44,115 nt of DNA from IMG/VR virus record IMGVR_UViG_3300050821_002944, positions 1 through 44,115 of that record. The stretch is one strand, 5' to 3'. A program made the translations under genes and the position numbers. Of the stretch, positions 1 through 44,115 are shown in pieces (position 1 is the stretch's first letter; each line of letters opens with the position of its first letter). The notes under the pieces are model-generated. The model ran no database searches. It was given only the letters and a program-made list of their open reading frames with translations, and was not told the DNA's origin. Origin of the DNA: a virus.

Positions 1-116
1 GTGTCCCCTTCTTCAGACCGGCCATCTGCAATTCTCCTCTCCTGTTCGAGCAGGCGCGGATCTGCGCCGCCGTCGGACGTGTCGCCCCGGTCGTCGCCCT
101 CGATGTCGCGGGGCTG
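1..116. repeat. Terminal redundancy, left copy (pairs with 44000-44115)
   Basis: Bases 1-98 are identical to 44000-44097; the remaining 18 positions differ at six sites. The scaffold frame is intact when one copy is removed. This is the overlap of a circular or circularly permuted genome rather than an insertion element. The copy lies inside the scaffold gene, so it is not a non-coding physical terminus. Confidence 0.9.
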
Positions 117-233
117 GAAGATCGGCTCAGGCTTGTTGGTGGAGACGAAGCGGCCTCCCTGGTCGCGCTGCCGCGTGGCCTGCGGGATCTCCTGCGCGAA
201 CGCCTCGCGCGCCTCGTCCAGGCCCTCACCCAT
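1..233 (-). CDS. Capsid scaffolding/assembly protein, N-terminal part (gene split by window edge)
   Basis: The ATG at 233-231 opens a frame (MGEGLDEAREAFAQEIPQA...) that runs off the window start. Because positions 44000-44097 repeat 1-98, the frame continues at 43999 and ends at 43078; 233 + 922 nt = 1155 nt = 385 codons, so the join is frame-exact. The N-terminal part is acidic and low in hydrophobics, as in scaffolds that precede a capsid gene. It overlaps the upstream 92-aa gene by 8 nt. Role (internal scaffold for procapsid assembly) is inferred from position between portal and capsid genes and from composition. Confidence 0.75.
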   Translation of the reverse strand, partial: MGEGLDEAREAFAQEIPQATRQRDQGGRFVSTNKPEPIFQPRDIEGDDRGDTSDGGADPRLLEQERRIADGRSEEGD

Positions 234-504
234 TGCGGGCGCTCCGCTGGGCGTCGACGCGGTAGTTGTCGAGGAGGTTGCCGAGCGCCACCGGGATGAC
301 ATCGAGGGCGCGCAGGCGGGCGGCCAGCTCGTCCTGCCTCACGCCAGCGTGCGGAATGTCCAGAAGCTCGTTGAACCACTGCTGGCGAAGCTGACGGTAG
401 ACGTGGCCGAAGGCCTGATCGGCGAGCAGAGCCTTGGCGGCGGCCGAGAGTTCCCGCCGCTCGCTTAGGTTCTCTATCCTGCTGTTTTGACCCAGCGCCG
501 ACAT
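226..504 (-). CDS. Conserved-type small head-region protein of unknown function (92 aa)
   Basis: Frame MSALGQNSRIENLSERREL... from the ATG at 504; a TTG at 522 would add six residues but lies in an inverted repeat. The protein is helical and charged, with a central L-R-QQWFNELL segment. Its place between portal-side genes and the scaffold, and its size, resemble small proteins often found beside podophage portal genes, but I know no function. The stop overlaps the scaffold start by 8 nt, implying translational coupling. No strong Shine-Dalgarno is visible at 504. Confidence 0.7.
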   Translation of the reverse strand: MSALGQNSRIENLSERRELSAAAKALLADQAFGHVYRQLRQQWFNELLDIPHAGVRQDELAARLRALDVIPVALGNLLDNYRVDAQRSARNG

Positions 505-521
505 CTGATCATCGGCAACCA

Positions 522-540
522 AGTTGTCCCGGTGACAACT
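522..540. promoter_or_regulatory. Inverted repeat AGTTGTC-5 nt-GACAACT
   Basis: Perfect 7-bp arms at 522-528 and 534-540 lie in the 91-base gap between the 240-aa gene (ends 596) and the 92-aa gene (starts 504). It could be an operator dyad or a weak RNA hairpin; no T-run follows. Confidence 0.35.
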
Positions 541-595
541 TCACTGGTTGCTTAGATGAATACTTCGGTTTTACGCATCGGGCAAGCCGCCGCCT

Positions 596-1318
596 TCATG
601 CCCCCAGTTCGCCCGGCCCCAGCGTCATGCCGCGCGACGGCGGCCATGGGCGGGGCGTAGTCGGCGACGCAACGGCGCGTGGGTCGTTGGCCGGGAAGGG
701 CGGCATGTTGGGTTGCTGCAGTTGAAACGTGGGCGTGGTCGACGCCTCCCGCCCCCATACGAACGGCGGCGGCTGAACCGCAGGGGGCTGGCCGCGCATT
801 TCGCGCAGCGGGATTTGAGCATACGGACTGCCTCCCTGCGCCCGGTTCACCAGGCTCAGATCGTCGTTGTGAGCGTTGAGGACATCATCCAGAAGCGAGT
901 TGTGCAGGTCCGAACTAAACGGCGGCATAGTTCTCGCTTGATCGGGCGTCAGGTCAGCCAGCCCATCGATGAAATCGGCGTGCCGAGGATGATCCTGCTT
1001 CAACTCGGAAAGCTTCTTCCACGCCCCCGGCGCCCAGCCGGTAGTGAGCGCGCCTTCAGGGGCGCTGGCGCGGGGGCCGAACGTCGCCGCCGAGGCGAGG
1101 TCCATGACGCGGTTCTGCGCTTGAGGCTCGGCCATCGTCGTCTTGCCGGTGGCGATGTCGCCGGGCAGGGTCGCGGCGTTCCACAGGCCCTGGCCGATGC
1201 GCTTCCCCTCGATGCCGAGCGCCGAGCCGATGCGGGCCAGCATTGAATAGCGCGGATCAGATGGGTTGGCCGGGAACGTCGGCTGGGGCGGCAGGTTGTC
1301 AAAGACGCTGTCCATCAT
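596..1318 (-). CDS. Unknown protein following the portal gene (240 aa)
   Basis: Starts ATGATG at 1318/1315, overlapping the portal stop (TGA 1317-1315) in an ATGATG arrangement, with a GCGGGGGC purine-rich stretch just upstream. The N-terminal half is mixed (residues 1-130); the C-terminal 80 residues are rich in Pro and Gln (PPAVQPPPFVW, LQQPNMPPFPAN) and look disordered. I recognise no domain. Position between portal and scaffold suggests a head-associated protein. Confidence 0.75.
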   Translation of the reverse strand: MMDSVFDNLPPQPTFPANPSDPRYSMLARIGSALGIEGKRIGQGLWNAATLPGDIATGKTTMAEPQAQNRVMDLASAATFGPRASAPEGALTTGWAPGAWKKLSELKQDHPRHADFIDGLADLTPDQARTMPPFSSDLHNSLLDDVLNAHNDDLSLVNRAQGGSPYAQIPLREMRGQPPAVQPPPFVWGREASTTPTFQLQQPNMPPFPANDPRAVASPTTPRPWPPSRGMTLGPGELGA

Positions 1319-3480
1319 ACGCCCCCGCTGTCGTTGGTTGGCGTCGACGGCACGGTCGCCTTGGCCATGTCGACCACGACGTTGGCTATGTCGACCTCAT
1401 GGTCGAGGGCGAGCTGGGTTTCCTGAACCCTGATCTTCTCGGCCTCGTAGGCCTGCTGCTGGGCGAGCTTGTCCCGGCGGAACTGTTCGTCCTGGGCCTG
1501 CTTCTCGGCGTTGAATTGCTGGGTCCCGATGTCTTTCGCGGTCTGCGACTTCACGCGCTCGTAATTGGCCTTGGCGGCGATGGTCATCGCGTCGGGCTCC
1601 TTCGGCGCGCTCTGCATCTGCTGGATGACTTGCGGCGGCGGCGTCTTGAAGTACCTCGACACATTTTTGATGTTGGCGATCTCCAGCATATCGCTGATCG
1701 TGTTGAGCATCTCAGGGATGCCGACGACCGGGTTCTGCGGCCCGAATTGTTGGAACACCATCGCCTGGTCGTTTTTGATTTGCTGCAAGGTCATCATTCT
1801 CACCGTGTCCGAGCCCTTGCCCAGCGTCGGGTTGACCTCGACCGACATGTCGGCGTCGAACATCGATGTGTCGTAGTTCGTCCACTTGCCGTTGATGCGC
1901 AGCGTGCGTTGCTGGTTCTCGTTCTCGACGATCTCGTTGAACAGGCCATGGAACAGATCGCGGTAGCCTGTCTCGGCAAGCACGCGCGCCACCAGTTCGG
2001 TGCGCTCCTGCTGTCCGTTGATGATCGCCTCGACGCCGATCTGGGTCGACGACTGCAATTGCTTGGGATCGAGCCCGCGCGCGGCGTCGGAGAGGCCGGT
2101 GCGGCGTTGCTGCACGGCGTCGAGATATTCGAGGACCGGCAGGGCCGCTTGGCCGACGAACGGCGTGGTGGCGAATTGCACGGCGTTGCCTGGATCGCCG
2201 CGCGTTCTGATGACCGCGCCGAGGTCGTCGTTCAAGGCGTCGTCGAGATTGGTGACCAGCTCGTTGACCACGGTCTTGGGGTTGATGCTCTCGGCGAGGC
2301 TGTCGAGGACGCCCCTGGTCATATTTGTCTTAATGCGCTGGATATCGATGCTCAAGTCCGCGATTGAGTCGCCGACGAGCGTATGGGCGATGGGGTCGCA
2401 ACTGAACAAGGCGAATTTTATTCTGTTGGCGGGCTCGTCTTTGACCAGCGCGTGATCCTCGCCCATCGTGCAGACATAGCGCAGCTCGGCCACGCCATCG
2501 CCGTCGGTGTCGACGCGCACGTACCACTCCCCATAGAGGACGCCATCGCCGACGCGCGACGACATGCCCCGGCCGGGGTTCCTAATCATGCTCTCCATGG
2601 TAAAGGCATGGACGTCCTGCGTTTGCAGATAATTCGCGGCGAGATCGCGCGGGTAGCCCATCGCGGTCAATTCGTCGATTGAGACGATGCGCTCATGGCC
2701 GACGATGCGGGACTTGGCGAACGTCCTCGCATAGCGATCCAATCTCATCTCTTCCGGCGGCACGCCCTCGACGCGGGTGATCGGTTTGTTCATCGTGGCT
2801 TCGATGGTGACATCGAGGCCGCCCGTCTCGTTCTGCTTCAGCGAGCCCGGCAGGACCTGCGCGGTGGGGTCCTCTGACATCAACATCTGGAGCTGCTCCA
2901 TAGTGATGTTGACGAACTGCTTGCGCTTCACCTCCTTGGTGTTGTCGGTCCACCATTTGATGTAGCCGGTCTTGACGGTGAGGCAGTCCTTGAACGCGCC
3001 GTAGAGCGTGAGGAAACCCGCGTTATCCTGCCAGAAAACATAATTGACGTAAGCGGTCGCCTGCTCGGCCATGTCCTCGTCTTGCGGCGTGCGCGGGACG
3101 AGGCTGATGACGTTCTCGGATGCGGCGAAGATGCGCACCAACGAGGGCAACATCATCAGGATGGCGTCGCGCACGTCGGTCGAGACGAACGAAGACTTCG
3201 ACGGGCCTTCGGAGGGGCCGAGGATCTCCTCATAGGTGGCGTTGGGGTCTTCGACGATCAGCGTGTCGCTGTAGCCGCTGGGACTGCCGCTCAGGCTCGG
3301 CAGCATGCCGTAGTAGTATTTCTGCGCCTCGTCGCGCTTGGGCGCCAGCACGCTATTCTCATAGTCGCGGCTGTCGGTAATCATCGCGTGGATGAATTGA
3401 TGGTAGGTTGCGGGATCGCCGGGATCGTAGGAGTTCGGCGTCGAGTCGTCTTTGAAGGTGAAGAGGCGTTCGATGGCCAT
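1315..3480 (-). CDS. Portal protein (P22-type, about 721 aa)
   Basis: Forms the dodecameric ring at the capsid vertex through which DNA is packaged and ejected. The frame carries the features of podophage portals of about 700 aa: N-terminal DVRDAILMMLPSLVRIF, then TAYVNYVFWQDN and GYIKWW segments, a long alpha/beta body, and a C-terminal Gln/Lys-rich coiled stretch (AEKQAQDEQFRRDKLAQQQ). I chose ATG 3480 (MAIERLF) because GGAGTGAG lies 10-17 nt upstream; a GTG at 3492 would add four residues. It lies downstream of the large terminase and the 65-aa gene, the usual packaging order. Confidence 0.92.
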   Translation of the reverse strand: MAIERLFTFKDDSTPNSYDPGDPATYHQFIHAMITDSRDYENSVLAPKRDEAQKYYYGMLPSLSGSPSGYSDTLIVEDPNATYEEILGPSEGPSKSSFVSTDVRDAILMMLPSLVRIFAASENVISLVPRTPQDEDMAEQATAYVNYVFWQDNAGFLTLYGAFKDCLTVKTGYIKWWTDNTKEVKRKQFVNITMEQLQMLMSEDPTAQVLPGSLKQNETGGLDVTIEATMNKPITRVEGVPPEEMRLDRYARTFAKSRIVGHERIVSIDELTAMGYPRDLAANYLQTQDVHAFTMESMIRNPGRGMSSRVGDGVLYGEWYVRVDTDGDGVAELRYVCTMGEDHALVKDEPANRIKFALFSCDPIAHTLVGDSIADLSIDIQRIKTNMTRGVLDSLAESINPKTVVNELVTNLDDALNDDLGAVIRTRGDPGNAVQFATTPFVGQAALPVLEYLDAVQQRRTGLSDAARGLDPKQLQSSTQIGVEAIINGQQERTELVARVLAETGYRDLFHGLFNEIVENENQQRTLRINGKWTNYDTSMFDADMSVEVNPTLGKGSDTVRMMTLQQIKNDQAMVFQQFGPQNPVVGIPEMLNTISDMLEIANIKNVSRYFKTPPPQVIQQMQSAPKEPDAMTIAAKANYERVKSQTAKDIGTQQFNAEKQAQDEQFRRDKLAQQQAYEAEKIRVQETQLALDHEVDIANVVVDMAKATVPSTPTNDSGGV

Positions 3481-3506
3481 GGGCCAACTCACTCCGAGGA
3501 AGTCAA

Positions 3507-3523
3507 ACCAGCGGAAAGCTGGT
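3507..3523 (-). other. Small hairpin between the 65-aa gene and portal gene
   Basis: ACCAGC-GGAAA-GCTGGT forms a perfect 6-bp stem (arms 3507-3512 and 3518-3523) in the 175-base gap upstream of the portal gene. On the minus strand it is followed by TTTG only, so it is a weak terminator at best or a leader hairpin. Confidence 0.3.
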
Positions 3524-3655
3524 CCCTCAGAGCGTCCCGAACCGGGGCGACCTTACCCTGATTTCATCGGTCCTCAAATGCCGCCGATGATCAGGGCGTT
3601 GAAGGATGGACGCTACGCCAACGGCTACTGGCTCAAGCCGAAGTGGTGGCTCGCT

Positions 3656-3853
3656 TCAGGTTAGGCCGTCGATGAGGCGAACGATTTCATCCTCACCAAG
3701 CCAGAGCCAAGGCGCGTCGCGGAAGGCATGCACGGCGAACGCGGCCTTGGCGTGATCGAGGTCCTGCGCCTGCTCCTTGCACGTTGGCCAGAAAACCGCG
3801 AGGTCGATGCGGCGCAAATGCGCGTACCAAAGCCCGACGAGCCAGCGGATCAC
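3656..3853 (-). CDS. Small conserved-type protein coupled to the large terminase (65 aa)
   Basis: GTG start at 3853-3851 overlaps the terminase TGA (3852-3850) as GTGA. Product begins MIRWLVGLWYAHLRRIDLAV and ends IVRLIDGLT; it is rich in Trp and His, with a mildly hydrophobic N-terminus and an HAKAAFAVHAF segment. No function recognised. The frame is open far upstream inside the terminase gene, but that part is a shadow; the GTGA coupling decides the start. Confidence 0.65.
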   Translation of the reverse strand: MIRWLVGLWYAHLRRIDLAVFWPTCKEQAQDLDHAKAAFAVHAFRDAPWLWLGEDEIVRLIDGLT

Positions 3854-5232
3854 ACGATGCCCCTGATCTTGCGCCGCATGGCGCCGCGCCTGAGCATCGA
3901 GGCGGAGAGGCCGGTGACCAAATGAAAACCGACGGCGGCGGTCTGGAAGGCGTCGGCCCCATGTGAGTGCGGGCCTGGGCCGTGGACCGGCTGGCCCATC
4001 GCGCTCTTGTGGTAGCCGCGCAGCATCGCCAACCCGGTCTTGCAATTGACGACGTCGAAGTAGGCCGAGCCGAGCATGGCGCGCGAGGCGTGGATGCCGT
4101 CCTCTTTCGAGCGGATGCGCGGCACGGTGATGATCGGCTCGTCCTTCGGGATCAGCTCGCCGAGCGTCGCGCGCCTCGACTTGGCGGATGAGATCTCGCG
4201 CGCCTCGATGTCGTGCGGCAAGAGGTGGCACTGGTAGTTGAAGCCGCCGACGGTCGCCTTCTTGCGCAGAACGTCGGCCCAGTGGTCGAGGCCTTTGCCC
4301 TGCGCCATGACGTAGTCGACGAAGTGGACCTCGCGGCCGACGTTCTGCCACAGCCAGATCGAGCAATAGTCATGCACGCCGAGGTCCCATGAAGTGATGA
4401 CCGGCGCTGCGAGATCGACTGGAACGCTGCAGACGCGGCCCTGCGTGACGAGCGCGTTGAGGCTTTCGGCGAAGTACGCGCCTTCGACGGGCGCATCGAA
4501 GCTGCACTCCATCTCGCGCGCGTATTCGTCGGCGCTCATGTCCTGGGTGAGTTCGCGCGCCTCGGCGTAGGAGAGGGCCTTCTCGCCGGTTTCCGACAAG
4601 GGGATGATGAACACGTCCCACCGCTCCTCGTCGGCCAGCGCCTTGAGCCTGAGCGTGTTGAAGTGATCGTCGCCGTTCGAGGTGCCGCTCACAATCGCCC
4701 AGCCGCGATAGTCGGCCAAGCAGGGGCGCACGACGGTCGAGAACACGGTCTTTTGCAAGAGCGGATATTCGTCGAGCGCGATGCCGTCGAAGTACATGCC
4801 GCGCATGCGCTCGTAGGCCGACATGCCGCCGTAGAGCTTGATGATCGCGCCGTTGTGCGGCAACACCACGGCCAATTCGCCTTCAAGGTAGCGCACGCCG
4901 TCGATGATCGAGGTGTATTGCTTCAGGTACGACCAGACCAAGTCTTTGGCCTGCTCGAACGACGGGCCGACGTAGCCGTAGCGCGGCGGCGGCCACGTCC
5001 TGCCATTCAGGTAAGCCGCCCTGATCAAATGATTTGCGATGGCGACGGTCTTGCCTGCGCGTCGGTGGCAGCAGGCGAAGATCCACCGCTTCTCGGAGGC
5101 GTGCAGCTTGAGGAAGTGTTTTCGGGGCCTGTACGGGATGACCAGCGGCGCGTCGGCGTCGCTGGCCACATTGTCGTTGGCTGCTTCAGCGAAGGACAAA
5201 TTTAGCGCGGCGGATAGCTCTTGGTCGTCCAC
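3850..5232 (-). CDS. terL: Terminase large subunit (TerL)
   Basis: ATP-driven motor and nuclease for headful-type DNA packaging into procapsids. Walker A CHRRAGKT at residues 55-62; Walker B MYFDGIALDE at 146-155 with the catalytic Glu; coupling motif SGTS at 182-185; RNase H-like nuclease domain opening with SWDLG at 281-285 (Asp283). Length 460 aa is normal. The start read here is GTG 5232 and overlaps the preceding gene by 31 nt; no ATG occurs before residue 137, so this or another non-ATG start is required. Sits directly before the portal gene. Confidence 0.95.
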   Translation of the reverse strand: MDDQELSAALNLSFAEAANDNVASDADAPLVIPYRPRKHFLKLHASEKRWIFACCHRRAGKTVAIANHLIRAAYLNGRTWPPPRYGYVGPSFEQAKDLVWSYLKQYTSIIDGVRYLEGELAVVLPHNGAIIKLYGGMSAYERMRGMYFDGIALDEYPLLQKTVFSTVVRPCLADYRGWAIVSGTSNGDDHFNTLRLKALADEERWDVFIIPLSETGEKALSYAEARELTQDMSADEYAREMECSFDAPVEGAYFAESLNALVTQGRVCSVPVDLAAPVITSWDLGVHDYCSIWLWQNVGREVHFVDYVMAQGKGLDHWADVLRKKATVGGFNYQCHLLPHDIEAREISSAKSRRATLGELIPKDEPIITVPRIRSKEDGIHASRAMLGSAYFDVVNCKTGLAMLRGYHKSAMGQPVHGPGPHSHGADAFQTAAVGFHLVTGLSASMLRRGAMRRKIRGIV

Positions 5233-5624
5233 GTCATGGTCTTGGGGTTGTAGACGCTGACGACATACTGGCTAGCGATCTCTTCGGGGATTGGCGCTGG
5301 CGTGTACACGTCCTCAGGGACCGCCGTGCCGCCTCCCTGGCCTGCGGGCAGGCCCTGATCGGGATAGGGCGGCGCTACGCCTCCCCAGAAGCCTGGAGGC
5401 ACGCCTGGGAGGCCCTGATCGGGATGCGGGTTGCTGCCGCCCCAGTAGCCTGGAGGGGCGCCTGGCAGGCCTTGGTCTGGGTAGAGCGGAGGACCGCCCC
5501 AAATGCCGGGGGGCGAGCCTGGGGCGATGGGATGGGCGGGGCGGCCGGGCGGCGGGTAGACCGGGCCGCCGCCGATGGAGAGATCGGCGTTGTAAAGTTT
5601 GCCTACGATAACGATGTCAGTCAT
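5202..5624 (-). CDS. Pro/Gly-rich repeat protein upstream of terminase (140 aa)
   Basis: Starts at ATG 5624 (MTDIVIVGKLYNADL) with GGAGG about 10 nt upstream. The middle is a tandem repeat around PDQGLPGxPPGYWGG, seen about three to four times, in a very Pro/Gly/Trp-rich region; the last 30 residues (QYVVSVYNPKTMTWTTKSY) look folded. It may be an extended virion or spacer protein; the function is unknown. The 3' end overlaps the terminase start. Confidence 0.7.
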   Translation of the reverse strand: MTDIVIVGKLYNADLSIGGGPVYPPPGRPAHPIAPGSPPGIWGGPPLYPDQGLPGAPPGYWGGSNPHPDQGLPGVPPGFWGGVAPPYPDQGLPAGQGGGTAVPEDVYTPAPIPEEIASQYVVSVYNPKTMTWTTKSYPPR

Positions 5625-5706
5625 GGGGGAGGTCCTCCGAAGGTATGGGCCTTTTCGGCTTATCACGCGGTTGTGACAGGCGTCATCGCATGGCGCGGGG
5701 CCAACA

Positions 5707-6090
5707 TCACGCGACGGCTGACGGGCCTACGAAGATCGCGGGCGGGCGCGGGATCTCCCGGCCGTCGTTGGGCCTCCACAGGTGCAGGCAATAGGGGTGA
5801 TGATTGACGTGATCCGAGGGCGGCACGTGGAGCTGCATGGCCGTCTCGTCGTCGGCGAAGAACGCCCGCTTCACATGCTCCATCTCGATCCAGTTCGGGC
5901 AGCGGTTGGGCAGGCTGACCGAGACATGGTCCCAGCCCCCGCCGTTCGAGGCGACGCACTGGAGAAAGACGCCGGTTCGCGGACAGGGCAGGCTGAACAC
6001 GCCGTTGCCGCCGTCGCCAAACGAGCCGTACATTTCGAGGACGCGCCGATCGCGCTGCCGATAGTCGTCGAGCTGGGTGAGGTCTTTCAT
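5707..6090 (-). CDS. DUF7694-like phage protein (127 aa)
   Basis: Frame MKDLTQLDDYRQRDRRVLEMYG..., starting with ATG in an ATGA overlap with the upstream gene. The GGWDHVSVSLPNRCPNW...FFADDE...LHLWRP pattern matches small proteins I associate with DUF7694, common beside phage terminase and portal genes. No enzymatic role is established. Family assignment is from memory of the pattern, not a search. Confidence 0.7.
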   Translation of the reverse strand: MKDLTQLDDYRQRDRRVLEMYGSFGDGGNGVFSLPCPRTGVFLQCVASNGGGWDHVSVSLPNRCPNWIEMEHVKRAFFADDETAMQLHVPPSDHVNHHPYCLHLWRPNDGREIPRPPAIFVGPSAVA

Positions 6091-6494
6091 TCCTCCTCGA
6101 CCGTTCCTTCGATCATCGGCGGCTCGCGCCGATTGTCCTCGGGCGGGAGCCACGTGAGCGTGAGCGCGCCGCCTTGCCTGGGCATTTTCAGCTCCAGATC
6201 GGCGGCGTGATGGAAGCCCCGCCGTTGCGCGGCGCGGGTTTTCAAGAACTCCTTGGCGCTGGCGAGCTGGTTAGAGAAATGTTCCTCGTCGTCGAGGCCC
6301 TTGAACATGACGCTGAGTGACTGGTCGACGCCGCGCGCGATCACCTCGTCGAGGGCGCGTCTTAAGGTCGGCGTGTTCATGACGAAGTGGCGCAATTCCT
6401 CGCTGTCGGCGTCGATCTCCTTGGCGATGGCGCGAATGTCGCCGTTCCTGGCGATGATCAGGGGCCGAAGCGCGTCGGGGTCGAAGTCGCTCAT
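6087..6494 (-). CDS. Probable terminase small subunit (135 aa)
   Basis: Would bind phage DNA at the packaging start and hand it to TerL. Residues 5-45 (ALRPLIIARNGDIRAIAKEIDADSEELRHF) form a helix-turn-helix-like segment; residues 45-90 are helical and suit oligomerisation; the tail is acidic. It is the best small-terminase candidate by size, HTH and position two genes upstream of TerL. Start ATG 6494 overlaps the previous stop (ATGA). An unrelated small DNA-binding protein remains possible. Confidence 0.6.
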   Translation of the reverse strand: MSDFDPDALRPLIIARNGDIRAIAKEIDADSEELRHFVMNTPTLRRALDEVIARGVDQSLSVMFKGLDDEEHFSNQLASAKEFLKTRAAQRRGFHHAADLELKMPRQGGALTLTWLPPEDNRREPPMIEGTVEEE

Positions 6495-6706
6495 TTGAAC
6501 GCCTCGGTGAGCCGGTAGCAGACCCATGGCGGCGCAACGTCATACTCGGCGCAGCGGCACCTTTCGCCGCACGGCTCGTTGACGACGACGCCGGTTAGCA
6601 CGTCGGCCTCGACCAGCAGCTCCTGCAACTCGCCGCCGTCGAGCGAGCCGCCGTCCCAACAGACCTCGGCGAGCTTGGCGACGAGGTTTTTAACTTTGGC
6701 GCTCAT
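6491..6706 (-). CDS. Small cysteine-containing unknown protein (71 aa)
   Basis: ATG 6706 opens MSAKVKNLVAKLAEVCWDGG. The second half has the motif EPCGERCRCAEYDVAPPWVCYRLT, with a Cys cluster that may bind metal. ATGA overlap with the next gene and overlap with the preceding stop place it firmly in the packaging operon. Function unknown. Confidence 0.65.
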   Translation of the reverse strand: MSAKVKNLVAKLAEVCWDGGSLDGGELQELLVEADVLTGVVVNEPCGERCRCAEYDVAPPWVCYRLTEAFK

Positions 6707-6984
6707 AGCCGGAACAGTTTCGCCGCCGTCGAGGGCGGGGTTCCAAACGAGGCCAAGCATTCGTCGCAAACCGGCCGCCAATGCTTGCCGTCGACGATCA
6801 TCAACCACTTGCACTTGAGGGCTTCGACCTCGCCGTCGGCCCATTTCTGCATCTCGACGCAATTGCGCCGCTGGCAGGAGCCGCAGACAAAACCAACCTC
6901 GATGTCGCCCTCGATCAATGTGTCGAGCAAGTCCTCGTTGAAGTAGCGGAACTGGATCGAGTTCTCGTAAAGGCCGGTCCTCAT
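6703..6984 (-). CDS. Putative zinc-binding protein (93 aa)
   Basis: Six cysteines in pairs (Cys34/37/42, 58, 73/76) as CGSCQRRNC and CDEC suggest one or two structural zinc sites. No DNA-binding helix is obvious. ATG 6984 overlaps the upstream stop as ATGA. It is a cytoplasmic-looking soluble protein with unknown partners. Confidence 0.65.
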   Translation of the reverse strand: MRTGLYENSIQFRYFNEDLLDTLIEGDIEVGFVCGSCQRRNCVEMQKWADGEVEALKCKWLMIVDGKHWRPVCDECLASFGTPPSTAAKLFRL

Positions 6985-7454
6985 GCGTCCTCGTCGTTCA
7001 TCAGGTTGAACATGCGGCCCGCGAGCTGATCTAGCGCGTTCTTCGCCTCGACGAGATCGGTCACCTTGCCCTCACCGTCGCGGATGATCTCCCACACCTT
7101 CATGCGCGCCCCGTCGTGGTCGCCTGCGGTGACGATGACGCATTCCTTTTTGTCCTCGCGGTCGACCGGCATGACCATGCCGTCGCGCGGCAGATGGTCG
7201 TACTTGGCCAACCACGCCTCGCTGATGATCATGTAGTTGGCGACGCTTGGGCGATAGAACTTGAAGGCGAGGCGCAGCGCCCCGATCATCGCCGCTTTTT
7301 CGCGCTCGTCATGCCACGGCATCGGCATGATGCTGTCGGGCCGGTTCTTGAACTGGATGTGGGCGAACGGCAGGATCTGCTCGGTCGCGCTGCCGATCAG
7401 CACGTGCTTGGCGTGCGCGAGGCCGCCATCGATCATCTCATCGAGGCTCCTCAC
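6981..7454 (-). CDS. Unknown protein (157 aa)
   Basis: GTG start at 7454-7452 overlaps the preceding TGA (GTGA). A mixed alpha/beta composition with the central segment ALRLAFKFYRPSVANYMIISEAWLA and a C-terminal helical stretch (LVEAKNALDQLAGRMFNLM). No motif recognised. It belongs to the overlapping small-gene block that precedes the terminases. Confidence 0.65.
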   Translation of the reverse strand: MRSLDEMIDGGLAHAKHVLIGSATEQILPFAHIQFKNRPDSIMPMPWHDEREKAAMIGALRLAFKFYRPSVANYMIISEAWLAKYDHLPRDGMVMPVDREDKKECVIVTAGDHDGARMKVWEIIRDGEGKVTDLVEAKNALDQLAGRMFNLMNDEDA

Positions 7455-7675
7455 GCGGCCGTCTCCCTGACCGGCGTGGCCTTGGTGCCGCGCATGCGGA
7501 CCTCGACGAGGCCGTGCAGGGCGCGGGCCTTGCGCGACTTGTTGTTGTAGGCCTTGACCGCCAACTGATGGGCTATCCAGTAGATGTCGATCTCCACGTC
7601 GAGGTCGATCTCGACGTTCCGACCCGTGTTGCGGTCCACGACGCGGACGTTCCTTAAGGTGCGGCTCTCCTTCAT
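7451..7675 (-). CDS. Unknown basic protein (74 aa)
   Basis: MKESRTLRNVRVVDRNTGRNVEIDLDVEIDI... starts at ATG 7675 in an ATGA overlap with the upstream gene. N-terminal half suggests beta strands; the C-terminus is basic (KSRKARALHGLVEVRMRGTK). The frame is open upstream inside its neighbour but no better start exists. Confidence 0.6.
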   Translation of the reverse strand: MKESRTLRNVRVVDRNTGRNVEIDLDVEIDIYWIAHQLAVKAYNNKSRKARALHGLVEVRMRGTKATPVRETAA

Positions 7676-8157
7676 CGCCGCCTGCTCATCGGAGTGAGGT
7701 CGTTGAGCTGCTCGACCATGACGTCGAACATCTGGCCGCGCGACGGGACGCAATTGCAGAAGCCTTGGTAGGCGCTCTGCTGCTGGTTCTGCGCGTTGTT
7801 GCACTGCGCGATGAACTGCTGCCCCTGCGCCTGCTGCTGCGCCGCCTGCGCCTGCTGCGACTGCTGCTGGTAGAGCGCCAGCGCCTGCTGCGACAGGCGC
7901 AGATTGCGGGCCTCGAACGCCTCGCGCTGTTCGCGCTCTTCGCGCGCCTGCCGGGCGATGCGCCCGGCCTCGCCGATCCAGTGGGTCGAGAGATGGCGCT
8001 CGGCGGCGATTTCGCGCTCCAGGCTCTCGACCTCGTATTCGAGCGTCTCGACGCGGCGCTTGAGCCGCTCGATCTCCAATTCATGCTTCGGCCGCTCGAG
8101 CTTCGGCGCGCGGGCGACCAGCGCCACCAGGGCGCCGACGAGTGCGGTCAGTGTCAT
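7672..8157 (-). CDS. Membrane-anchored coiled-coil, Gln-rich protein (161 aa)
   Basis: Start ATG 8157 has GAGGAG directly upstream. Residues 2-16 are hydrophobic (TLTALVGALVALVAR); residues 22-80 form a charged coiled coil (ELEIERLKRRVETLEYEVESLEREI); residues 95-130 are Gln/Ala-rich, followed by Cys residues (QCNN, FCNC). The build recalls inner-membrane spanins or tape-like proteins, but the position far from the lysozyme gene argues against a spanin call. Confidence 0.65.
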   Translation of the reverse strand: MTLTALVGALVALVARAPKLERPKHELEIERLKRRVETLEYEVESLEREIAAERHLSTHWIGEAGRIARQAREEREQREAFEARNLRLSQQALALYQQQSQQAQAAQQQAQGQQFIAQCNNAQNQQQSAYQGFCNCVPSRGQMFDVMVEQLNDLTPMSRRR

Positions 8158-8170
8158 GCTCTCCTCCTGT

Positions 8171-8416
8171 TCATTGCAGCGTCCCCTTGTCGATCTCCTC
8201 GACCACGTCCACGCCCGCGATCATGGCCTTGGCGGCGGCGTGGGCGGCCTCGATCAATCTTACCGCTTCTCTCGGCTCGATGTTGCCGATGATCGCGCCG
8301 CGCTTGTCCTCGCCGAACAGGAGCAGCAGGAACTGCAGGCCCTCGTCCTCGATTGCGCGCGCCGCAGCCTTGGCCGCAGCCTGCTGCTCAGGGGTCAATT
8401 GGCTCCAGCCGCTCAT
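8171..8416 (-). CDS. Helical unknown protein (81 aa)
   Basis: MSGWSQLTPEQQAAAKAAARAIEDEGLQFLLLLFGEDK...: strongly helical and Ala-rich, with no metal or nucleotide motif. ATG 8416 overlaps the preceding TGA as ATGA. Unknown role; the coupling is the main evidence that it is expressed. Confidence 0.6.
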   Translation of the reverse strand: MSGWSQLTPEQQAAAKAAARAIEDEGLQFLLLLFGEDKRGAIIGNIEPREAVRLIEAAHAAAKAMIAGVDVVEEIDKGTLQ

Positions 8417-8613
8417 GACCGCTCCACCTCGATGTGCTTCTCGGCGCAGCGGTCGCAGAAGCGGGCGGTCCAGCCCTCGCTCGACCACATGACCAAGGGG
8501 ACATCGTCCTCCTTGAGCGGGGCCTCGCAAAACGAGCAGCGATCTCCCGGCGGCTCGTCGGGGCCTTCCCAGTTGACCGACAGGCTGTCGAGGCTCTTGA
8601 GCTTAAGGCGCAT
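8413..8613 (-). CDS. Small zinc-finger-like protein (66 aa)
   Basis: Two CxxC pairs (Cys26/29 in CSFC, Cys53/56 in CDRC) spaced 23 residues apart are typical of a single zinc ribbon. Starts at ATG 8613, overlapping the preceding gene by 11 nt. It may be a regulatory or adaptor protein; nothing identifies a partner. Confidence 0.6.
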   Translation of the reverse strand: MRLKLKSLDSLSVNWEGPDEPPGDRCSFCEAPLKEDDVPLVMWSSEGWTARFCDRCAEKHIEVERS

Positions 8614-8821
8614 CGAACTTCTCCCCGTGGATGCGGTCCTGCACGCGCCTGAGCCTGCCGATGGCGAGGCCGACGTGGAAGAGGAACATCTCGCGCTCGG
8701 CCTGCCCATGGCCAACCATGGCCGCCCTGAGGGCGTCCTGGGCGGCCTTGAGCGCATCGATGGCGTCGTGAACGTCGAAGATGTTGGCCCTGTCGTCGTC
8801 AGAGTTGTCGTTGGCGATCAT
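8603..8821 (-). CDS. Helical unknown protein (72 aa)
   Basis: MIANDNSDDDRANIFDVHDAIDALKAAQDALRAAM... starts at ATG 8821 with AAGGGGAGCC seven bases upstream; variants of GGGGCCAAC precede other starts in this genome and may be its usual ribosome site. Mostly one or two long helices. Unknown role. Confidence 0.6.
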   Translation of the reverse strand: MIANDNSDDDRANIFDVHDAIDALKAAQDALRAAMVGHGQAEREMFLFHVGLAIGRLRRVQDRIHGEKFDAP

Positions 8822-8849
8822 GTTGGCTCCCCTTACAAGCCGGTGAAAT

Positions 8850-9023
8850 TCACGATGCGGCGATCTTGGCCTCGGCCTGGGACTTGAGCTTGGCCAGCCG
8901 CAGCCGCTCGCGCTTCTTGCGCATGTACTCGCGCATGTAGTCCTTTCGCCATTTCTTCTCGTCGAATGGCTGGTTGTCGTTGGCGGCCTGGGCATGGTCC
9001 TGGCCGTCCTTCTCGCGTGTCAT
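8850..9023 (-). CDS. Short basic protein, first gene of the packaging operon (57 aa)
   Basis: ATG 9023 to TGA 8850 encodes MTREKDGQDHAQAANDNQPF followed by a Lys/Arg-rich tail (KKWRKDYMREYMRKKRERLRLAKLK). Such AANDNQ-then-basic small proteins look like nucleic-acid-binding phage peptides. It follows directly after operator array 9037-9156, so it would be the first product of the leftward transcript. Confidence 0.55.
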   Translation of the reverse strand: MTREKDGQDHAQAANDNQPFDEKKWRKDYMREYMRKKRERLRLAKLKSQAEAKIAAS

Positions 9024-9036
9024 TTTTGACGTTCCC

Positions 9037-9156
9037 CCGTCATACAGCCGTCATATTCCGCAAATTACTCTCGTGGAAGTAATTCGCGTTAGACGTTTAC
9101 TCCGTTAGACGTTTAACAGATCATGCGTAGCAACGTTTTACAGTCAAACGTCTAAC
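9037..9156. promoter_or_regulatory. Operator array upstream of the packaging operon
   Basis: Two motif families occur here. First, CCGTCATAC (9037-9045) and CCGTCATATTCCGC (9048-9061). Second, the dyad GTTAGACGTTTAAC: near copy 9088-9100, full copy 9104-9117, half-site ACGTTTTAC 9133-9141, and in the other orientation GTCAAACGTCTAAC 9143-9156. The region is A+T-richer than its flanks and lies 15 bases before the first leftward gene, so it is a probable repressor-controlled promoter. The remaining bases to 9240 show nothing else. Confidence 0.65.
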
Positions 9157-9240
9157 AACCCGGTCGGGCAACTCACAAAAATGGGGAGGCGCGGGGCCAA
9201 CATGACTTGGCAATGGGTATTTTCACCCGCGCCCGTTACC

Positions 9241-9519
9241 TCAATGTTGCTTTTCGTCGACTAAGCCCTTGATCTCCCGATCCCGCTCCTCGATGGCGTT
9301 ATCCACAGCTTCCGCTCTAATTTCCGGCCAGTGGTGGAGTATCTCGAAAATGATCTCTGCCATGCGCGGCACAGGCCGCTCACCTCTGAGCCAGCGCCGC
9401 AAGGTGATCGGCTCGACCCCTAAAAACCGGGCGATCTCGCGGTAGAACAGCGTGCGATCCTCGCGCCGCCGCCCGCGAAAACATTGCTCGATCACAAAAT
9501 TCAGCCGCGCCGCATCCAT
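9241..9519 (-). CDS. Small HTH transcriptional regulator (92 aa), paralogue of the 9646 gene
   Basis: Residues 20-55 (LFYREIARFLGVEPITLRRWLRGERPVP) read as a Cro/CI-like helix-turn-helix with recognition helix PITLRRWLRG. The same layout (RLNxxIxxCFRxRR, GVxPITLRRWL, PRxxEIxxEIxxxWPE) recurs in the gene at 9646-9885, so the two arose by duplication. ATG 9519 has GGGAG eight to twelve bases upstream, inside an inverted repeat that also holds an operator, which suggests autoregulation. Likely a lysogeny or early/late switch protein. Confidence 0.75.
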   Translation of the reverse strand: MDAARLNFVIEQCFRGRRREDRTLFYREIARFLGVEPITLRRWLRGERPVPRMAEIIFEILHHWPEIRAEAVDNAIEERDREIKGLVDEKQH

Positions 9520-9530
9520 CGTCCCACACT

Positions 9531-9597
9531 CCCTGAAAGCGGTTAAACGTCTAACAAGAACCCTTTCAGGGGGGCAAGTATTCGTTTAACGTCTAAC
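9531..9597. promoter_or_regulatory. Operator pair upstream of the HTH gene, one inside a 9-bp inverted repeat
   Basis: GTTAAACGTCTAAC at 9542-9555 and GTTTAACGTCTAAC at 9584-9597. The first is bracketed by CCCTGAAAG (9531-9539) and CTTTCAGGG (9563-9571), a perfect inverted repeat whose gene-proximal arm includes part of the ribosome binding site of the 9519 gene. CAAGTATTCG (9575-9584) abuts the second operator and recurs, inverted, at 18315-18324. Confidence 0.65.
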
Positions 9598-9645
9598 AGA
9601 TTAAAGCAACATAACGTTGCTTTGAGCTACCTAAGCCCCTGATAT

Positions 9646-9885
9646 TCAACGTCCCCAGGCAGCGCGGACCTCTGGCCAGTCGTGGAATATCTCCATCACA
9701 ATCTCGACCGCGCGCGGGATCGGCGCCTTCCCCTGCAGCCAACGCCGCAAAGTGATCGGCGTCACGCCCAAAAAACCCGCCACATTGGCGTAGCTGTACG
9801 GCAAGCCAGCCATCCGCCGCCGACGAAAACACTCATCTATCAAACAGTTGAGACGTTCTGGGGTCATCGGGAAAAACTCCCGCAT
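9646..9885 (-). CDS. Small HTH transcriptional regulator (79 aa), paralogue of the 9241 gene
   Basis: Residues about 20-50 (YSYANVAGFLGVTPITLRRWLQGKAPIP) form a helix-turn-helix nearly identical in layout to the neighbour. Start is uncertain: ATG 9885 (MREFFPM) follows AGGGGGCCAAC, and an internal ATG at 9867 follows GGGAG. The upstream gap to 10038 is shared with the divergent RHH gene and holds the CCGTCATATT dyad. Together the two paralogues could compete for related operators. Confidence 0.7.
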   Translation of the reverse strand: MREFFPMTPERLNCLIDECFRRRRMAGLPYSYANVAGFLGVTPITLRRWLQGKAPIPRAVEIVMEIFHDWPEVRAAWGR

Positions 9886-9964
9886 GCGTTGGCCCCCTGT
9901 CAACATCCACCGCCCGTTTCCCAGCGCCGCACAATGGGTAGAAATACCTACAAATCACACTTAT

Positions 9965-10008
9965 GCGGAATATGACGCCAGCATGCCCGACATTTCCGTC
10001 ATATTTAC
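9965..10008. promoter_or_regulatory. CGTCATATT inverted repeat in the divergent promoter region
   Basis: GCGGAATATGACG (9965-9977) is the exact reverse complement of 9049-9061, and CCGTCATATTTAC lies at 9996-10008; the two face each other as an inverted repeat (AATATGAC/GTCATATT, about 22 bases apart). Located between the HTH gene (leftward) and RHH gene (rightward), it looks like a regulator-binding dyad. Confidence 0.5.
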
Positions 10009-10038
10009 AGTATGTTGGCCCCAAGGCAGATTTCGCCC

Positions 10039-10206
10039 ATGCCAGCCAAGCCCAAGCCGCCAGACCCGCGCCTCATCGTCGTCCCAATGCCACAAGAACT
10101 CATCGACCAAATCGACGACTACCGATGGGCCAACCGTATCCCATCCCGCGCCGAAGCAATCCGCCAGCTCGTCAAAGAAGGCCTGGAAGCCAAAAAACCT
10201 AAGTAG
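10039..10206 (+). CDS. Ribbon-helix-helix (CopG/Arc-like) regulator (55 aa)
   Basis: MPAKPKPPDPRLIVVPMPQE...: a short strand (RLIVVPMP, residues 11-18) followed by two helices (ELIDQIDDYRWANR and SRAEAIRQLVKEGLEA), with the SRAEAIRQL pattern typical of CopG-family DNA-binding dimers. Upstream ATG 10012 would add nine residues. It is divergent from the HTH pair and converges on the 115-aa gene with an 8-nt overlap. Probably a repressor of a nearby promoter. Confidence 0.75.
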   Translation: MPAKPKPPDPRLIVVPMPQELIDQIDDYRWANRIPSRAEAIRQLVKEGLEAKKPK

Positions 10207-10546
10207 ACTTGGCGCTCGCCTCCTCCTCAGCCCTCCGCCGATACCAAGTCGCCCTGCTTACCCCTGCCTCAACCCAAGGCTCACCCTCAACCACCTTGGG
10301 ACGCCCCACAACCTCACCCTTCGCGCCATCAGCCCAAACCGCATGCGCCGCTTCGTCGTTGAGCCCGCCCTCCCACCCGCCGTCAACCAAACGCCCAACC
10401 TTCTCCCGCCAATAATCCTCATGACCCAAATACCACCGCTCATACGCGGTATCGATCCCGTCAGGCCATGTCCCAGGATGCTCAAGATACCGCCGAACCA
10501 TCCGCACCCGGTCTGCCCACAGCCGAACCTTCGCGTACTCAACCAT
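10199..10546 (-). CDS. Unknown protein with C-terminal HTH-like segment (115 aa)
   Basis: ATG 10546 opens MVEYAKVRLWADRVRMVRRYLEHPG...; a GTG at 10588 would extend it, but that stretch is a direct-repeat array and unlikely to be coding. The C-terminus GRPKVVEGEPWVEAGVSRATWYRRRAEEE has the spacing of a DNA-binding helix-turn-helix (AGVSRATWYRR). It begins inside the GTCTCAC repeats, so it may be autoregulated by them or act on them as a replication or partition factor; that link is inference. Confidence 0.6.
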   Translation of the reverse strand: MVEYAKVRLWADRVRMVRRYLEHPGTWPDGIDTAYERWYLGHEDYWREKVGRLVDGGWEGGLNDEAAHAVWADGAKGEVVGRPKVVEGEPWVEAGVSRATWYRRRAEEEASAKST

Positions 10547-10548
10547 CA

Positions 10549-10617
10549 GTCTCACCACAGTCTCAGAGTTTCGTCTCACCAGTCTCACAACCCACTTGTC
10601 TCACACTCCAGTCTCAC
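10549..10617. repeat. Iteron-like array: six GTCTCAC direct repeats
   Basis: GTCTCAC starts at 10549, 10573, 10582, 10598 and 10611, with a one-mismatch copy at 10560 (GTCTCAG); spacings 11, 13, 9, 16 and 13. Four copies are preceded by A. All are in the same orientation, immediately upstream of the minus-strand gene at 10546. Confidence 0.65.
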
Positions 10618-11230
10618 GGTTTAGGTTTAACAAACGCAGTACAAACGGGGCCTGTAGTCTGGAAACGGGGGGAATGATGGGATGGGTCCCCCCCTTCGGG
10701 GGCCTCCCCCCAAGCGGTACCATAGGGGGGGGTCTTTTCCGTTTCCCAGAAAGTTGAGGTAGGGTCCCCTCACCCGGTTGTGCTAACGTTGATCACATCA
10801 ACGGTCTATGATCGACGCTTGTAAGCTCTTGATATCACATCGAGTTCCACGTTGGAATACGATGTGGCTGCTAACCCATTGATGTTGTTAGGTTGCATTC
10901 CCGCACGGTGCGGGATTTAGCCGTGTGATGCGATGGACGCATGGCTCAGGTGGATAATGCGGTTGTGGCTCGGTTGCACTGGGTTGTGGACGCTGGTCGC
11001 ATGACCTCGACCTTGGCACGCCGCCTAGGCCTGCGTCAAGCCGGATTACCCCAAAACTTCGGGATTGCCGCAGGTTCTTGGCGCTTTAAGAACCGCAGAT
11101 AACTTCGACGGGCTCTGAAAACGACAAGATTATCAATGATTTGCTACATGAAGATATCGTGCTAAGTCTTTGAAATCATTGATGTTTTTGTAATCGGCGC
11201 GTTTCAGGTGTGCTCTGTTCTGATATCGAT
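10618..11230. other. Hairpin-dense non-coding region (candidate origin or structured RNA)
   Basis: Some 600 bases without a convincing gene, A+T-richer than the rest. It has many inverted repeats: CCCCC/GGGGG 10690-10702; CCCCCC/GGGGGG 10706-10730 followed by GGTCTTTTCC; CGTTGAT-CAC-ATCAACG 10787-10803; a long stem 10836-10866 (CACATCG/CGATGTG around TTCCA-CGT-TGGAA); TCCCGCA-CGG-TGCGGGA 10899-10915; GGTTCTT/AAGAACC 11073-11094; ATCAATGATTT/AAATCATTGAT 11132-11183. A GTTTAAC half-operator lies at 10627-10633. Confidence 0.55.
10941..11102 (+). CDS. Doubtful short ORF in the non-coding region (53 aa)
   Basis: ATG 10941 to TAA 11100-11102 encodes MAQVDNAVVARLHWVVDAGR and a further 33 residues. 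No Shine-Dalgarno is evident, and it overlaps the hairpin at 11073-11094. Recorded only because it is the sole plus-strand frame of this length in the gap; it is probably not a gene. Confidence 0.15.
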   Translation: MAQVDNAVVARLHWVVDAGRMTSTLARRLGLRQAGLPQNFGIAAGSWRFKNRR

Positions 11231-11986
11231 TTACAGGCCCCGATCTCTAGCTTGTTTGGTTCTCATGAGCAGCCTTACGGCGCACATACGTCGTTGAGGA
11301 TCATCGCTTTCTAATGCTTGGAGTATTGTGACTTGGGCATTATCGAGGGCTTGCTGCAGGGTTTCAGTGGTGTTGGCTCGCCAGATCGGTGCGAGATCGA
11401 TGAGCTTCCTGGTTTCACCCATAGGCTGATAGGTCGTGAGCTTATCGCCATCTTTGGCGCGTTCGGTTGTCTGCTGGTAGGCGAGCTGATGCAGTCTGAG
11501 GTTGATCATGCGTCTGCGCATGCTCTCTGTCAGGCTTTGGCTATTGTAGACCCGCTGCGCTTTGCCCCGCCATGAGCTGGGCGTTGGTTTGAGCTTGAGC
11601 GGCTCCTTCGTTTCAAGCTTGGCGATCAGCGCGTCGAGGAGCTTGTCCCTGGCTCGCCTGCGTTCATCCCTGCCGAAGCCGTACTGGGTTGTGTGCTTGA
11701 TGTTGAGCGCGTTGCAACATTTAACGCACAGCGGCGCATCGTCGATCAGGTACAGGGTGCGCGCCAGCTTGGCGCATTTGGGACAGATGAAATAGCTGTA
11801 GCCGCCGCCATTTGGGAAGCGGACGTGACCTGTGCCGATGAGCTTGGTCTTGCCGTTGGGAAATGGGATCAGCGCCTGACGTTTGGCCGGATCGATCACG
11901 CCCATGGCGCGAAAGCGGCTGACCTTGACGCTCTCGAACTTGTCGAAGAAGCGGCGTGTGTCTGCATCTGAGCGGCGCTTCGGCAT
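11231..11986 (-). CDS. Zinc-ribbon protein of unknown function (251 aa)
   Basis: From ATG 11986 (MPKRRSDADTRRFFDKFESV). A CPKC...CVKC pair (Cys68/71 and 87/90) forms a zinc ribbon after a GGGYSYFICP strand; residues 95-170 are basic and helical (FGRDERRRARDKLLDALI); the C-terminal 70 residues are helical and recall HEAT-like repeats (SDDPQRRMCAVRLLMRTKQ). Base composition is closer to the non-coding region next door than to the late genes, suggesting a shared acquired segment. It may act on nucleic acid; function unknown. Confidence 0.7.
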   Translation of the reverse strand: MPKRRSDADTRRFFDKFESVKVSRFRAMGVIDPAKRQALIPFPNGKTKLIGTGHVRFPNGGGYSYFICPKCAKLARTLYLIDDAPLCVKCCNALNIKHTTQYGFGRDERRRARDKLLDALIAKLETKEPLKLKPTPSSWRGKAQRVYNSQSLTESMRRRMINLRLHQLAYQQTTERAKDGDKLTTYQPMGETRKLIDLAPIWRANTTETLQQALDNAQVTILQALESDDPQRRMCAVRLLMRTKQARDRGL

Positions 11987-11991
11987 AGTTT

Positions 11992-12013
11992 TGCACGATA
12001 GCGCAAACGTGCA
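11992..12013. promoter_or_regulatory. TGCACG/CGTGCA dyad in a divergent intergenic region
   Basis: Perfect 6-bp arms at 11992-11997 and 12008-12013, ten bases apart, in the 76-base gap between the leftward zinc-ribbon gene and the rightward accessory cluster. A likely operator for one of the two divergent promoters. Confidence 0.35.
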
Positions 12014-12062
12014 TCGAGGTGAAGCATTGCGCCTGGGCCAACCTTTATTTAAGCCTGTCCGA

Positions 12063-12260
12063 ATGAGCATCGACGACATCATCGATATGACCCAGACCGT
12101 CGCGCTGCTCGGCGTGATGGCCGTGCTGTGCTACCTCGTCCATCTGCTCAAGCTTGAGCTGGGCAGCGCGGTCGCCGCGCTGCACGCCATCGTCAAGGCG
12201 CAGGACGCCATGCAGGCGCGGCTCAACGTTCTCGAAGCGGAGCGGGAGCATCGGCAATGA
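12063..12260 (+). CDS. Small single-pass membrane protein with coiled coil (65 aa)
   Basis: MSIDDIIDMTQTVALLGVMA...: one membrane segment at residues 10-29, then a helical coil (ALHAIVKAQDAMQARLNVLEAEREH). This is the typical form of small phage inner-membrane proteins. First gene of the plus-strand accessory cluster, with an ATGA overlap to the next gene. Whether it works in lysis, exclusion or entry cannot be told. Confidence 0.6.
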   Translation: MSIDDIIDMTQTVALLGVMAVLCYLVHLLKLELGSAVAALHAIVKAQDAMQARLNVLEAEREHRQ

Positions 12261-12517
12261 GCGGCGGGTTCGAGGTGATGCGTCGCCGCTGCGCCACTTG
12301 CATCTATCGCAAGGACAGCGCGCTCGATCTCGCGAAGCTCGAAAACGATGTGCGCGACAAGTACATCGGCTTCAGCGGCTACCGCGTCTGCCACCACCAG
12401 AAGCGCACGGGCAAGGCCTGCTGCAAGGGCTTCTGGGATCATCACAAGGATGAGTTCGCCGCCGGTCAGATCGCGCAGCGTCTCAAGCTCGTCGTCCATG
12501 TAGAACCCACGCCATGA
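12257..12517 (+). CDS. Cys/His-rich protein (86 aa)
   Basis: RCATCIYRKDS at residues 11-21, VCHH at 44-47 and ACCKGFWDHH at 54-63 give Cys12/15, Cys45, His46/47 and Cys55/56, suitable for a zinc site. Start ATG 12257 overlaps the previous stop. Soluble; unknown role. Confidence 0.65.
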   Translation: MSGGFEVMRRRCATCIYRKDSALDLAKLENDVRDKYIGFSGYRVCHHQKRTGKACCKGFWDHHKDEFAAGQIAQRLKLVVHVEPTP

Positions 12518-12588
12518 AACGCCTCGCAGACACGCTCAGAACACCAATCACGCTCCCAGCATGGGCGCTCGCCGAACGGCTCGGATGA
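12514..12588 (+). CDS. Possible 24-aa microprotein
   Basis: ATG 12514 overlaps the preceding TGA (ATGA) and the frame ends at TGA 12586-12588, one base before the next ATG at 12590. The peptide begins MKRLADTLRTPITLPAWALA. The exact start-stop spacing on both sides suggests a translated coupling ORF, but no homology supports it. Confidence 0.35.
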   Translation: MKRLADTLRTPITLPAWALAERLG

Positions 12589-12589
12589 G

Positions 12590-12859
12590 ATGAGCGCGCA
12601 CGACGAAGCCACCGAGGCCATGGAGCTGGTGGCGGCGATCCGCCCGCTGCTCGCAGGCAAGAGCGAGCATGTGCAGAGCGCGGTCCTCGCCGATCTCCTG
12701 GCTTCGTGGCTCGCTGGCCACGTCATGCTCGGCGACCCGAAGGAGACGAGGAAGGTGCGCAAGCAGATGCTAAAGATGCACCTCGTCGCAGTCGAGGCGC
12801 TGATCGATATCAACTACAAGATGAGCGTCGAGCCGCAGATCAAGGCGCGCACGCAGTGA
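12590..12859 (+). CDS. Helical unknown protein (89 aa)
   Basis: MSAHDEATEAMELVAAIRPLLAGKSEHVQSAVLADLLASWLAGHV...: an all-helical, soluble protein with a basic C-terminal third (KETRKVRKQMLKMHL). Start ATG 12590 follows GGATGAG. Function unknown; conserved position in the accessory cluster is the main support. Confidence 0.65.
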   Translation: MSAHDEATEAMELVAAIRPLLAGKSEHVQSAVLADLLASWLAGHVMLGDPKETRKVRKQMLKMHLVAVEALIDINYKMSVEPQIKARTQ

Positions 12860-12870
12860 GCAGGAGACGA

Positions 12871-13209
12871 ATGATGGAGCTGAAAGACAAGACAATGGAG
12901 ACGCTGATCGAAATGGACGAACCGGAGGCGCTGGTGGCGACGATGCGGCGAACGGCCGAACACAAGAAGGGCGAGCGGTGGCAGGCCCTGGCCGACGAGC
13001 TGCTCAAGGTCGAGATCGCGCTCAACGCGCGCCAGCAGCCCGATGCGCACAAGCTTCGCGAGCATCTCGACGAGTGGTCGACCCCTGGTGGACGTGCTAA
13101 AGGAAACAGTCAGCCCCAGACCCATGAGGAGCTGACCCATGCCGACGCAACCGCCGCACCCGCCGCACCCGACGCAGCCCCCGAAGCCAGCGCCGCCCCC
13201 AAAGCCTGA
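12871..13209 (+). CDS. Helical protein with Ala/Pro tail (112 aa)
   Basis: Start at ATGATG 12871/12874 after AGGAG (12861-12865). Residues 1-65 are charged helix (MMELKDKTMETLIEMDEPEA...); the last 25 residues are Ala/Pro-rich and lie in a 71-nt overlap with the next gene in another frame. It could be a small DNA- or protein-binding factor; unknown. Confidence 0.55.
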   Translation: MMELKDKTMETLIEMDEPEALVATMRRTAEHKKGERWQALADELLKVEIALNARQQPDAHKLREHLDEWSTPGGRAKGNSQPQTHEELTHADATAAPAAPDAAPEASAAPKA

Positions 13210-13603
13210 GCCGCCGCCAACCGACACGAAGACGCCGGTCGCAGGCGTGGCCCCGCCTGAGCCTGGATTGACGCTCGGCGCCAGACCCAAGGACGTGCGC
13301 GATCCACAATCGGCGAAGTTCGAGGCGCACGCAGGCCCGCCGCACTGGCATGACCCGAAGACGGGCGAGGCGAAGCCGCGCGAGGAGTGGACGCCCGATC
13401 CATCGCTTGATGCGCGCGAGCAGAAGCCGCCAGTCGGCTATTACGCCGACGGCATGACATCCGCCGATGAGCAGCGCGCACGCGCGGCCTGGGTCGAGGC
13501 GCATGGCCAGAAGGCCTACAACGAGGCCGTCGACCAGCGTCCGCCCGAAGAGCGGCAGAACAAGCAAGTCCCAGGCGTCACGCCCCCAACCAAGCGGGAG
13601 TGA
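13139..13603 (+). CDS. Proline-rich protein (154 aa)
   Basis: ATG 13139 has GAGGAG ten bases upstream. The first 45 residues are almost all Pro with His, Gln and Lys (PTQPPHPPHPTQPPKPAPPP), an extended linker; residues 55-154 contain AHAGPPHWHDPKTGEAKPREEW and end in KQVPGVTPPTKRE. It overlaps the previous gene's tail by 71 nt. May be a virion-surface or spacer protein; not identified. Confidence 0.6.
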   Translation: MPTQPPHPPHPTQPPKPAPPPKPEPPPTDTKTPVAGVAPPEPGLTLGARPKDVRDPQSAKFEAHAGPPHWHDPKTGEAKPREEWTPDPSLDAREQKPPVGYYADGMTSADEQRARAAWVEAHGQKAYNEAVDQRPPEERQNKQVPGVTPPTKRE

Positions 13604-13608
13604 CGCCG

Positions 13609-14169
13609 ATGGCCATGCGCGAGCCCGACTTCGCCAGCGAGGTCGCCATCTGCACGAAAATCCACTACGCCAACCCCAACATCGCGACCGAGCTGGCGGC
13701 CATCGCCACGGCGTTGAGTACGGACCCGACGACGCACGACGCGACCATCGAAGCGCCGCCCGCCGCGTTGCGCATCGGCCCGGCCAACACCCGCTTCACC
13801 AACGACATTTTGCTCCTCGTCAACGCGGCCAAGGGCGGCAACCTCAACACCAGCCAGATCATATCCGGCATCGACGACGCCGTCGGCGTGGCCCACAAGC
13901 CCGGCGTGATCGATATCCCATATGCTTCGGCCAACGCCTCGCCGCCGGTCGTCGGCACAGTGGTCAGTTGCACCACCGGCAACTGGGTGGGGACGCCGAC
14001 GAGCTACGCCTACCAATGGAAGCGAGACGGGACGACCAATCTCGGCGCGGCTGCGAACTATACATTGGTCTCGGCCGACGTCGGCGGCCATGCGATCACC
14101 TGCGTCGTGACCGCCACCAACGCCACCGGCTCGACCGCCGCGCCGCCGTCCAACCCCATCGCGACCTGA
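13609..14169 (+). CDS. Protein with C-terminal Ig-like domain (186 aa)
   Basis: ATG 13609 with GGGAG eight bases upstream (a GTG at 13600 is possible). Residues 1-100 are helical (IHYANPNIATELAAIATALS, FTNDILLLVNAAKGGN). Residues about 105-186 carry an Ig-like beta-sandwich signature: VGTVVSCTTGNW, YQWKRDG, YTLVSADVGGHAITCVVTATN. Ig-like domains decorate capsids and tails and bind carbohydrate weakly, so a virion accessory role is likely although it lies outside the late operon. Confidence 0.7.
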   Translation: MAMREPDFASEVAICTKIHYANPNIATELAAIATALSTDPTTHDATIEAPPAALRIGPANTRFTNDILLLVNAAKGGNLNTSQIISGIDDAVGVAHKPGVIDIPYASANASPPVVGTVVSCTTGNWVGTPTSYAYQWKRDGTTNLGAAANYTLVSADVGGHAITCVVTATNATGSTAAPPSNPIAT

Positions 14170-14179
14170 GGAGACCCAA

Positions 14180-15202
14180 ATGGCGGTCACCGATCTGACC
14201 GACAGTCTGCCATGGTGGGCGCGTGGAGGGGCTGGGCCTACCGGAGGGCCTGGAGCAGCTCCGATGGGCGCTGGCGGGCCTGACGGGCAAGCTTGGCTGC
14301 AGTACCTCTCGCAGATGTACGGCATCAGTCCCGATCAGGCCGCGATGATGATGCAGGGCGGCTCGAACCCGGCCAACATGCCATCGCCCAACGCTACGCC
14401 AATGGAGGCCGACAACCCGCATGGCGACGGCCCGCCCGGCCCGGTGTCGCCGTTCGCCGTCCCGCCAGGGCCACCGCCGATAACGAACTTCGGCAATCCA
14501 GCCCCAACGAATGGACCGGGGCCGGGCAACGTCGGGCCTGTCAACTTGAACGCGGCGAACCCGCCGCCAAGACCGATCATTGCATCGAGCGTCGGACGAG
14601 GCCCGCCGGTTGGCGCGGGCCTCCTCGACCAGTCGGGCGTCCAGCGCGGCCCCATGGGCGTCCTCAGGACGCAGCCGGGCGCGTCCGCGCCAGTTGGCGC
14701 AGGCCTCCCCGATCAGTCTGGCGTGACACGCAACCCGGCGGGCGTCCTCACGCCAGGGGCGCCTGCAACGCCCTCTGGAACAGGTCCCGCAGCGCCCGTC
14801 GCGGCGCCTGCGACCCGCGTGCCTGGGCCAATGGCGGGCGGCGGCGCAGCGGCCGTGGGCGCGACCTCAAACCCGCGCTTCGTCGGCATCGACGCGCCCA
14901 ACTTCAACCCGCAGAACAGCATCAACATGCGCGGCGGGCCGCAGGGGACCGCGCTCAACCTCGCTGGCCTGTTCGGCGGCGGCGGCCAGAACCCCAATGT
15001 CCCTGCGGCCACCGCGCAGCCGGTGGCGGCGCAGCGTCCCGTTCCTGGCCCGCTCGCATCGGACGCCATAACCATGAACCCTGCGGCCCTCGGCAGCGCG
15101 GTCAGCAAGCCCAATTGGTGGCAGCAGTTCGGCCGCCCAGATATGACCGCTGACCAGATCGCCCGTGCGGTCAAGAAACCCAACTGGTGGCAGCACCTGT
15201 AA
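14180..15202 (+). CDS. Long Pro/Gly-rich protein with WW tail repeats (340 aa)
   Basis: ATG 14180 follows GAGGAGACCC. Residues 20-230 are low-complexity Pro/Gly/Ala with two VGAGLxDQSGVxRxPxGVL repeats; residues 35-60 (AWLQYLSQMYGISPDQAAMMMQ) form a short amphipathic helix. The C-terminus repeats KPNWWQQFG and KPNWWQHL around DMTADQIARAVK. Build resembles disordered virion proteins elsewhere in this genome (26311-29483). Role unknown. Confidence 0.65.
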   Translation: MAVTDLTDSLPWWARGGAGPTGGPGAAPMGAGGPDGQAWLQYLSQMYGISPDQAAMMMQGGSNPANMPSPNATPMEADNPHGDGPPGPVSPFAVPPGPPPITNFGNPAPTNGPGPGNVGPVNLNAANPPPRPIIASSVGRGPPVGAGLLDQSGVQRGPMGVLRTQPGASAPVGAGLPDQSGVTRNPAGVLTPGAPATPSGTGPAAPVAAPATRVPGPMAGGGAAAVGATSNPRFVGIDAPNFNPQNSINMRGGPQGTALNLAGLFGGGGQNPNVPAATAQPVAAQRPVPGPLASDAITMNPAALGSAVSKPNWWQQFGRPDMTADQIARAVKKPNWWQHL

Positions 15203-15399
15203 TGCCCAAGATCCTCGACCGCGTCGTCAGCCAGCTCAAGGCCAAGGGCGTGGCCAATCCCTACGCCGTCGGCGTCTCCGCGATGCAGAAGGCGGGCAAC
15301 CTGAAGAAGGGAACCGTGCAGGCGACCAAGCAGGGCGTTCGACGGGGAAACATGACGCCCGATCAGCGCGAGAAGGCGCGGCGCGCTCGCGGCGGTTAG
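15202..15399 (+). CDS. Small basic phage protein (65 aa)
   Basis: MPKILDRVVSQLKAKGVANPYAVGVSAMQKAGNLKKGT...: a pattern (DRVVSQLKAKG, A-GNLKKGT, basic end) seen in small proteins of many phages, of unknown function. TAATG overlap with the preceding stop gives the start. Its end touches the convergent gene at 15396. Confidence 0.7.
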   Translation: MPKILDRVVSQLKAKGVANPYAVGVSAMQKAGNLKKGTVQATKQGVRRGNMTPDQREKARRARGG

Positions 15400-15421
15400 A
15401 GCGCGCCCTTCGCCCGCCGCG
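15388..15421. terminator. Possible bidirectional hairpin at a convergent gene junction
   Basis: CGCGGCGG (15388-15395) and CCGCCGCG (15414-15421) can pair across 18 bases where the plus cluster and the minus cluster meet. No T-run, so it may slow rather than end transcription. Confidence 0.25.
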
Positions 15422-15674
15422 TCACGGCCTTGAACACGCAGTGGACGAGGAACTCGACGACCACGCGCATCAGCTCAAGTTCCTTCGCGGCCTTCGCCTC
15501 GGACATCGTCCCCTTGGCCACCCACTTCGGGTAGACGCGCTGACGCAACTCAAGTTCGCGCCGACAGCAGGCGAGCAGGTCGTTGAGGTTGACATCATGC
15601 CACTCCATCGCTGGATCGCTGACCTTCACCAAGGGCTCGCGGTGATCGCGCTTCTGCGGGAACGTCTTGACCAT
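15396..15674 (-). CDS. Unknown phage protein (92 aa)
   Basis: ATG 15674 (MVKTFPQKRDHREPLVKVSD) with GGGAG ten bases upstream. Contains LLACCRRELELRQRVYPKWV followed by a helical end; this L-ACRREL-MRxxVYPxWV pattern is familiar from small temperate-phage proteins without known function. Its 5' 80 nt overlap the upstream gene in another frame. Confidence 0.65.
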   Translation of the reverse strand: MVKTFPQKRDHREPLVKVSDPAMEWHDVNLNDLLACCRRELELRQRVYPKWVAKGTMSEAKAAKELELMRVVVEFLVHCVFKAVTRRAKGAL

Positions 15675-15903
15675 GCGGCTTCTCCCTCAGGAAGTGGTTG
15701 AAGGTCTGGATCATGTTGATCGTGCAGAAGCGCAATTGCTGGAGCCGCACGGCAATCGCCATGAGATCGCGCTCGTCCGTGGCGTCGAATAGCTTCTGTG
15801 CATAGTCCTCGGCGAGGCAGGCGACACGCCCCACCTCCTCCAACGCCTCGCGGCGCAGGGCCTCGATCACTGACGGGTCAGACGGGTCAGGCGCGTCAGG
15901 CAT
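15595..15903 (-). CDS. Unknown helical protein (102 aa)
   Basis: MPDAPDPSDPSVIEALRREALEEVGR... is helical to about residue 75 (LQQLRFCTINMIQTFNHFL), then a polar tail that overlaps the next gene by 80 nt. The start overlaps the previous stop by 8 nt. No motif recognised. Confidence 0.55.
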   Translation of the reverse strand: MPDAPDPSDPSVIEALRREALEEVGRVACLAEDYAQKLFDATDERDLMAIAVRLQQLRFCTINMIQTFNHFLREKPHGQDVPAEARSPRALGEGQRSSDGVA

Positions 15904-16282
15904 TCTTCAGCGCCTGAGCCAACCGGTAGATGCGCCACGGCGCCGCTCTGGGTCCGTCCGTCCACTCGCGGATTTCGCGCGCGGCTTGCATCGCCTCTGC
16001 GAACGCCGGGTCCCTCGCTGACGGAACCTCGTCCCACGGCGGCTCATCACCGTCGTAAAAAGGCCCTGTGGGCTTCAGCCCCGCCGTCGGCTTTCCGCCA
16101 AAATCCATAGGCTGGGGAGGCAACCTCATCGCCGCTTTCGCTTCATCCCCCGGCCGCGCGCGGTTACGTAAAATTCGGTCTTTCGCTGCGCCTTTAATTC
16201 CGGCCCAGACACATCGCTTCAAGGTTGCAATCGCCCACGGGTCGCCAGCCTCAGCCATCTGTCTAAGTTTCGACTTGGCCAT
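15896..16282 (-). CDS. Unknown basic protein (128 aa)
   Basis: ATG 16282 opens MAKSKLRQMAEAGDPWAIAT...; basic helical N-terminus (LKRCVWAGIKGAAKDRILRNRARPG), proline-rich middle, and a C-terminal EIREWTDGPRAAPWRIYRLAQAL helix. The frame stays open upstream through a hairpin-rich stretch that looks non-coding, so the internal ATG is preferred. Unknown role. Confidence 0.6.
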   Translation of the reverse strand: MAKSKLRQMAEAGDPWAIATLKRCVWAGIKGAAKDRILRNRARPGDEAKAAMRLPPQPMDFGGKPTAGLKPTGPFYDGDEPPWDEVPSARDPAFAEAMQAAREIREWTDGPRAAPWRIYRLAQALKNA

Positions 16283-16783
16283 ATCCAGTGCCCTATTCTG
16301 AACCAGTAGCCTCTGGAGGGGCGGCCAACGGCCGCTCCTGCTCCCTGCTGAAGCAAAGCCCCCCTTACCCCCCACGGCCTTTTCCAAAGGCCACGGACAG
16401 GGTGGGAGGATTTGCAAAAAGCAGGGTCCCTGCATTTTGCGCCGGGCCTCGCGGTTCACCGGCATCTGGCTGTCAAATCTAGCAGTCCGTGCCAGAGAGG
16501 CTTGGTAGCCCCAGCCGCGTCGCCACGCCGCTGCTAGGCGAGCCGGAATACACCGGCCATATGCGTGACCCTTTTCTATTGGGCTTCGCCAAGTACATGA
16601 GCGCGTCTCGAAATGACCCGCCGTGCATGGGTGGCGAAACCGAACGCAAACCTTTCCCGTTCTCTGAAAACTTGCGCCTTCAAAGTGTTGTTAAAGTCTG
16701 TTAAAGGCTGGCCGAGGATGTTCTGATCAAACGCCTTAGTACCTGTGCCTGGGCGGTGTTCGGCCATACGCGCCGCCCAGGTT
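16283..16783. other. 500-base gap with hairpins; no convincing gene
   Basis: Holds AGGGGCGGCC-AAC-GGCCGCTCCT (16317-16339, one G-T pair) and GGCCTTT-TCC-AAAGGCC (16376-16392), both strong stems, and TGTTAAAG repeated within 16688-16706. A 63-codon minus frame (16767-16576) has no clear ribosome site or known motif and is not called. The segment probably carries the promoter and leader of the 16282 gene. Confidence 0.4.
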
Positions 16784-16972
16784 CTATTTCAGCGTCTCCC
16801 TTGCGAAATCTAACGTTTTGAGCGTCTCCGCCGCAGCTTCAAGCGCGGTGGAGACAGCCTCGATGCTCGTTCGCCCGCGTTCGGTTGATTGCTCGGCCAT
16901 CGCCAGATAGCGCCGCGCAGCCGTCTCGACGGCCTCGATCTGCTGCCTGAGCGTTGGCTGGTCTTGGGTCAC
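16784..16972 (-). CDS. Small helical protein (62 aa)
   Basis: GTG 16972 overlaps the upstream TGA as GTGA. MTQDQPTLRQQIEAVETAARRYLAM...: two Ala-rich helices, no motif. Last gene of the repressor-nuclease operon. Confidence 0.5.
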   Translation of the reverse strand: MTQDQPTLRQQIEAVETAARRYLAMAEQSTERGRTSIEAVSTALEAAAETLKTLDFARETLK

Positions 16973-17445
16973 CGAATGACGAGCCTCATCATGCGGCTTC
17001 CGAGGTCGTCCATCGGGCGCAAATAGTCGCGGTGGATGTAGTGGGTGATGATGCCGTAGCCGAAGTCTTTGACCGGCGCTCGCGCTAGGATCGACCCGTA
17101 TTCCCAGCCCAGCAGACGGGCGTGGCGGTCAATGTCTGAATATTCGGAGAGGACGTAAATGTCGGCGACGACCTTGTCTTGCTCTTGGATCAAATTGATC
17201 GCTTTGCGGAAACATTTCACATCGACGCTAAAGGCGAGCGGCACAACAAAATCAACGCCACGGTCGCCGCCCGGCAGGCGCCTAAGGTTCAGCGGCAGGT
17301 CATAGGTCGTTGCAAATTCGGCTTCGCCGACGAGGCCGACTAGCTCGTAATCCTCACTCAATGGCCGACGGCCCGGTGAGTTGACGTGCAACTCCAATCG
17401 GCGTTCCGCCTCGATCTCCAAAAGGTCGAGCAAATCGTCGCTCAT
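16969..17445 (-). CDS. PD-(D/E)XK-like nuclease (158 aa)
   Basis: The order GEAEF (Glu41/43), GGDRGVDFVV (Asp61/Asp65), then SVDVKC (Asp75-Val-Lys77) matches the active site of the PD-(D/E)XK fold, in which Asp and Asp/Glu-x-Lys hold Mg2+ for DNA cleavage. The rest is alpha/beta with a C-terminal HYIHRDYLRP. It follows a VRR-NUC gene in the same operon, behind the XRE repressor. May process phage or invading DNA; substrate unknown. Confidence 0.65.
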   Translation of the reverse strand: MSDDLLDLLEIEAERRLELHVNSPGRRPLSEDYELVGLVGEAEFATTYDLPLNLRRLPGGDRGVDFVVPLAFSVDVKCFRKAINLIQEQDKVVADIYVLSEYSDIDRHARLLGWEYGSILARAPVKDFGYGIITHYIHRDYLRPMDDLGSRMMRLVIR

Positions 17446-17455
17446 GCGCTCAGCC

Positions 17456-17809
17456 TCATTGGCGGATGGCCCCCCATTCAGCGAGAACTTTGATGGGCTG
17501 ATCTCTGCCGTAGGTCACTGCGTATGGGACGCCGCGCGCGATCATCAGGAGCTTCAAGGCGTTCTGCGCGGCGGACAGCTTTCCTTCCTCGGTCTTAAGT
17601 TCGAGCCATCCTGTCCGGTCGCCGAGCTTGGGCGACATCACGACGAGGTCGAATAGGCCTTTGGTCAGTCCAGGCTGGCCGTGCGCGTTGGCGTTGGGGA
17701 CGGCGGCAACCAGCGAACCAGGGACGCCTAGAGCGCGCCAGTGCGCCAAGACCGCCGACTGGATCAGGCCCTCGCGCGGCGCAAAAATATTTCGACGACG
17801 CCGCGCCAT
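17456..17809 (-). CDS. VRR-NUC domain nuclease (117 aa)
   Basis: Minimal VRR-NUC protein (family of Holliday-junction or flap nucleases, PD-(D/E)XK fold). Visible motifs: AVPNANAHG (residues 37-44), TKGLFDLVV with catalytic Asp54, WLELKTEEGKLSAAQ with Glu70 and Lys72 and the downstream Gln82. Length near 110 aa is usual for phage stand-alone versions. Sits between the XRE regulator and a second nuclease on the minus strand. Confidence 0.85.
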   Translation of the reverse strand: MARRRRNIFAPREGLIQSAVLAHWRALGVPGSLVAAVPNANAHGQPGLTKGLFDLVVMSPKLGDRTGWLELKTEEGKLSAAQNALKLLMIARGVPYAVTYGRDQPIKVLAEWGAIRQ

Positions 17810-17818
17810 CTCAACCCC

Positions 17819-18127
17819 TCAGGCTGCTTTGAAGATTTCCGGCGAGACTTCCTGCAGGCGTTTCAGCGCGCGGACCTGCTCCTCGACCACCGGCAGGCCG
17901 CCGAACATGTCGAGGCGGGCCTCAGGCGCGAGCAGCGCGAGCCAACGCAAGGTCAGATCGAGCGAGGGCCTGCGGCGGCCCATCTCAATCGCGGTCATGT
18001 GCAAGCGGGTGATGCCGAGCTTCGCGGCGAAGTCCTTCTGCATCGTGTCGGGATAGAGCGCCCGACGCACGCGCATCAGCTCGACGAGCGGCGGCTGTTC
18101 AGGCGGGCGTTTGTGCGGTCGGGCCAT
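17819..18127 (-). CDS. XRE-family repressor candidate (102 aa)
   Basis: From ATG 18127 (MARPHKRPPEQPPLVELMRV). Residues 28-62 (MQKDFAAKLGITRLHMTAIEMGRRRPSLDLTLRWL) form an XRE helix-turn-helix; the C-terminal tail (PVVEEQVRALKRLQEVSPEI) may dimerise. It is divergent from the recombination operon with four operator copies in between, the usual place of a CI-type repressor, though it lacks a cleavable peptidase domain. It may be a Cro-like partner of the two HTH proteins at 9.2-9.9 kb. Confidence 0.75.
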   Translation of the reverse strand: MARPHKRPPEQPPLVELMRVRRALYPDTMQKDFAAKLGITRLHMTAIEMGRRRPSLDLTLRWLALLAPEARLDMFGGLPVVEEQVRALKRLQEVSPEIFKAA

Positions 18128-18255
18128 CGCAAGAGAATTGCGCCCAGCCTTTTCTTTCGTCAAGCAACTATTATCGCTATCCACAAGGTAACGTGCGTTT
18201 GAGCTCCAAGTCTGGTTATGCATCTGGGCCAACTTCATACGCTTGTTCGCGGTAT

Positions 18256-18351
18256 GTAAAACGTCTAACACCATGTAAAACGTTTAACACACTGTTAAAC
18301 GTCTAACAAACGGTGCGAATACTTGTGGAGAAAGCCCTGTTAAACGTTGAC
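18256..18351. promoter_or_regulatory. Operator array between the XRE gene and the recombination operon
   Basis: GTAAAACGTCTAAC 18256-18269, GTAAAACGTTTAAC 18275-18288, GTTAAACGTCTAAC 18294-18307 and the degenerate GTTAAACGTTGAC 18339-18351. The first three start 19 bases apart, so adjacent sites would face nearly the same side of the helix. GAATACTTG (18316-18324) matches, inverted, the CAAGTATTC next to the operators at 9.58 kb. Confidence 0.7.
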
Positions 18352-18399
18352 GCCTCGATGGCGCGGGGACAACCTTAGGTCTTTGCAGGAGCGCCCCAG

Positions 18400-19227
18400 A
18401 TGAGCGATACTCAGTCAGCGGCCGAGGTCCCTTACCAGTTGGCTGCTGCGCCGCCCTCTGAGCCGCCCCCTTCGGCCTCTGGGGGCGGCGGCCTGCTCGC
18501 CATGATCGAGCGGCTCGCCACCAATCCGCAGCTCAACATCGAAGTGTTCGACCGGCTCCTGACCGCGCGCCGCCAAGAGGAGGACCGCGCCGCCGAACGC
18601 GCCTTCAACGACGCCATGAGCCAAGCCAAGGGCGAGCTGCAGCCGGTCCTCAAGACGCGCGATGTCGACTACCCGTCGAAGAAGGAAGGCGGCGGGCGCA
18701 CCAAGTACAAGTACGAAAATTTCGCCGATGTCGCGCGCTCCGTCGACCCGGTCTTTTCGGCGCACGGCCTCTCCTACCGCTTCGGCATCGAGCAGGGCGG
18801 CGATCTGGTCCGCGTCATCTGCATCATCTCCCACCGCGACGGCCACAGCGAGCGCATCAAGCTTGAGGGCAAGGTCGACCCAGGCTCGACCGGCATGTCG
18901 ATGGTGCAGGCGCTCGGGTCGGCGCTGACCTACCTGCAGCGATACTCGCTGCGCGCCGCAATCGGCCTCGCGGCTGGCGTCGACGACGACGGGAAAGGCG
19001 CGGGCGGAACGTCGCCCAGGATCGTCGCCGAACAGGCCAACGAGCTGCGCCAGCTCTTCGACCAGACAGGCCGCAGCGTAGCCACGATGCTCAATCTCAT
19101 CGGCGTCGACGACATCGATGAGATGAACGTCGACCAGTTCATGCGGGTCAGGGCCGCCCTCAACCTCGCCAAGGCAGAACAGAAGCGCACCAAGCCAGGG
19201 AACGACAATGCTCCAAGGAACGGTTGA
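18400..19227 (+). CDS. ERF-family single-strand annealing protein
   Basis: Anneals complementary single strands during phage recombination and genome circularisation. The ERF core is at residues about 65-200: ERAFNDAMSQAKGEL, the KYKYENFADVARSVDPVFSAHGLSYRF motif, then MSMVQALGSALTYLQRYSLRAAIGLA, a signature of the family. N-terminal Pro/Gly linker and a C-terminal NDNAPRN tail, which often binds SSB or nucleases. AGGAG lies nine bases before ATG 18400. Partner of the YqaJ exonuclease at 19749. Confidence 0.9.
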   Translation: MSDTQSAAEVPYQLAAAPPSEPPPSASGGGGLLAMIERLATNPQLNIEVFDRLLTARRQEEDRAAERAFNDAMSQAKGELQPVLKTRDVDYPSKKEGGGRTKYKYENFADVARSVDPVFSAHGLSYRFGIEQGGDLVRVICIISHRDGHSERIKLEGKVDPGSTGMSMVQALGSALTYLQRYSLRAAIGLAAGVDDDGKGAGGTSPRIVAEQANELRQLFDQTGRSVATMLNLIGVDDIDEMNVDQFMRVRAALNLAKAEQKRTKPGNDNAPRNG

Positions 19228-19762
19228 GGGGCCGCCGGGCGCGCCCACTCGCGCCTTAGAGCCTCGTCTCATTCTGGACTGGATGCAGGCGCGGCTTGGC
19301 GTCGATCCAGAAGCGGGGACAATTATCTGGCTCGATCCGCCTAGCAATCATCCACGCCTGCGGGGTCTCCTGGCTGGCTCACCGAGAAAAACGCGCCATG
19401 GCAAGGTGTACTGGCACATCAAATACAACCGATTTGCCATTAAGCGCAGTTGGCTGATCTTCCTTTGGGCGCATGGTCGCTGGCCGACTGATTGCCTCGA
19501 CCACGCTGATGGCAATTCAGGGAACGACGCTATCGGCAATCTTCGCGAAGCGACGGTCCTGCAAAATGCATGGAACCACAAAAAACGCGCTCGCCCCAGC
19601 ACGAGCAATCTCCCGATGGGCATCCGATTGTCTCACGGGAGGTTCCAAGCCCGCATTGGCTATCGCAAGACGCAAATTCCTTTGGGCAGCTTCGCAACCG
19701 TTGAAGAGGCGCTTGCAATCTACGCTGCCAAGCGCCGGGAGCTTTACAATGACTTTGCCTGA
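19208..19762 (+). CDS. HNH homing endonuclease with AP2-like DNA-binding domain (184 aa)
   Basis: The HNH_3-type core shows RSWLIFLWAHGRWPTDCLDHADGN (Asp98-His99, Asp101), Asn111 in GNLREAT and Asn120; residues 133-183 (MGIRLSHGRFQARIGYRK...EEALAIY) form an AP2-like DNA-binding domain. Homing endonucleases cut alleles that lack them. It is wedged between the ERF and YqaJ genes, overlapping both by 14-20 nt, and is poorer in G+C than these neighbours, as expected of a mobile gene. Confidence 0.9.
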   Translation: MLQGTVEGPPGAPTRALEPRLILDWMQARLGVDPEAGTIIWLDPPSNHPRLRGLLAGSPRKTRHGKVYWHIKYNRFAIKRSWLIFLWAHGRWPTDCLDHADGNSGNDAIGNLREATVLQNAWNHKKRARPSTSNLPMGIRLSHGRFQARIGYRKTQIPLGSFATVEEALAIYAAKRRELYNDFA

Positions 19763-20402
19763 TGCGCCGCAAGGAAGCGAAGCTTGGCGTCAAGCGCGCT
19801 GCGGTTCGGTAGGCGCGTCCGACGCGCCGCGCGTGGTTCGCCGCACCAAGACTGGCTACAGCGCGGATCGCGAGAGCCTGATGGCGGACAAGCTCCTCGA
19901 GCGTCTCACCGACACGCCGGTCGAGATCTTCAAGACCCAGGCGATGCTGCAGGGGACCGCGCGCGAGCCTGAGGCGCGCATGCTCTACCAGATGGTGCGC
20001 GGCGTCGAGGTCGAAGAGGTGGGCCTCGTCACGCATCCCACGATCAAGGGCACGCACGCCTCGCCCGACGGCTACGTCTTGGTTCCTTTCGAGACCTCGA
20101 TAGCGGGCCTGATCGAGATCAAATGCCCGCTGCCCGCCAAGCACCTCGACACGCTGCTCAACGAGACGATCAGCAACGATCACATGGTGCAGATGCAGTG
20201 GCAGATGGCCTGCACCGACCGCCCCTGGTGCGACTACGTCTCGTTCAATCCCGACTTCCCGGCTGCAATGCAGCTCTGGATCAAGCGCGTCGCCCGCGAC
20301 CAATCGCTGATCGGCGAGCTGCATCGAGAGATTGCGCAATTCATCCGCGAGCTGGAGCAGAAGGTCGAGCGCCTCTCGCGCCGGTACGCGGTGGCTGCAT
20401 GA
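19749..20402 (+). CDS. YqaJ-type viral exonuclease (217 aa)
   Basis: Lambda-exonuclease-like 5'-3' enzyme that makes single-stranded tails for ERF annealing. Motifs: GSEAWRQARCGSVGASD (residues 9-25), LQGTAREPEAR (68-78), Asp107 in SPDG, and GLIEIKCP with Glu123 and Lys125, the PD-(D/E)XK centre. C-terminal coiled helix. ATG 19749 overlaps the endonuclease stop by 14 nt; before insertion it presumably followed the ERF gene directly. Confidence 0.9.
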   Translation: MTLPDAPQGSEAWRQARCGSVGASDAPRVVRRTKTGYSADRESLMADKLLERLTDTPVEIFKTQAMLQGTAREPEARMLYQMVRGVEVEEVGLVTHPTIKGTHASPDGYVLVPFETSIAGLIEIKCPLPAKHLDTLLNETISNDHMVQMQWQMACTDRPWCDYVSFNPDFPAAMQLWIKRVARDQSLIGELHREIAQFIRELEQKVERLSRRYAVAA

Positions 20403-20446
20403 TTAAACGCCCACAAAGCCCGGCTCGAACCCGCTAACCCCGGCTG

Positions 20447-20947
20447 ATGCCCATGCAAAGTTTCACTTGGAACGGCCAAGCGATGATCCCGGCGAAGCCC
20501 CTGGCGGCGGTCAAGGAGTTCGTGCCGGGCCGCCGCTACTGGTTGGAGGAAGTCTCTGACAGGAGCTGGATCAGCCACCGGCATGAGTTCGCCTTCGTCG
20601 CCAATGCCTGGGACAATCTGCCTGAGGCGCTCGTCGAGACGTTCCCGACGAGCGAGCATCTACGCAAGGCGGCGCTGATCGCCACCGGCTGGTATCGCGA
20701 AATGGTCATCGAGGCAGGGAACGCGGCTGCGGCGCTGCGGGTCGCCGCCTACGCCAAGGGGCGGGATGAGTTCGCTCATGTCGTCACGCGCGGCCCGACG
20801 GTCATCGTGCGGTGGGCGCGCAGCCAGCGCATGCATGGCGCTGACCGGATGGACAAGGCCGAGTTCCAGAAATCGAAGGACGACATCCTGGGCTGGATCT
20901 CGAACCTACTCGGCGTCACGCCTGAGCGGCTCAGGGGCGCGGCATGA
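20447..20947 (+). CDS. DUF1367-like phage protein (166 aa)
   Basis: RRYWLEEVSDRSWISHRHEFAFVANAWDNLPEALVETFPTSEHLRKAALIATGWYRE is a pattern I associate with DUF1367 and related proteins of recombination regions (SHRH-x-FAxxxxAWxNLPE, FPTxEHLRKxAL). The C-terminal part has VTRGPTVIVRWARSQRM and KAEFQKSKDDIL. Biochemical role not established; perhaps an ssDNA-associated accessory protein. Start ATG 20447 or 20453. Confidence 0.75.
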   Translation: MPMQSFTWNGQAMIPAKPLAAVKEFVPGRRYWLEEVSDRSWISHRHEFAFVANAWDNLPEALVETFPTSEHLRKAALIATGWYREMVIEAGNAAAALRVAAYAKGRDEFAHVVTRGPTVIVRWARSQRMHGADRMDKAEFQKSKDDILGWISNLLGVTPERLRGAA

Positions 20948-21261
20948 AGCCGGTGAACTGTCCTCGTTGCGGGGCGTTTCTCTTGCTTTGCGATGCGGCA
21001 GCCGCTCCGCGTGCGCCCAAGCCGTGGGCCGACGACACGCGGATCAACGACCTCCCCGTTAGCGCCCGCGCAAAGAACATCGTGAATAACAGCACATGGG
21101 ACAGCGACGCCAACGCCTGGGTGCGGACGAACCGCTTCCTCACGGCTGGCGATGTAGACGCAGCCGATGACAAGGAGCTTCTTCGCCTTACGAACTTCGG
21201 CAGAGTTTCCCTGAAGGAACTTAGAGAGGCGATCAAAACCCTCAAAGAGCAGACGGCATGA
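20944..21261 (+). CDS. Stand-alone RNA polymerase alpha-CTD-like protein with N-terminal Cys pair (105 aa)
   Basis: Residues 34-100 match the alpha subunit C-terminal domain: INDLPVSARAKNIV (first helix) and TAGDVDAADDKELLRLTNFGRVSLKELREAI (helix-hairpin-helix). By eye alignment to E. coli RpoA, Arg265, Asn268, Asn294, Gly296, Ser299 and Glu302 correspond to Arg42, Asn45, Asn84, Gly86, Ser89 and Glu92; Lys298 is Val88. A CPRC pair (Cys6/9) precedes it. Probably binds A+T-rich promoter DNA or competes with host RNA polymerase. ATGA-coupled on both sides. Confidence 0.8.
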   Translation: MKPVNCPRCGAFLLLCDAAAAPRAPKPWADDTRINDLPVSARAKNIVNNSTWDSDANAWVRTNRFLTAGDVDAADDKELLRLTNFGRVSLKELREAIKTLKEQTA

Positions 21262-21605
21262 CCCGCCTCCCGTTCACCAAGGCGGCGGCGATGGCCATCG
21301 TCTTGCGCTCGACCGACATGCAGGGGCGGACATGGTGCGAGCAGTGCGGGGCCGAGTGCCTGTCGCGCGCTGATTTCGAGATCGATCACGTCGTGGCCGA
21401 GGGCATCCTGCCCGCCAATGACAACCGCGCGCCGCTCACCGCCGAGGACGGAAAATTGTTGTGCCTCAAGTGTCACGACAAAAAGACCAAGCGCGACGTG
21501 TTCGAGATCGCCAAGTCGAAGCGCATGGGGAGGAGGCACCGCGTCGTCGGCAAGGGACCAACCGAGGTCGCCCGCCGGTTCGGCGTCAAGCAGGAGCCAG
21601 ACTGA
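21258..21605 (+). CDS. HNH endonuclease, phage type (115 aa)
   Basis: CEQCG (Cys27/30), EIDHVVAEG (Asp43-His44), then LLCLKCHDKKTKRD (Cys69/72, His73): a zinc-containing HNH nuclease of the compact phage type, unlike the homing type at 19208. In tailed phages such nucleases can assist packaging, but here it lies in the early operon. Coupled by ATGA upstream and TGATG downstream. Confidence 0.85.
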   Translation: MTRLPFTKAAAMAIVLRSTDMQGRTWCEQCGAECLSRADFEIDHVVAEGILPANDNRAPLTAEDGKLLCLKCHDKKTKRDVFEIAKSKRMGRRHRVVGKGPTEVARRFGVKQEPD

Positions 21606-22435
21606 TGCGGCTCATTCGCGTCTTTCCCCGGCGGACCAAGGCGAGCCCCCTCGATCCTCTGGCTTATTTCGGGCCGCCTGACTTGTTCGCTGAAGCCGAA
21701 GAAGTTCATGTCTCGGTCGCCTTCACCTACGACAAGCGGCAGGCCGAGCAGCTCGCCGAGCAGTGGCGCTTCGTGGCCCCGACAAAGATCGGCGGCGTCG
21801 CCTATGGCGATCCCGGCCAAGAGTTCGTCCCCGGTCGCTACGTCAAGGACGGCTACATTTTCACCTCGCGCGGCTGTCCGCGCAAATGCTGGTTCTGCTC
21901 AGTCTGGAAGCGCGATCCGGTCCCGCGATTGCTGCCGGTCGTTGATGGCTGGAACATCCTCGACGACAATCTGCTGGCCTGCCCGCGCGAGCATGTCGAG
22001 GCGGTGTTCGCGATGCTCAGGCGGCAAACCCGCCGCGTCGAGTTTACGGGCGGCCTGGAGGCCCTGGCGCTTGAGGATTTCCACGTCGATCTCTTGGCCT
22101 CGCTGAAGCCGCGCCCGACCATGTTCTTCGCCTACGATCCAGGCGACGCCTTTGAAACTCTGGAGCATGCCGCGCGCCGCCTCATCGCCGCTGGCTTTCG
22201 GCCAGAGGCGCACCGCATGCGGGTCTATGTTTTGATCGGCTATCCGAAAGACACGTTCGCTCTGGCCGAGACGCGGTTGCGCTCGATGAGCGCCATCGGA
22301 TTTATGCCGATGGCCATGCTGTGGCGGCCCGAAACGCCGAGCCAGGAGAAGTGGCGGCCTGACGCGCGCTGGCGCGGATTTCAGCGTCTCTGGGCGCGAC
22401 CTGCAATCATCCACGCCATGCAGGAGGCTGCATGA
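21605..22435 (+). CDS. Radical SAM protein (276 aa)
   Basis: FTSRGCPRKCWFCSVW holds the CxxxCxxC iron-sulfur motif (Cys91, 95, 98); later VEFTGGLEAL resembles the GGE SAM-binding segment and the body keeps a TIM-barrel-like alternation. Radical SAM enzymes use a 5'-deoxyadenosyl radical for methylation, insertion or rearrangement. Substrate unknown; nucleic-acid modification is a reasonable guess from the operon. Start ATG 21605 in TGATG with the HNH gene. Confidence 0.85.
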   Translation: MRLIRVFPRRTKASPLDPLAYFGPPDLFAEAEEVHVSVAFTYDKRQAEQLAEQWRFVAPTKIGGVAYGDPGQEFVPGRYVKDGYIFTSRGCPRKCWFCSVWKRDPVPRLLPVVDGWNILDDNLLACPREHVEAVFAMLRRQTRRVEFTGGLEALALEDFHVDLLASLKPRPTMFFAYDPGDAFETLEHAARRLIAAGFRPEAHRMRVYVLIGYPKDTFALAETRLRSMSAIGFMPMAMLWRPETPSQEKWRPDARWRGFQRLWARPAIIHAMQEAA

Positions 22436-22758
22436 GGCTCCCGTTCACCCAGGCGCTCGTCTTGACGCTCCTGGCCTCGACGCCGGTCGAAGCCCATTGC
22501 TATTCCGTCTGGCATTACCCTTGGAAACAGCGGTGCGGCGTGGCGCGTCAAATGGTGCGCCCTGTAGCGAACCGGCTCAGTACTGTAGCGAGCCGGTTCA
22601 GTACTGTAGCGAACCGGCTCGCTACCATCCGATTTGTGGAGCCCGACATCCCCCTTCCTGGCCTCGCCAGGGCCGATCTCGACGGCGGCGAGGCGGATGA
22701 GCCCACCCGCGCCCGGCTGCTGCTACGGGCCGCCCTGGAGGCTGCAAATGCCCAGTAG
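22432..22758 (+). CDS. Small exported or membrane-anchored repeat protein (108 aa)
   Basis: Residues 1-21 (MRLPFTQALVLTLLASTPVEA) look like a signal peptide with a VEA-H cleavage site. Residues 44-66 are three heptads VANRLST, VASRFST, VANRLAT, encoded by three 21-bp DNA repeats. The C-terminus is acidic then helical. ATGA-coupled to the radical SAM gene. Function unknown; an expanding repeat in the middle suggests length variation among relatives. Confidence 0.6.
   Translation: MRLPFTQALVLTLLASTPVEAHCYSVWHYPWKQRCGVARQMVRPVANRLSTVASRFSTVANRLATIRFVEPDIPLPGLARADLDGGEADEPTRARLLLRAALEAANAQ
22562..22624 (+). repeat. Three tandem 21-bp repeats (CTGTAGCGAACCGGCTCAGTA type)
   Basis: Units at 22562-22582, 22583-22603 and 22604-22624 differ at two to four positions and keep the reading frame. 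In the last unit GTAGCGA (22606-22612) and TCGCTAC (22619-22625) form an inverted repeat around ACCGGC. Confidence 0.85.
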
Positions 22759-22960
22759 GTTCCGAGGCCCCCTGGTGGAGGATTACAAGCGGGCGCTGAA
22801 GGCCGCGAAATGGGCGGGCGTCAAAGCCGTTCGCGTCGAGATCGGCGAGGGGGCTATTGTACTCATCATGGACGATACATATCTGGACAAGTTGGCACTG
22901 GGCCAACCTCCCGCACCGGATGCGAAGCCACCGGAGGAGGCCTTCAAATTGAAGTGGTAA
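22748..22960 (+). CDS. Small protein, paralogue of the 25351 gene (70 aa)
   Basis: MPSRFRGPLVEDYKRALKAA..., start ATG 22748 overlapping the upstream stop by 11 nt. Residues 5-40 (RGPLVEDYKRALKAAKWAGVKAVRVEIGEG) match KGPLLEEYTRALKAGKKAGVKRVRVDFPSG of the gene at 25351. Both are small alpha/beta proteins of unknown function; this copy sits immediately before the integrase. Confidence 0.65.
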   Translation: MPSRFRGPLVEDYKRALKAAKWAGVKAVRVEIGEGAIVLIMDDTYLDKLALGQPPAPDAKPPEEAFKLKW

Positions 22961-22966
22961 GGGAAA

Positions 22967-24121
22967 ATGGAACCGATTTCACGCAAGCAGACGCAGGACC
23001 ATAGTAGACAGCTCTTCGGACGCAGCCATCCTGGCCTGCGCGCAGAGGTCACGCGGCACGGCACGCCGATCTGGGTCTACCGGGCGCCCGGCGTCTACCA
23101 CCAAATGAAAAGCGCGCCCGGCTCGGTGGCGTTCTGGCATGAGTACACCGACGCAAGCCGTGGCCTCCGCGTTGCCGACGCCACGACCGCGCCGCTGCTC
23201 AAGGACCCGTCGAGCGTCCGGTGGCTGGTCAACGAGTATATCGGCTCGACCGACTTCGCGGACAATTTCAAGCCGTCCACGCAGAAGGGCATCCGTAACA
23301 TCCTCAAGCGGTTCGCCGAGAAGAACGACGGCGTGGCCTACGCCTCGGTCAAGGCGAAGCACATCAAGGACCTTCGCGACCACGTCGCGCAGTTCGGCGC
23401 GGACCCGGCGAACCCGAAGCCCGCGAAGGCGATGGCGAACCGCGTCGTCAGCGCCATACGCGGCATGTACGACTGGGCCATCGAGGAAAAAGAGCTTTTG
23501 TCCGAGGACGCCAACCCCTGCGCGACCGTCAAACGGAAAAAGCACACATCGAAGGCCCGCCATAAGTGGACCGAGGTCGAGTGCGACGCATTCGAGAAGG
23601 CCTACGACATCGGCACGCGCGAGCGCCTCATGTACGAACTCTTGCTGACCGGCCAACGCTGCTGCGACATCGTCCGCATGGGGCCGCAGCATATCGAGAG
23701 GCATGGCGACGTTGAGCTGATGCAGATCGTGCAGCAGAAAACCGGCAAGCCAGCGAAGGCGGCAATCCCTCCCTTGCTCGCCGAGGCTATCGCCAAAACG
23801 CCCCTGGGCAAGGCGACGTTCATCGGCTCCGAGCATGACAGTTCGCCGATTTCGGCGGGCCACTTCGGCAACGTGATGCGCAGGGCCTGCGACGCCATCG
23901 GCGTCCCCGAATGCACGGCGCATGGCGTGAGGCATTACGTCGCGACGCACTTGCTCCAGCAGGGCTGCGACGTGTCGGAGTTGATGGCTGTCCTCGGCGA
24001 CACGATGGAGCGGTGCCAGGGCTACGTTCGGGAGTTCGAAGGCACCCAGGCCGCGCTCCGCGCCGCACACAAGATGGGGCGCAATCGCAAGCCCGATCTC
24101 AAGGTCGTGAAGGCGGCGTGA
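22967..24121 (+). CDS. int: Tyrosine-family integrase (384 aa)
   Basis: Site-specific recombinase for prophage integration and excision. Catalytic residues in order: Arg231 (LLTGQRCCDIVRM), Lys258 (QQKTGK), His319 and Arg322 (AHGVRH), and nucleophile Tyr353 (CQGYVREF). The usual LGH histidine is Asp345 (LGDT), a tolerated variant. N-terminal arm (1-80) and SAM-like core-binding domain (81-190). AAGGGAA precedes ATG 22967. I see no safe attP core around it. Confidence 0.93.
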   Translation: MEPISRKQTQDHSRQLFGRSHPGLRAEVTRHGTPIWVYRAPGVYHQMKSAPGSVAFWHEYTDASRGLRVADATTAPLLKDPSSVRWLVNEYIGSTDFADNFKPSTQKGIRNILKRFAEKNDGVAYASVKAKHIKDLRDHVAQFGADPANPKPAKAMANRVVSAIRGMYDWAIEEKELLSEDANPCATVKRKKHTSKARHKWTEVECDAFEKAYDIGTRERLMYELLLTGQRCCDIVRMGPQHIERHGDVELMQIVQQKTGKPAKAAIPPLLAEAIAKTPLGKATFIGSEHDSSPISAGHFGNVMRRACDAIGVPECTAHGVRHYVATHLLQQGCDVSELMAVLGDTMERCQGYVREFEGTQAALRAAHKMGRNRKPDLKVVKAA

Positions 24122-24131
24122 GGCGCACAAG

Positions 24132-24317
24132 GTGAAACGCTATTGCGTGCGCGCCAACGGCGAGCCGAGGGACCCCAAGTTCCTCGGCTACCCGTTCGTC
24201 GTAATCGATACGGCGACAAACAAGGTCGCCATGCTGGCCAATACACGGCGCAGCGCCTTGAACTACGCCAAGGCGCAGGAGGTCAGATCGCGAAGCGCGG
24301 GCTCTTGCCCCGCCTGA
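24132..24317 (+). CDS. Small unknown protein after the integrase (61 aa)
   Basis: GTG 24132 ten bases after the integrase stop encodes MKRYCVRANGEPRDPKFLGY...; a compact alpha/beta look (FVVIDTATNKVAML). The frame ends 35 nt inside the convergent PEP-CTERM gene. GAGG lies ten bases upstream. Possibly an excisionase-sized factor, but no helix-turn-helix is evident. Confidence 0.45.
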   Translation: MKRYCVRANGEPRDPKFLGYPFVVIDTATNKVAMLANTRRSALNYAKAQEVRSRSAGSCPA

Positions 24318-25005
24318 GGCCCGCCCAGGCCATCGCCGCTGCGCCCAGGATCAGCATCGCCCAGGTCGAGGGTTCCGGCACGGCGCCGGTCTCCATGCTC
24401 TGGTTGAAGCCGGTGATCGAACCGTCGGCGCGCAACGCCAGCGCCGCGCCCTCGGTCATCGAGAACGGCGCAGAGGCGTCGAACGCCGCCAGTTTCGAAC
24501 CGGAGAACGAGTCGGGGTCGGTCAGCGCGTGGCCGCTCACTGTCTCAAGCAGAGAGCCTGGCGTGTTCGTCGGGTTCGCCCCTTGGGTGTCGAGCGCATC
24601 GGCCCAGAATTTCAGTGTGCTGTCGGGGGCGCCGACATTGGCGTTGAAGGTGAGCGAGCCGGAATTGCGGACGAAGCTGACCGGCGCGGTGAAGCCCGTA
24701 TCGGAGGCGAGCAGCGTGACGGTGATCGGCACGCCGAGCGTGTCCTCGATGTTGCTCGACGAGAGCTGCAGCGAGTTGTGCGCGCCGAACGTGCTTTGCG
24801 TCAGCGTGAGCTGGACGAACGCCCCGCCGACGGTCGTGTCGACCGTGAGCAGGTTGTTGGCGCCGCCCGACTGGTCGCACGACAGTTCGCCGTCGAAGCA
24901 GGTGAAGGTCGAGACGCCAGAACCGATGCTGAGTTGCAAGCGGGCTTGAGCTGCGGTCGTGCCGAAGGCGAGCGCGAACGCGCCTGCGAGAAGGATGCTT
25001 TTCAT
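24283..25005 (-). CDS. PEP-CTERM sorting domain protein, probable cargo gene (240 aa)
   Basis: Exported protein: signal peptide MKSILLAGAFALAFGTTAAQA at residues 1-21, a beta-rich body with a CFDGELSC pair, and a PEP-CTERM signal beginning at residue 209 (VPEPSTWAM, hydrophobic LILGAAAMAWAG, then LRRGK). In bacteria with exosortase this tail directs processing and surface retention, often in exopolysaccharide matrices. It is antisense to the early operon, next to the integrase and isolated from virion genes: a lysogenic-conversion candidate. The start at 25005 is set by the signal peptide. Confidence 0.88.
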   Translation of the reverse strand: MKSILLAGAFALAFGTTAAQARLQLSIGSGVSTFTCFDGELSCDQSGGANNLLTVDTTVGGAFVQLTLTQSTFGAHNSLQLSSSNIEDTLGVPITVTLLASDTGFTAPVSFVRNSGSLTFNANVGAPDSTLKFWADALDTQGANPTNTPGSLLETVSGHALTDPDSFSGSKLAAFDASAPFSMTEGAALALRADGSITGFNQSMETGAVPEPSTWAMLILGAAAMAWAGLRRGKSPRFAI

Positions 25006-25350
25006 GGAAGGGACCCCGGTTTCGAAGAATGCCCGACTGTAGCCGTTCATCATGACAAGCGCGAGAATTTTATTCCCCGTACCGAGTTTTAGGTACGGGG
25101 ATCGCCCTCCAAGACGCCTGGTTTTCCTGGGGTTTTTGTGACAGATCGAATTTCGATCCGAAATGCAGGCTTCGTGGGAAAACAAGGGCTTAGGCGATTT
25201 TCCCCGTACTTTGGCCCTCCAGCGACTTCTAAGGCCAGCGAGCGCCCATCCCCGTACCTCTTGGCCCATAGGTGCAAATCTTTGGCCCGCACTAACATGG
25301 CGCTACGCGGGCGAGGTGTTATATGTTAGCCCAATGGCAACGAAGCGAGC
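25006..25350. promoter_or_regulatory. Upstream region of the PEP-CTERM gene with CCCCGTAC repeats
   Basis: CCCCGTACC (25075-25083) and GGTACGGGG (25092-25100) form a perfect 9-bp inverted repeat; CCCCGTACTTTGGCCC (25202-25217) and CCCCGTACCTCTTGGCCC (25250-25267) repeat the arm 48 bases apart. The set lies 70-260 bases upstream of the PEP-CTERM start and reads as regulator-binding sites. No gene seen here. Confidence 0.45.
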
Positions 25351-25554
25351 ATGTTGTTGAGCGCCAAAGGACCGCTGCTGGAAGAATACACCCGCGCACT
25401 GAAGGCCGGAAAGAAGGCTGGCGTGAAGAGGGTGCGCGTCGATTTTCCCAGTGGGCATGCGTTCACTTTTCTCCTCGACGACGACGCCGAAGAAAACTTG
25501 GCCAAACAACTGCGGGTGCGCCCGATAGCGCGCTGGCAAGGGAATACAAAATAA
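25351..25554 (+). CDS. Small protein, paralogue of the 22748 gene (67 aa)
   Basis: ATG 25351 opens MLLSAKGPLLEEYTRALKAGKKAGVKRVRVDF..., alignable with the 70-aa protein at 22748 over about 36 residues. The C-terminal half differs (FTFLLDDDAEENLAKQLRVRP). TAATG overlap with the next gene. The duplicated pair brackets the integrase and PEP-CTERM gene. Confidence 0.65.
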   Translation: MLLSAKGPLLEEYTRALKAGKKAGVKRVRVDFPSGHAFTFLLDDDAEENLAKQLRVRPIARWQGNTK

Positions 25555-25793
25555 TGGCTCTGCAATTAGGCGCGCTGCGCGAGGCGCTGCTCGACGCGGG
25601 CGCAAGTCCCGACAAGGCGAACAAGGCCGCCGAGGAACTGGCGTCCTATGACGCGGAGATTGCCTCAGTTCGATCCGATCTGCGGTTGCTGACATGGATG
25701 GTCGGCGGCGTTTACGCCGTGCTGGTTCTTTTTGGCGTTCCCGCCCTGTGGCTGCTGCTGCGCGTCGCCTCGAAAGTTGGAGCCCTCGGATGA
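25554..25793 (+). CDS. Coiled-coil plus transmembrane protein (79 aa)
   Basis: MALQLGALREALLDAGASPDKANKAAEELASYDAEIASVRSDLRLL then a membrane segment at residues 47-69 (TWMVGGVYAVLVLFGVPALWLLL). A helix followed by a C-terminal anchor is common among small integrated-element proteins (DUF1640-like build). Possibly an exclusion or holin-like factor; unproven. Confidence 0.7.
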   Translation: MALQLGALREALLDAGASPDKANKAAEELASYDAEIASVRSDLRLLTWMVGGVYAVLVLFGVPALWLLLRVASKVGALG

Positions 25794-25843
25794 CCTACTT
25801 CGTTCTCGTCCTTTGGCGCGTGTTCGCCCATGGAGGCGCGTGA
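25790..25843 (+). CDS. Possible 17-aa hydrophobic microprotein
   Basis: ATG 25790 overlaps the preceding TGA (ATGA); its own TGA (25841-25843) overlaps the next ATG (TGATG). The peptide is MTYFVLVLWRVFAHGGA. The two-sided coupling is suggestive, nothing more. Confidence 0.3.
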   Translation: MTYFVLVLWRVFAHGGA

Positions 25844-25959
25844 TGCAAACCCTTCTCACCGTCCTCATCGTCAGCGGCGTCGTGGTCCTTGTTTGGGGCT
25901 TTGCGATGATCGGGTTAGGCTACGCGATCCAACGCTGCCGCAGGCTGATCGGCCGTTAG
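25843..25959 (+). CDS. Small single-pass membrane protein (38 aa)
   Basis: MQTLLTVLIVSGVVVLVWGF... has one membrane span (residues 3-28) and a basic end (QRCRRLIGR), the topology of small phage membrane peptides. Coupled through TGATG to the micro-ORF before it. Confidence 0.5.
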   Translation: MQTLLTVLIVSGVVVLVWGFAMIGLGYAIQRCRRLIGR

Positions 25960-26035
25960 TACGGCAGCATTCCCCTTAGGTTCTGAAGCGCCGTCCTGGC
26001 CGTGTCCCAGTCCATCGAACGAGCGTGGCCATGCC

Positions 26036-26068
26036 ATGCCATTGGGCCAGACGTTGGCCCAATGGCAT
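26036..26068. promoter_or_regulatory. 14-bp perfect inverted repeat (ATGCCATTGGGCCA, 5-nt loop)
   Basis: Arms 26036-26049 and 26055-26068 around GACGT, between the 38-aa gene and the gene at 26089. Eleven bases of the right arm (GCCCAATGGCA) recur at 25329-25339 just before the 25351 gene. It can be a protein-binding dyad or a stable hairpin in the leader. Confidence 0.5.
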
Positions 26069-26088
26069 CCTAACCGAGAAAGAGCAAA

Positions 26089-26301
26089 ATGAAAACCGTC
26101 ATTGTTGGACTGCTCCTCGCCTCCCTGCTGTTCACTCCGCTTGGGCGGGGTGTCGGCGAGATCGCTATGTCCGAGCTTGCGAAGATCTCGCGCCCGGCTC
26201 CCGATCCCGCCCAAGTCGCGTGGAAGGAGGCGGCCAATCAGGCATGGTGCGCCGCCAACCCCAGCGAGCGCGCTTACCATTGGCCGCCGTGCGGGCGCTG
26301 A
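26089..26301 (+). CDS. Small secreted or membrane protein (70 aa)
   Basis: MKTVIVGLLLASLLFTPLGRG gives a signal peptide or N-terminal anchor; the rest is polar with Cys residues near the end (AWCAANPSERAYHWPPCGR). GAGAAAGAG precedes the ATG. It converges on the late operon end at 26311. Role unknown. Confidence 0.6.
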   Translation: MKTVIVGLLLASLLFTPLGRGVGEIAMSELAKISRPAPDPAQVAWKEAANQAWCAANPSERAYHWPPCGR

Positions 26302-26310
26302 CTGCGCCTT

Positions 26311-27216
26311 TCACTGCTGCCCCGACAGCGTGGCTCTGTCACGCTGCTCTTGGTTCCAGTACGACGCCCCGGCAAGGGGAGCCTGCGAACCAAGCCCCGT
26401 CGCCCAGCCGGGGACGCTGCTGCTGACGGCTTTCTTGATCGCCTCGTTCCATGGATCGAGTAAATACTTCCCGGTCAACGCCGCCCCCGCGCCTCCAGCA
26501 GGGCCGCCCAAGCCCCCTAATACGTCGTCCACCTTGCCGCCGTAGAGCCAGCCCGCCACCGCAGGGAGACCCGACGTGACCCCAGCGCCGAGCGTCGTCC
26601 CAAGGGCCTCAGGCGTGCTTACAGCCCCGCCCACGGCGCCGCCTCCGGCGCCTATCGCTGCGTCCCTTAAGATCCGTGGCGCGCTCTCCCCCTGCGCCCA
26701 CCCCTTGACGCCCTCTTGAACCGCGCCCTGCGCAATCGGGCCGATGGCGGGGATCGAGCGGAGGGGAAGAGTGGGGTTGAATTGGCCAAGGGCGTCGGCG
26801 ACTGCCTTATCCTGCGTCGGCATCTGCTGGTTCATCTGCGCCCGCTGCAAGCGGAGCGCGAGCAAATCGCCGCCGCCAACCGCCGACGTGATTGGATCGG
26901 CGGTGTTGAGCGCCATGTTGTTCGTCGTCCGATCTATGATGCTGTGTTCTCTCTGCGAGCCAGGACCCCAGCCCGGCCCAAACAATGAGAAGAAGCTGCC
27001 CCCCGGCGGCGGGTAAGACACGCCCGGCGTTCCTCGGTTCGTAAAGCCGAAATGGAGCTGCCCGATGTCAAAGCCGCGACTGGGATCGGACGCGCTTGGA
27101 TCGACGGGCGGGGGCGGCGCCGTTTTGTTTCCGCCGCTTCCGCTTCCGGCACCCGTTCCGCCGCTGTCTTGCTTGGCCTTGGGTTCCCCCGGCGGCTTGT
27201 AGTCGTAAGCGCCCAT
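26311..27216 (-). CDS. Gly-rich putative virion/ejection protein (301 aa)
   Basis: Last gene of the late operon. N-terminal 45 residues are disordered (Gly/Pro/Ser/Lys); residues 150-290 are Gly/Ala-rich with hydrophobic patches (AAIGAGGGAVGGAV, TTLGAGVTSGLPAVAGWLYGG) like small membrane-interacting ejection proteins. No domain recognised; assignment rests on position and composition. Confidence 0.6.
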   Translation of the reverse strand: MGAYDYKPPGEPKAKQDSGGTGAGSGSGGNKTAPPPPVDPSASDPSRGFDIGQLHFGFTNRGTPGVSYPPPGGSFFSLFGPGWGPGSQREHSIIDRTTNNMALNTADPITSAVGGGDLLALRLQRAQMNQQMPTQDKAVADALGQFNPTLPLRSIPAIGPIAQGAVQEGVKGWAQGESAPRILRDAAIGAGGGAVGGAVSTPEALGTTLGAGVTSGLPAVAGWLYGGKVDDVLGGLGGPAGGAGAALTGKYLLDPWNEAIKKAVSSSVPGWATGLGSQAPLAGASYWNQEQRDRATLSGQQ

Positions 27217-27217
27217 C

Positions 27218-28852
27218 TCACAGCCTCAAGTTTTTAAGCGGCGTCGGATCGGTATTGCGGATCAGGGCGAGCTTGATCTGCTTCTGGCGTTCCGCTTCGG
27301 GGTCTGCGGCCCCTTTGATCGCGGCTGTCGCGGCTGTGAGCTGCGGCTGCGACATCGTTCCCGTGAGCTTGCCCTTGGGGTACATCGAACCACCTGAAAC
27401 ATAGTTGTCATCCATCAGCGTCGGAGCTTCGTTCGGCAGTCCATGCTTGCGCGCATAGTCCTCCGCCTGCTCTGGGGTTCCCTGCGCGCCAAACGAGTTC
27501 ATGGTCGCCGTGTCGATTGACTTGATCGTTTTCAGCGCGCCCGGCATCCAGTCATCGATGGGCTGCGTCACGTTGCGCATGCCGCCGAGGTTCACACCGA
27601 TGTCGGACGCATCGGACTGTCCGCGCCTCGGCGCGCGGGTTTTCAGGCCGCCAAGCAGCGTTTTCTCGTCAGTTGCGTCGCGGATTTGGGTCAGCAGCGC
27701 CCGGTCGGAGGGACCTAAGCCGCCCCACCAGCTCGCCAAATCCTGATCCCACGTTCCCTCCTTGGTCGGATCGCTGTTGACGAACTTCTGCGCCATGTCG
27801 GTGCCGAGAAGGGTCTTGAGCTGCGCCTGCCGCGCCGGGTCGAGAATAGGGTCGCCGTTCTGGTCGTAGCCCTTGAGGCCTATGATCTCCGCTACCCGAT
27901 TGCGTGCGCCTTGCAAGTTGTCTCTGTACTGCGGGGCGAGTTTCGAGGCCTCCGCTTGATCCCCGGCCAACGTCTTGTCCGCCTCGACCTGACTTGCTGA
28001 CCACGCCCTGAACCGGGTCGGGTTGTCCTCCGCTCCCGTTCCCCACGGATGGGGCGTTCCAGCCGTCGCCGGATTGTGGTCCCACTGCATCTGAGCCGCG
28101 CGCCAGCTCTTGGTGTCGGCGTCGCCGCTCATCGCCCCGATCAGGTACTGCTGTGGCGTGCCGACGTTCTGATCGATCTCCTCCTGCGTCGCGTTGGGGT
28201 TCTGGTCCTTGTAGAGCTTGACCGCCCACTGATAGTTCCTGATTGCGTCCGGCGGCGCCCCCTCTCTCGTCATCGAACTGACCAATTCGCCGCCTTTACC
28301 TTGCAGGATCATGTCGCGCGCGGTCCCCGGCGGCAGGCCGAGCTTGGTGTCGTAGTCGGAGGCGTGCGCCAGCATGTCCTGCGTCGCCCCCTGCTGCTGC
28401 ATCGCTTGGTGCAAGCCCAGGAGGTTGTTCATCGTCTGGCCAGCGTCCGTGCCGCCGCCGGTCATGGACTGCATGATGGCTTCGCGCATCGAGGGCGGCG
28501 AGTGGTTGGCGGTGATCAGCGCGAGGCCGCGATTGATCTGATCGCTCGCCGACTGCCGCTGCTGCATCTGCATGTACAGCGACATGATGTTCGGCGGGTT
28601 GGCGAGCGTCTGGTAGCTCGCGTTCATGTCGGGCGTCGACTGGTAAGCAGTCGGCGTTGGCGGCGTGTTCGGCGGCGCTGGGTCGCCGGGCGCGGGGTTC
28701 TTGGGCGCGTTGGGATCGGCGGCAGCGGCTCCCGGCTGAGGGGGAGGGCCTTGAGGAGCCGCGCCTTGCGGCTGCTGCCCAGAGAGCATCGCCGCGAGCT
28801 GCCGAGCCGGATCGGGCTGGCCGAGGTAGAAAAGATCCGCGAAGCCCGCCAT
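27218..28852 (-). CDS. Putative internal virion (ejection) protein (544 aa)
   Basis: ATG 28852 (MAGFADLFYLGQPDPARQLAAML) with GCAGGTG upstream; a GTG at 28855 is possible. A Pro/Ala-rich segment (25-75) is followed by long helical stretches rich in Gln, Asp and Ala. A protein of this size at the distal end of a podophage late operon is usually an ejected channel component. No motif identified. Confidence 0.6.
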   Translation of the reverse strand: MAGFADLFYLGQPDPARQLAAMLSGQQPQGAAPQGPPPQPGAAAADPNAPKNPAPGDPAPPNTPPTPTAYQSTPDMNASYQTLANPPNIMSLYMQMQQRQSASDQINRGLALITANHSPPSMREAIMQSMTGGGTDAGQTMNNLLGLHQAMQQQGATQDMLAHASDYDTKLGLPPGTARDMILQGKGGELVSSMTREGAPPDAIRNYQWAVKLYKDQNPNATQEEIDQNVGTPQQYLIGAMSGDADTKSWRAAQMQWDHNPATAGTPHPWGTGAEDNPTRFRAWSASQVEADKTLAGDQAEASKLAPQYRDNLQGARNRVAEIIGLKGYDQNGDPILDPARQAQLKTLLGTDMAQKFVNSDPTKEGTWDQDLASWWGGLGPSDRALLTQIRDATDEKTLLGGLKTRAPRRGQSDASDIGVNLGGMRNVTQPIDDWMPGALKTIKSIDTATMNSFGAQGTPEQAEDYARKHGLPNEAPTLMDDNYVSGGSMYPKGKLTGTMSQPQLTAATAAIKGAADPEAERQKQIKLALIRNTDPTPLKNLRL

Positions 28853-28865
28853 CACATCACCTGCC

Positions 28866-29483
28866 CTACCTGCCCTGGATCGAGCGCAAGGCGCTCAAGA
28901 AATTCTGGTTCATGCCCTGGCCCGCGCCAGCTTGATTGAGGAAAGCTTGGTTCACGCCTCCGCTGGGCTGATAGCCGGTGACCTGCGGCACGTTCGCGCC
29001 CATCGTCTGCACGCGGCCTGGGTTGGCCAAGCTATTGATCGCCGCTTGCCAATTGTTCGGCGGCCCGCTCGCCTGCGCCTGCGGCGCGGCCTGGGGCGCC
29101 TGCTGCTGCTGCGGCGCGGGCATGTACTGGTATTGCGCCGGAATGTACGTCGGGGTCTGAGAGCCGTAGTTCTCGCCGCTTGGAAGCATCCCGCCGGGGT
29201 TCGTTTGCCGCAGGACCATCTGCTGCGGCTGCGGGGCGGCGGGCGCAGCGGGCGTCGTGTTGAGCGACATGCCGCCGGGGTTCTGCTGCTGCCATTGCTG
29301 GAACGACGGGAGCGGCTGGCCGGTCGCGGCGTTGACCGGGCCTCCCGCTCCCGTGTTGTAGGTCGGCGGCCAGGGCAGCGCCGCATTGTTGTACTGGCTG
29401 AACTGATTGCTCTTCTGGGACGGGTCGAACATCCACGGGTTGACCATCCACATGTCGGTGAGTTGGCCAAGGTCCTGGGCCAT
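28866..29483 (-). CDS. Gln/Pro-rich putative virion protein (205 aa)
   Basis: ATG 29483 (MAQDLGQLTDMWMVNPWMFD) with GGGAG upstream. Contains FQQWQQQNPGGMSL, then a Pro/Ala/Gln-rich middle (QYQYMPAPQQQQAPQAAPQA) and an Asn/Gln-rich end. Low complexity suggests an extended internal virion or tail needle-side component. Unknown. Confidence 0.55.
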   Translation of the reverse strand: MAQDLGQLTDMWMVNPWMFDPSQKSNQFSQYNNAALPWPPTYNTGAGGPVNAATGQPLPSFQQWQQQNPGGMSLNTTPAAPAAPQPQQMVLRQTNPGGMLPSGENYGSQTPTYIPAQYQYMPAPQQQQAPQAAPQAQASGPPNNWQAAINSLANPGRVQTMGANVPQVTGYQPSGGVNQAFLNQAGAGQGMNQNFLSALRSIQGR

Positions 29484-29484
29484 G

Positions 29485-30945
29485 TCATGCGCTCCCGAAG
29501 CCGCCGCCATACCCGGCGTTGTTGGCGTACATGTCGTAGGGGCTCATCTGCCCCGTCATGAGCGCCATCTGCAATTGCGATGGCGAGTTGAGCGTCGTCC
29601 CCGGCAAGCCCGGTATGCCGGTCGCTTGGGCGGGCATCACCATGGGCGGGCGCGCGCCGCCGCCGCCCAGCGCGGAGAGCACGGAGAGCGACGGCTGCGG
29701 TATGTTCATGCCGCCCGCGTGCATCATCATCGGGCCGCCTATGGCCTGCGATTGGGCCATCTGCAGGGGCGGCGGCGGCGGCTGGTCGCCGCCGCCGCCG
29801 CCCCCGGTGAGCTGCTTCAGGCCCGCCTGCGCCATCTTCTCGCCCGCAGAGCCCGGCTGGAAGCCCGGCAGGCCTCCTGAGGGCGCAGTACCGGCGACGG
29901 CTGGAGGGCCGCCAGCGGGCGTCGTAGGGGCTCCTGAGGCGTTCAGGGTCGTGCCGAGCTTGGGAGTGAAGGTCGCGCCCCCGTCGAGGCCCGCCGTCGC
30001 CCGCGCCACATAGTCGGCGTTCTTGGTGATGCCGTCGGACACATTGCCGCCAGCGACGTTGTATGGCTTGCCGGTGAACCAGATCGAGGCGGCGTCCTTG
30101 GGGCCATAGAGCTGCAGGCTGCGCTGCATCTGGTCGCGGAACACGGCTTCCTGCGCGGATGGGCTGGCTTTGAACTCATCCGGCGTCATCGAGTGGCCGA
30201 GCGCCGCCTGCGTCCACCCGGCGACGTTATCCGGCATCACCTGATATTTGCCGATGGCGTGCGTGCGCGGGTTGAGCGCCTCGTAGGGGTTCTTGAAGCT
30301 GCCGCTCTCGATCTGCGCGATGTTGCGCGAGAGCGTGTCGATGACGTTGTTCGAGTTGAGCGTCGTGCCGGATGGCGCGGACGAGCTGCTCGACGAGGGC
30401 GCGGGAGCCGCGCTCGTAGACGTTGGGCCTTCAGGAGCGCCGCTCGACGCGGCCGAGCCGCCGCCGCCCAGCTCGAAATGCGGCGCGTCCTTGAAGCTCT
30501 TCCAGTCGCCGCCCCAATTGACGTTGACGCCGAGCTTTTGCGACGCGGCTTTTATCGCTTGGCTGATCTGCTGCTGCTGGTCTGGATTGAATTGCACCCG
30601 GCCTTTGCTGTCCAAACCCCACAGGTCGACGGCATTGCCCTGCATGTGGACGTTCGCGTCGCCGCCGTCCTTGGAGCCAACTCTCGACCAACCCCAGCTC
30701 TTGGCCAGATCCTGATCGGCCGCGCTCCGCTTGCCGTTGCCGATGACGAAGTGGAGGTTTGGGTTGTCGGCCTTGGCTTGCGCGATGACCTTCTGAAGGT
30801 TCGGGTTGAGAGCGGACAGGTTCGTCGCGTCGTTCCCGACTGGATCGGGGTTCCAGCGCGTAAACATGGGGAGCTGCGGACGCCCATGGCTGTCGAGGCG
30901 CGGGATGTTGGCGTAGACGCCGCCGGGGCCGAAATTGTCAGCCAC
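29485..30945 (-). CDS. Dual-domain virion lysin: M15-type peptidase plus lytic transglycosylase (486 aa)
   Basis: Residues 60-160: M15 D-Ala-D-Ala peptidase pattern (FVIGNGKRSAADQ, HMQGNAVDLWGLD with His100 and Asp107, APHFELGG with His156). Residues 205-300: SLT-like transglycosylase (IAQIESGSFKNPYEALN with Glu213, AIGKYQVMPDN at 230-240, SIWFTGKP). A Ser-rich linker joins them, and a Pro/Gly tail follows. Would cut peptide and glycan bonds of the wall during DNA entry, since the separate endolysin is at 40486. GTG start, GGAGG upstream. Confidence 0.85.
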   Translation of the reverse strand: MADNFGPGGVYANIPRLDSHGRPQLPMFTRWNPDPVGNDATNLSALNPNLQKVIAQAKADNPNLHFVIGNGKRSAADQDLAKSWGWSRVGSKDGGDANVHMQGNAVDLWGLDSKGRVQFNPDQQQQISQAIKAASQKLGVNVNWGGDWKSFKDAPHFELGGGGSAASSGAPEGPTSTSAAPAPSSSSSSAPSGTTLNSNNVIDTLSRNIAQIESGSFKNPYEALNPRTHAIGKYQVMPDNVAGWTQAALGHSMTPDEFKASPSAQEAVFRDQMQRSLQLYGPKDAASIWFTGKPYNVAGGNVSDGITKNADYVARATAGLDGGATFTPKLGTTLNASGAPTTPAGGPPAVAGTAPSGGLPGFQPGSAGEKMAQAGLKQLTGGGGGGDQPPPPPLQMAQSQAIGGPMMMHAGGMNIPQPSLSVLSALGGGGARPPMVMPAQATGIPGLPGTTLNSPSQLQMALMTGQMSPYDMYANNAGYGGGFGSA

Positions 30946-32341
30946 TCATTAACCCTCCCGCGACGCGCGGCATGCGTGCTTGAGGCCGCATGCGCTGCGG
31001 CCGCATGTTCGCGCCCATCGCGCCAATCATCCCGGCGGGCATCGCCGGGGCGAGCGCGCCTGGCACTGGCGCCGGGCCGGTGGCGCCCATGCGGCGCGGC
31101 CGGATCGCAGGCCCGGCGGCATTGAGCGCGGCCATGTTCACGGTATGCAGCGCCTGCCCGGTGGGCTGATGCACGCCGACAGTCTGCACCGCGTGCGGCG
31201 CGACCTGCATCGCGTCCTCGGCCATCGGGCCGCTGACCTTCGGATAGCTCTTCGGGTCGCCCTTGTACCTGTATGAGTACATCGGCAGGCCCGTCGGCTG
31301 ATGCACGCCGATCTTGGTGATGTCCGTCTTGAGATGCCGATCTGAGCCGGGCATCAATCCAGAGAGCGCGCCGCCTGCAGCGAACGGGCCGCCCGCGCCG
31401 AACGCGCCGCCCAGCGCCGTCAAGCCGCCCGTGATGTCCGACATGAGCGACGGGGTCGTCGTCTGCTGCGACTGCCCCGTCGACGAGCCCATCGTCGTCG
31501 AGCCGTAGGGCGTCTGTTGCAGACCCGATTGCAGGAGGGCGAGCTGCTGGCCGGGATAGGCCTGCGCCTGATTGAACTGGTTCATCTGCGCCTGGATCTG
31601 GTTTTGGGCCTGCTGCTGCTGCTGCGCGCCCGCCGTGCTTTCCTCCAAGAATTGCTGGCGCTGGTTCGTCTGCGCCTGCGTGCCGAGGCCTGCGAGGCCG
31701 CCGCTCGCGGTGATCAGCGAATTGATGTTGTTCTGGTTGGCGGTCTGGTTGCCCTGCGCCGCCGCGAGGTTGCGGGAGATGTCGCCGGTCGCCGCCGCCT
31801 GCGCCTGCTGGAAGTTCGCTTGGTTCAGTTGGCTCGCCATCTGCCCGATGTTGAGCGCGCCTTGCGCCTGGGCGACGCCCTGCTGCACGCCCTGCCGACT
31901 GCCTCCAAAAGCGTTCGCGCTGTTCGCCTGATTGGCCGCTTGGTTCTGGCTCAGAGCGTTTTGCTGCTGCATCAGCGGGAGCGTGTTTTGAATTACGCTC
32001 TGGGTGAAAGGCGACATGTAAGGCTGCAGATTGGTGTTCGCGAGCTGCTGCGCGCTGACCTGCGTCGCGGGCGTCCCGGCCGCCGTGAGATAGCCAGCCT
32101 GCGCGGCGTTGTACTGATCGGCGCCCGCGCCTCCGCTGGTCGCCGCCAAATTCCACGCTTGTTGGGTTTGCGGGCCGATGTCAGCGACCTGCTGGCCTGA
32201 AAACTGCGTGAGCGGCCGGTTGGCGACGTTCTGGGCCAGCGCGTAATTTTGCTGCGCGGCTTGATTGACCCACGGCGGCAGTTGCGTCTGGCTGATCTGC
32301 TGCTGCTGCGAAGAGGTGTTGGTCGAGCCGGAACTGCCCAT
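30938..32341 (-). CDS. Gln-rich virion protein with C-terminal S74-like domain (467 aa)
   Basis: Residues 1-320 are Gln/Asn/Ala-rich helices (AQAQGALNIGQMASQLNQANFQQ). Around residues 330-410, SDRHLKTDITKIG...YSYRYKGDP...GPMAEDAMQVAPHAV matches the peptidase S74 chaperone signature (SDxxLKxxI, then GLxAxEV/P). S74 domains trimerise and release tail spike parts by self-cleavage. Here it may act in tail or ejection assembly. Confidence 0.7.
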   Translation of the reverse strand: MGSSGSTNTSSQQQQISQTQLPPWVNQAAQQNYALAQNVANRPLTQFSGQQVADIGPQTQQAWNLAATSGGAGADQYNAAQAGYLTAAGTPATQVSAQQLANTNLQPYMSPFTQSVIQNTLPLMQQQNALSQNQAANQANSANAFGGSRQGVQQGVAQAQGALNIGQMASQLNQANFQQAQAAATGDISRNLAAAQGNQTANQNNINSLITASGGLAGLGTQAQTNQRQQFLEESTAGAQQQQQAQNQIQAQMNQFNQAQAYPGQQLALLQSGLQQTPYGSTTMGSSTGQSQQTTTPSLMSDITGGLTALGGAFGAGGPFAAGGALSGLMPGSDRHLKTDITKIGVHQPTGLPMYSYRYKGDPKSYPKVSGPMAEDAMQVAPHAVQTVGVHQPTGQALHTVNMAALNAAGPAIRPRRMGATGPAPVPGALAPAMPAGMIGAMGANMRPQRMRPQARMPRVAGGLMSG

Positions 32342-32342
32342 C

Positions 32343-32702
32343 TCACATCTCCCGTTGATAGAGGTGGCTCTTGGCCTTCAGCCGCCAGCCAAGACGACTA
32401 AAGGAGCCCTCGCGAAGCCAGCCGAGCCGTCCGTAGGTTGAGAGCAATCCCGCGTTGACCTCGCCCGCGTAGGCCAAGAGTTTGTCGTGCAAGGGGTCGA
32501 GGTCAGCGAGATCGCCAACCATGGCGAGGAGCTGCAATTGCCGGGCGCGTGGGAAGGTCTGCACCTGGGTGATCGCCCATGAATTGTTGACGACGTGGCT
32601 CTGCATCTTGCCGTCGGCGATGGCGGTCAAGATGTCGTCGACCAAGTAGACGCCGCCCATGCGGTCGAGGACCCGCGCGAGCTTCTGCTCGTAGCCGATC
32701 AT
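32343..32702 (-). CDS. Unknown late protein (119 aa)
   Basis: MIGYEQKLARVLDRMGGVYLVDDILTAIADGKMQSHVVNNSWAITQVQTFPRARQLQLLAMVGD: a helical protein of a type found beside podophage tail genes; it may be an assembly or host-contact protein. The stop is two bases from the next gene's start. Function unknown. Confidence 0.65.
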   Translation of the reverse strand: MIGYEQKLARVLDRMGGVYLVDDILTAIADGKMQSHVVNNSWAITQVQTFPRARQLQLLAMVGDLADLDPLHDKLLAYAGEVNAGLLSTYGRLGWLREGSFSRLGWRLKAKSHLYQREM

Positions 32703-32974
32703 GGTTTGCCGCTCCCAAGAGGTTGCGGCGTGGCGACGATGGTTCCGGCAGTCGTGACTTGGATCAAGAACACCGCCGGGATCGCTCCGGCGGGCGCATC
32801 GTTGGCCTGCAGTAGAAGCCCCGGCTGCGCCGTCGAACCGCTGATCTTGTCGGCGAAGCCGTGGCGGCACCAGAGGCTAAAAGTACGCAAATAATTGGAC
32901 AACGTGTCGCTGACATCCGGCATGCTGGGCAGGTCGGGCGGCGGCTGGAGCGTCCGTGGTTGCTGCTGCGCCAT
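32699..32974 (-). CDS. Small late structural-type protein (91 aa)
   Basis: MAQQQPRTLQPPPDLPSMPD..., start ATG 32974 with GAGG ten bases upstream, a site supplied by the end of the preceding endonuclease gene. Pro-rich N-terminus, then beta-type (AIPAVFLIQVTTAGTIVATPQP). Unknown virion component. Confidence 0.6.
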   Translation of the reverse strand: MAQQQPRTLQPPPDLPSMPDVSDTLSNYLRTFSLWCRHGFADKISGSTAQPGLLLQANDAPAGAIPAVFLIQVTTAGTIVATPQPLGSGKP

Positions 32975-33441
32975 CAACGATCCCCTCGCAGAAAACGAGT
33001 AGCCATGGATATGTACGAATGAGAGACGCCGTACTGCCTCGCAATGGCGTTGACACGATGCCCTTCTTCACGAAGTCGCCGAATGTCCTCCACATCGCTT
33101 GGACTAAGTTTAGCGAAGGCATAATCAAACTTCGCCTTCCTGCCCTTAGCCACCATGTCGTCGTAGTTTTCCTTGTCCGTTCCTAAAAAGAGATGCTCTG
33201 GATTGACGCAGGAATAGACGTCACAACGATGGAGGACGCGCATTCCTGCTGGGATCTCGCCCTTATGGAGCCTCCACGAAAATCGATGAGCCCTCTCATT
33301 GCCGTTTTTGGTCGCCGTTCGACCCACGGAGATAGACCCGTAGCCCGTTACGTCCGTCGCCCGTGTCCACAACCAACAGCCAGAGTTAGGCTCCGGTATG
33401 AAGGCGGCTTCAAAGAACGCAACCGGATCGAGATACTTCAT
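32974..33441 (-). CDS. HNH homing endonuclease with C-terminal HTH (155 aa)
   Basis: HNH_3 core: AHRFSWRLHKGEIPAGMRVLHRCD (His71, Cys73), CVNPEHLFLG (Cys78, Asn80, His83) and DKENYDDM (Asn92). Residues 113-150 (LSPSDVEDIRRLREEGHRVNAIARQYGVSHSYIS) are a helix-turn-helix that would target DNA. Inserted between the gp10-like gene and a small structural gene without breaking either; ATGA with its upstream neighbour. Both it and that neighbour end in RGDR. Confidence 0.9.
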   Translation of the reverse strand: MKYLDPVAFFEAAFIPEPNSGCWLWTRATDVTGYGSISVGRTATKNGNERAHRFSWRLHKGEIPAGMRVLHRCDVYSCVNPEHLFLGTDKENYDDMVAKGRKAKFDYAFAKLSPSDVEDIRRLREEGHRVNAIARQYGVSHSYISMATRFLRGDR

Positions 33442-35105
33442 CTGTCGCCCCTGACTACACTGTCAATTAAATGGGCTCCGACCGTCACTGGGTTCACGTA
33501 GGGGCCTGCAACCTCAATCCGCAGCCGGATGTCGCGGCCGGTAGTGCGCAGATCAATATAGCCGTTGGACGTGTTGACCGGTCGTGGCGGGCTTTGCAGT
33601 TCCTGCACCGGGACGGGTTTGCCGTTGGCGTCGGGCATCACGCTGCGGCTGTTTTTATAGAACAGCGAATAAAGCAGGTTGGCGACGTCGCCCTCGATGT
33701 CGGGAATGATCTGCTTGACGGTGATGAGCCGTGAGCCAGACGCGAGATTGAGGTTGAACGTTTCGGCCCAGGGCAACGGCGTGCCGACGGGATAAGTGAT
33801 GCTCGCCTCATGCTCGTAAGCGACGAGGCCGTCGGCCATGATGGTGTGAGAGGTGTAGGACGCCGTGATGCCCGCCGAGCGGCTCATCTGGCCCTGCGAC
33901 CACCAGCCTTCCTTGTAGGAGTAAATCGCCACGCGGGTATTGTACGGCTGACCGTCCTCGGGGAAAAACCACCACACTTCATTGAAATTGCCGACATGCA
34001 CCATGCAGGCCTGCTCACGCACAGTGGCGAGAGTAGCTGGAAGGGTCATAAAGTCATCGATCCAGGGGCGGACCAAGCAGGCGACCGGCGCAATCGACGT
34101 GCCGTCGAACGAGAACACGCCTTGCTGCGACATCCACAAGGTCAGTGACGCGGTCGTCGCCATGCTCTGCGGCGACCAGGGCGTGCAATTGCTCGCCAGC
34201 TCAACGTAATTGTAGACGTAGGGGATGCCCAGAAACTGCGAGACGTAGGCCTTCTTTGCGGTCCAGAACAACGTGCCGGTGCGCGTGGCGATGGCGGTGA
34301 TGATCGGGCTCGCCGGTTCGATGTCGAGGAAGCCAGCCTGCGAGGTGACGTTGGAATAGTCCCACGCGCCGGGGTTCTCCTGGTCGCACCAGGCAAAACG
34401 ACTTGGGCCGCCGCCGCCGACTGTGCCATCGCCATGCGAGCCAAAGATGATGATGAAACGCTCTTGCGTCACCACGAAGCAGCGCCCGCGCGGCACTGGG
34501 CCTCGCCCCCCGCTGCTTGGGTCTGGCGGCTGCTCGACCGCCTCGCCGCCAACCGCAGGGTCCCACATGAGAAGCCGCCCGTCAGCCGAGGTCATGGCGT
34601 AGAGAACGCCGCCGAAATTATCGAGGCTGTAAGCTGTGGGGATCTGATCGATCTGGACGTTTGTCGTCAGCGCGCGCGACGTCCCGTAGGTTCCAAAATT
34701 GTAAACATCGTCGCCATAGCCGCCGACGCCAAAGGTCGGCGGAGTTATTGGCTGCGTGGTCGAGCCGGAATAAAGACCATCGCTATAAATGCCGTCGCCA
34801 TAGAGAACGTCCGTGGGAGCGGTTCCCGGCGAGATTTCGGTCAGCGTCCCAGCTTCGTCAACGTAAAGATTTCCCTCGGTTAGGTATGCGATGCGATAAA
34901 TATCGTCCAGCCCGTACCATCCATGAATGCGCTTAACCCGACTAGCAAAAGAATAGCTGTATTGAGATTGCCCTCCAATTGGCGTCAGTTGCCCTTCTAC
35001 CCATCTGACTAAATTCACTTCCGACCAATTGGACGAGTTCATCGACTTCGTCGGTTTGGCGACGACGCCGGGCGGTATTTCGAGAGGACGAAATTGGGTG
35101 CTCAA
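33438..35105 (-). CDS. P22 gp10-like tail hub / DNA stabilization protein (555 aa)
   Basis: Resembles packaged-DNA stabilization proteins that close the portal channel after packaging: N-terminal PGVVAKPTKSMNSSNWSEVNLVRWVEGQLTPIGG, then repeated beta-propeller-like blades (FVVTQERFIIIFGSHGDG, RFAWCDQENPGAWD, LTLWMSQQGVFSFDGTS). The start as read is TTG 35105 with AGGCGAG nine bases upstream; an internal ATG 63 nt downstream is the alternative. Late, directly after a tail fibre gene. Confidence 0.85.
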   Translation of the reverse strand: MSTQFRPLEIPPGVVAKPTKSMNSSNWSEVNLVRWVEGQLTPIGGQSQYSYSFASRVKRIHGWYGLDDIYRIAYLTEGNLYVDEAGTLTEISPGTAPTDVLYGDGIYSDGLYSGSTTQPITPPTFGVGGYGDDVYNFGTYGTSRALTTNVQIDQIPTAYSLDNFGGVLYAMTSADGRLLMWDPAVGGEAVEQPPDPSSGGRGPVPRGRCFVVTQERFIIIFGSHGDGTVGGGGPSRFAWCDQENPGAWDYSNVTSQAGFLDIEPASPIITAIATRTGTLFWTAKKAYVSQFLGIPYVYNYVELASNCTPWSPQSMATTASLTLWMSQQGVFSFDGTSIAPVACLVRPWIDDFMTLPATLATVREQACMVHVGNFNEVWWFFPEDGQPYNTRVAIYSYKEGWWSQGQMSRSAGITASYTSHTIMADGLVAYEHEASITYPVGTPLPWAETFNLNLASGSRLITVKQIIPDIEGDVANLLYSLFYKNSRSVMPDANGKPVPVQELQSPPRPVNTSNGYIDLRTTGRDIRLRIEVAGPYVNPVTVGAHLIDSVVRGDR

Positions 35106-35106
35106 T

Positions 35107-36300
35107 TTATCTCGCCTTCAGCGCTTCGATCTCGGCCTTGAGCTGCTTGACGCAATTCACCAGCGCAAAAACCAGTTCGGTCGTGTCGAGGGTTCTGAGG
35201 TCCGTCACCTCCTTGCCGTCGATAAAGCCTTTCTGTTGGCTCACCATAGTGGGCATGATCTGCTCTACTTCCTGGGCAACGAGGCCAACGAACTCCCGAT
35301 CACTGCCGATTTTGTAGGTGTACGTCACCGGGCGCAGCTGCAGCACTTCGTTGAGGCCCCCCTCATACTCGCCCGTCACAGTCTTAATGCGCTCGTCGGA
35401 CAAGTTCGCCCATGCGCCGCCGCCGGGTTTGAAGGCGCTGTTGTTATTGACAATGAAATTGCCGGCGCCGCCGTTGGTCATTCCCCAATTTCCGCCTGAG
35501 TCGCAGTTCAAGGCGCCGCCACTCGGCGTGCTGATGTTTCCGCCATTGGGCAGAATGAGGCCTGCGGCGCTCACCGCACCTGCTACACTCGCCGTACCTG
35601 CTACACTCGCCGTACCGGCAACGCTGATATTGCTGTTGAAGCTTGTCGCGCCATTGACGCCGCCGCTGAACGTCGCTACCCCGCTGCTTACGGAAAAACC
35701 GCCACTGACGACGGTAAGGCCGCTACTGACGAAGGCCCCACCGTTAAGGCTCGATGCCCCTGTCACGGTGAGGGCGCTATTGCTGTGCAGCGTGCCGGTC
35801 GCGGTGACATTGACGCCCGTCACGGTTCCGCTCGCGGTCAAGTCGGCGAAGGTCGCCGTGCCAGTCGCGGTAAGAGTGTTGAAGGTCGCCAGTCCGGTGA
35901 AGCTGGTCGCGTTGCCGAAGGTGACTGTGCCGCTAGCGCGGTTGATCGAGAGCGGCGTCGACAGGAGGCCGCCAGTGTCGTTGTAGGCGGACAAGCTGAA
36001 ATTGGAGCCTGCAGAACCGCCAACCTCGGCGCTCGCGTCCTCGGCCAGAACCCACCGCTTTTGCTGGCCGGTAGGAACGGTCGAGTTGATGAACGTCAAC
36101 GTCCCCAGAAGCCCAGTGCCGGGATTGTTGCTCAGGTTGAGGTTGTTGGCGTTGAGAGCGCCCGCCTGCTGAAATATCACCGCGTCGATCATGTCGAGGT
36201 CGGTGTTGAGCGTCGTTCCCCAACTTCCTGCGCTTGCCCCGACTACAGGCTTGGTGAATTTGTAGTTCGTCGTAGCCGATCCATCAGAACCATTAGCCAT
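35107..36300 (-). CDS. Tail fibre/appendage with S74 intramolecular chaperone (397 aa)
   Basis: Residues 1-95: YKFTKPVVGASAGSWGTTLNTDLDMIDAV, a fibre N-terminal module also seen in the 36532 gene. Residues 100-260 are Thr/Ser/Gly beta-helix-like repeats (TFADLTASGTVTGVNVTATG). Residues about 300-397: LSDERIKTVTGEYEGGLNEVLQLRPVTYTYK...FVGLVAQEVEQIMPTMV, a peptidase S74 domain that trimerises and cleaves itself off. Probable receptor-binding fibre. Confidence 0.85.
   Translation of the reverse strand: MANGSDGSATTNYKFTKPVVGASAGSWGTTLNTDLDMIDAVIFQQAGALNANNLNLSNNPGTGLLGTLTFINSTVPTGQQKRWVLAEDASAEVGGSAGSNFSLSAYNDTGGLLSTPLSINRASGTVTFGNATSFTGLATFNTLTATGTATFADLTASGTVTGVNVTATGTLHSNSALTVTGASSLNGGAFVSSGLTVVSGGFSVSSGVATFSGGVNGATSFNSNISVAGTASVAGTASVAGAVSAAGLILPNGGNISTPSGGALNCDSGGNWGMTNGGAGNFIVNNNSAFKPGGGAWANLSDERIKTVTGEYEGGLNEVLQLRPVTYTYKIGSDREFVGLVAQEVEQIMPTMVSQQKGFIDGKEVTDLRTLDTTELVFALVNCVKQLKAEIEALKAR
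35581..35616. repeat. 18-bp tandem repeat in the fibre gene (TGCTACACTCGCCGTACC x2)
   Basis: Identical copies at 35581-35598 and 35599-35616, flanked by degenerate ones, encode repeated TASVAG in the fibre shaft. Such in-frame repeats let the shaft change length. Confidence 0.8.
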
Positions 36301-36529
36301 TGTTGCTCTCCAATTGGTCGACCCGCGTTTCGAGATCGGCGACGCGGTCCTCGACCGGCACGACTTCCGGCAATGTCGAGGCGGGCGGCGTGTACGGCGT
36401 CGGCTCGTTGCCCTCGTCGAGCCACGCCAGATATTCCTGATAGTCGATGTTGTCGGGATCGAACGGAATGAACGCGCCGTCCTCGTCGCGGACGATGGTG
36501 TTGAGGTGTTCGGTGAGCGTGTAGGTCAT
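36293..36529 (-). CDS. Small tail-fibre-associated protein (78 aa)
   Basis: MTYTLTEHLNTIVRDEDGAFIPFDPDNIDYQEYLAWLDEGNEPTP: the IPFDPxNxDYxEYLAWLxEGNxP pattern is common in small proteins between fibre genes. Ends in a short coil (RVADLETRVDQLE). GGAG eight bases upstream of ATG 36529. Likely fibre assembly or attachment. Confidence 0.7.
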   Translation of the reverse strand: MTYTLTEHLNTIVRDEDGAFIPFDPDNIDYQEYLAWLDEGNEPTPYTPPASTLPEVVPVEDRVADLETRVDQLESNNG

Positions 36530-36531
36530 GG

Positions 36532-37575
36532 TCAAAGCTCCGCGCTCGCCGAGGCTCGATAGCCTTGCAGAGTAGATTGGCCAGCAGCGACAGCAGTCAT
36601 CGTATGATAAACAGAATAAGGCGACGTCGCTACTTGAGCATCCCCGCTCTCATTACCGGAAGCTGGCGTTGTGTTGGGGTCAACAGCATTGGCGCTCATG
36701 GTCGGTGTTGCTCTCATAGCCGGAGAAAGAGGCACAGTTGTCCTCATAGTCACAGCGCCCGCTGCGTTGAATGACATATTGAACCCGACCCAGCGGAAAT
36801 ACCGCTCGCAATCGGCTTGGCTCTTGGCCAGCGACTGCCGATTGTAGGGCGTTGCTACGCTGCCGATCTCCAGCTTGACCCTCACCACGGTCCCGGTATT
36901 GAACTCAACAATGGTGTTCGTTCCGGCAGGCAACGACGCAGTGATGACCGGGCTCGCCGCGTAAGCACCCGAAGGAGCGCCCTGATAAACACGCGCCTGC
37001 GCCGTTCCTGTCCATGACAGCGTGTAGACGCCGCCCTCGATCATGCCCGCCTCGACGACCTGGGTCAGCGTCCCCGCCGTGATGGTGATGGTCGTATCGG
37101 GCAGCGCAGCGGTGAAGGTATAGGTGCAGCCCCCCGTTCCCGCCTTCCATCGGTCATGGCCATAAGCCGCCGCAGCGAGCGCCGTTCCCGAAACCTGCCC
37201 GCGCTGATTGACGGCGAAGTTGCCATTGATGATGCGGTTGTCGTTCAGCGGTTTGTTGTCGACGTACTGCTTGGTAGCGGGCTGTAGGTTCGCGGTTGGA
37301 TCGGCTGCAAGCGTCATCGCGCCGGTCATTATCCCGCCACTGAGCGCGAGATAACTGCCGAGCGAGGCCGTGACGTTCGCCGCCGTCTGGTAGCCGCTCG
37401 GATTGCTGGCCGGATAAGCCGCGTTGGCGACGGTCGAGACGCTCTTGACGGTTGTGTCGATGCCGTCGAGATCAGCATTGAGCATTCCGCCCCAGGCGTC
37501 GTCGCTGTCGCCGACGTTCGGCTTGACCCAACCATAATTGGCGGTGGTCAATTCCCCTGAGCGTTCGTCAGCCAT
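36532..37575 (-). CDS. Tail fibre/receptor-binding protein (347 aa)
   Basis: N-terminus ANYGWVKPNVGDSDDAWGGMLNADLDGID repeats the W-G-LNxDLDxID module of the 35107 protein; then MTGAMTLAADPTANLQPATKQYVD (fibre repeat), and a C-terminal beta-sandwich region (RIINGNFAVNQRGQVSG...ARVYQGAPSG, YFRWVGFNMSF), typical of carbohydrate-binding phage tips. Start ATG 37575 overlaps the upstream stop by 8 nt. Confidence 0.8.
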   Translation of the reverse strand: MADERSGELTTANYGWVKPNVGDSDDAWGGMLNADLDGIDTTVKSVSTVANAAYPASNPSGYQTAANVTASLGSYLALSGGIMTGAMTLAADPTANLQPATKQYVDNKPLNDNRIINGNFAVNQRGQVSGTALAAAAYGHDRWKAGTGGCTYTFTAALPDTTITITAGTLTQVVEAGMIEGGVYTLSWTGTAQARVYQGAPSGAYAASPVITASLPAGTNTIVEFNTGTVVRVKLEIGSVATPYNRQSLAKSQADCERYFRWVGFNMSFNAAGAVTMRTTVPLSPAMRATPTMSANAVDPNTTPASGNESGDAQVATSPYSVYHTMTAVAAGQSTLQGYRASASAEL

Positions 37576-38203
37576 TGCACAAACTCGACTTGCTCCAGAC
37601 AACTGGATCGCACGGCGTTGTCGTCATCCACGGCGGCGGCGGGCAGGGTTCGGATGGCGCCCATGGCGGCGATGGACATGGCCCTGACGCCCCCCACAGA
37701 GGTCCAGAAACGAAGCTCGAGGCGGCAAAGGCGACAATCGGCGTCAGCCCGCCCTCCAGAACCGTCAAGGGCAGATCGAGGCTCAGTGAGCCTCCTAGCG
37801 CGATCTGAGGGGCGAGGTCGCCAGCGAAGTCGATCAGGTTGACGTGAACGTCGAGATCGGCCGCAAGGACGATAATGGGCGCCAGATCGCCGGAAAGGTT
37901 GAGCGCAGGAGTGACGGTCAGGTCAGCCGAGAAGATCGGCTGAAAGGCGCTGATCCGGCTGTAATGCTTTAGCCCATACGAAAGCTTGCCATACTGGGAG
38001 GGGACTCCAAGATTGCCCGCCAGCTCGACCGGCGGCTTCGTCGCCGGAACCCACTGCTCCAGCGCAACCTGGGTGACCAACGCCTGACGCGCGCCCGTCG
38101 CCGTCGCTACCCATTGCTCGACTGTGACCTGGGTGACCTGCGCGGACGCAGTGGTCTTGATGAATTGCTCAAGCGAGACTTGAGTGGCGCGATTGTCGGT
38201 CAT
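37568..38203 (-). CDS. Repeat-containing tail protein (211 aa)
   Basis: N-terminus holds three copies of TQVxLEQFI/WV (residues 5-50), then beta-rich repeats (AGNLGV, LSGDLAPIIVLAADLDV, FAGDLAPQIALGG), and a Cys/Pro/Trp-rich C-terminus (GPCPSPPWAPSEPCPPPPW). Start ATG 38203 in an ATGA overlap with the 38200 gene. Probably a structural element near the fibres; not identified. Confidence 0.65.
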   Translation of the reverse strand: MTDNRATQVSLEQFIKTTASAQVTQVTVEQWVATATGARQALVTQVALEQWVPATKPPVELAGNLGVPSQYGKLSYGLKHYSRISAFQPIFSADLTVTPALNLSGDLAPIIVLAADLDVHVNLIDFAGDLAPQIALGGSLSLDLPLTVLEGGLTPIVAFAASSFVSGPLWGASGPCPSPPWAPSEPCPPPPWMTTTPCDPVVWSKSSLCNG

Positions 38204-39234
38204 CCAATCGTCACCGGCCCGATCTGGGCGTTGTTGACCGCCGCCGGCGTCCAAGCCGCCCCGGTATTCGGGTCGGTCAAATCAGTGCGCCACGCCCACA
38301 ACCAGCCAGATGAGGACAACGTCAACGTCGGCGAGGCGACTGTGGTCGCGCCCGACTTGAGCTGCACGGCGGCGGTGCGCGTACCGGCGTCGGACTTCTG
38401 CATGTAAGCGCGCGTCACTGTGGCGATAACCTGCGCGGGCGTCGAGGCAATGCTGGCTATGCCATAGAAATCCGCATCGCCGGGATTGCTGTCGAAAACG
38501 TAAGACGTAAGAGCGTTCTGTTGCGCCTCATTGACTTGGCTGAAATTAGTCGTGCCGCTCAATGGCGTGAATTGCTTTTGCACATCGCTCACGGGCATAC
38601 GCGCATAGCAGCGGATGTCGCCCAGCCAGTTCCCCGTCGCCGCGCCGGATTGCCAGAAGAAATCGTCGATAGCCACATTAGGATTGCTGGTGACTGTCCC
38701 TAGCTGAACCTTGTTAGCGTAATTGTTGGTCGATGTCGGGCGCGTGTTGAGGCTGGTCGCGGTGAAATCGTTAACGGTGTTGCCGTTCTTGCGCACGGCG
38801 AATGAACCGGTCGTATTGTTGACGACGATCTCAAACTCGAATGCGTACCAAGTGTTGATCGTATTGAACGCCGCCGAGTAGGTCGCCAGCGCCGTCCCGC
38901 CGATACCGCCGGATTGCAGGATGATCGTCCCGTCGTTGCGGATAAAGACGGTGCATTGCGCCGTCACCCCATCAAGCAACCCTATCCAGCATCCGGCAGT
39001 TCCGCTTATGACCGTCGGAGCCAGATAACTAACGACAATATGATGCACGGCGTCGTTGACGCCGCTGCTCTTGGTCAGGTTGGTCGAATTGCCGCCGCTG
39101 AAATTGATCGCCCTACTTCCGGCGAAGCGCCCTGTAACGAAACTCGGCGGCGTGGCGGGAGGGTCCCAGTAATTGTTCGCCATGTCGGCAGCCGCCGCGT
39201 ACAGGTCGAAGCTGTCGCCGAAGCTCCACGCCAT
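38200..39234 (-). CDS. Lectin-like (ConA/LamG-type) tail protein (344 aa)
   Basis: Residues 25-215 read as a jelly-roll: GRFAGSRAINFSGGNSTNLTKS, HHIVVSYLAP, TVFIRNDGTIILQSGG, WYAFEFEIVVNNTTGSFAVRKNG, NVAIDDFFWQ. Such domains bind glycans on the cell surface. The C-terminal part (FDSNPGDADFYGIASI...VIATVTRAYMQKSD) is shared in type with phage tip proteins. Late operon, fibre region. Confidence 0.7.
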   Translation of the reverse strand: MAWSFGDSFDLYAAAADMANNYWDPPATPPSFVTGRFAGSRAINFSGGNSTNLTKSSGVNDAVHHIVVSYLAPTVISGTAGCWIGLLDGVTAQCTVFIRNDGTIILQSGGIGGTALATYSAAFNTINTWYAFEFEIVVNNTTGSFAVRKNGNTVNDFTATSLNTRPTSTNNYANKVQLGTVTSNPNVAIDDFFWQSGAATGNWLGDIRCYARMPVSDVQKQFTPLSGTTNFSQVNEAQQNALTSYVFDSNPGDADFYGIASIASTPAQVIATVTRAYMQKSDAGTRTAAVQLKSGATTVASPTLTLSSSGWLWAWRTDLTDPNTGAAWTPAAVNNAQIGPVTIG

Positions 39235-39235
39235 G

Positions 39236-39604
39236 TCACTGCACCGTGATCGTCAGCGCACCGGCGAGAAACCGCGCCGTGTCGCCGTTGCCAACCGCCT
39301 TGGGCGTGGCCAATGCGCCGGAGCCCTGGAACGTCCCGCCGGTCAACGCCGTCCAAAGGGCAAAATAAGCAACCGCTCCCCAGCTCCCGGTCGCGGGCGC
39401 ATAGGTGACGATGGCGCTGTTCGAGGCCACCGTTGGGTTGTTTCCGGCATTGGCGAACGCAATAGGACCGACCCGAGCATAGGCGTTGCCGGAAACCTCG
39501 TTCGCTCCGGTGTCGCCGGGATCGGCGGTGTGCAACGACACGTAGGCGGTGGTGGTTAAGGGCGTGAGGATCGCCGCTTCGCCGCTTGAGGACAGGCCTG
39601 TCAT
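39236..39604 (-). CDS. Small tail structural protein (122 aa)
   Basis: MTGLSSSGEAAILTPLTTTAYVSLHTADPGDTGANEVSGNAYARV: the YVSLHTADPGDTGANEVSGxxYARV pattern is frequent in tail fibre-associated phage proteins. All-beta. Starts in an ATGA overlap with the adaptor gene and ends one base before the lectin-like gene. Confidence 0.75.
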   Translation of the reverse strand: MTGLSSSGEAAILTPLTTTAYVSLHTADPGDTGANEVSGNAYARVGPIAFANAGNNPTVASNSAIVTYAPATGSWGAVAYFALWTALTGGTFQGSGALATPKAVGNGDTARFLAGALTITVQ

Positions 39605-40227
39605 CCAAAGCTCCTATGGCGTGGCCTTGTGACGCGCGATCCGCTCGCCTTCGCCCCCAGGTGGGCGGTGTTGAGCTTCTGGATCTCGTCCTCGGCGAGC
39701 TGCTTAAAGTTCGCCGCCCCCTGTTCCTCGCCGACGGCGTGCAGACCGGAGTGCATCAACGCGGCGAACAGGTAGAGCTGCGGGTGCTTGGTGTAGATCC
39801 AGCTCTGCTGCGTGTCGGAGAAGGTGGGGACCTCGCCGTAGTAGGCGAGCTTGTACTCGACGCCGTCGACCGGATCGGGCGTGCCGCCGAAGTACATCGT
39901 CGAGCCGACGAGCGTGTAGTACATCCATGTATGGGTGTCGCGCTGGTTGAAGAACTCGTCCCTCGACTTGTAGCGGGCGGTCAGAAAGCCGTCGGCGCCG
40001 TTGTCGTTGGCGACCCGCACAAGATCCATCGCCAGCCAGTCGGCGGGCAATTGCGCGCAGCGCGAGGTGATGATCCCGTCGCCCATCTGGATCATCTGCG
40101 CCACCCGCAGCTCTTGGTTGAATTTGCTTTCGGCCATGCGGACGAACGACGTGACGAGCGCGGGGCTCCAATCCTGGCGGTTGGCCCATTCCGCGACCGA
40201 GGCTTTGAAGTCCGAGAAGTCGGTCAT
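39601..40227 (-). CDS. Tail/head-tail adaptor protein (208 aa)
   Basis: MTDFSDFKASVAEWANRQDWSPALVTSFVRMAESKFNQELRV... with YYTLVGSTMYFGGTPDPVDGVEYKLAYYGEVP and YLFAALMHSGLHAVGEEQGA: the pattern of phage adaptor proteins (gp4-like role) joining the portal to the tail hub. Start ATG 40227. Its position before the fibre cluster fits. Confidence 0.8.
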   Translation of the reverse strand: MTDFSDFKASVAEWANRQDWSPALVTSFVRMAESKFNQELRVAQMIQMGDGIITSRCAQLPADWLAMDLVRVANDNGADGFLTARYKSRDEFFNQRDTHTWMYYTLVGSTMYFGGTPDPVDGVEYKLAYYGEVPTFSDTQQSWIYTKHPQLYLFAALMHSGLHAVGEEQGAANFKQLAEDEIQKLNTAHLGAKASGSRVTRPRHRSFG

Positions 40228-40231
40228 TGCT

Positions 40232-40483
40232 TCACGCCAACCCGAATAGCGCGATGCTGTAGCGGCCAAACAGGCCAGCGCATTCCGCCAGCCGCCAGAT
40301 GAACAAAAGGATCAGGATCGCGACCACGCCGCCGATCACGATCTGGATAATGTTCCAGTATGGGGCGTTCGTGATGCCTGCGAACCAGCTTCCAAACGCC
40401 GCCCGAAGCAGCGCGAGGATGACAAGGACCACGATAACGAAAATCGCGACTTTGAAAATCAGGTCCATGCCGAAGCCGCACAT
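40232..40483 (-). CDS. Holin candidate, two-span membrane protein (83 aa)
   Basis: MCGFGMDLIFKVAIFVIVVLVILALL (span 8-28) and NIIQIVIGGVVAILILLFIW (span 44-63), separated by a short polar loop, then LAECAGLFGRYSIALF. Two spans in 83 aa next to the lysozyme gene suggest a class II holin that lets the endolysin reach the wall. A different membrane role is possible. Confidence 0.6.
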   Translation of the reverse strand: MCGFGMDLIFKVAIFVIVVLVILALLRAAFGSWFAGITNAPYWNIIQIVIGGVVAILILLFIWRLAECAGLFGRYSIALFGLA

Positions 40484-40485
40484 GA

Positions 40486-40929
40486 TCAAGCCCTCGCCAC
40501 ATGTTGAAGATTGAGAAATTGCTGGTGTTCGCCGCGCCGCCTCGCCTTCACCTCGGCGGGCTTGTTCCACAAGAGGATCGCCTCGGCCGCATGGTCATGC
40601 GCGCCGTCGAGGAACTTCCGCAGCGTGGTTGAAGCGGCGAACGCGCCGAGGCCGATGTTGAAGGCAAGGCTGACATAGGCGTCGAACTGGTGCGGCTCGA
40701 TTGCGGCGCCCGCGATGAGCATGGTCACGCCGTCCTCGAACTCGGCCACGTCGTCGGCGAAGATGAGGTCCGCCTGGGCCTGGGTGATCTGGTCGCCGGA
40801 TCTGACCTTCGGCGGCCCAGCCGCGCTCGTATGTCCACAACCTATCGTCCACACGCCGACGCTGTCCTTGTAGGCCTTGAGCCTGCAGCCCTCGCGCTCC
40901 ATCAGGAGCTTTCGGCCATGTTCGGTCAT
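40486..40929 (-). CDS. Endolysin, T4-lysozyme type (GH24), 147 aa
   Basis: Hydrolyses the glycan of peptidoglycan at lysis. Catalytic triad spacing Glu13-x8-Asp22-x5-Thr28 in MEREGCRLKAYKDSVGVWTIGCGHT, then the helical lobe (DAYVSLAFNIGLGAFAASTTLRKF). No signal peptide, so it depends on a holin. ATG 40929; the frame is open further upstream but that part is a shadow of the neighbouring genes. Confidence 0.93.
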   Translation of the reverse strand: MTEHGRKLLMEREGCRLKAYKDSVGVWTIGCGHTSAAGPPKVRSGDQITQAQADLIFADDVAEFEDGVTMLIAGAAIEPHQFDAYVSLAFNIGLGAFAASTTLRKFLDGAHDHAAEAILLWNKPAEVKARRRGEHQQFLNLQHVARA

Positions 40930-40931
40930 CT

Positions 40932-41162
40932 TCACGGCTTCGGCCCTTGGCGGCAGTCGCGGATGTCGTGGACGAGGTCGTTGATCAGCTGGAGCTGGGC
41001 CTTGTTGCGTTCGGCGGCGTTGGCGGCGACCTCGCCGAGGATGTACATGGCGAAGCCAAGAAAGGCCAAGTTCACCAGTAACAAAGCAATCGCCAGCGGC
41101 GAACCGCCCATAGCGGCGACGGCGGTGTTGGCGACCTTGCCTGCTTCCTCGGTCAGGCCCAT
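40932..41162 (-). CDS. Single-span membrane protein of the lysis group (76 aa)
   Basis: One span at residues 22-43 (PLAIALLLVNLAFLGFAMYILG) followed by a charged helix (AANAAERNKAQLQLINDLVHDIRDC). Directly before the endolysin gene; could be a holin, antiholin or Rz-like spanin. The single span with a periplasmic-type helix makes spanin or antiholin more likely. Confidence 0.6.
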   Translation of the reverse strand: MGLTEEAGKVANTAVAAMGGSPLAIALLLVNLAFLGFAMYILGEVAANAAERNKAQLQLINDLVHDIRDCRQGPKP

Positions 41163-41462
41163 CTAGACGCGCCCCCGCCAGATGCGGAAGGGCGCGGCCT
41201 CGGCGCTGTTCAAGTAGCGCGCCCAGTCGGCCTCGTCCCATTGCTGATGGACGCTGCGCTCGTAAACTTCGACGGGGATGCGGGCGAGCAGCCGGTTGAC
41301 GCCATTGTGCGACATCATCGAGCGGTCGCGCTCGACGCTGTCGAGGATCTGGTCGAGGACCTGCTCGGTATGGACGGTGAAGTCCTCAGGGCGCTCGTCG
41401 TCGGTGATGAGCGTGCGCCGCACGCCATCCGCATTGCGGTACGTCGTGCGGCGCTCCGTCAT
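41163..41462 (-). CDS. Conserved-type phage protein (99 aa)
   Basis: MTERRTTYRNADGVRRTLITDDE...LLARIPVEVYERSVHQQWDEADWARYLNSAEAAPFRIWRGRV. The ending WDEADW-YLN-PFRxWxGRV is a familiar pattern of small podophage proteins near capsid genes, without known role. ATGA with the endonuclease upstream. Confidence 0.7.
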   Translation of the reverse strand: MTERRTTYRNADGVRRTLITDDERPEDFTVHTEQVLDQILDSVERDRSMMSHNGVNRLLARIPVEVYERSVHQQWDEADWARYLNSAEAAPFRIWRGRV

Positions 41463-41965
41463 TGGAGCCTCCGGTAATAGTCGCCGAAGGCCTGCTGGGC
41501 CGCCATCTCGTAGGCGTGAGATGCTTCTTCTGGGGTGGGGAAATAACCGAGGTGCAGACACCGGCCCCCAGTCCGGATCGTCGCGCGCCAACGGCCGTTC
41601 TTGAACGAGACGCCCTTGAAGCCTGACTTATTGGTTGCCCGCCGTCCGCTGTTGACTACGTTCTGCGCGCGAGTTGCCGGTCGTAGGTTCCCCCAGCGAT
41701 TGTTGGTTCGGTCGAGGTCGATGTGGTCAACGTCGTCCTTTGGCCAGCGGCCGGTCATCCACAGCCAAGCCAGCCGTGCGATGAGATATTTCCTAAGACC
41801 GACCTGAACGCGCAGATAACCTGATTTCGGGTCTTTCGCGCCAGCAAACCAGCCGCGTGGACGATGATGCCCACGCTCCCGGTATTGCAAAAGACCAGAA
41901 TATGGGTCATAAATAAATAGACGGCGCACAGCCTCTGCGGTCAGGTCGTTCTTAGGTTTAGTCAT
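41459..41965 (-). CDS. HNH homing endonuclease with AP2 domain (168 aa)
   Basis: HNH core WLWMTGRWPKDDVDHIDLDRTNNRWGNLR (Asp80-His81, Asp83, Asn88, Asn93) and Asn102; AP2-type DNA-binding domain at 114-168 (GFKGVSFKNGRWRATIRTGGR...EEASHAYEMAA). Same build as the 19208 gene but different sequence. It lies between the capsid and the 99-aa gene, intact, coupled by ATGA. Confidence 0.92.
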   Translation of the reverse strand: MTKPKNDLTAEAVRRLFIYDPYSGLLQYRERGHHRPRGWFAGAKDPKSGYLRVQVGLRKYLIARLAWLWMTGRWPKDDVDHIDLDRTNNRWGNLRPATRAQNVVNSGRRATNKSGFKGVSFKNGRWRATIRTGGRCLHLGYFPTPEEASHAYEMAAQQAFGDYYRRLQ

Positions 41966-41966
41966 G

Positions 41967-42953
41967 CTATTTCTTAATTCCGTTGAAAAGTATATGAGCC
42001 AGCGGGTTGCGCATTTCTAAGCCCCACTCGCAAACTATCATTCTAGTCTCTGCATCGCCGACTCTAGCCATCAAAAACTGTCGAAAGGCCCTGAAAAACG
42101 CGACCGCTGCGTAGTCGGGATCGATCAAAAGTCCGACATCGGGCAAGAGCCAGCGCGACGGCGCGACCTTGATGCGGCCGAAGTCCGTCGCAATCACATC
42201 AATAGTTGACACAACTTCCGTTTTACCAACCAAGACTTGCGTTGTACTGCGCCCGACGAACGTCGAGATCGTCCTCTTCGGCCCAGGCGGCACGATCCAC
42301 ATCGAGGGGCTTCCCCCGTTCTGGTACGCTGCCTGCATCGCGTCACCGAGCATGGCCTCGGTGATGGTGACCTGCGACCCGGCCACGACGTTGGCGAAGG
42401 CGTCGGTCGCCGCCACCGGCAGGCCGGTGTTGACGGTGCCGGGCGCAATCGCTGCAGCCGTGTTCGAGTTCTTGTCGGTGGCGCGGCCGAGCCAGTGGGC
42501 GAAGGCCTCTGTCGTCCTCGCCGTCGGGCCGGTGTCGTTGCCGTCGTTGCGCGCCTGACGGCTGCACAAGATCGACTCCATGTCGCTCTTCAACACCTTC
42601 GCCGCGAGCGCCATCTGGTGGGCCATCTCGGAGCCTTTGCCCGCCGCGTCGCTCTCCTCCTGCGAGCCCGACACGGTCGCGTCGCGTTCGGAAATCTGGC
42701 TCACGTTGTTGCGGCGGATCGTCGGCTGAGACGGGCCGTTAGCCAGCGCGAACCCTTCGACCTGAGCATTGTTCAGGTTAACGAGCGGCAAGAACTCAGT
42801 TTGCCAGTCGAATATCCGGTTCTTTACGTTACGTCTGCGTATAGCCGACATAACTGGAGTATCGAACGGATCTATATTGTATATAGCGTTGCTGAGATCT
42901 TCTCGGTTTGCTTGCGCGTTATAAGTAGTAAAGGCGTTCGTGACCTTTGGCAC
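41967..42953 (-). CDS. Major capsid protein, DUF5309 / SU10 family (328 aa)
   Basis: Forms the capsid shell. MPKVTNAFTTYNAQANREDLSNAIYNIDPFDTPVMSAIRRRNVKNRIFDWQTEFL is the N-terminal signature of the SU10-type capsid family (HK97 fold); later blocks EGFALANGPSQPTIRRNNVSQI, MWIVPPGPKRTISTF and MARVGDAETRMIVCEWGLEMRNP match. Length is normal. GAAAGGATC lies before ATG 42953. Preceded by the scaffold gene, as expected. Confidence 0.93.
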   Translation of the reverse strand: MPKVTNAFTTYNAQANREDLSNAIYNIDPFDTPVMSAIRRRNVKNRIFDWQTEFLPLVNLNNAQVEGFALANGPSQPTIRRNNVSQISERDATVSGSQEESDAAGKGSEMAHQMALAAKVLKSDMESILCSRQARNDGNDTGPTARTTEAFAHWLGRATDKNSNTAAAIAPGTVNTGLPVAATDAFANVVAGSQVTITEAMLGDAMQAAYQNGGSPSMWIVPPGPKRTISTFVGRSTTQVLVGKTEVVSTIDVIATDFGRIKVAPSRWLLPDVGLLIDPDYAAVAFFRAFRQFLMARVGDAETRMIVCEWGLEMRNPLAHILFNGIKK

Positions 42954-42982
42954 GGTTAGATCCTTTCGAGCAAGAGGGAATA

Positions 42983-43054
42983 TCCGCCGGTCGGTGGCGG
43001 ACTATTGGCTCTAGCCCGAAGGTCTAGACTATGCGCTCCAGTCCTTAGACTGGA
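42983..43054 (-). other. Three consecutive hairpins in the capsid gene leader
   Basis: In the 124-base gap between the scaffold stop (43078) and capsid start (42953): TCCAGTC-CTTA-GACTGGA (43037-43054), TCTAG-9 nt-CTAGA (43010-43028) and TCCGCC-7 nt-GGCGGA (42983-43001). In a tightly packed operon this structured leader may tune capsid expression or protect a processed mRNA. Confidence 0.45.
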
Positions 43055-43077
43055 CAGAAGCTCCGGTTAGCCCGGAC

Positions 43078-44115
43078 TTATCTTGGCCGCAGGAACTGGG
43101 CCATTACCGCCGCCGCGTCATCGACGCGGCCGGTGGATGCGAGCCTCTTCTGGGCGTCGTTCATCGAGCGCGCCGCGCCGTTGCCGACGCGCGGGGCCGA
43201 TCCCGGCTGCAGCGCGCCGCCGCGCTCTGGCTGCACGGGGAAAGGTTTGTTGGCCTGCATGCGGTCGTACTTGGCGGCCTTGAGCAGGATCGACAGCATG
43301 CGCTCGTCGTAGGTCGTGCCGATCTCGTCCTCGCTGAAGCCGTGGCTCATCGCGGTGCGGCGCATGCCGGTGATCGCGTGGTCGACCTCGGTCTGATTGG
43401 CGAGCTTGTTGCGGGCGCGGAATTTATCGAACTCGGCCCTGGCATAGCTGGCGGTCTGCTGGGCGTGGGCTTGGTAGGCCTCGCGCTGCGCATACTCGCG
43501 CCGCTGGCGGATGCCATTGAGCGTGCCGTAGATCGCCTTGTAGTTTTTTTCGAGGTTGTGGGCGCCTACTGGGTCAGTCTTGTACAACGCCTCCCAGTCG
43601 TCAGGCTCCTTGGGGATCAGCGCGGCGAACTCGGCCTCTTGGTTGTGGCAGAGCTGGATGTAGGCCTCGCGCGCCTGCTGGGCCTGGGCGCCGCGCTCGT
43701 CGATGGTCTTGGCGACCTCGACCATCTGGCGCATGCGCGTGTTGAACGTCTCTTCGCGCGTGTAGCCCCTGAGCGCCTCGTTGAGGCTGACCTCGCGCTC
43801 TTCGCCGTCTATCTGGATCTTGTAGCGGGGGCTGGTGTCCTCGCTGGGCTCCCCTTCGCCGGGCTTCCCTTTATCTGCCCCTTCGGCGTCGGGATCGGCA
43901 TCGTCGGCTTCTTCCCCGATCCGCTCTGGGCGCTGATTTTCGGCTGGCTCGTCATTGTCGTTGGCGGGGGCTGGAACACGTTTCGCGGGCTTCGGAGCGG
44001 TGTCCCCTTCTTCAGACCGGCCATCTGCAATTCTCCTCTCCTGTTCGAGCAGGCGCGGATCTGCGCCGCCGTCGGACGTGTCGCCCCGGTCGTCGCCTTC
44101 CGTCTCTCTGGGCTG
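43078..44115 (-). CDS. Capsid scaffolding/assembly protein, C-terminal part (continues at 233-1)
   Basis: The frame runs from the window end to TAA at 43078 with no internal stop. It continues the 1-233 feature; full length is 384 aa on the joined molecule. Acidic, disordered N-terminal third (EEADDADPDAEGADKG), then KIQIDGEEREVSLNEALRGYTREETFNTRMRQMV (a pattern I know from capsid assembly proteins), coiled-coil helices to residue 330 and a basic C-terminus (NDAQKRLASTGRVDDAAAVMAQFLRPR). The helix-turn-helix ends of scaffolds bind capsid subunits. Confidence 0.8.
   Translation of the reverse strand, partial: QPRETEGDDRGDTSDGGADPRLLEQERRIADGRSEEGDTAPKPAKRVPAPANDNDEPAENQRPERIGEEADDADPDAEGADKGKPGEGEPSEDTSPRYKIQIDGEEREVSLNEALRGYTREETFNTRMRQMVEVAKTIDERGAQAQQAREAYIQLCHNQEAEFAALIPKEPDDWEALYKTDPVGAHNLEKNYKAIYGTLNGIRQRREYAQREAYQAHAQQTASYARAEFDKFRARNKLANQTEVDHAITGMRRTAMSHGFSEDEIGTTYDERMLSILLKAAKYDRMQANKPFPVQPERGGALQPGSAPRVGNGAARSMNDAQKRLASTGRVDDAAAVMAQFLRPR
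44000..44115. repeat. Terminal redundancy, right copy (pairs with 1-116)
   Basis: See the left copy. The last 18 bases differ from 99-116 at six positions, all frame-neutral in the scaffold gene: Arg CGC/AGA and Glu GAG/GAA are synonymous, Asp/Glu and Ile/Thr are changes. That pattern suggests a real sequence variant, not random end errors. Confidence 0.85.

Follow-up and report, generated by a model that had tools for sequence, protein, structure and literature searches.

The C-terminal domain of the RNA polymerase α subunit (αCTD) reads UP elements and is the main docking site of bacterial activators. Arg265 and its neighbours bind the minor groove of the UP element, while Glu261 makes contact with sigma and the 287 surface with activators. 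Modification of this domain by phages is known, as with Alt/ModA of T4. Phage cleavage of α is also described, for Rac (PMC7552054). Several phage-encoded proteins are similar to αCTD by annotation, namely ORF40 of Erythrobacter phage vB_EliS-L02 (PMC9127768), gp133 of Caulobacter phage CcrColossus (AFU88003.1) and the BFVD entries of Mycobacterium phage Mithril (A0A5Q2WLP1) and an uncultured Caudovirales (A0A6J5QDR9). In gp133 the αCTD is fused to a HisRS-like domain and in gp23 of Ruegeria phage V16 to a pyrophosphatase-like domain, whereas the protein described here is a stand-alone chain of 105 residues with a CPxC motif at its N-terminus. A full-text literature search, with subscription papers mostly outside it, found no functional study of phage αCTD proteins. 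Such proteins are already annotated and functionally uncharacterised in the searched literature, and the present one is a modified form.

The window, by which we mean the whole stretch of DNA analysed, corresponds to a 44,115-base virus record in IMG/VR, which may be a fragment. Its source is probably a temperate phage of an alphaproteobacterium; relatives of its NinB-like protein in Brevundimonas, Nitratireductor, Bosea and a Rhizobiales MAG suggest this host. The αCTD-like gene lies in an operon with the order Erf-like protein, HNH nuclease, RecE/lambda-type exonuclease, NinB/Orf-like protein, αCTD-like protein, HNH nuclease, radical SAM protein, small genes and integrase (Table 1). The first-pass annotation had proposed a free-standing αCTD encoded at this position, and the open frame is confirmed, with an ATG start and 105 codons. 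It had also placed the gene in an ATGA-coupled set with an HNH nuclease and a radical SAM enzyme. ATGA overlaps do flank the gene, with the NinB-like stop at 20947 and the HNH start at 21258, while the junction between the HNH and radical SAM genes is TGATG (21603-21607). The HNH assignment is firm; the radical SAM assignment comes from phrog_9298, although the match to PF04055 in Pfam is below the cut-off.

Table 1. Coordinates in the window of the αCTD-like gene, its parts and its neighbours
Feature	Position	Strand	Evidence
Repressor-type operators (likely), three tandem palindromes GTTAAACGTCTAAC, upstream of the operon	18254..18310	.	Palindrome scan
Erf-like single-strand annealing protein, first gene of the operon	18400..19227	+	phrog_155, E 6e-34
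NinB/Orf-like recombination mediator	20447..20947	+	phrog_15346, E 2.9e-38; weak phrog_319 (NinB/Orf)
Gene of the free-standing αCTD-like protein	20944..21261	+	ORF list, Pfam, family profile, AlphaFold model, structural matches
N-terminal segment with CPRC pair (C6, C9), residues ~1-22	20944..21009	+	Alignment of relatives
αCTD-like domain, residues ~29-102	21028..21249	+	Residue alignment, family profile, structural matches
Insertion between αCTD helices 1 and 2, predicted β-hairpin	21088..21129	+	Alignment, AlphaFold model
HNH nuclease	21258..21605	+	PF01844, 31.5 bits
Radical SAM protein, CPRKCWFC motif	21605..22435	+	phrog_9298, E 1.7e-15

Palindromes resembling GTTAAACGTCTAAC occur in about eight copies, in clusters at 9088-9156, 9542-9597 and 18254-18310, and give 16 strand-matches in the window against 0.33 expected. 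These clusters are likely repressor operators, and their arrangement looks like the repressor system of a temperate phage. Since the operon sits behind them, we infer that the αCTD-like gene is expressed early and under repressor control. Scanning for sigma-70 promoters gave none beyond chance expectation; host promoters may differ from this model. The integrase is directly followed, on the other strand, by the gene of a PEP-CTERM (exported, sorted) protein (24283-25269, minus strand, motif near 24378). The same arrangement is found in the related contigs L002, L003, L004, L005, L019, L033 and L034, and L134 has another PEP-CTERM gene on the plus strand; it looks like recurrent lysogenic cargo. 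A further record, IMGVR_UViG_3300021475_000019 (L002/L040 and L033; 52 kb), contains two separate NinB-like/HNH/integrase early regions and perhaps represents two adjacent prophages.

Residues ~29-102 of the protein are homologous, by sequence, to the RNA polymerase αCTD across the whole domain. An HMM search against PF03118 had been proposed as a check. PF03118 is indeed the top Pfam match (E 1.2e-4), but it covers residues 67-98 only and with 22.2 bits against 23.8 the protein alone stays under the cut-off. The match is split by an insertion of about 13 residues between helices 1 and 2, so the first half of the domain is lost and the score falls short. The relatives L037 (47.5 bits) and L026 (45.0 bits) match PF03118 over nearly the whole domain, both above the cut-off. 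We built a family profile from 45 viral αCTD-like rows, leaving out L002 (89% identical to the window protein) as well as the window protein itself. This profile scores the window protein at 54.9 bits over residues 29-101 (E 5e-16, 2001 sequences) and no other open frame of the window above 4 bits. Chance resemblance can be rejected, as the best of 2000 shuffles of the same protein reaches 7.2 bits. The protein also aligns pairwise with an alphaproteobacterial αCTD across residues 33-97, and its sequence matches are specifically to αCTD. No other Pfam domain exceeds the cut-off and an N-terminal domain of α (αNTD) is absent; with 105 residues and no αNTD, the protein is not RpoA. Direct searches with the protein returned a single viral relative (L002), tblastn found nothing in phages, plasmids or genome contigs, and PHROGs has no family for it.

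The AlphaFold model computed from 47 sequences has a pLDDT of 86.9; a model from just two sequences reached 43.7 and was discarded. In agreement with the fold named by the first-pass annotation, the model superposes on solved αCTDs (Z 7-8.4). RpoA/αCTD chains occupy the top 13 rows in VIA-align 2, with Z of 7.4-8.4, and the compact αCTDs superpose mostly at 1.6-2.1 Å over 62-67 residues. The αCTD of B. subtilis (1z3e) gives Z 8.4 and 1.9 Å over 64 residues, that of Synechococcus (9dvt) Z 8.2 and 1.6 Å over 62 residues, and the Caulobacter αCTD on AT-rich DNA (9zum) Z 7.8 and 2.1 Å over 66 residues with 29% identity. Foldseek E-values are weak (best 0.067). The protein is predicted to adopt the αCTD fold with a β-hairpin insert. 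Helix-hairpin-helix domains of the RAD51 family rank next, below the αCTDs, with Z of 6-7.3; because of this the margin of the fold is modest and the case rests on sequence. As αCTD, RAD51-family and other helix-hairpin-helix domains are structurally alike, the fold alone cannot fix the function. Their likeness gives some ground to the view that the protein is an accessory of the recombination cluster (Erf, exonuclease, NinB-like, HNH), in which the αCTD fold would serve as a generic helix-hairpin-helix grip on DNA with no role in transcription. The neighbouring recombination genes and the ATGA coupling with the NinB-like gene fit this view as well. We consider it unlikely, given the αCTD-specific sequence matches and the distribution of the gene.

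This distribution was followed in contigs related to the window. Five proteins form a subfamily with a CPxC N-terminus: the window protein, L002, L037, L026 and L134. Identity to the window protein is 89% for L002, 42% for L037 and 39% for L026, and about 35% at the lowest in the subfamily; L037 and L026 were located through contigs that share the neighbouring NinB-like gene. In a tree of the short domain the five group together with a support of 0.81, and the deeper origin is left unresolved by the tree. The NinB-like and HNH genes are retained in about 30 related contigs, of which only four have the αCTD-like gene, and the gap between the two retained genes varies from 0 to ~1.7 kb with varied gene content. 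The gene lies in this gap in the window and L002 and directly after the HNH gene in L037 and L026, whereas the short L134 member, which lacks the insertion, adjoins a helicase gene. From the variable content and sporadic presence it follows that the gene is facultative, an accessory cargo of the recombination operon. Its absence from most phages retaining the NinB-like and HNH genes, and its positions beyond HNH or beside a helicase, speak against a dedicated recombination function.

The same sporadic presence could be expected of cargo without a strong role, namely an αCTD fragment, derived from a host or borne by phages, that drifts in a variable slot. The GC3 of 71.7% also fits, being below that of the Erf-like, NinB-like, HNH and integrase genes (84-89%) though not below every neighbour, as does the loss of Lys298 and Glu261 described below. 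Against such drift, the translationally coupled frame is intact in four phages at 39-89% identity and the family-specific CPxC is conserved. The dN of 0.065 against a dS of 0.149 between the window and L002, which derives from 25 differences only, points in the same direction. We therefore judge neutral cargo to be very improbable. In 289 genomes of Alphaproteobacteria, a second PF03118 match was found in 12. Some of these come from an RpoA divided between contigs or from αCTD-like regions in other proteins, and no clear relative of the window protein is among them.

A comparison with the E. coli αCTD shows which surfaces are retained. The DNA-contact residues named by the first-pass annotation are correct by alignment: Arg42, Asn45, Asn84, Gly86, Ser89 and Glu92 correspond to Arg265, Asn268, Asn294, Gly296, Ser299 and Glu302, so that six of seven residues of the contact set are present, and Val88 stands at Lys298. 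A valine at this position is found in 7 of 76 viral domains, while L037, L026 and L134 have a basic residue. The position of Arg265 is arginine in the MAFFT alignment of 47 sequences, window included, and in each of the 73 different viral domains aligned at this point. It lies outside the search motif, but the confirmation step used L026, itself a carrier of arginine, so that the latter count is supportive rather than independent. The position of the sigma-contact Glu261 is Pro38 in the window protein, alanine in L037 and glutamate in L026, and that of Asn268 is histidine in L002. DNA affinity or specificity may be altered by the changes at 298 and 261 in the window protein and at 268 in L002.

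Overall the protein resembles the RpoA αCTD (PF03118; 9zum, E. coli 1lb2/3n97) in a homology of ~62-67 residues, in the predicted fold and in the retained contact residues. The earlier reading as an αCTD thus holds for the domain, but the differences argue against a plain copy. In contrast to RpoA it has no αNTD or linker, lacks the C-terminal GLxLGM tail, has Val and Pro in place of Lys298 and Glu261, and carries a β-hairpin after helix 1 and an N-terminal CPxC segment. In the model the strands of the hairpin comprise residues 50-53 and 58-61, and those close relatives in which the insertion occurs retain a Trp within it. The CPRC pair noted earlier is indeed at residues 6-9. A leading MK and CPxC are common to the window protein, L002, L037 and L026, and L134 has CPHC. 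The five members have one CPxC pair each and no conserved second pair of metal ligands, so a normal zinc ribbon would not be formed within one chain. On this ground the protein was not taken as a complete zinc ribbon; matches to LysW/DUF7575 are weak and under the cut-off.

The pattern of retained residues also bears on a possible decoy, which would mainly capture the usual αCTD partners in the host (activators or sigma region 4) and so de-activate host promoters in a dominant-negative manner. An αCTD surface free of polymerase would suit this, and anti-host genes often lie in accessory slots such as this one. But with proline at the sigma contact, a 285-289 stretch unlike that of host αCTD and DNA-face residues better retained than protein-contact ones, a decoy appears improbable.

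The first-pass annotation had suggested competition at UP elements, transcription activation or titration of activators, which are all candidate roles. Judged from its sequence, the protein is most likely a small DNA-binding modulator of host-polymerase promoters. More specifically, we give an even chance to a detached, phage-adapted αCTD that acts as a DNA-binding module and alters promoter use of the host RNA polymerase without an αNTD. It would be synthesised early from the repressor-controlled recombination operon and would bind the A+T-rich minor groove in the fashion of UP-element recognition, and weak binding is to be expected. Having no αNTD, it cannot be assembled into polymerase; it may shift promoter use by standing beside or replacing the host αCTD. 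Since Glu261 and Lys298 are not kept, we favour occupancy or competition over a faithful sigma-activating mimic: the protein would occupy or compete for A+T-rich upstream DNA, and the hairpin and N-terminus would provide a new partner contact. Searches of the record for an RNA polymerase β' subunit and for sigma-70 region 4 found neither, which fits reliance on the host enzyme; as the record may be a fragment, this absence carries little weight. The search of the record for a T7-type polymerase had no positive control.

The window protein is not unique in viruses. A scan with one motif found αCTD-like domains in at least 91 viral contigs, and public phage records already carry this annotation. 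The loci encode anything from a short stand-alone chain to a fusion with a different N-terminal region. Phage fusions to pyrophosphatase-like (L170/L076) and HisRS-like (L075) domains are observed, and L142, L146, L150, L185, L193 and others have long N-terminal parts with, by eye, starts like excisionase/MerR-type helix-turn-helix. Contamination by host rpoA was rejected, as a full RpoA is not encoded by any of the 80 viral ORFs examined; L189 and L191, however, seem to derive from RpoA. Records labelled as Salmonella or Acinetobacter "phage" with rpoA look like host DNA and were left uncounted.

A broader proposal, which we put forward as rather doubtful, is that detached αCTDs, in phages of many groups, form a general class of transcription effectors that plug in at promoters of the host RNA polymerase. 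The present subfamily would then be a modified form that occupies UP-element DNA with its hairpin and CPxC half-ribbon; two chains, bridged by a metal, may imitate the pair of αCTDs in RNA polymerase. The spread over so many viral contigs suggests a widespread class that a single biochemical test could open, and host αCTD–DNA structures, including the Caulobacter one, make functional testing direct. With such domains scattered through many phages, phages may commonly use αCTD-like domains to influence transcription.
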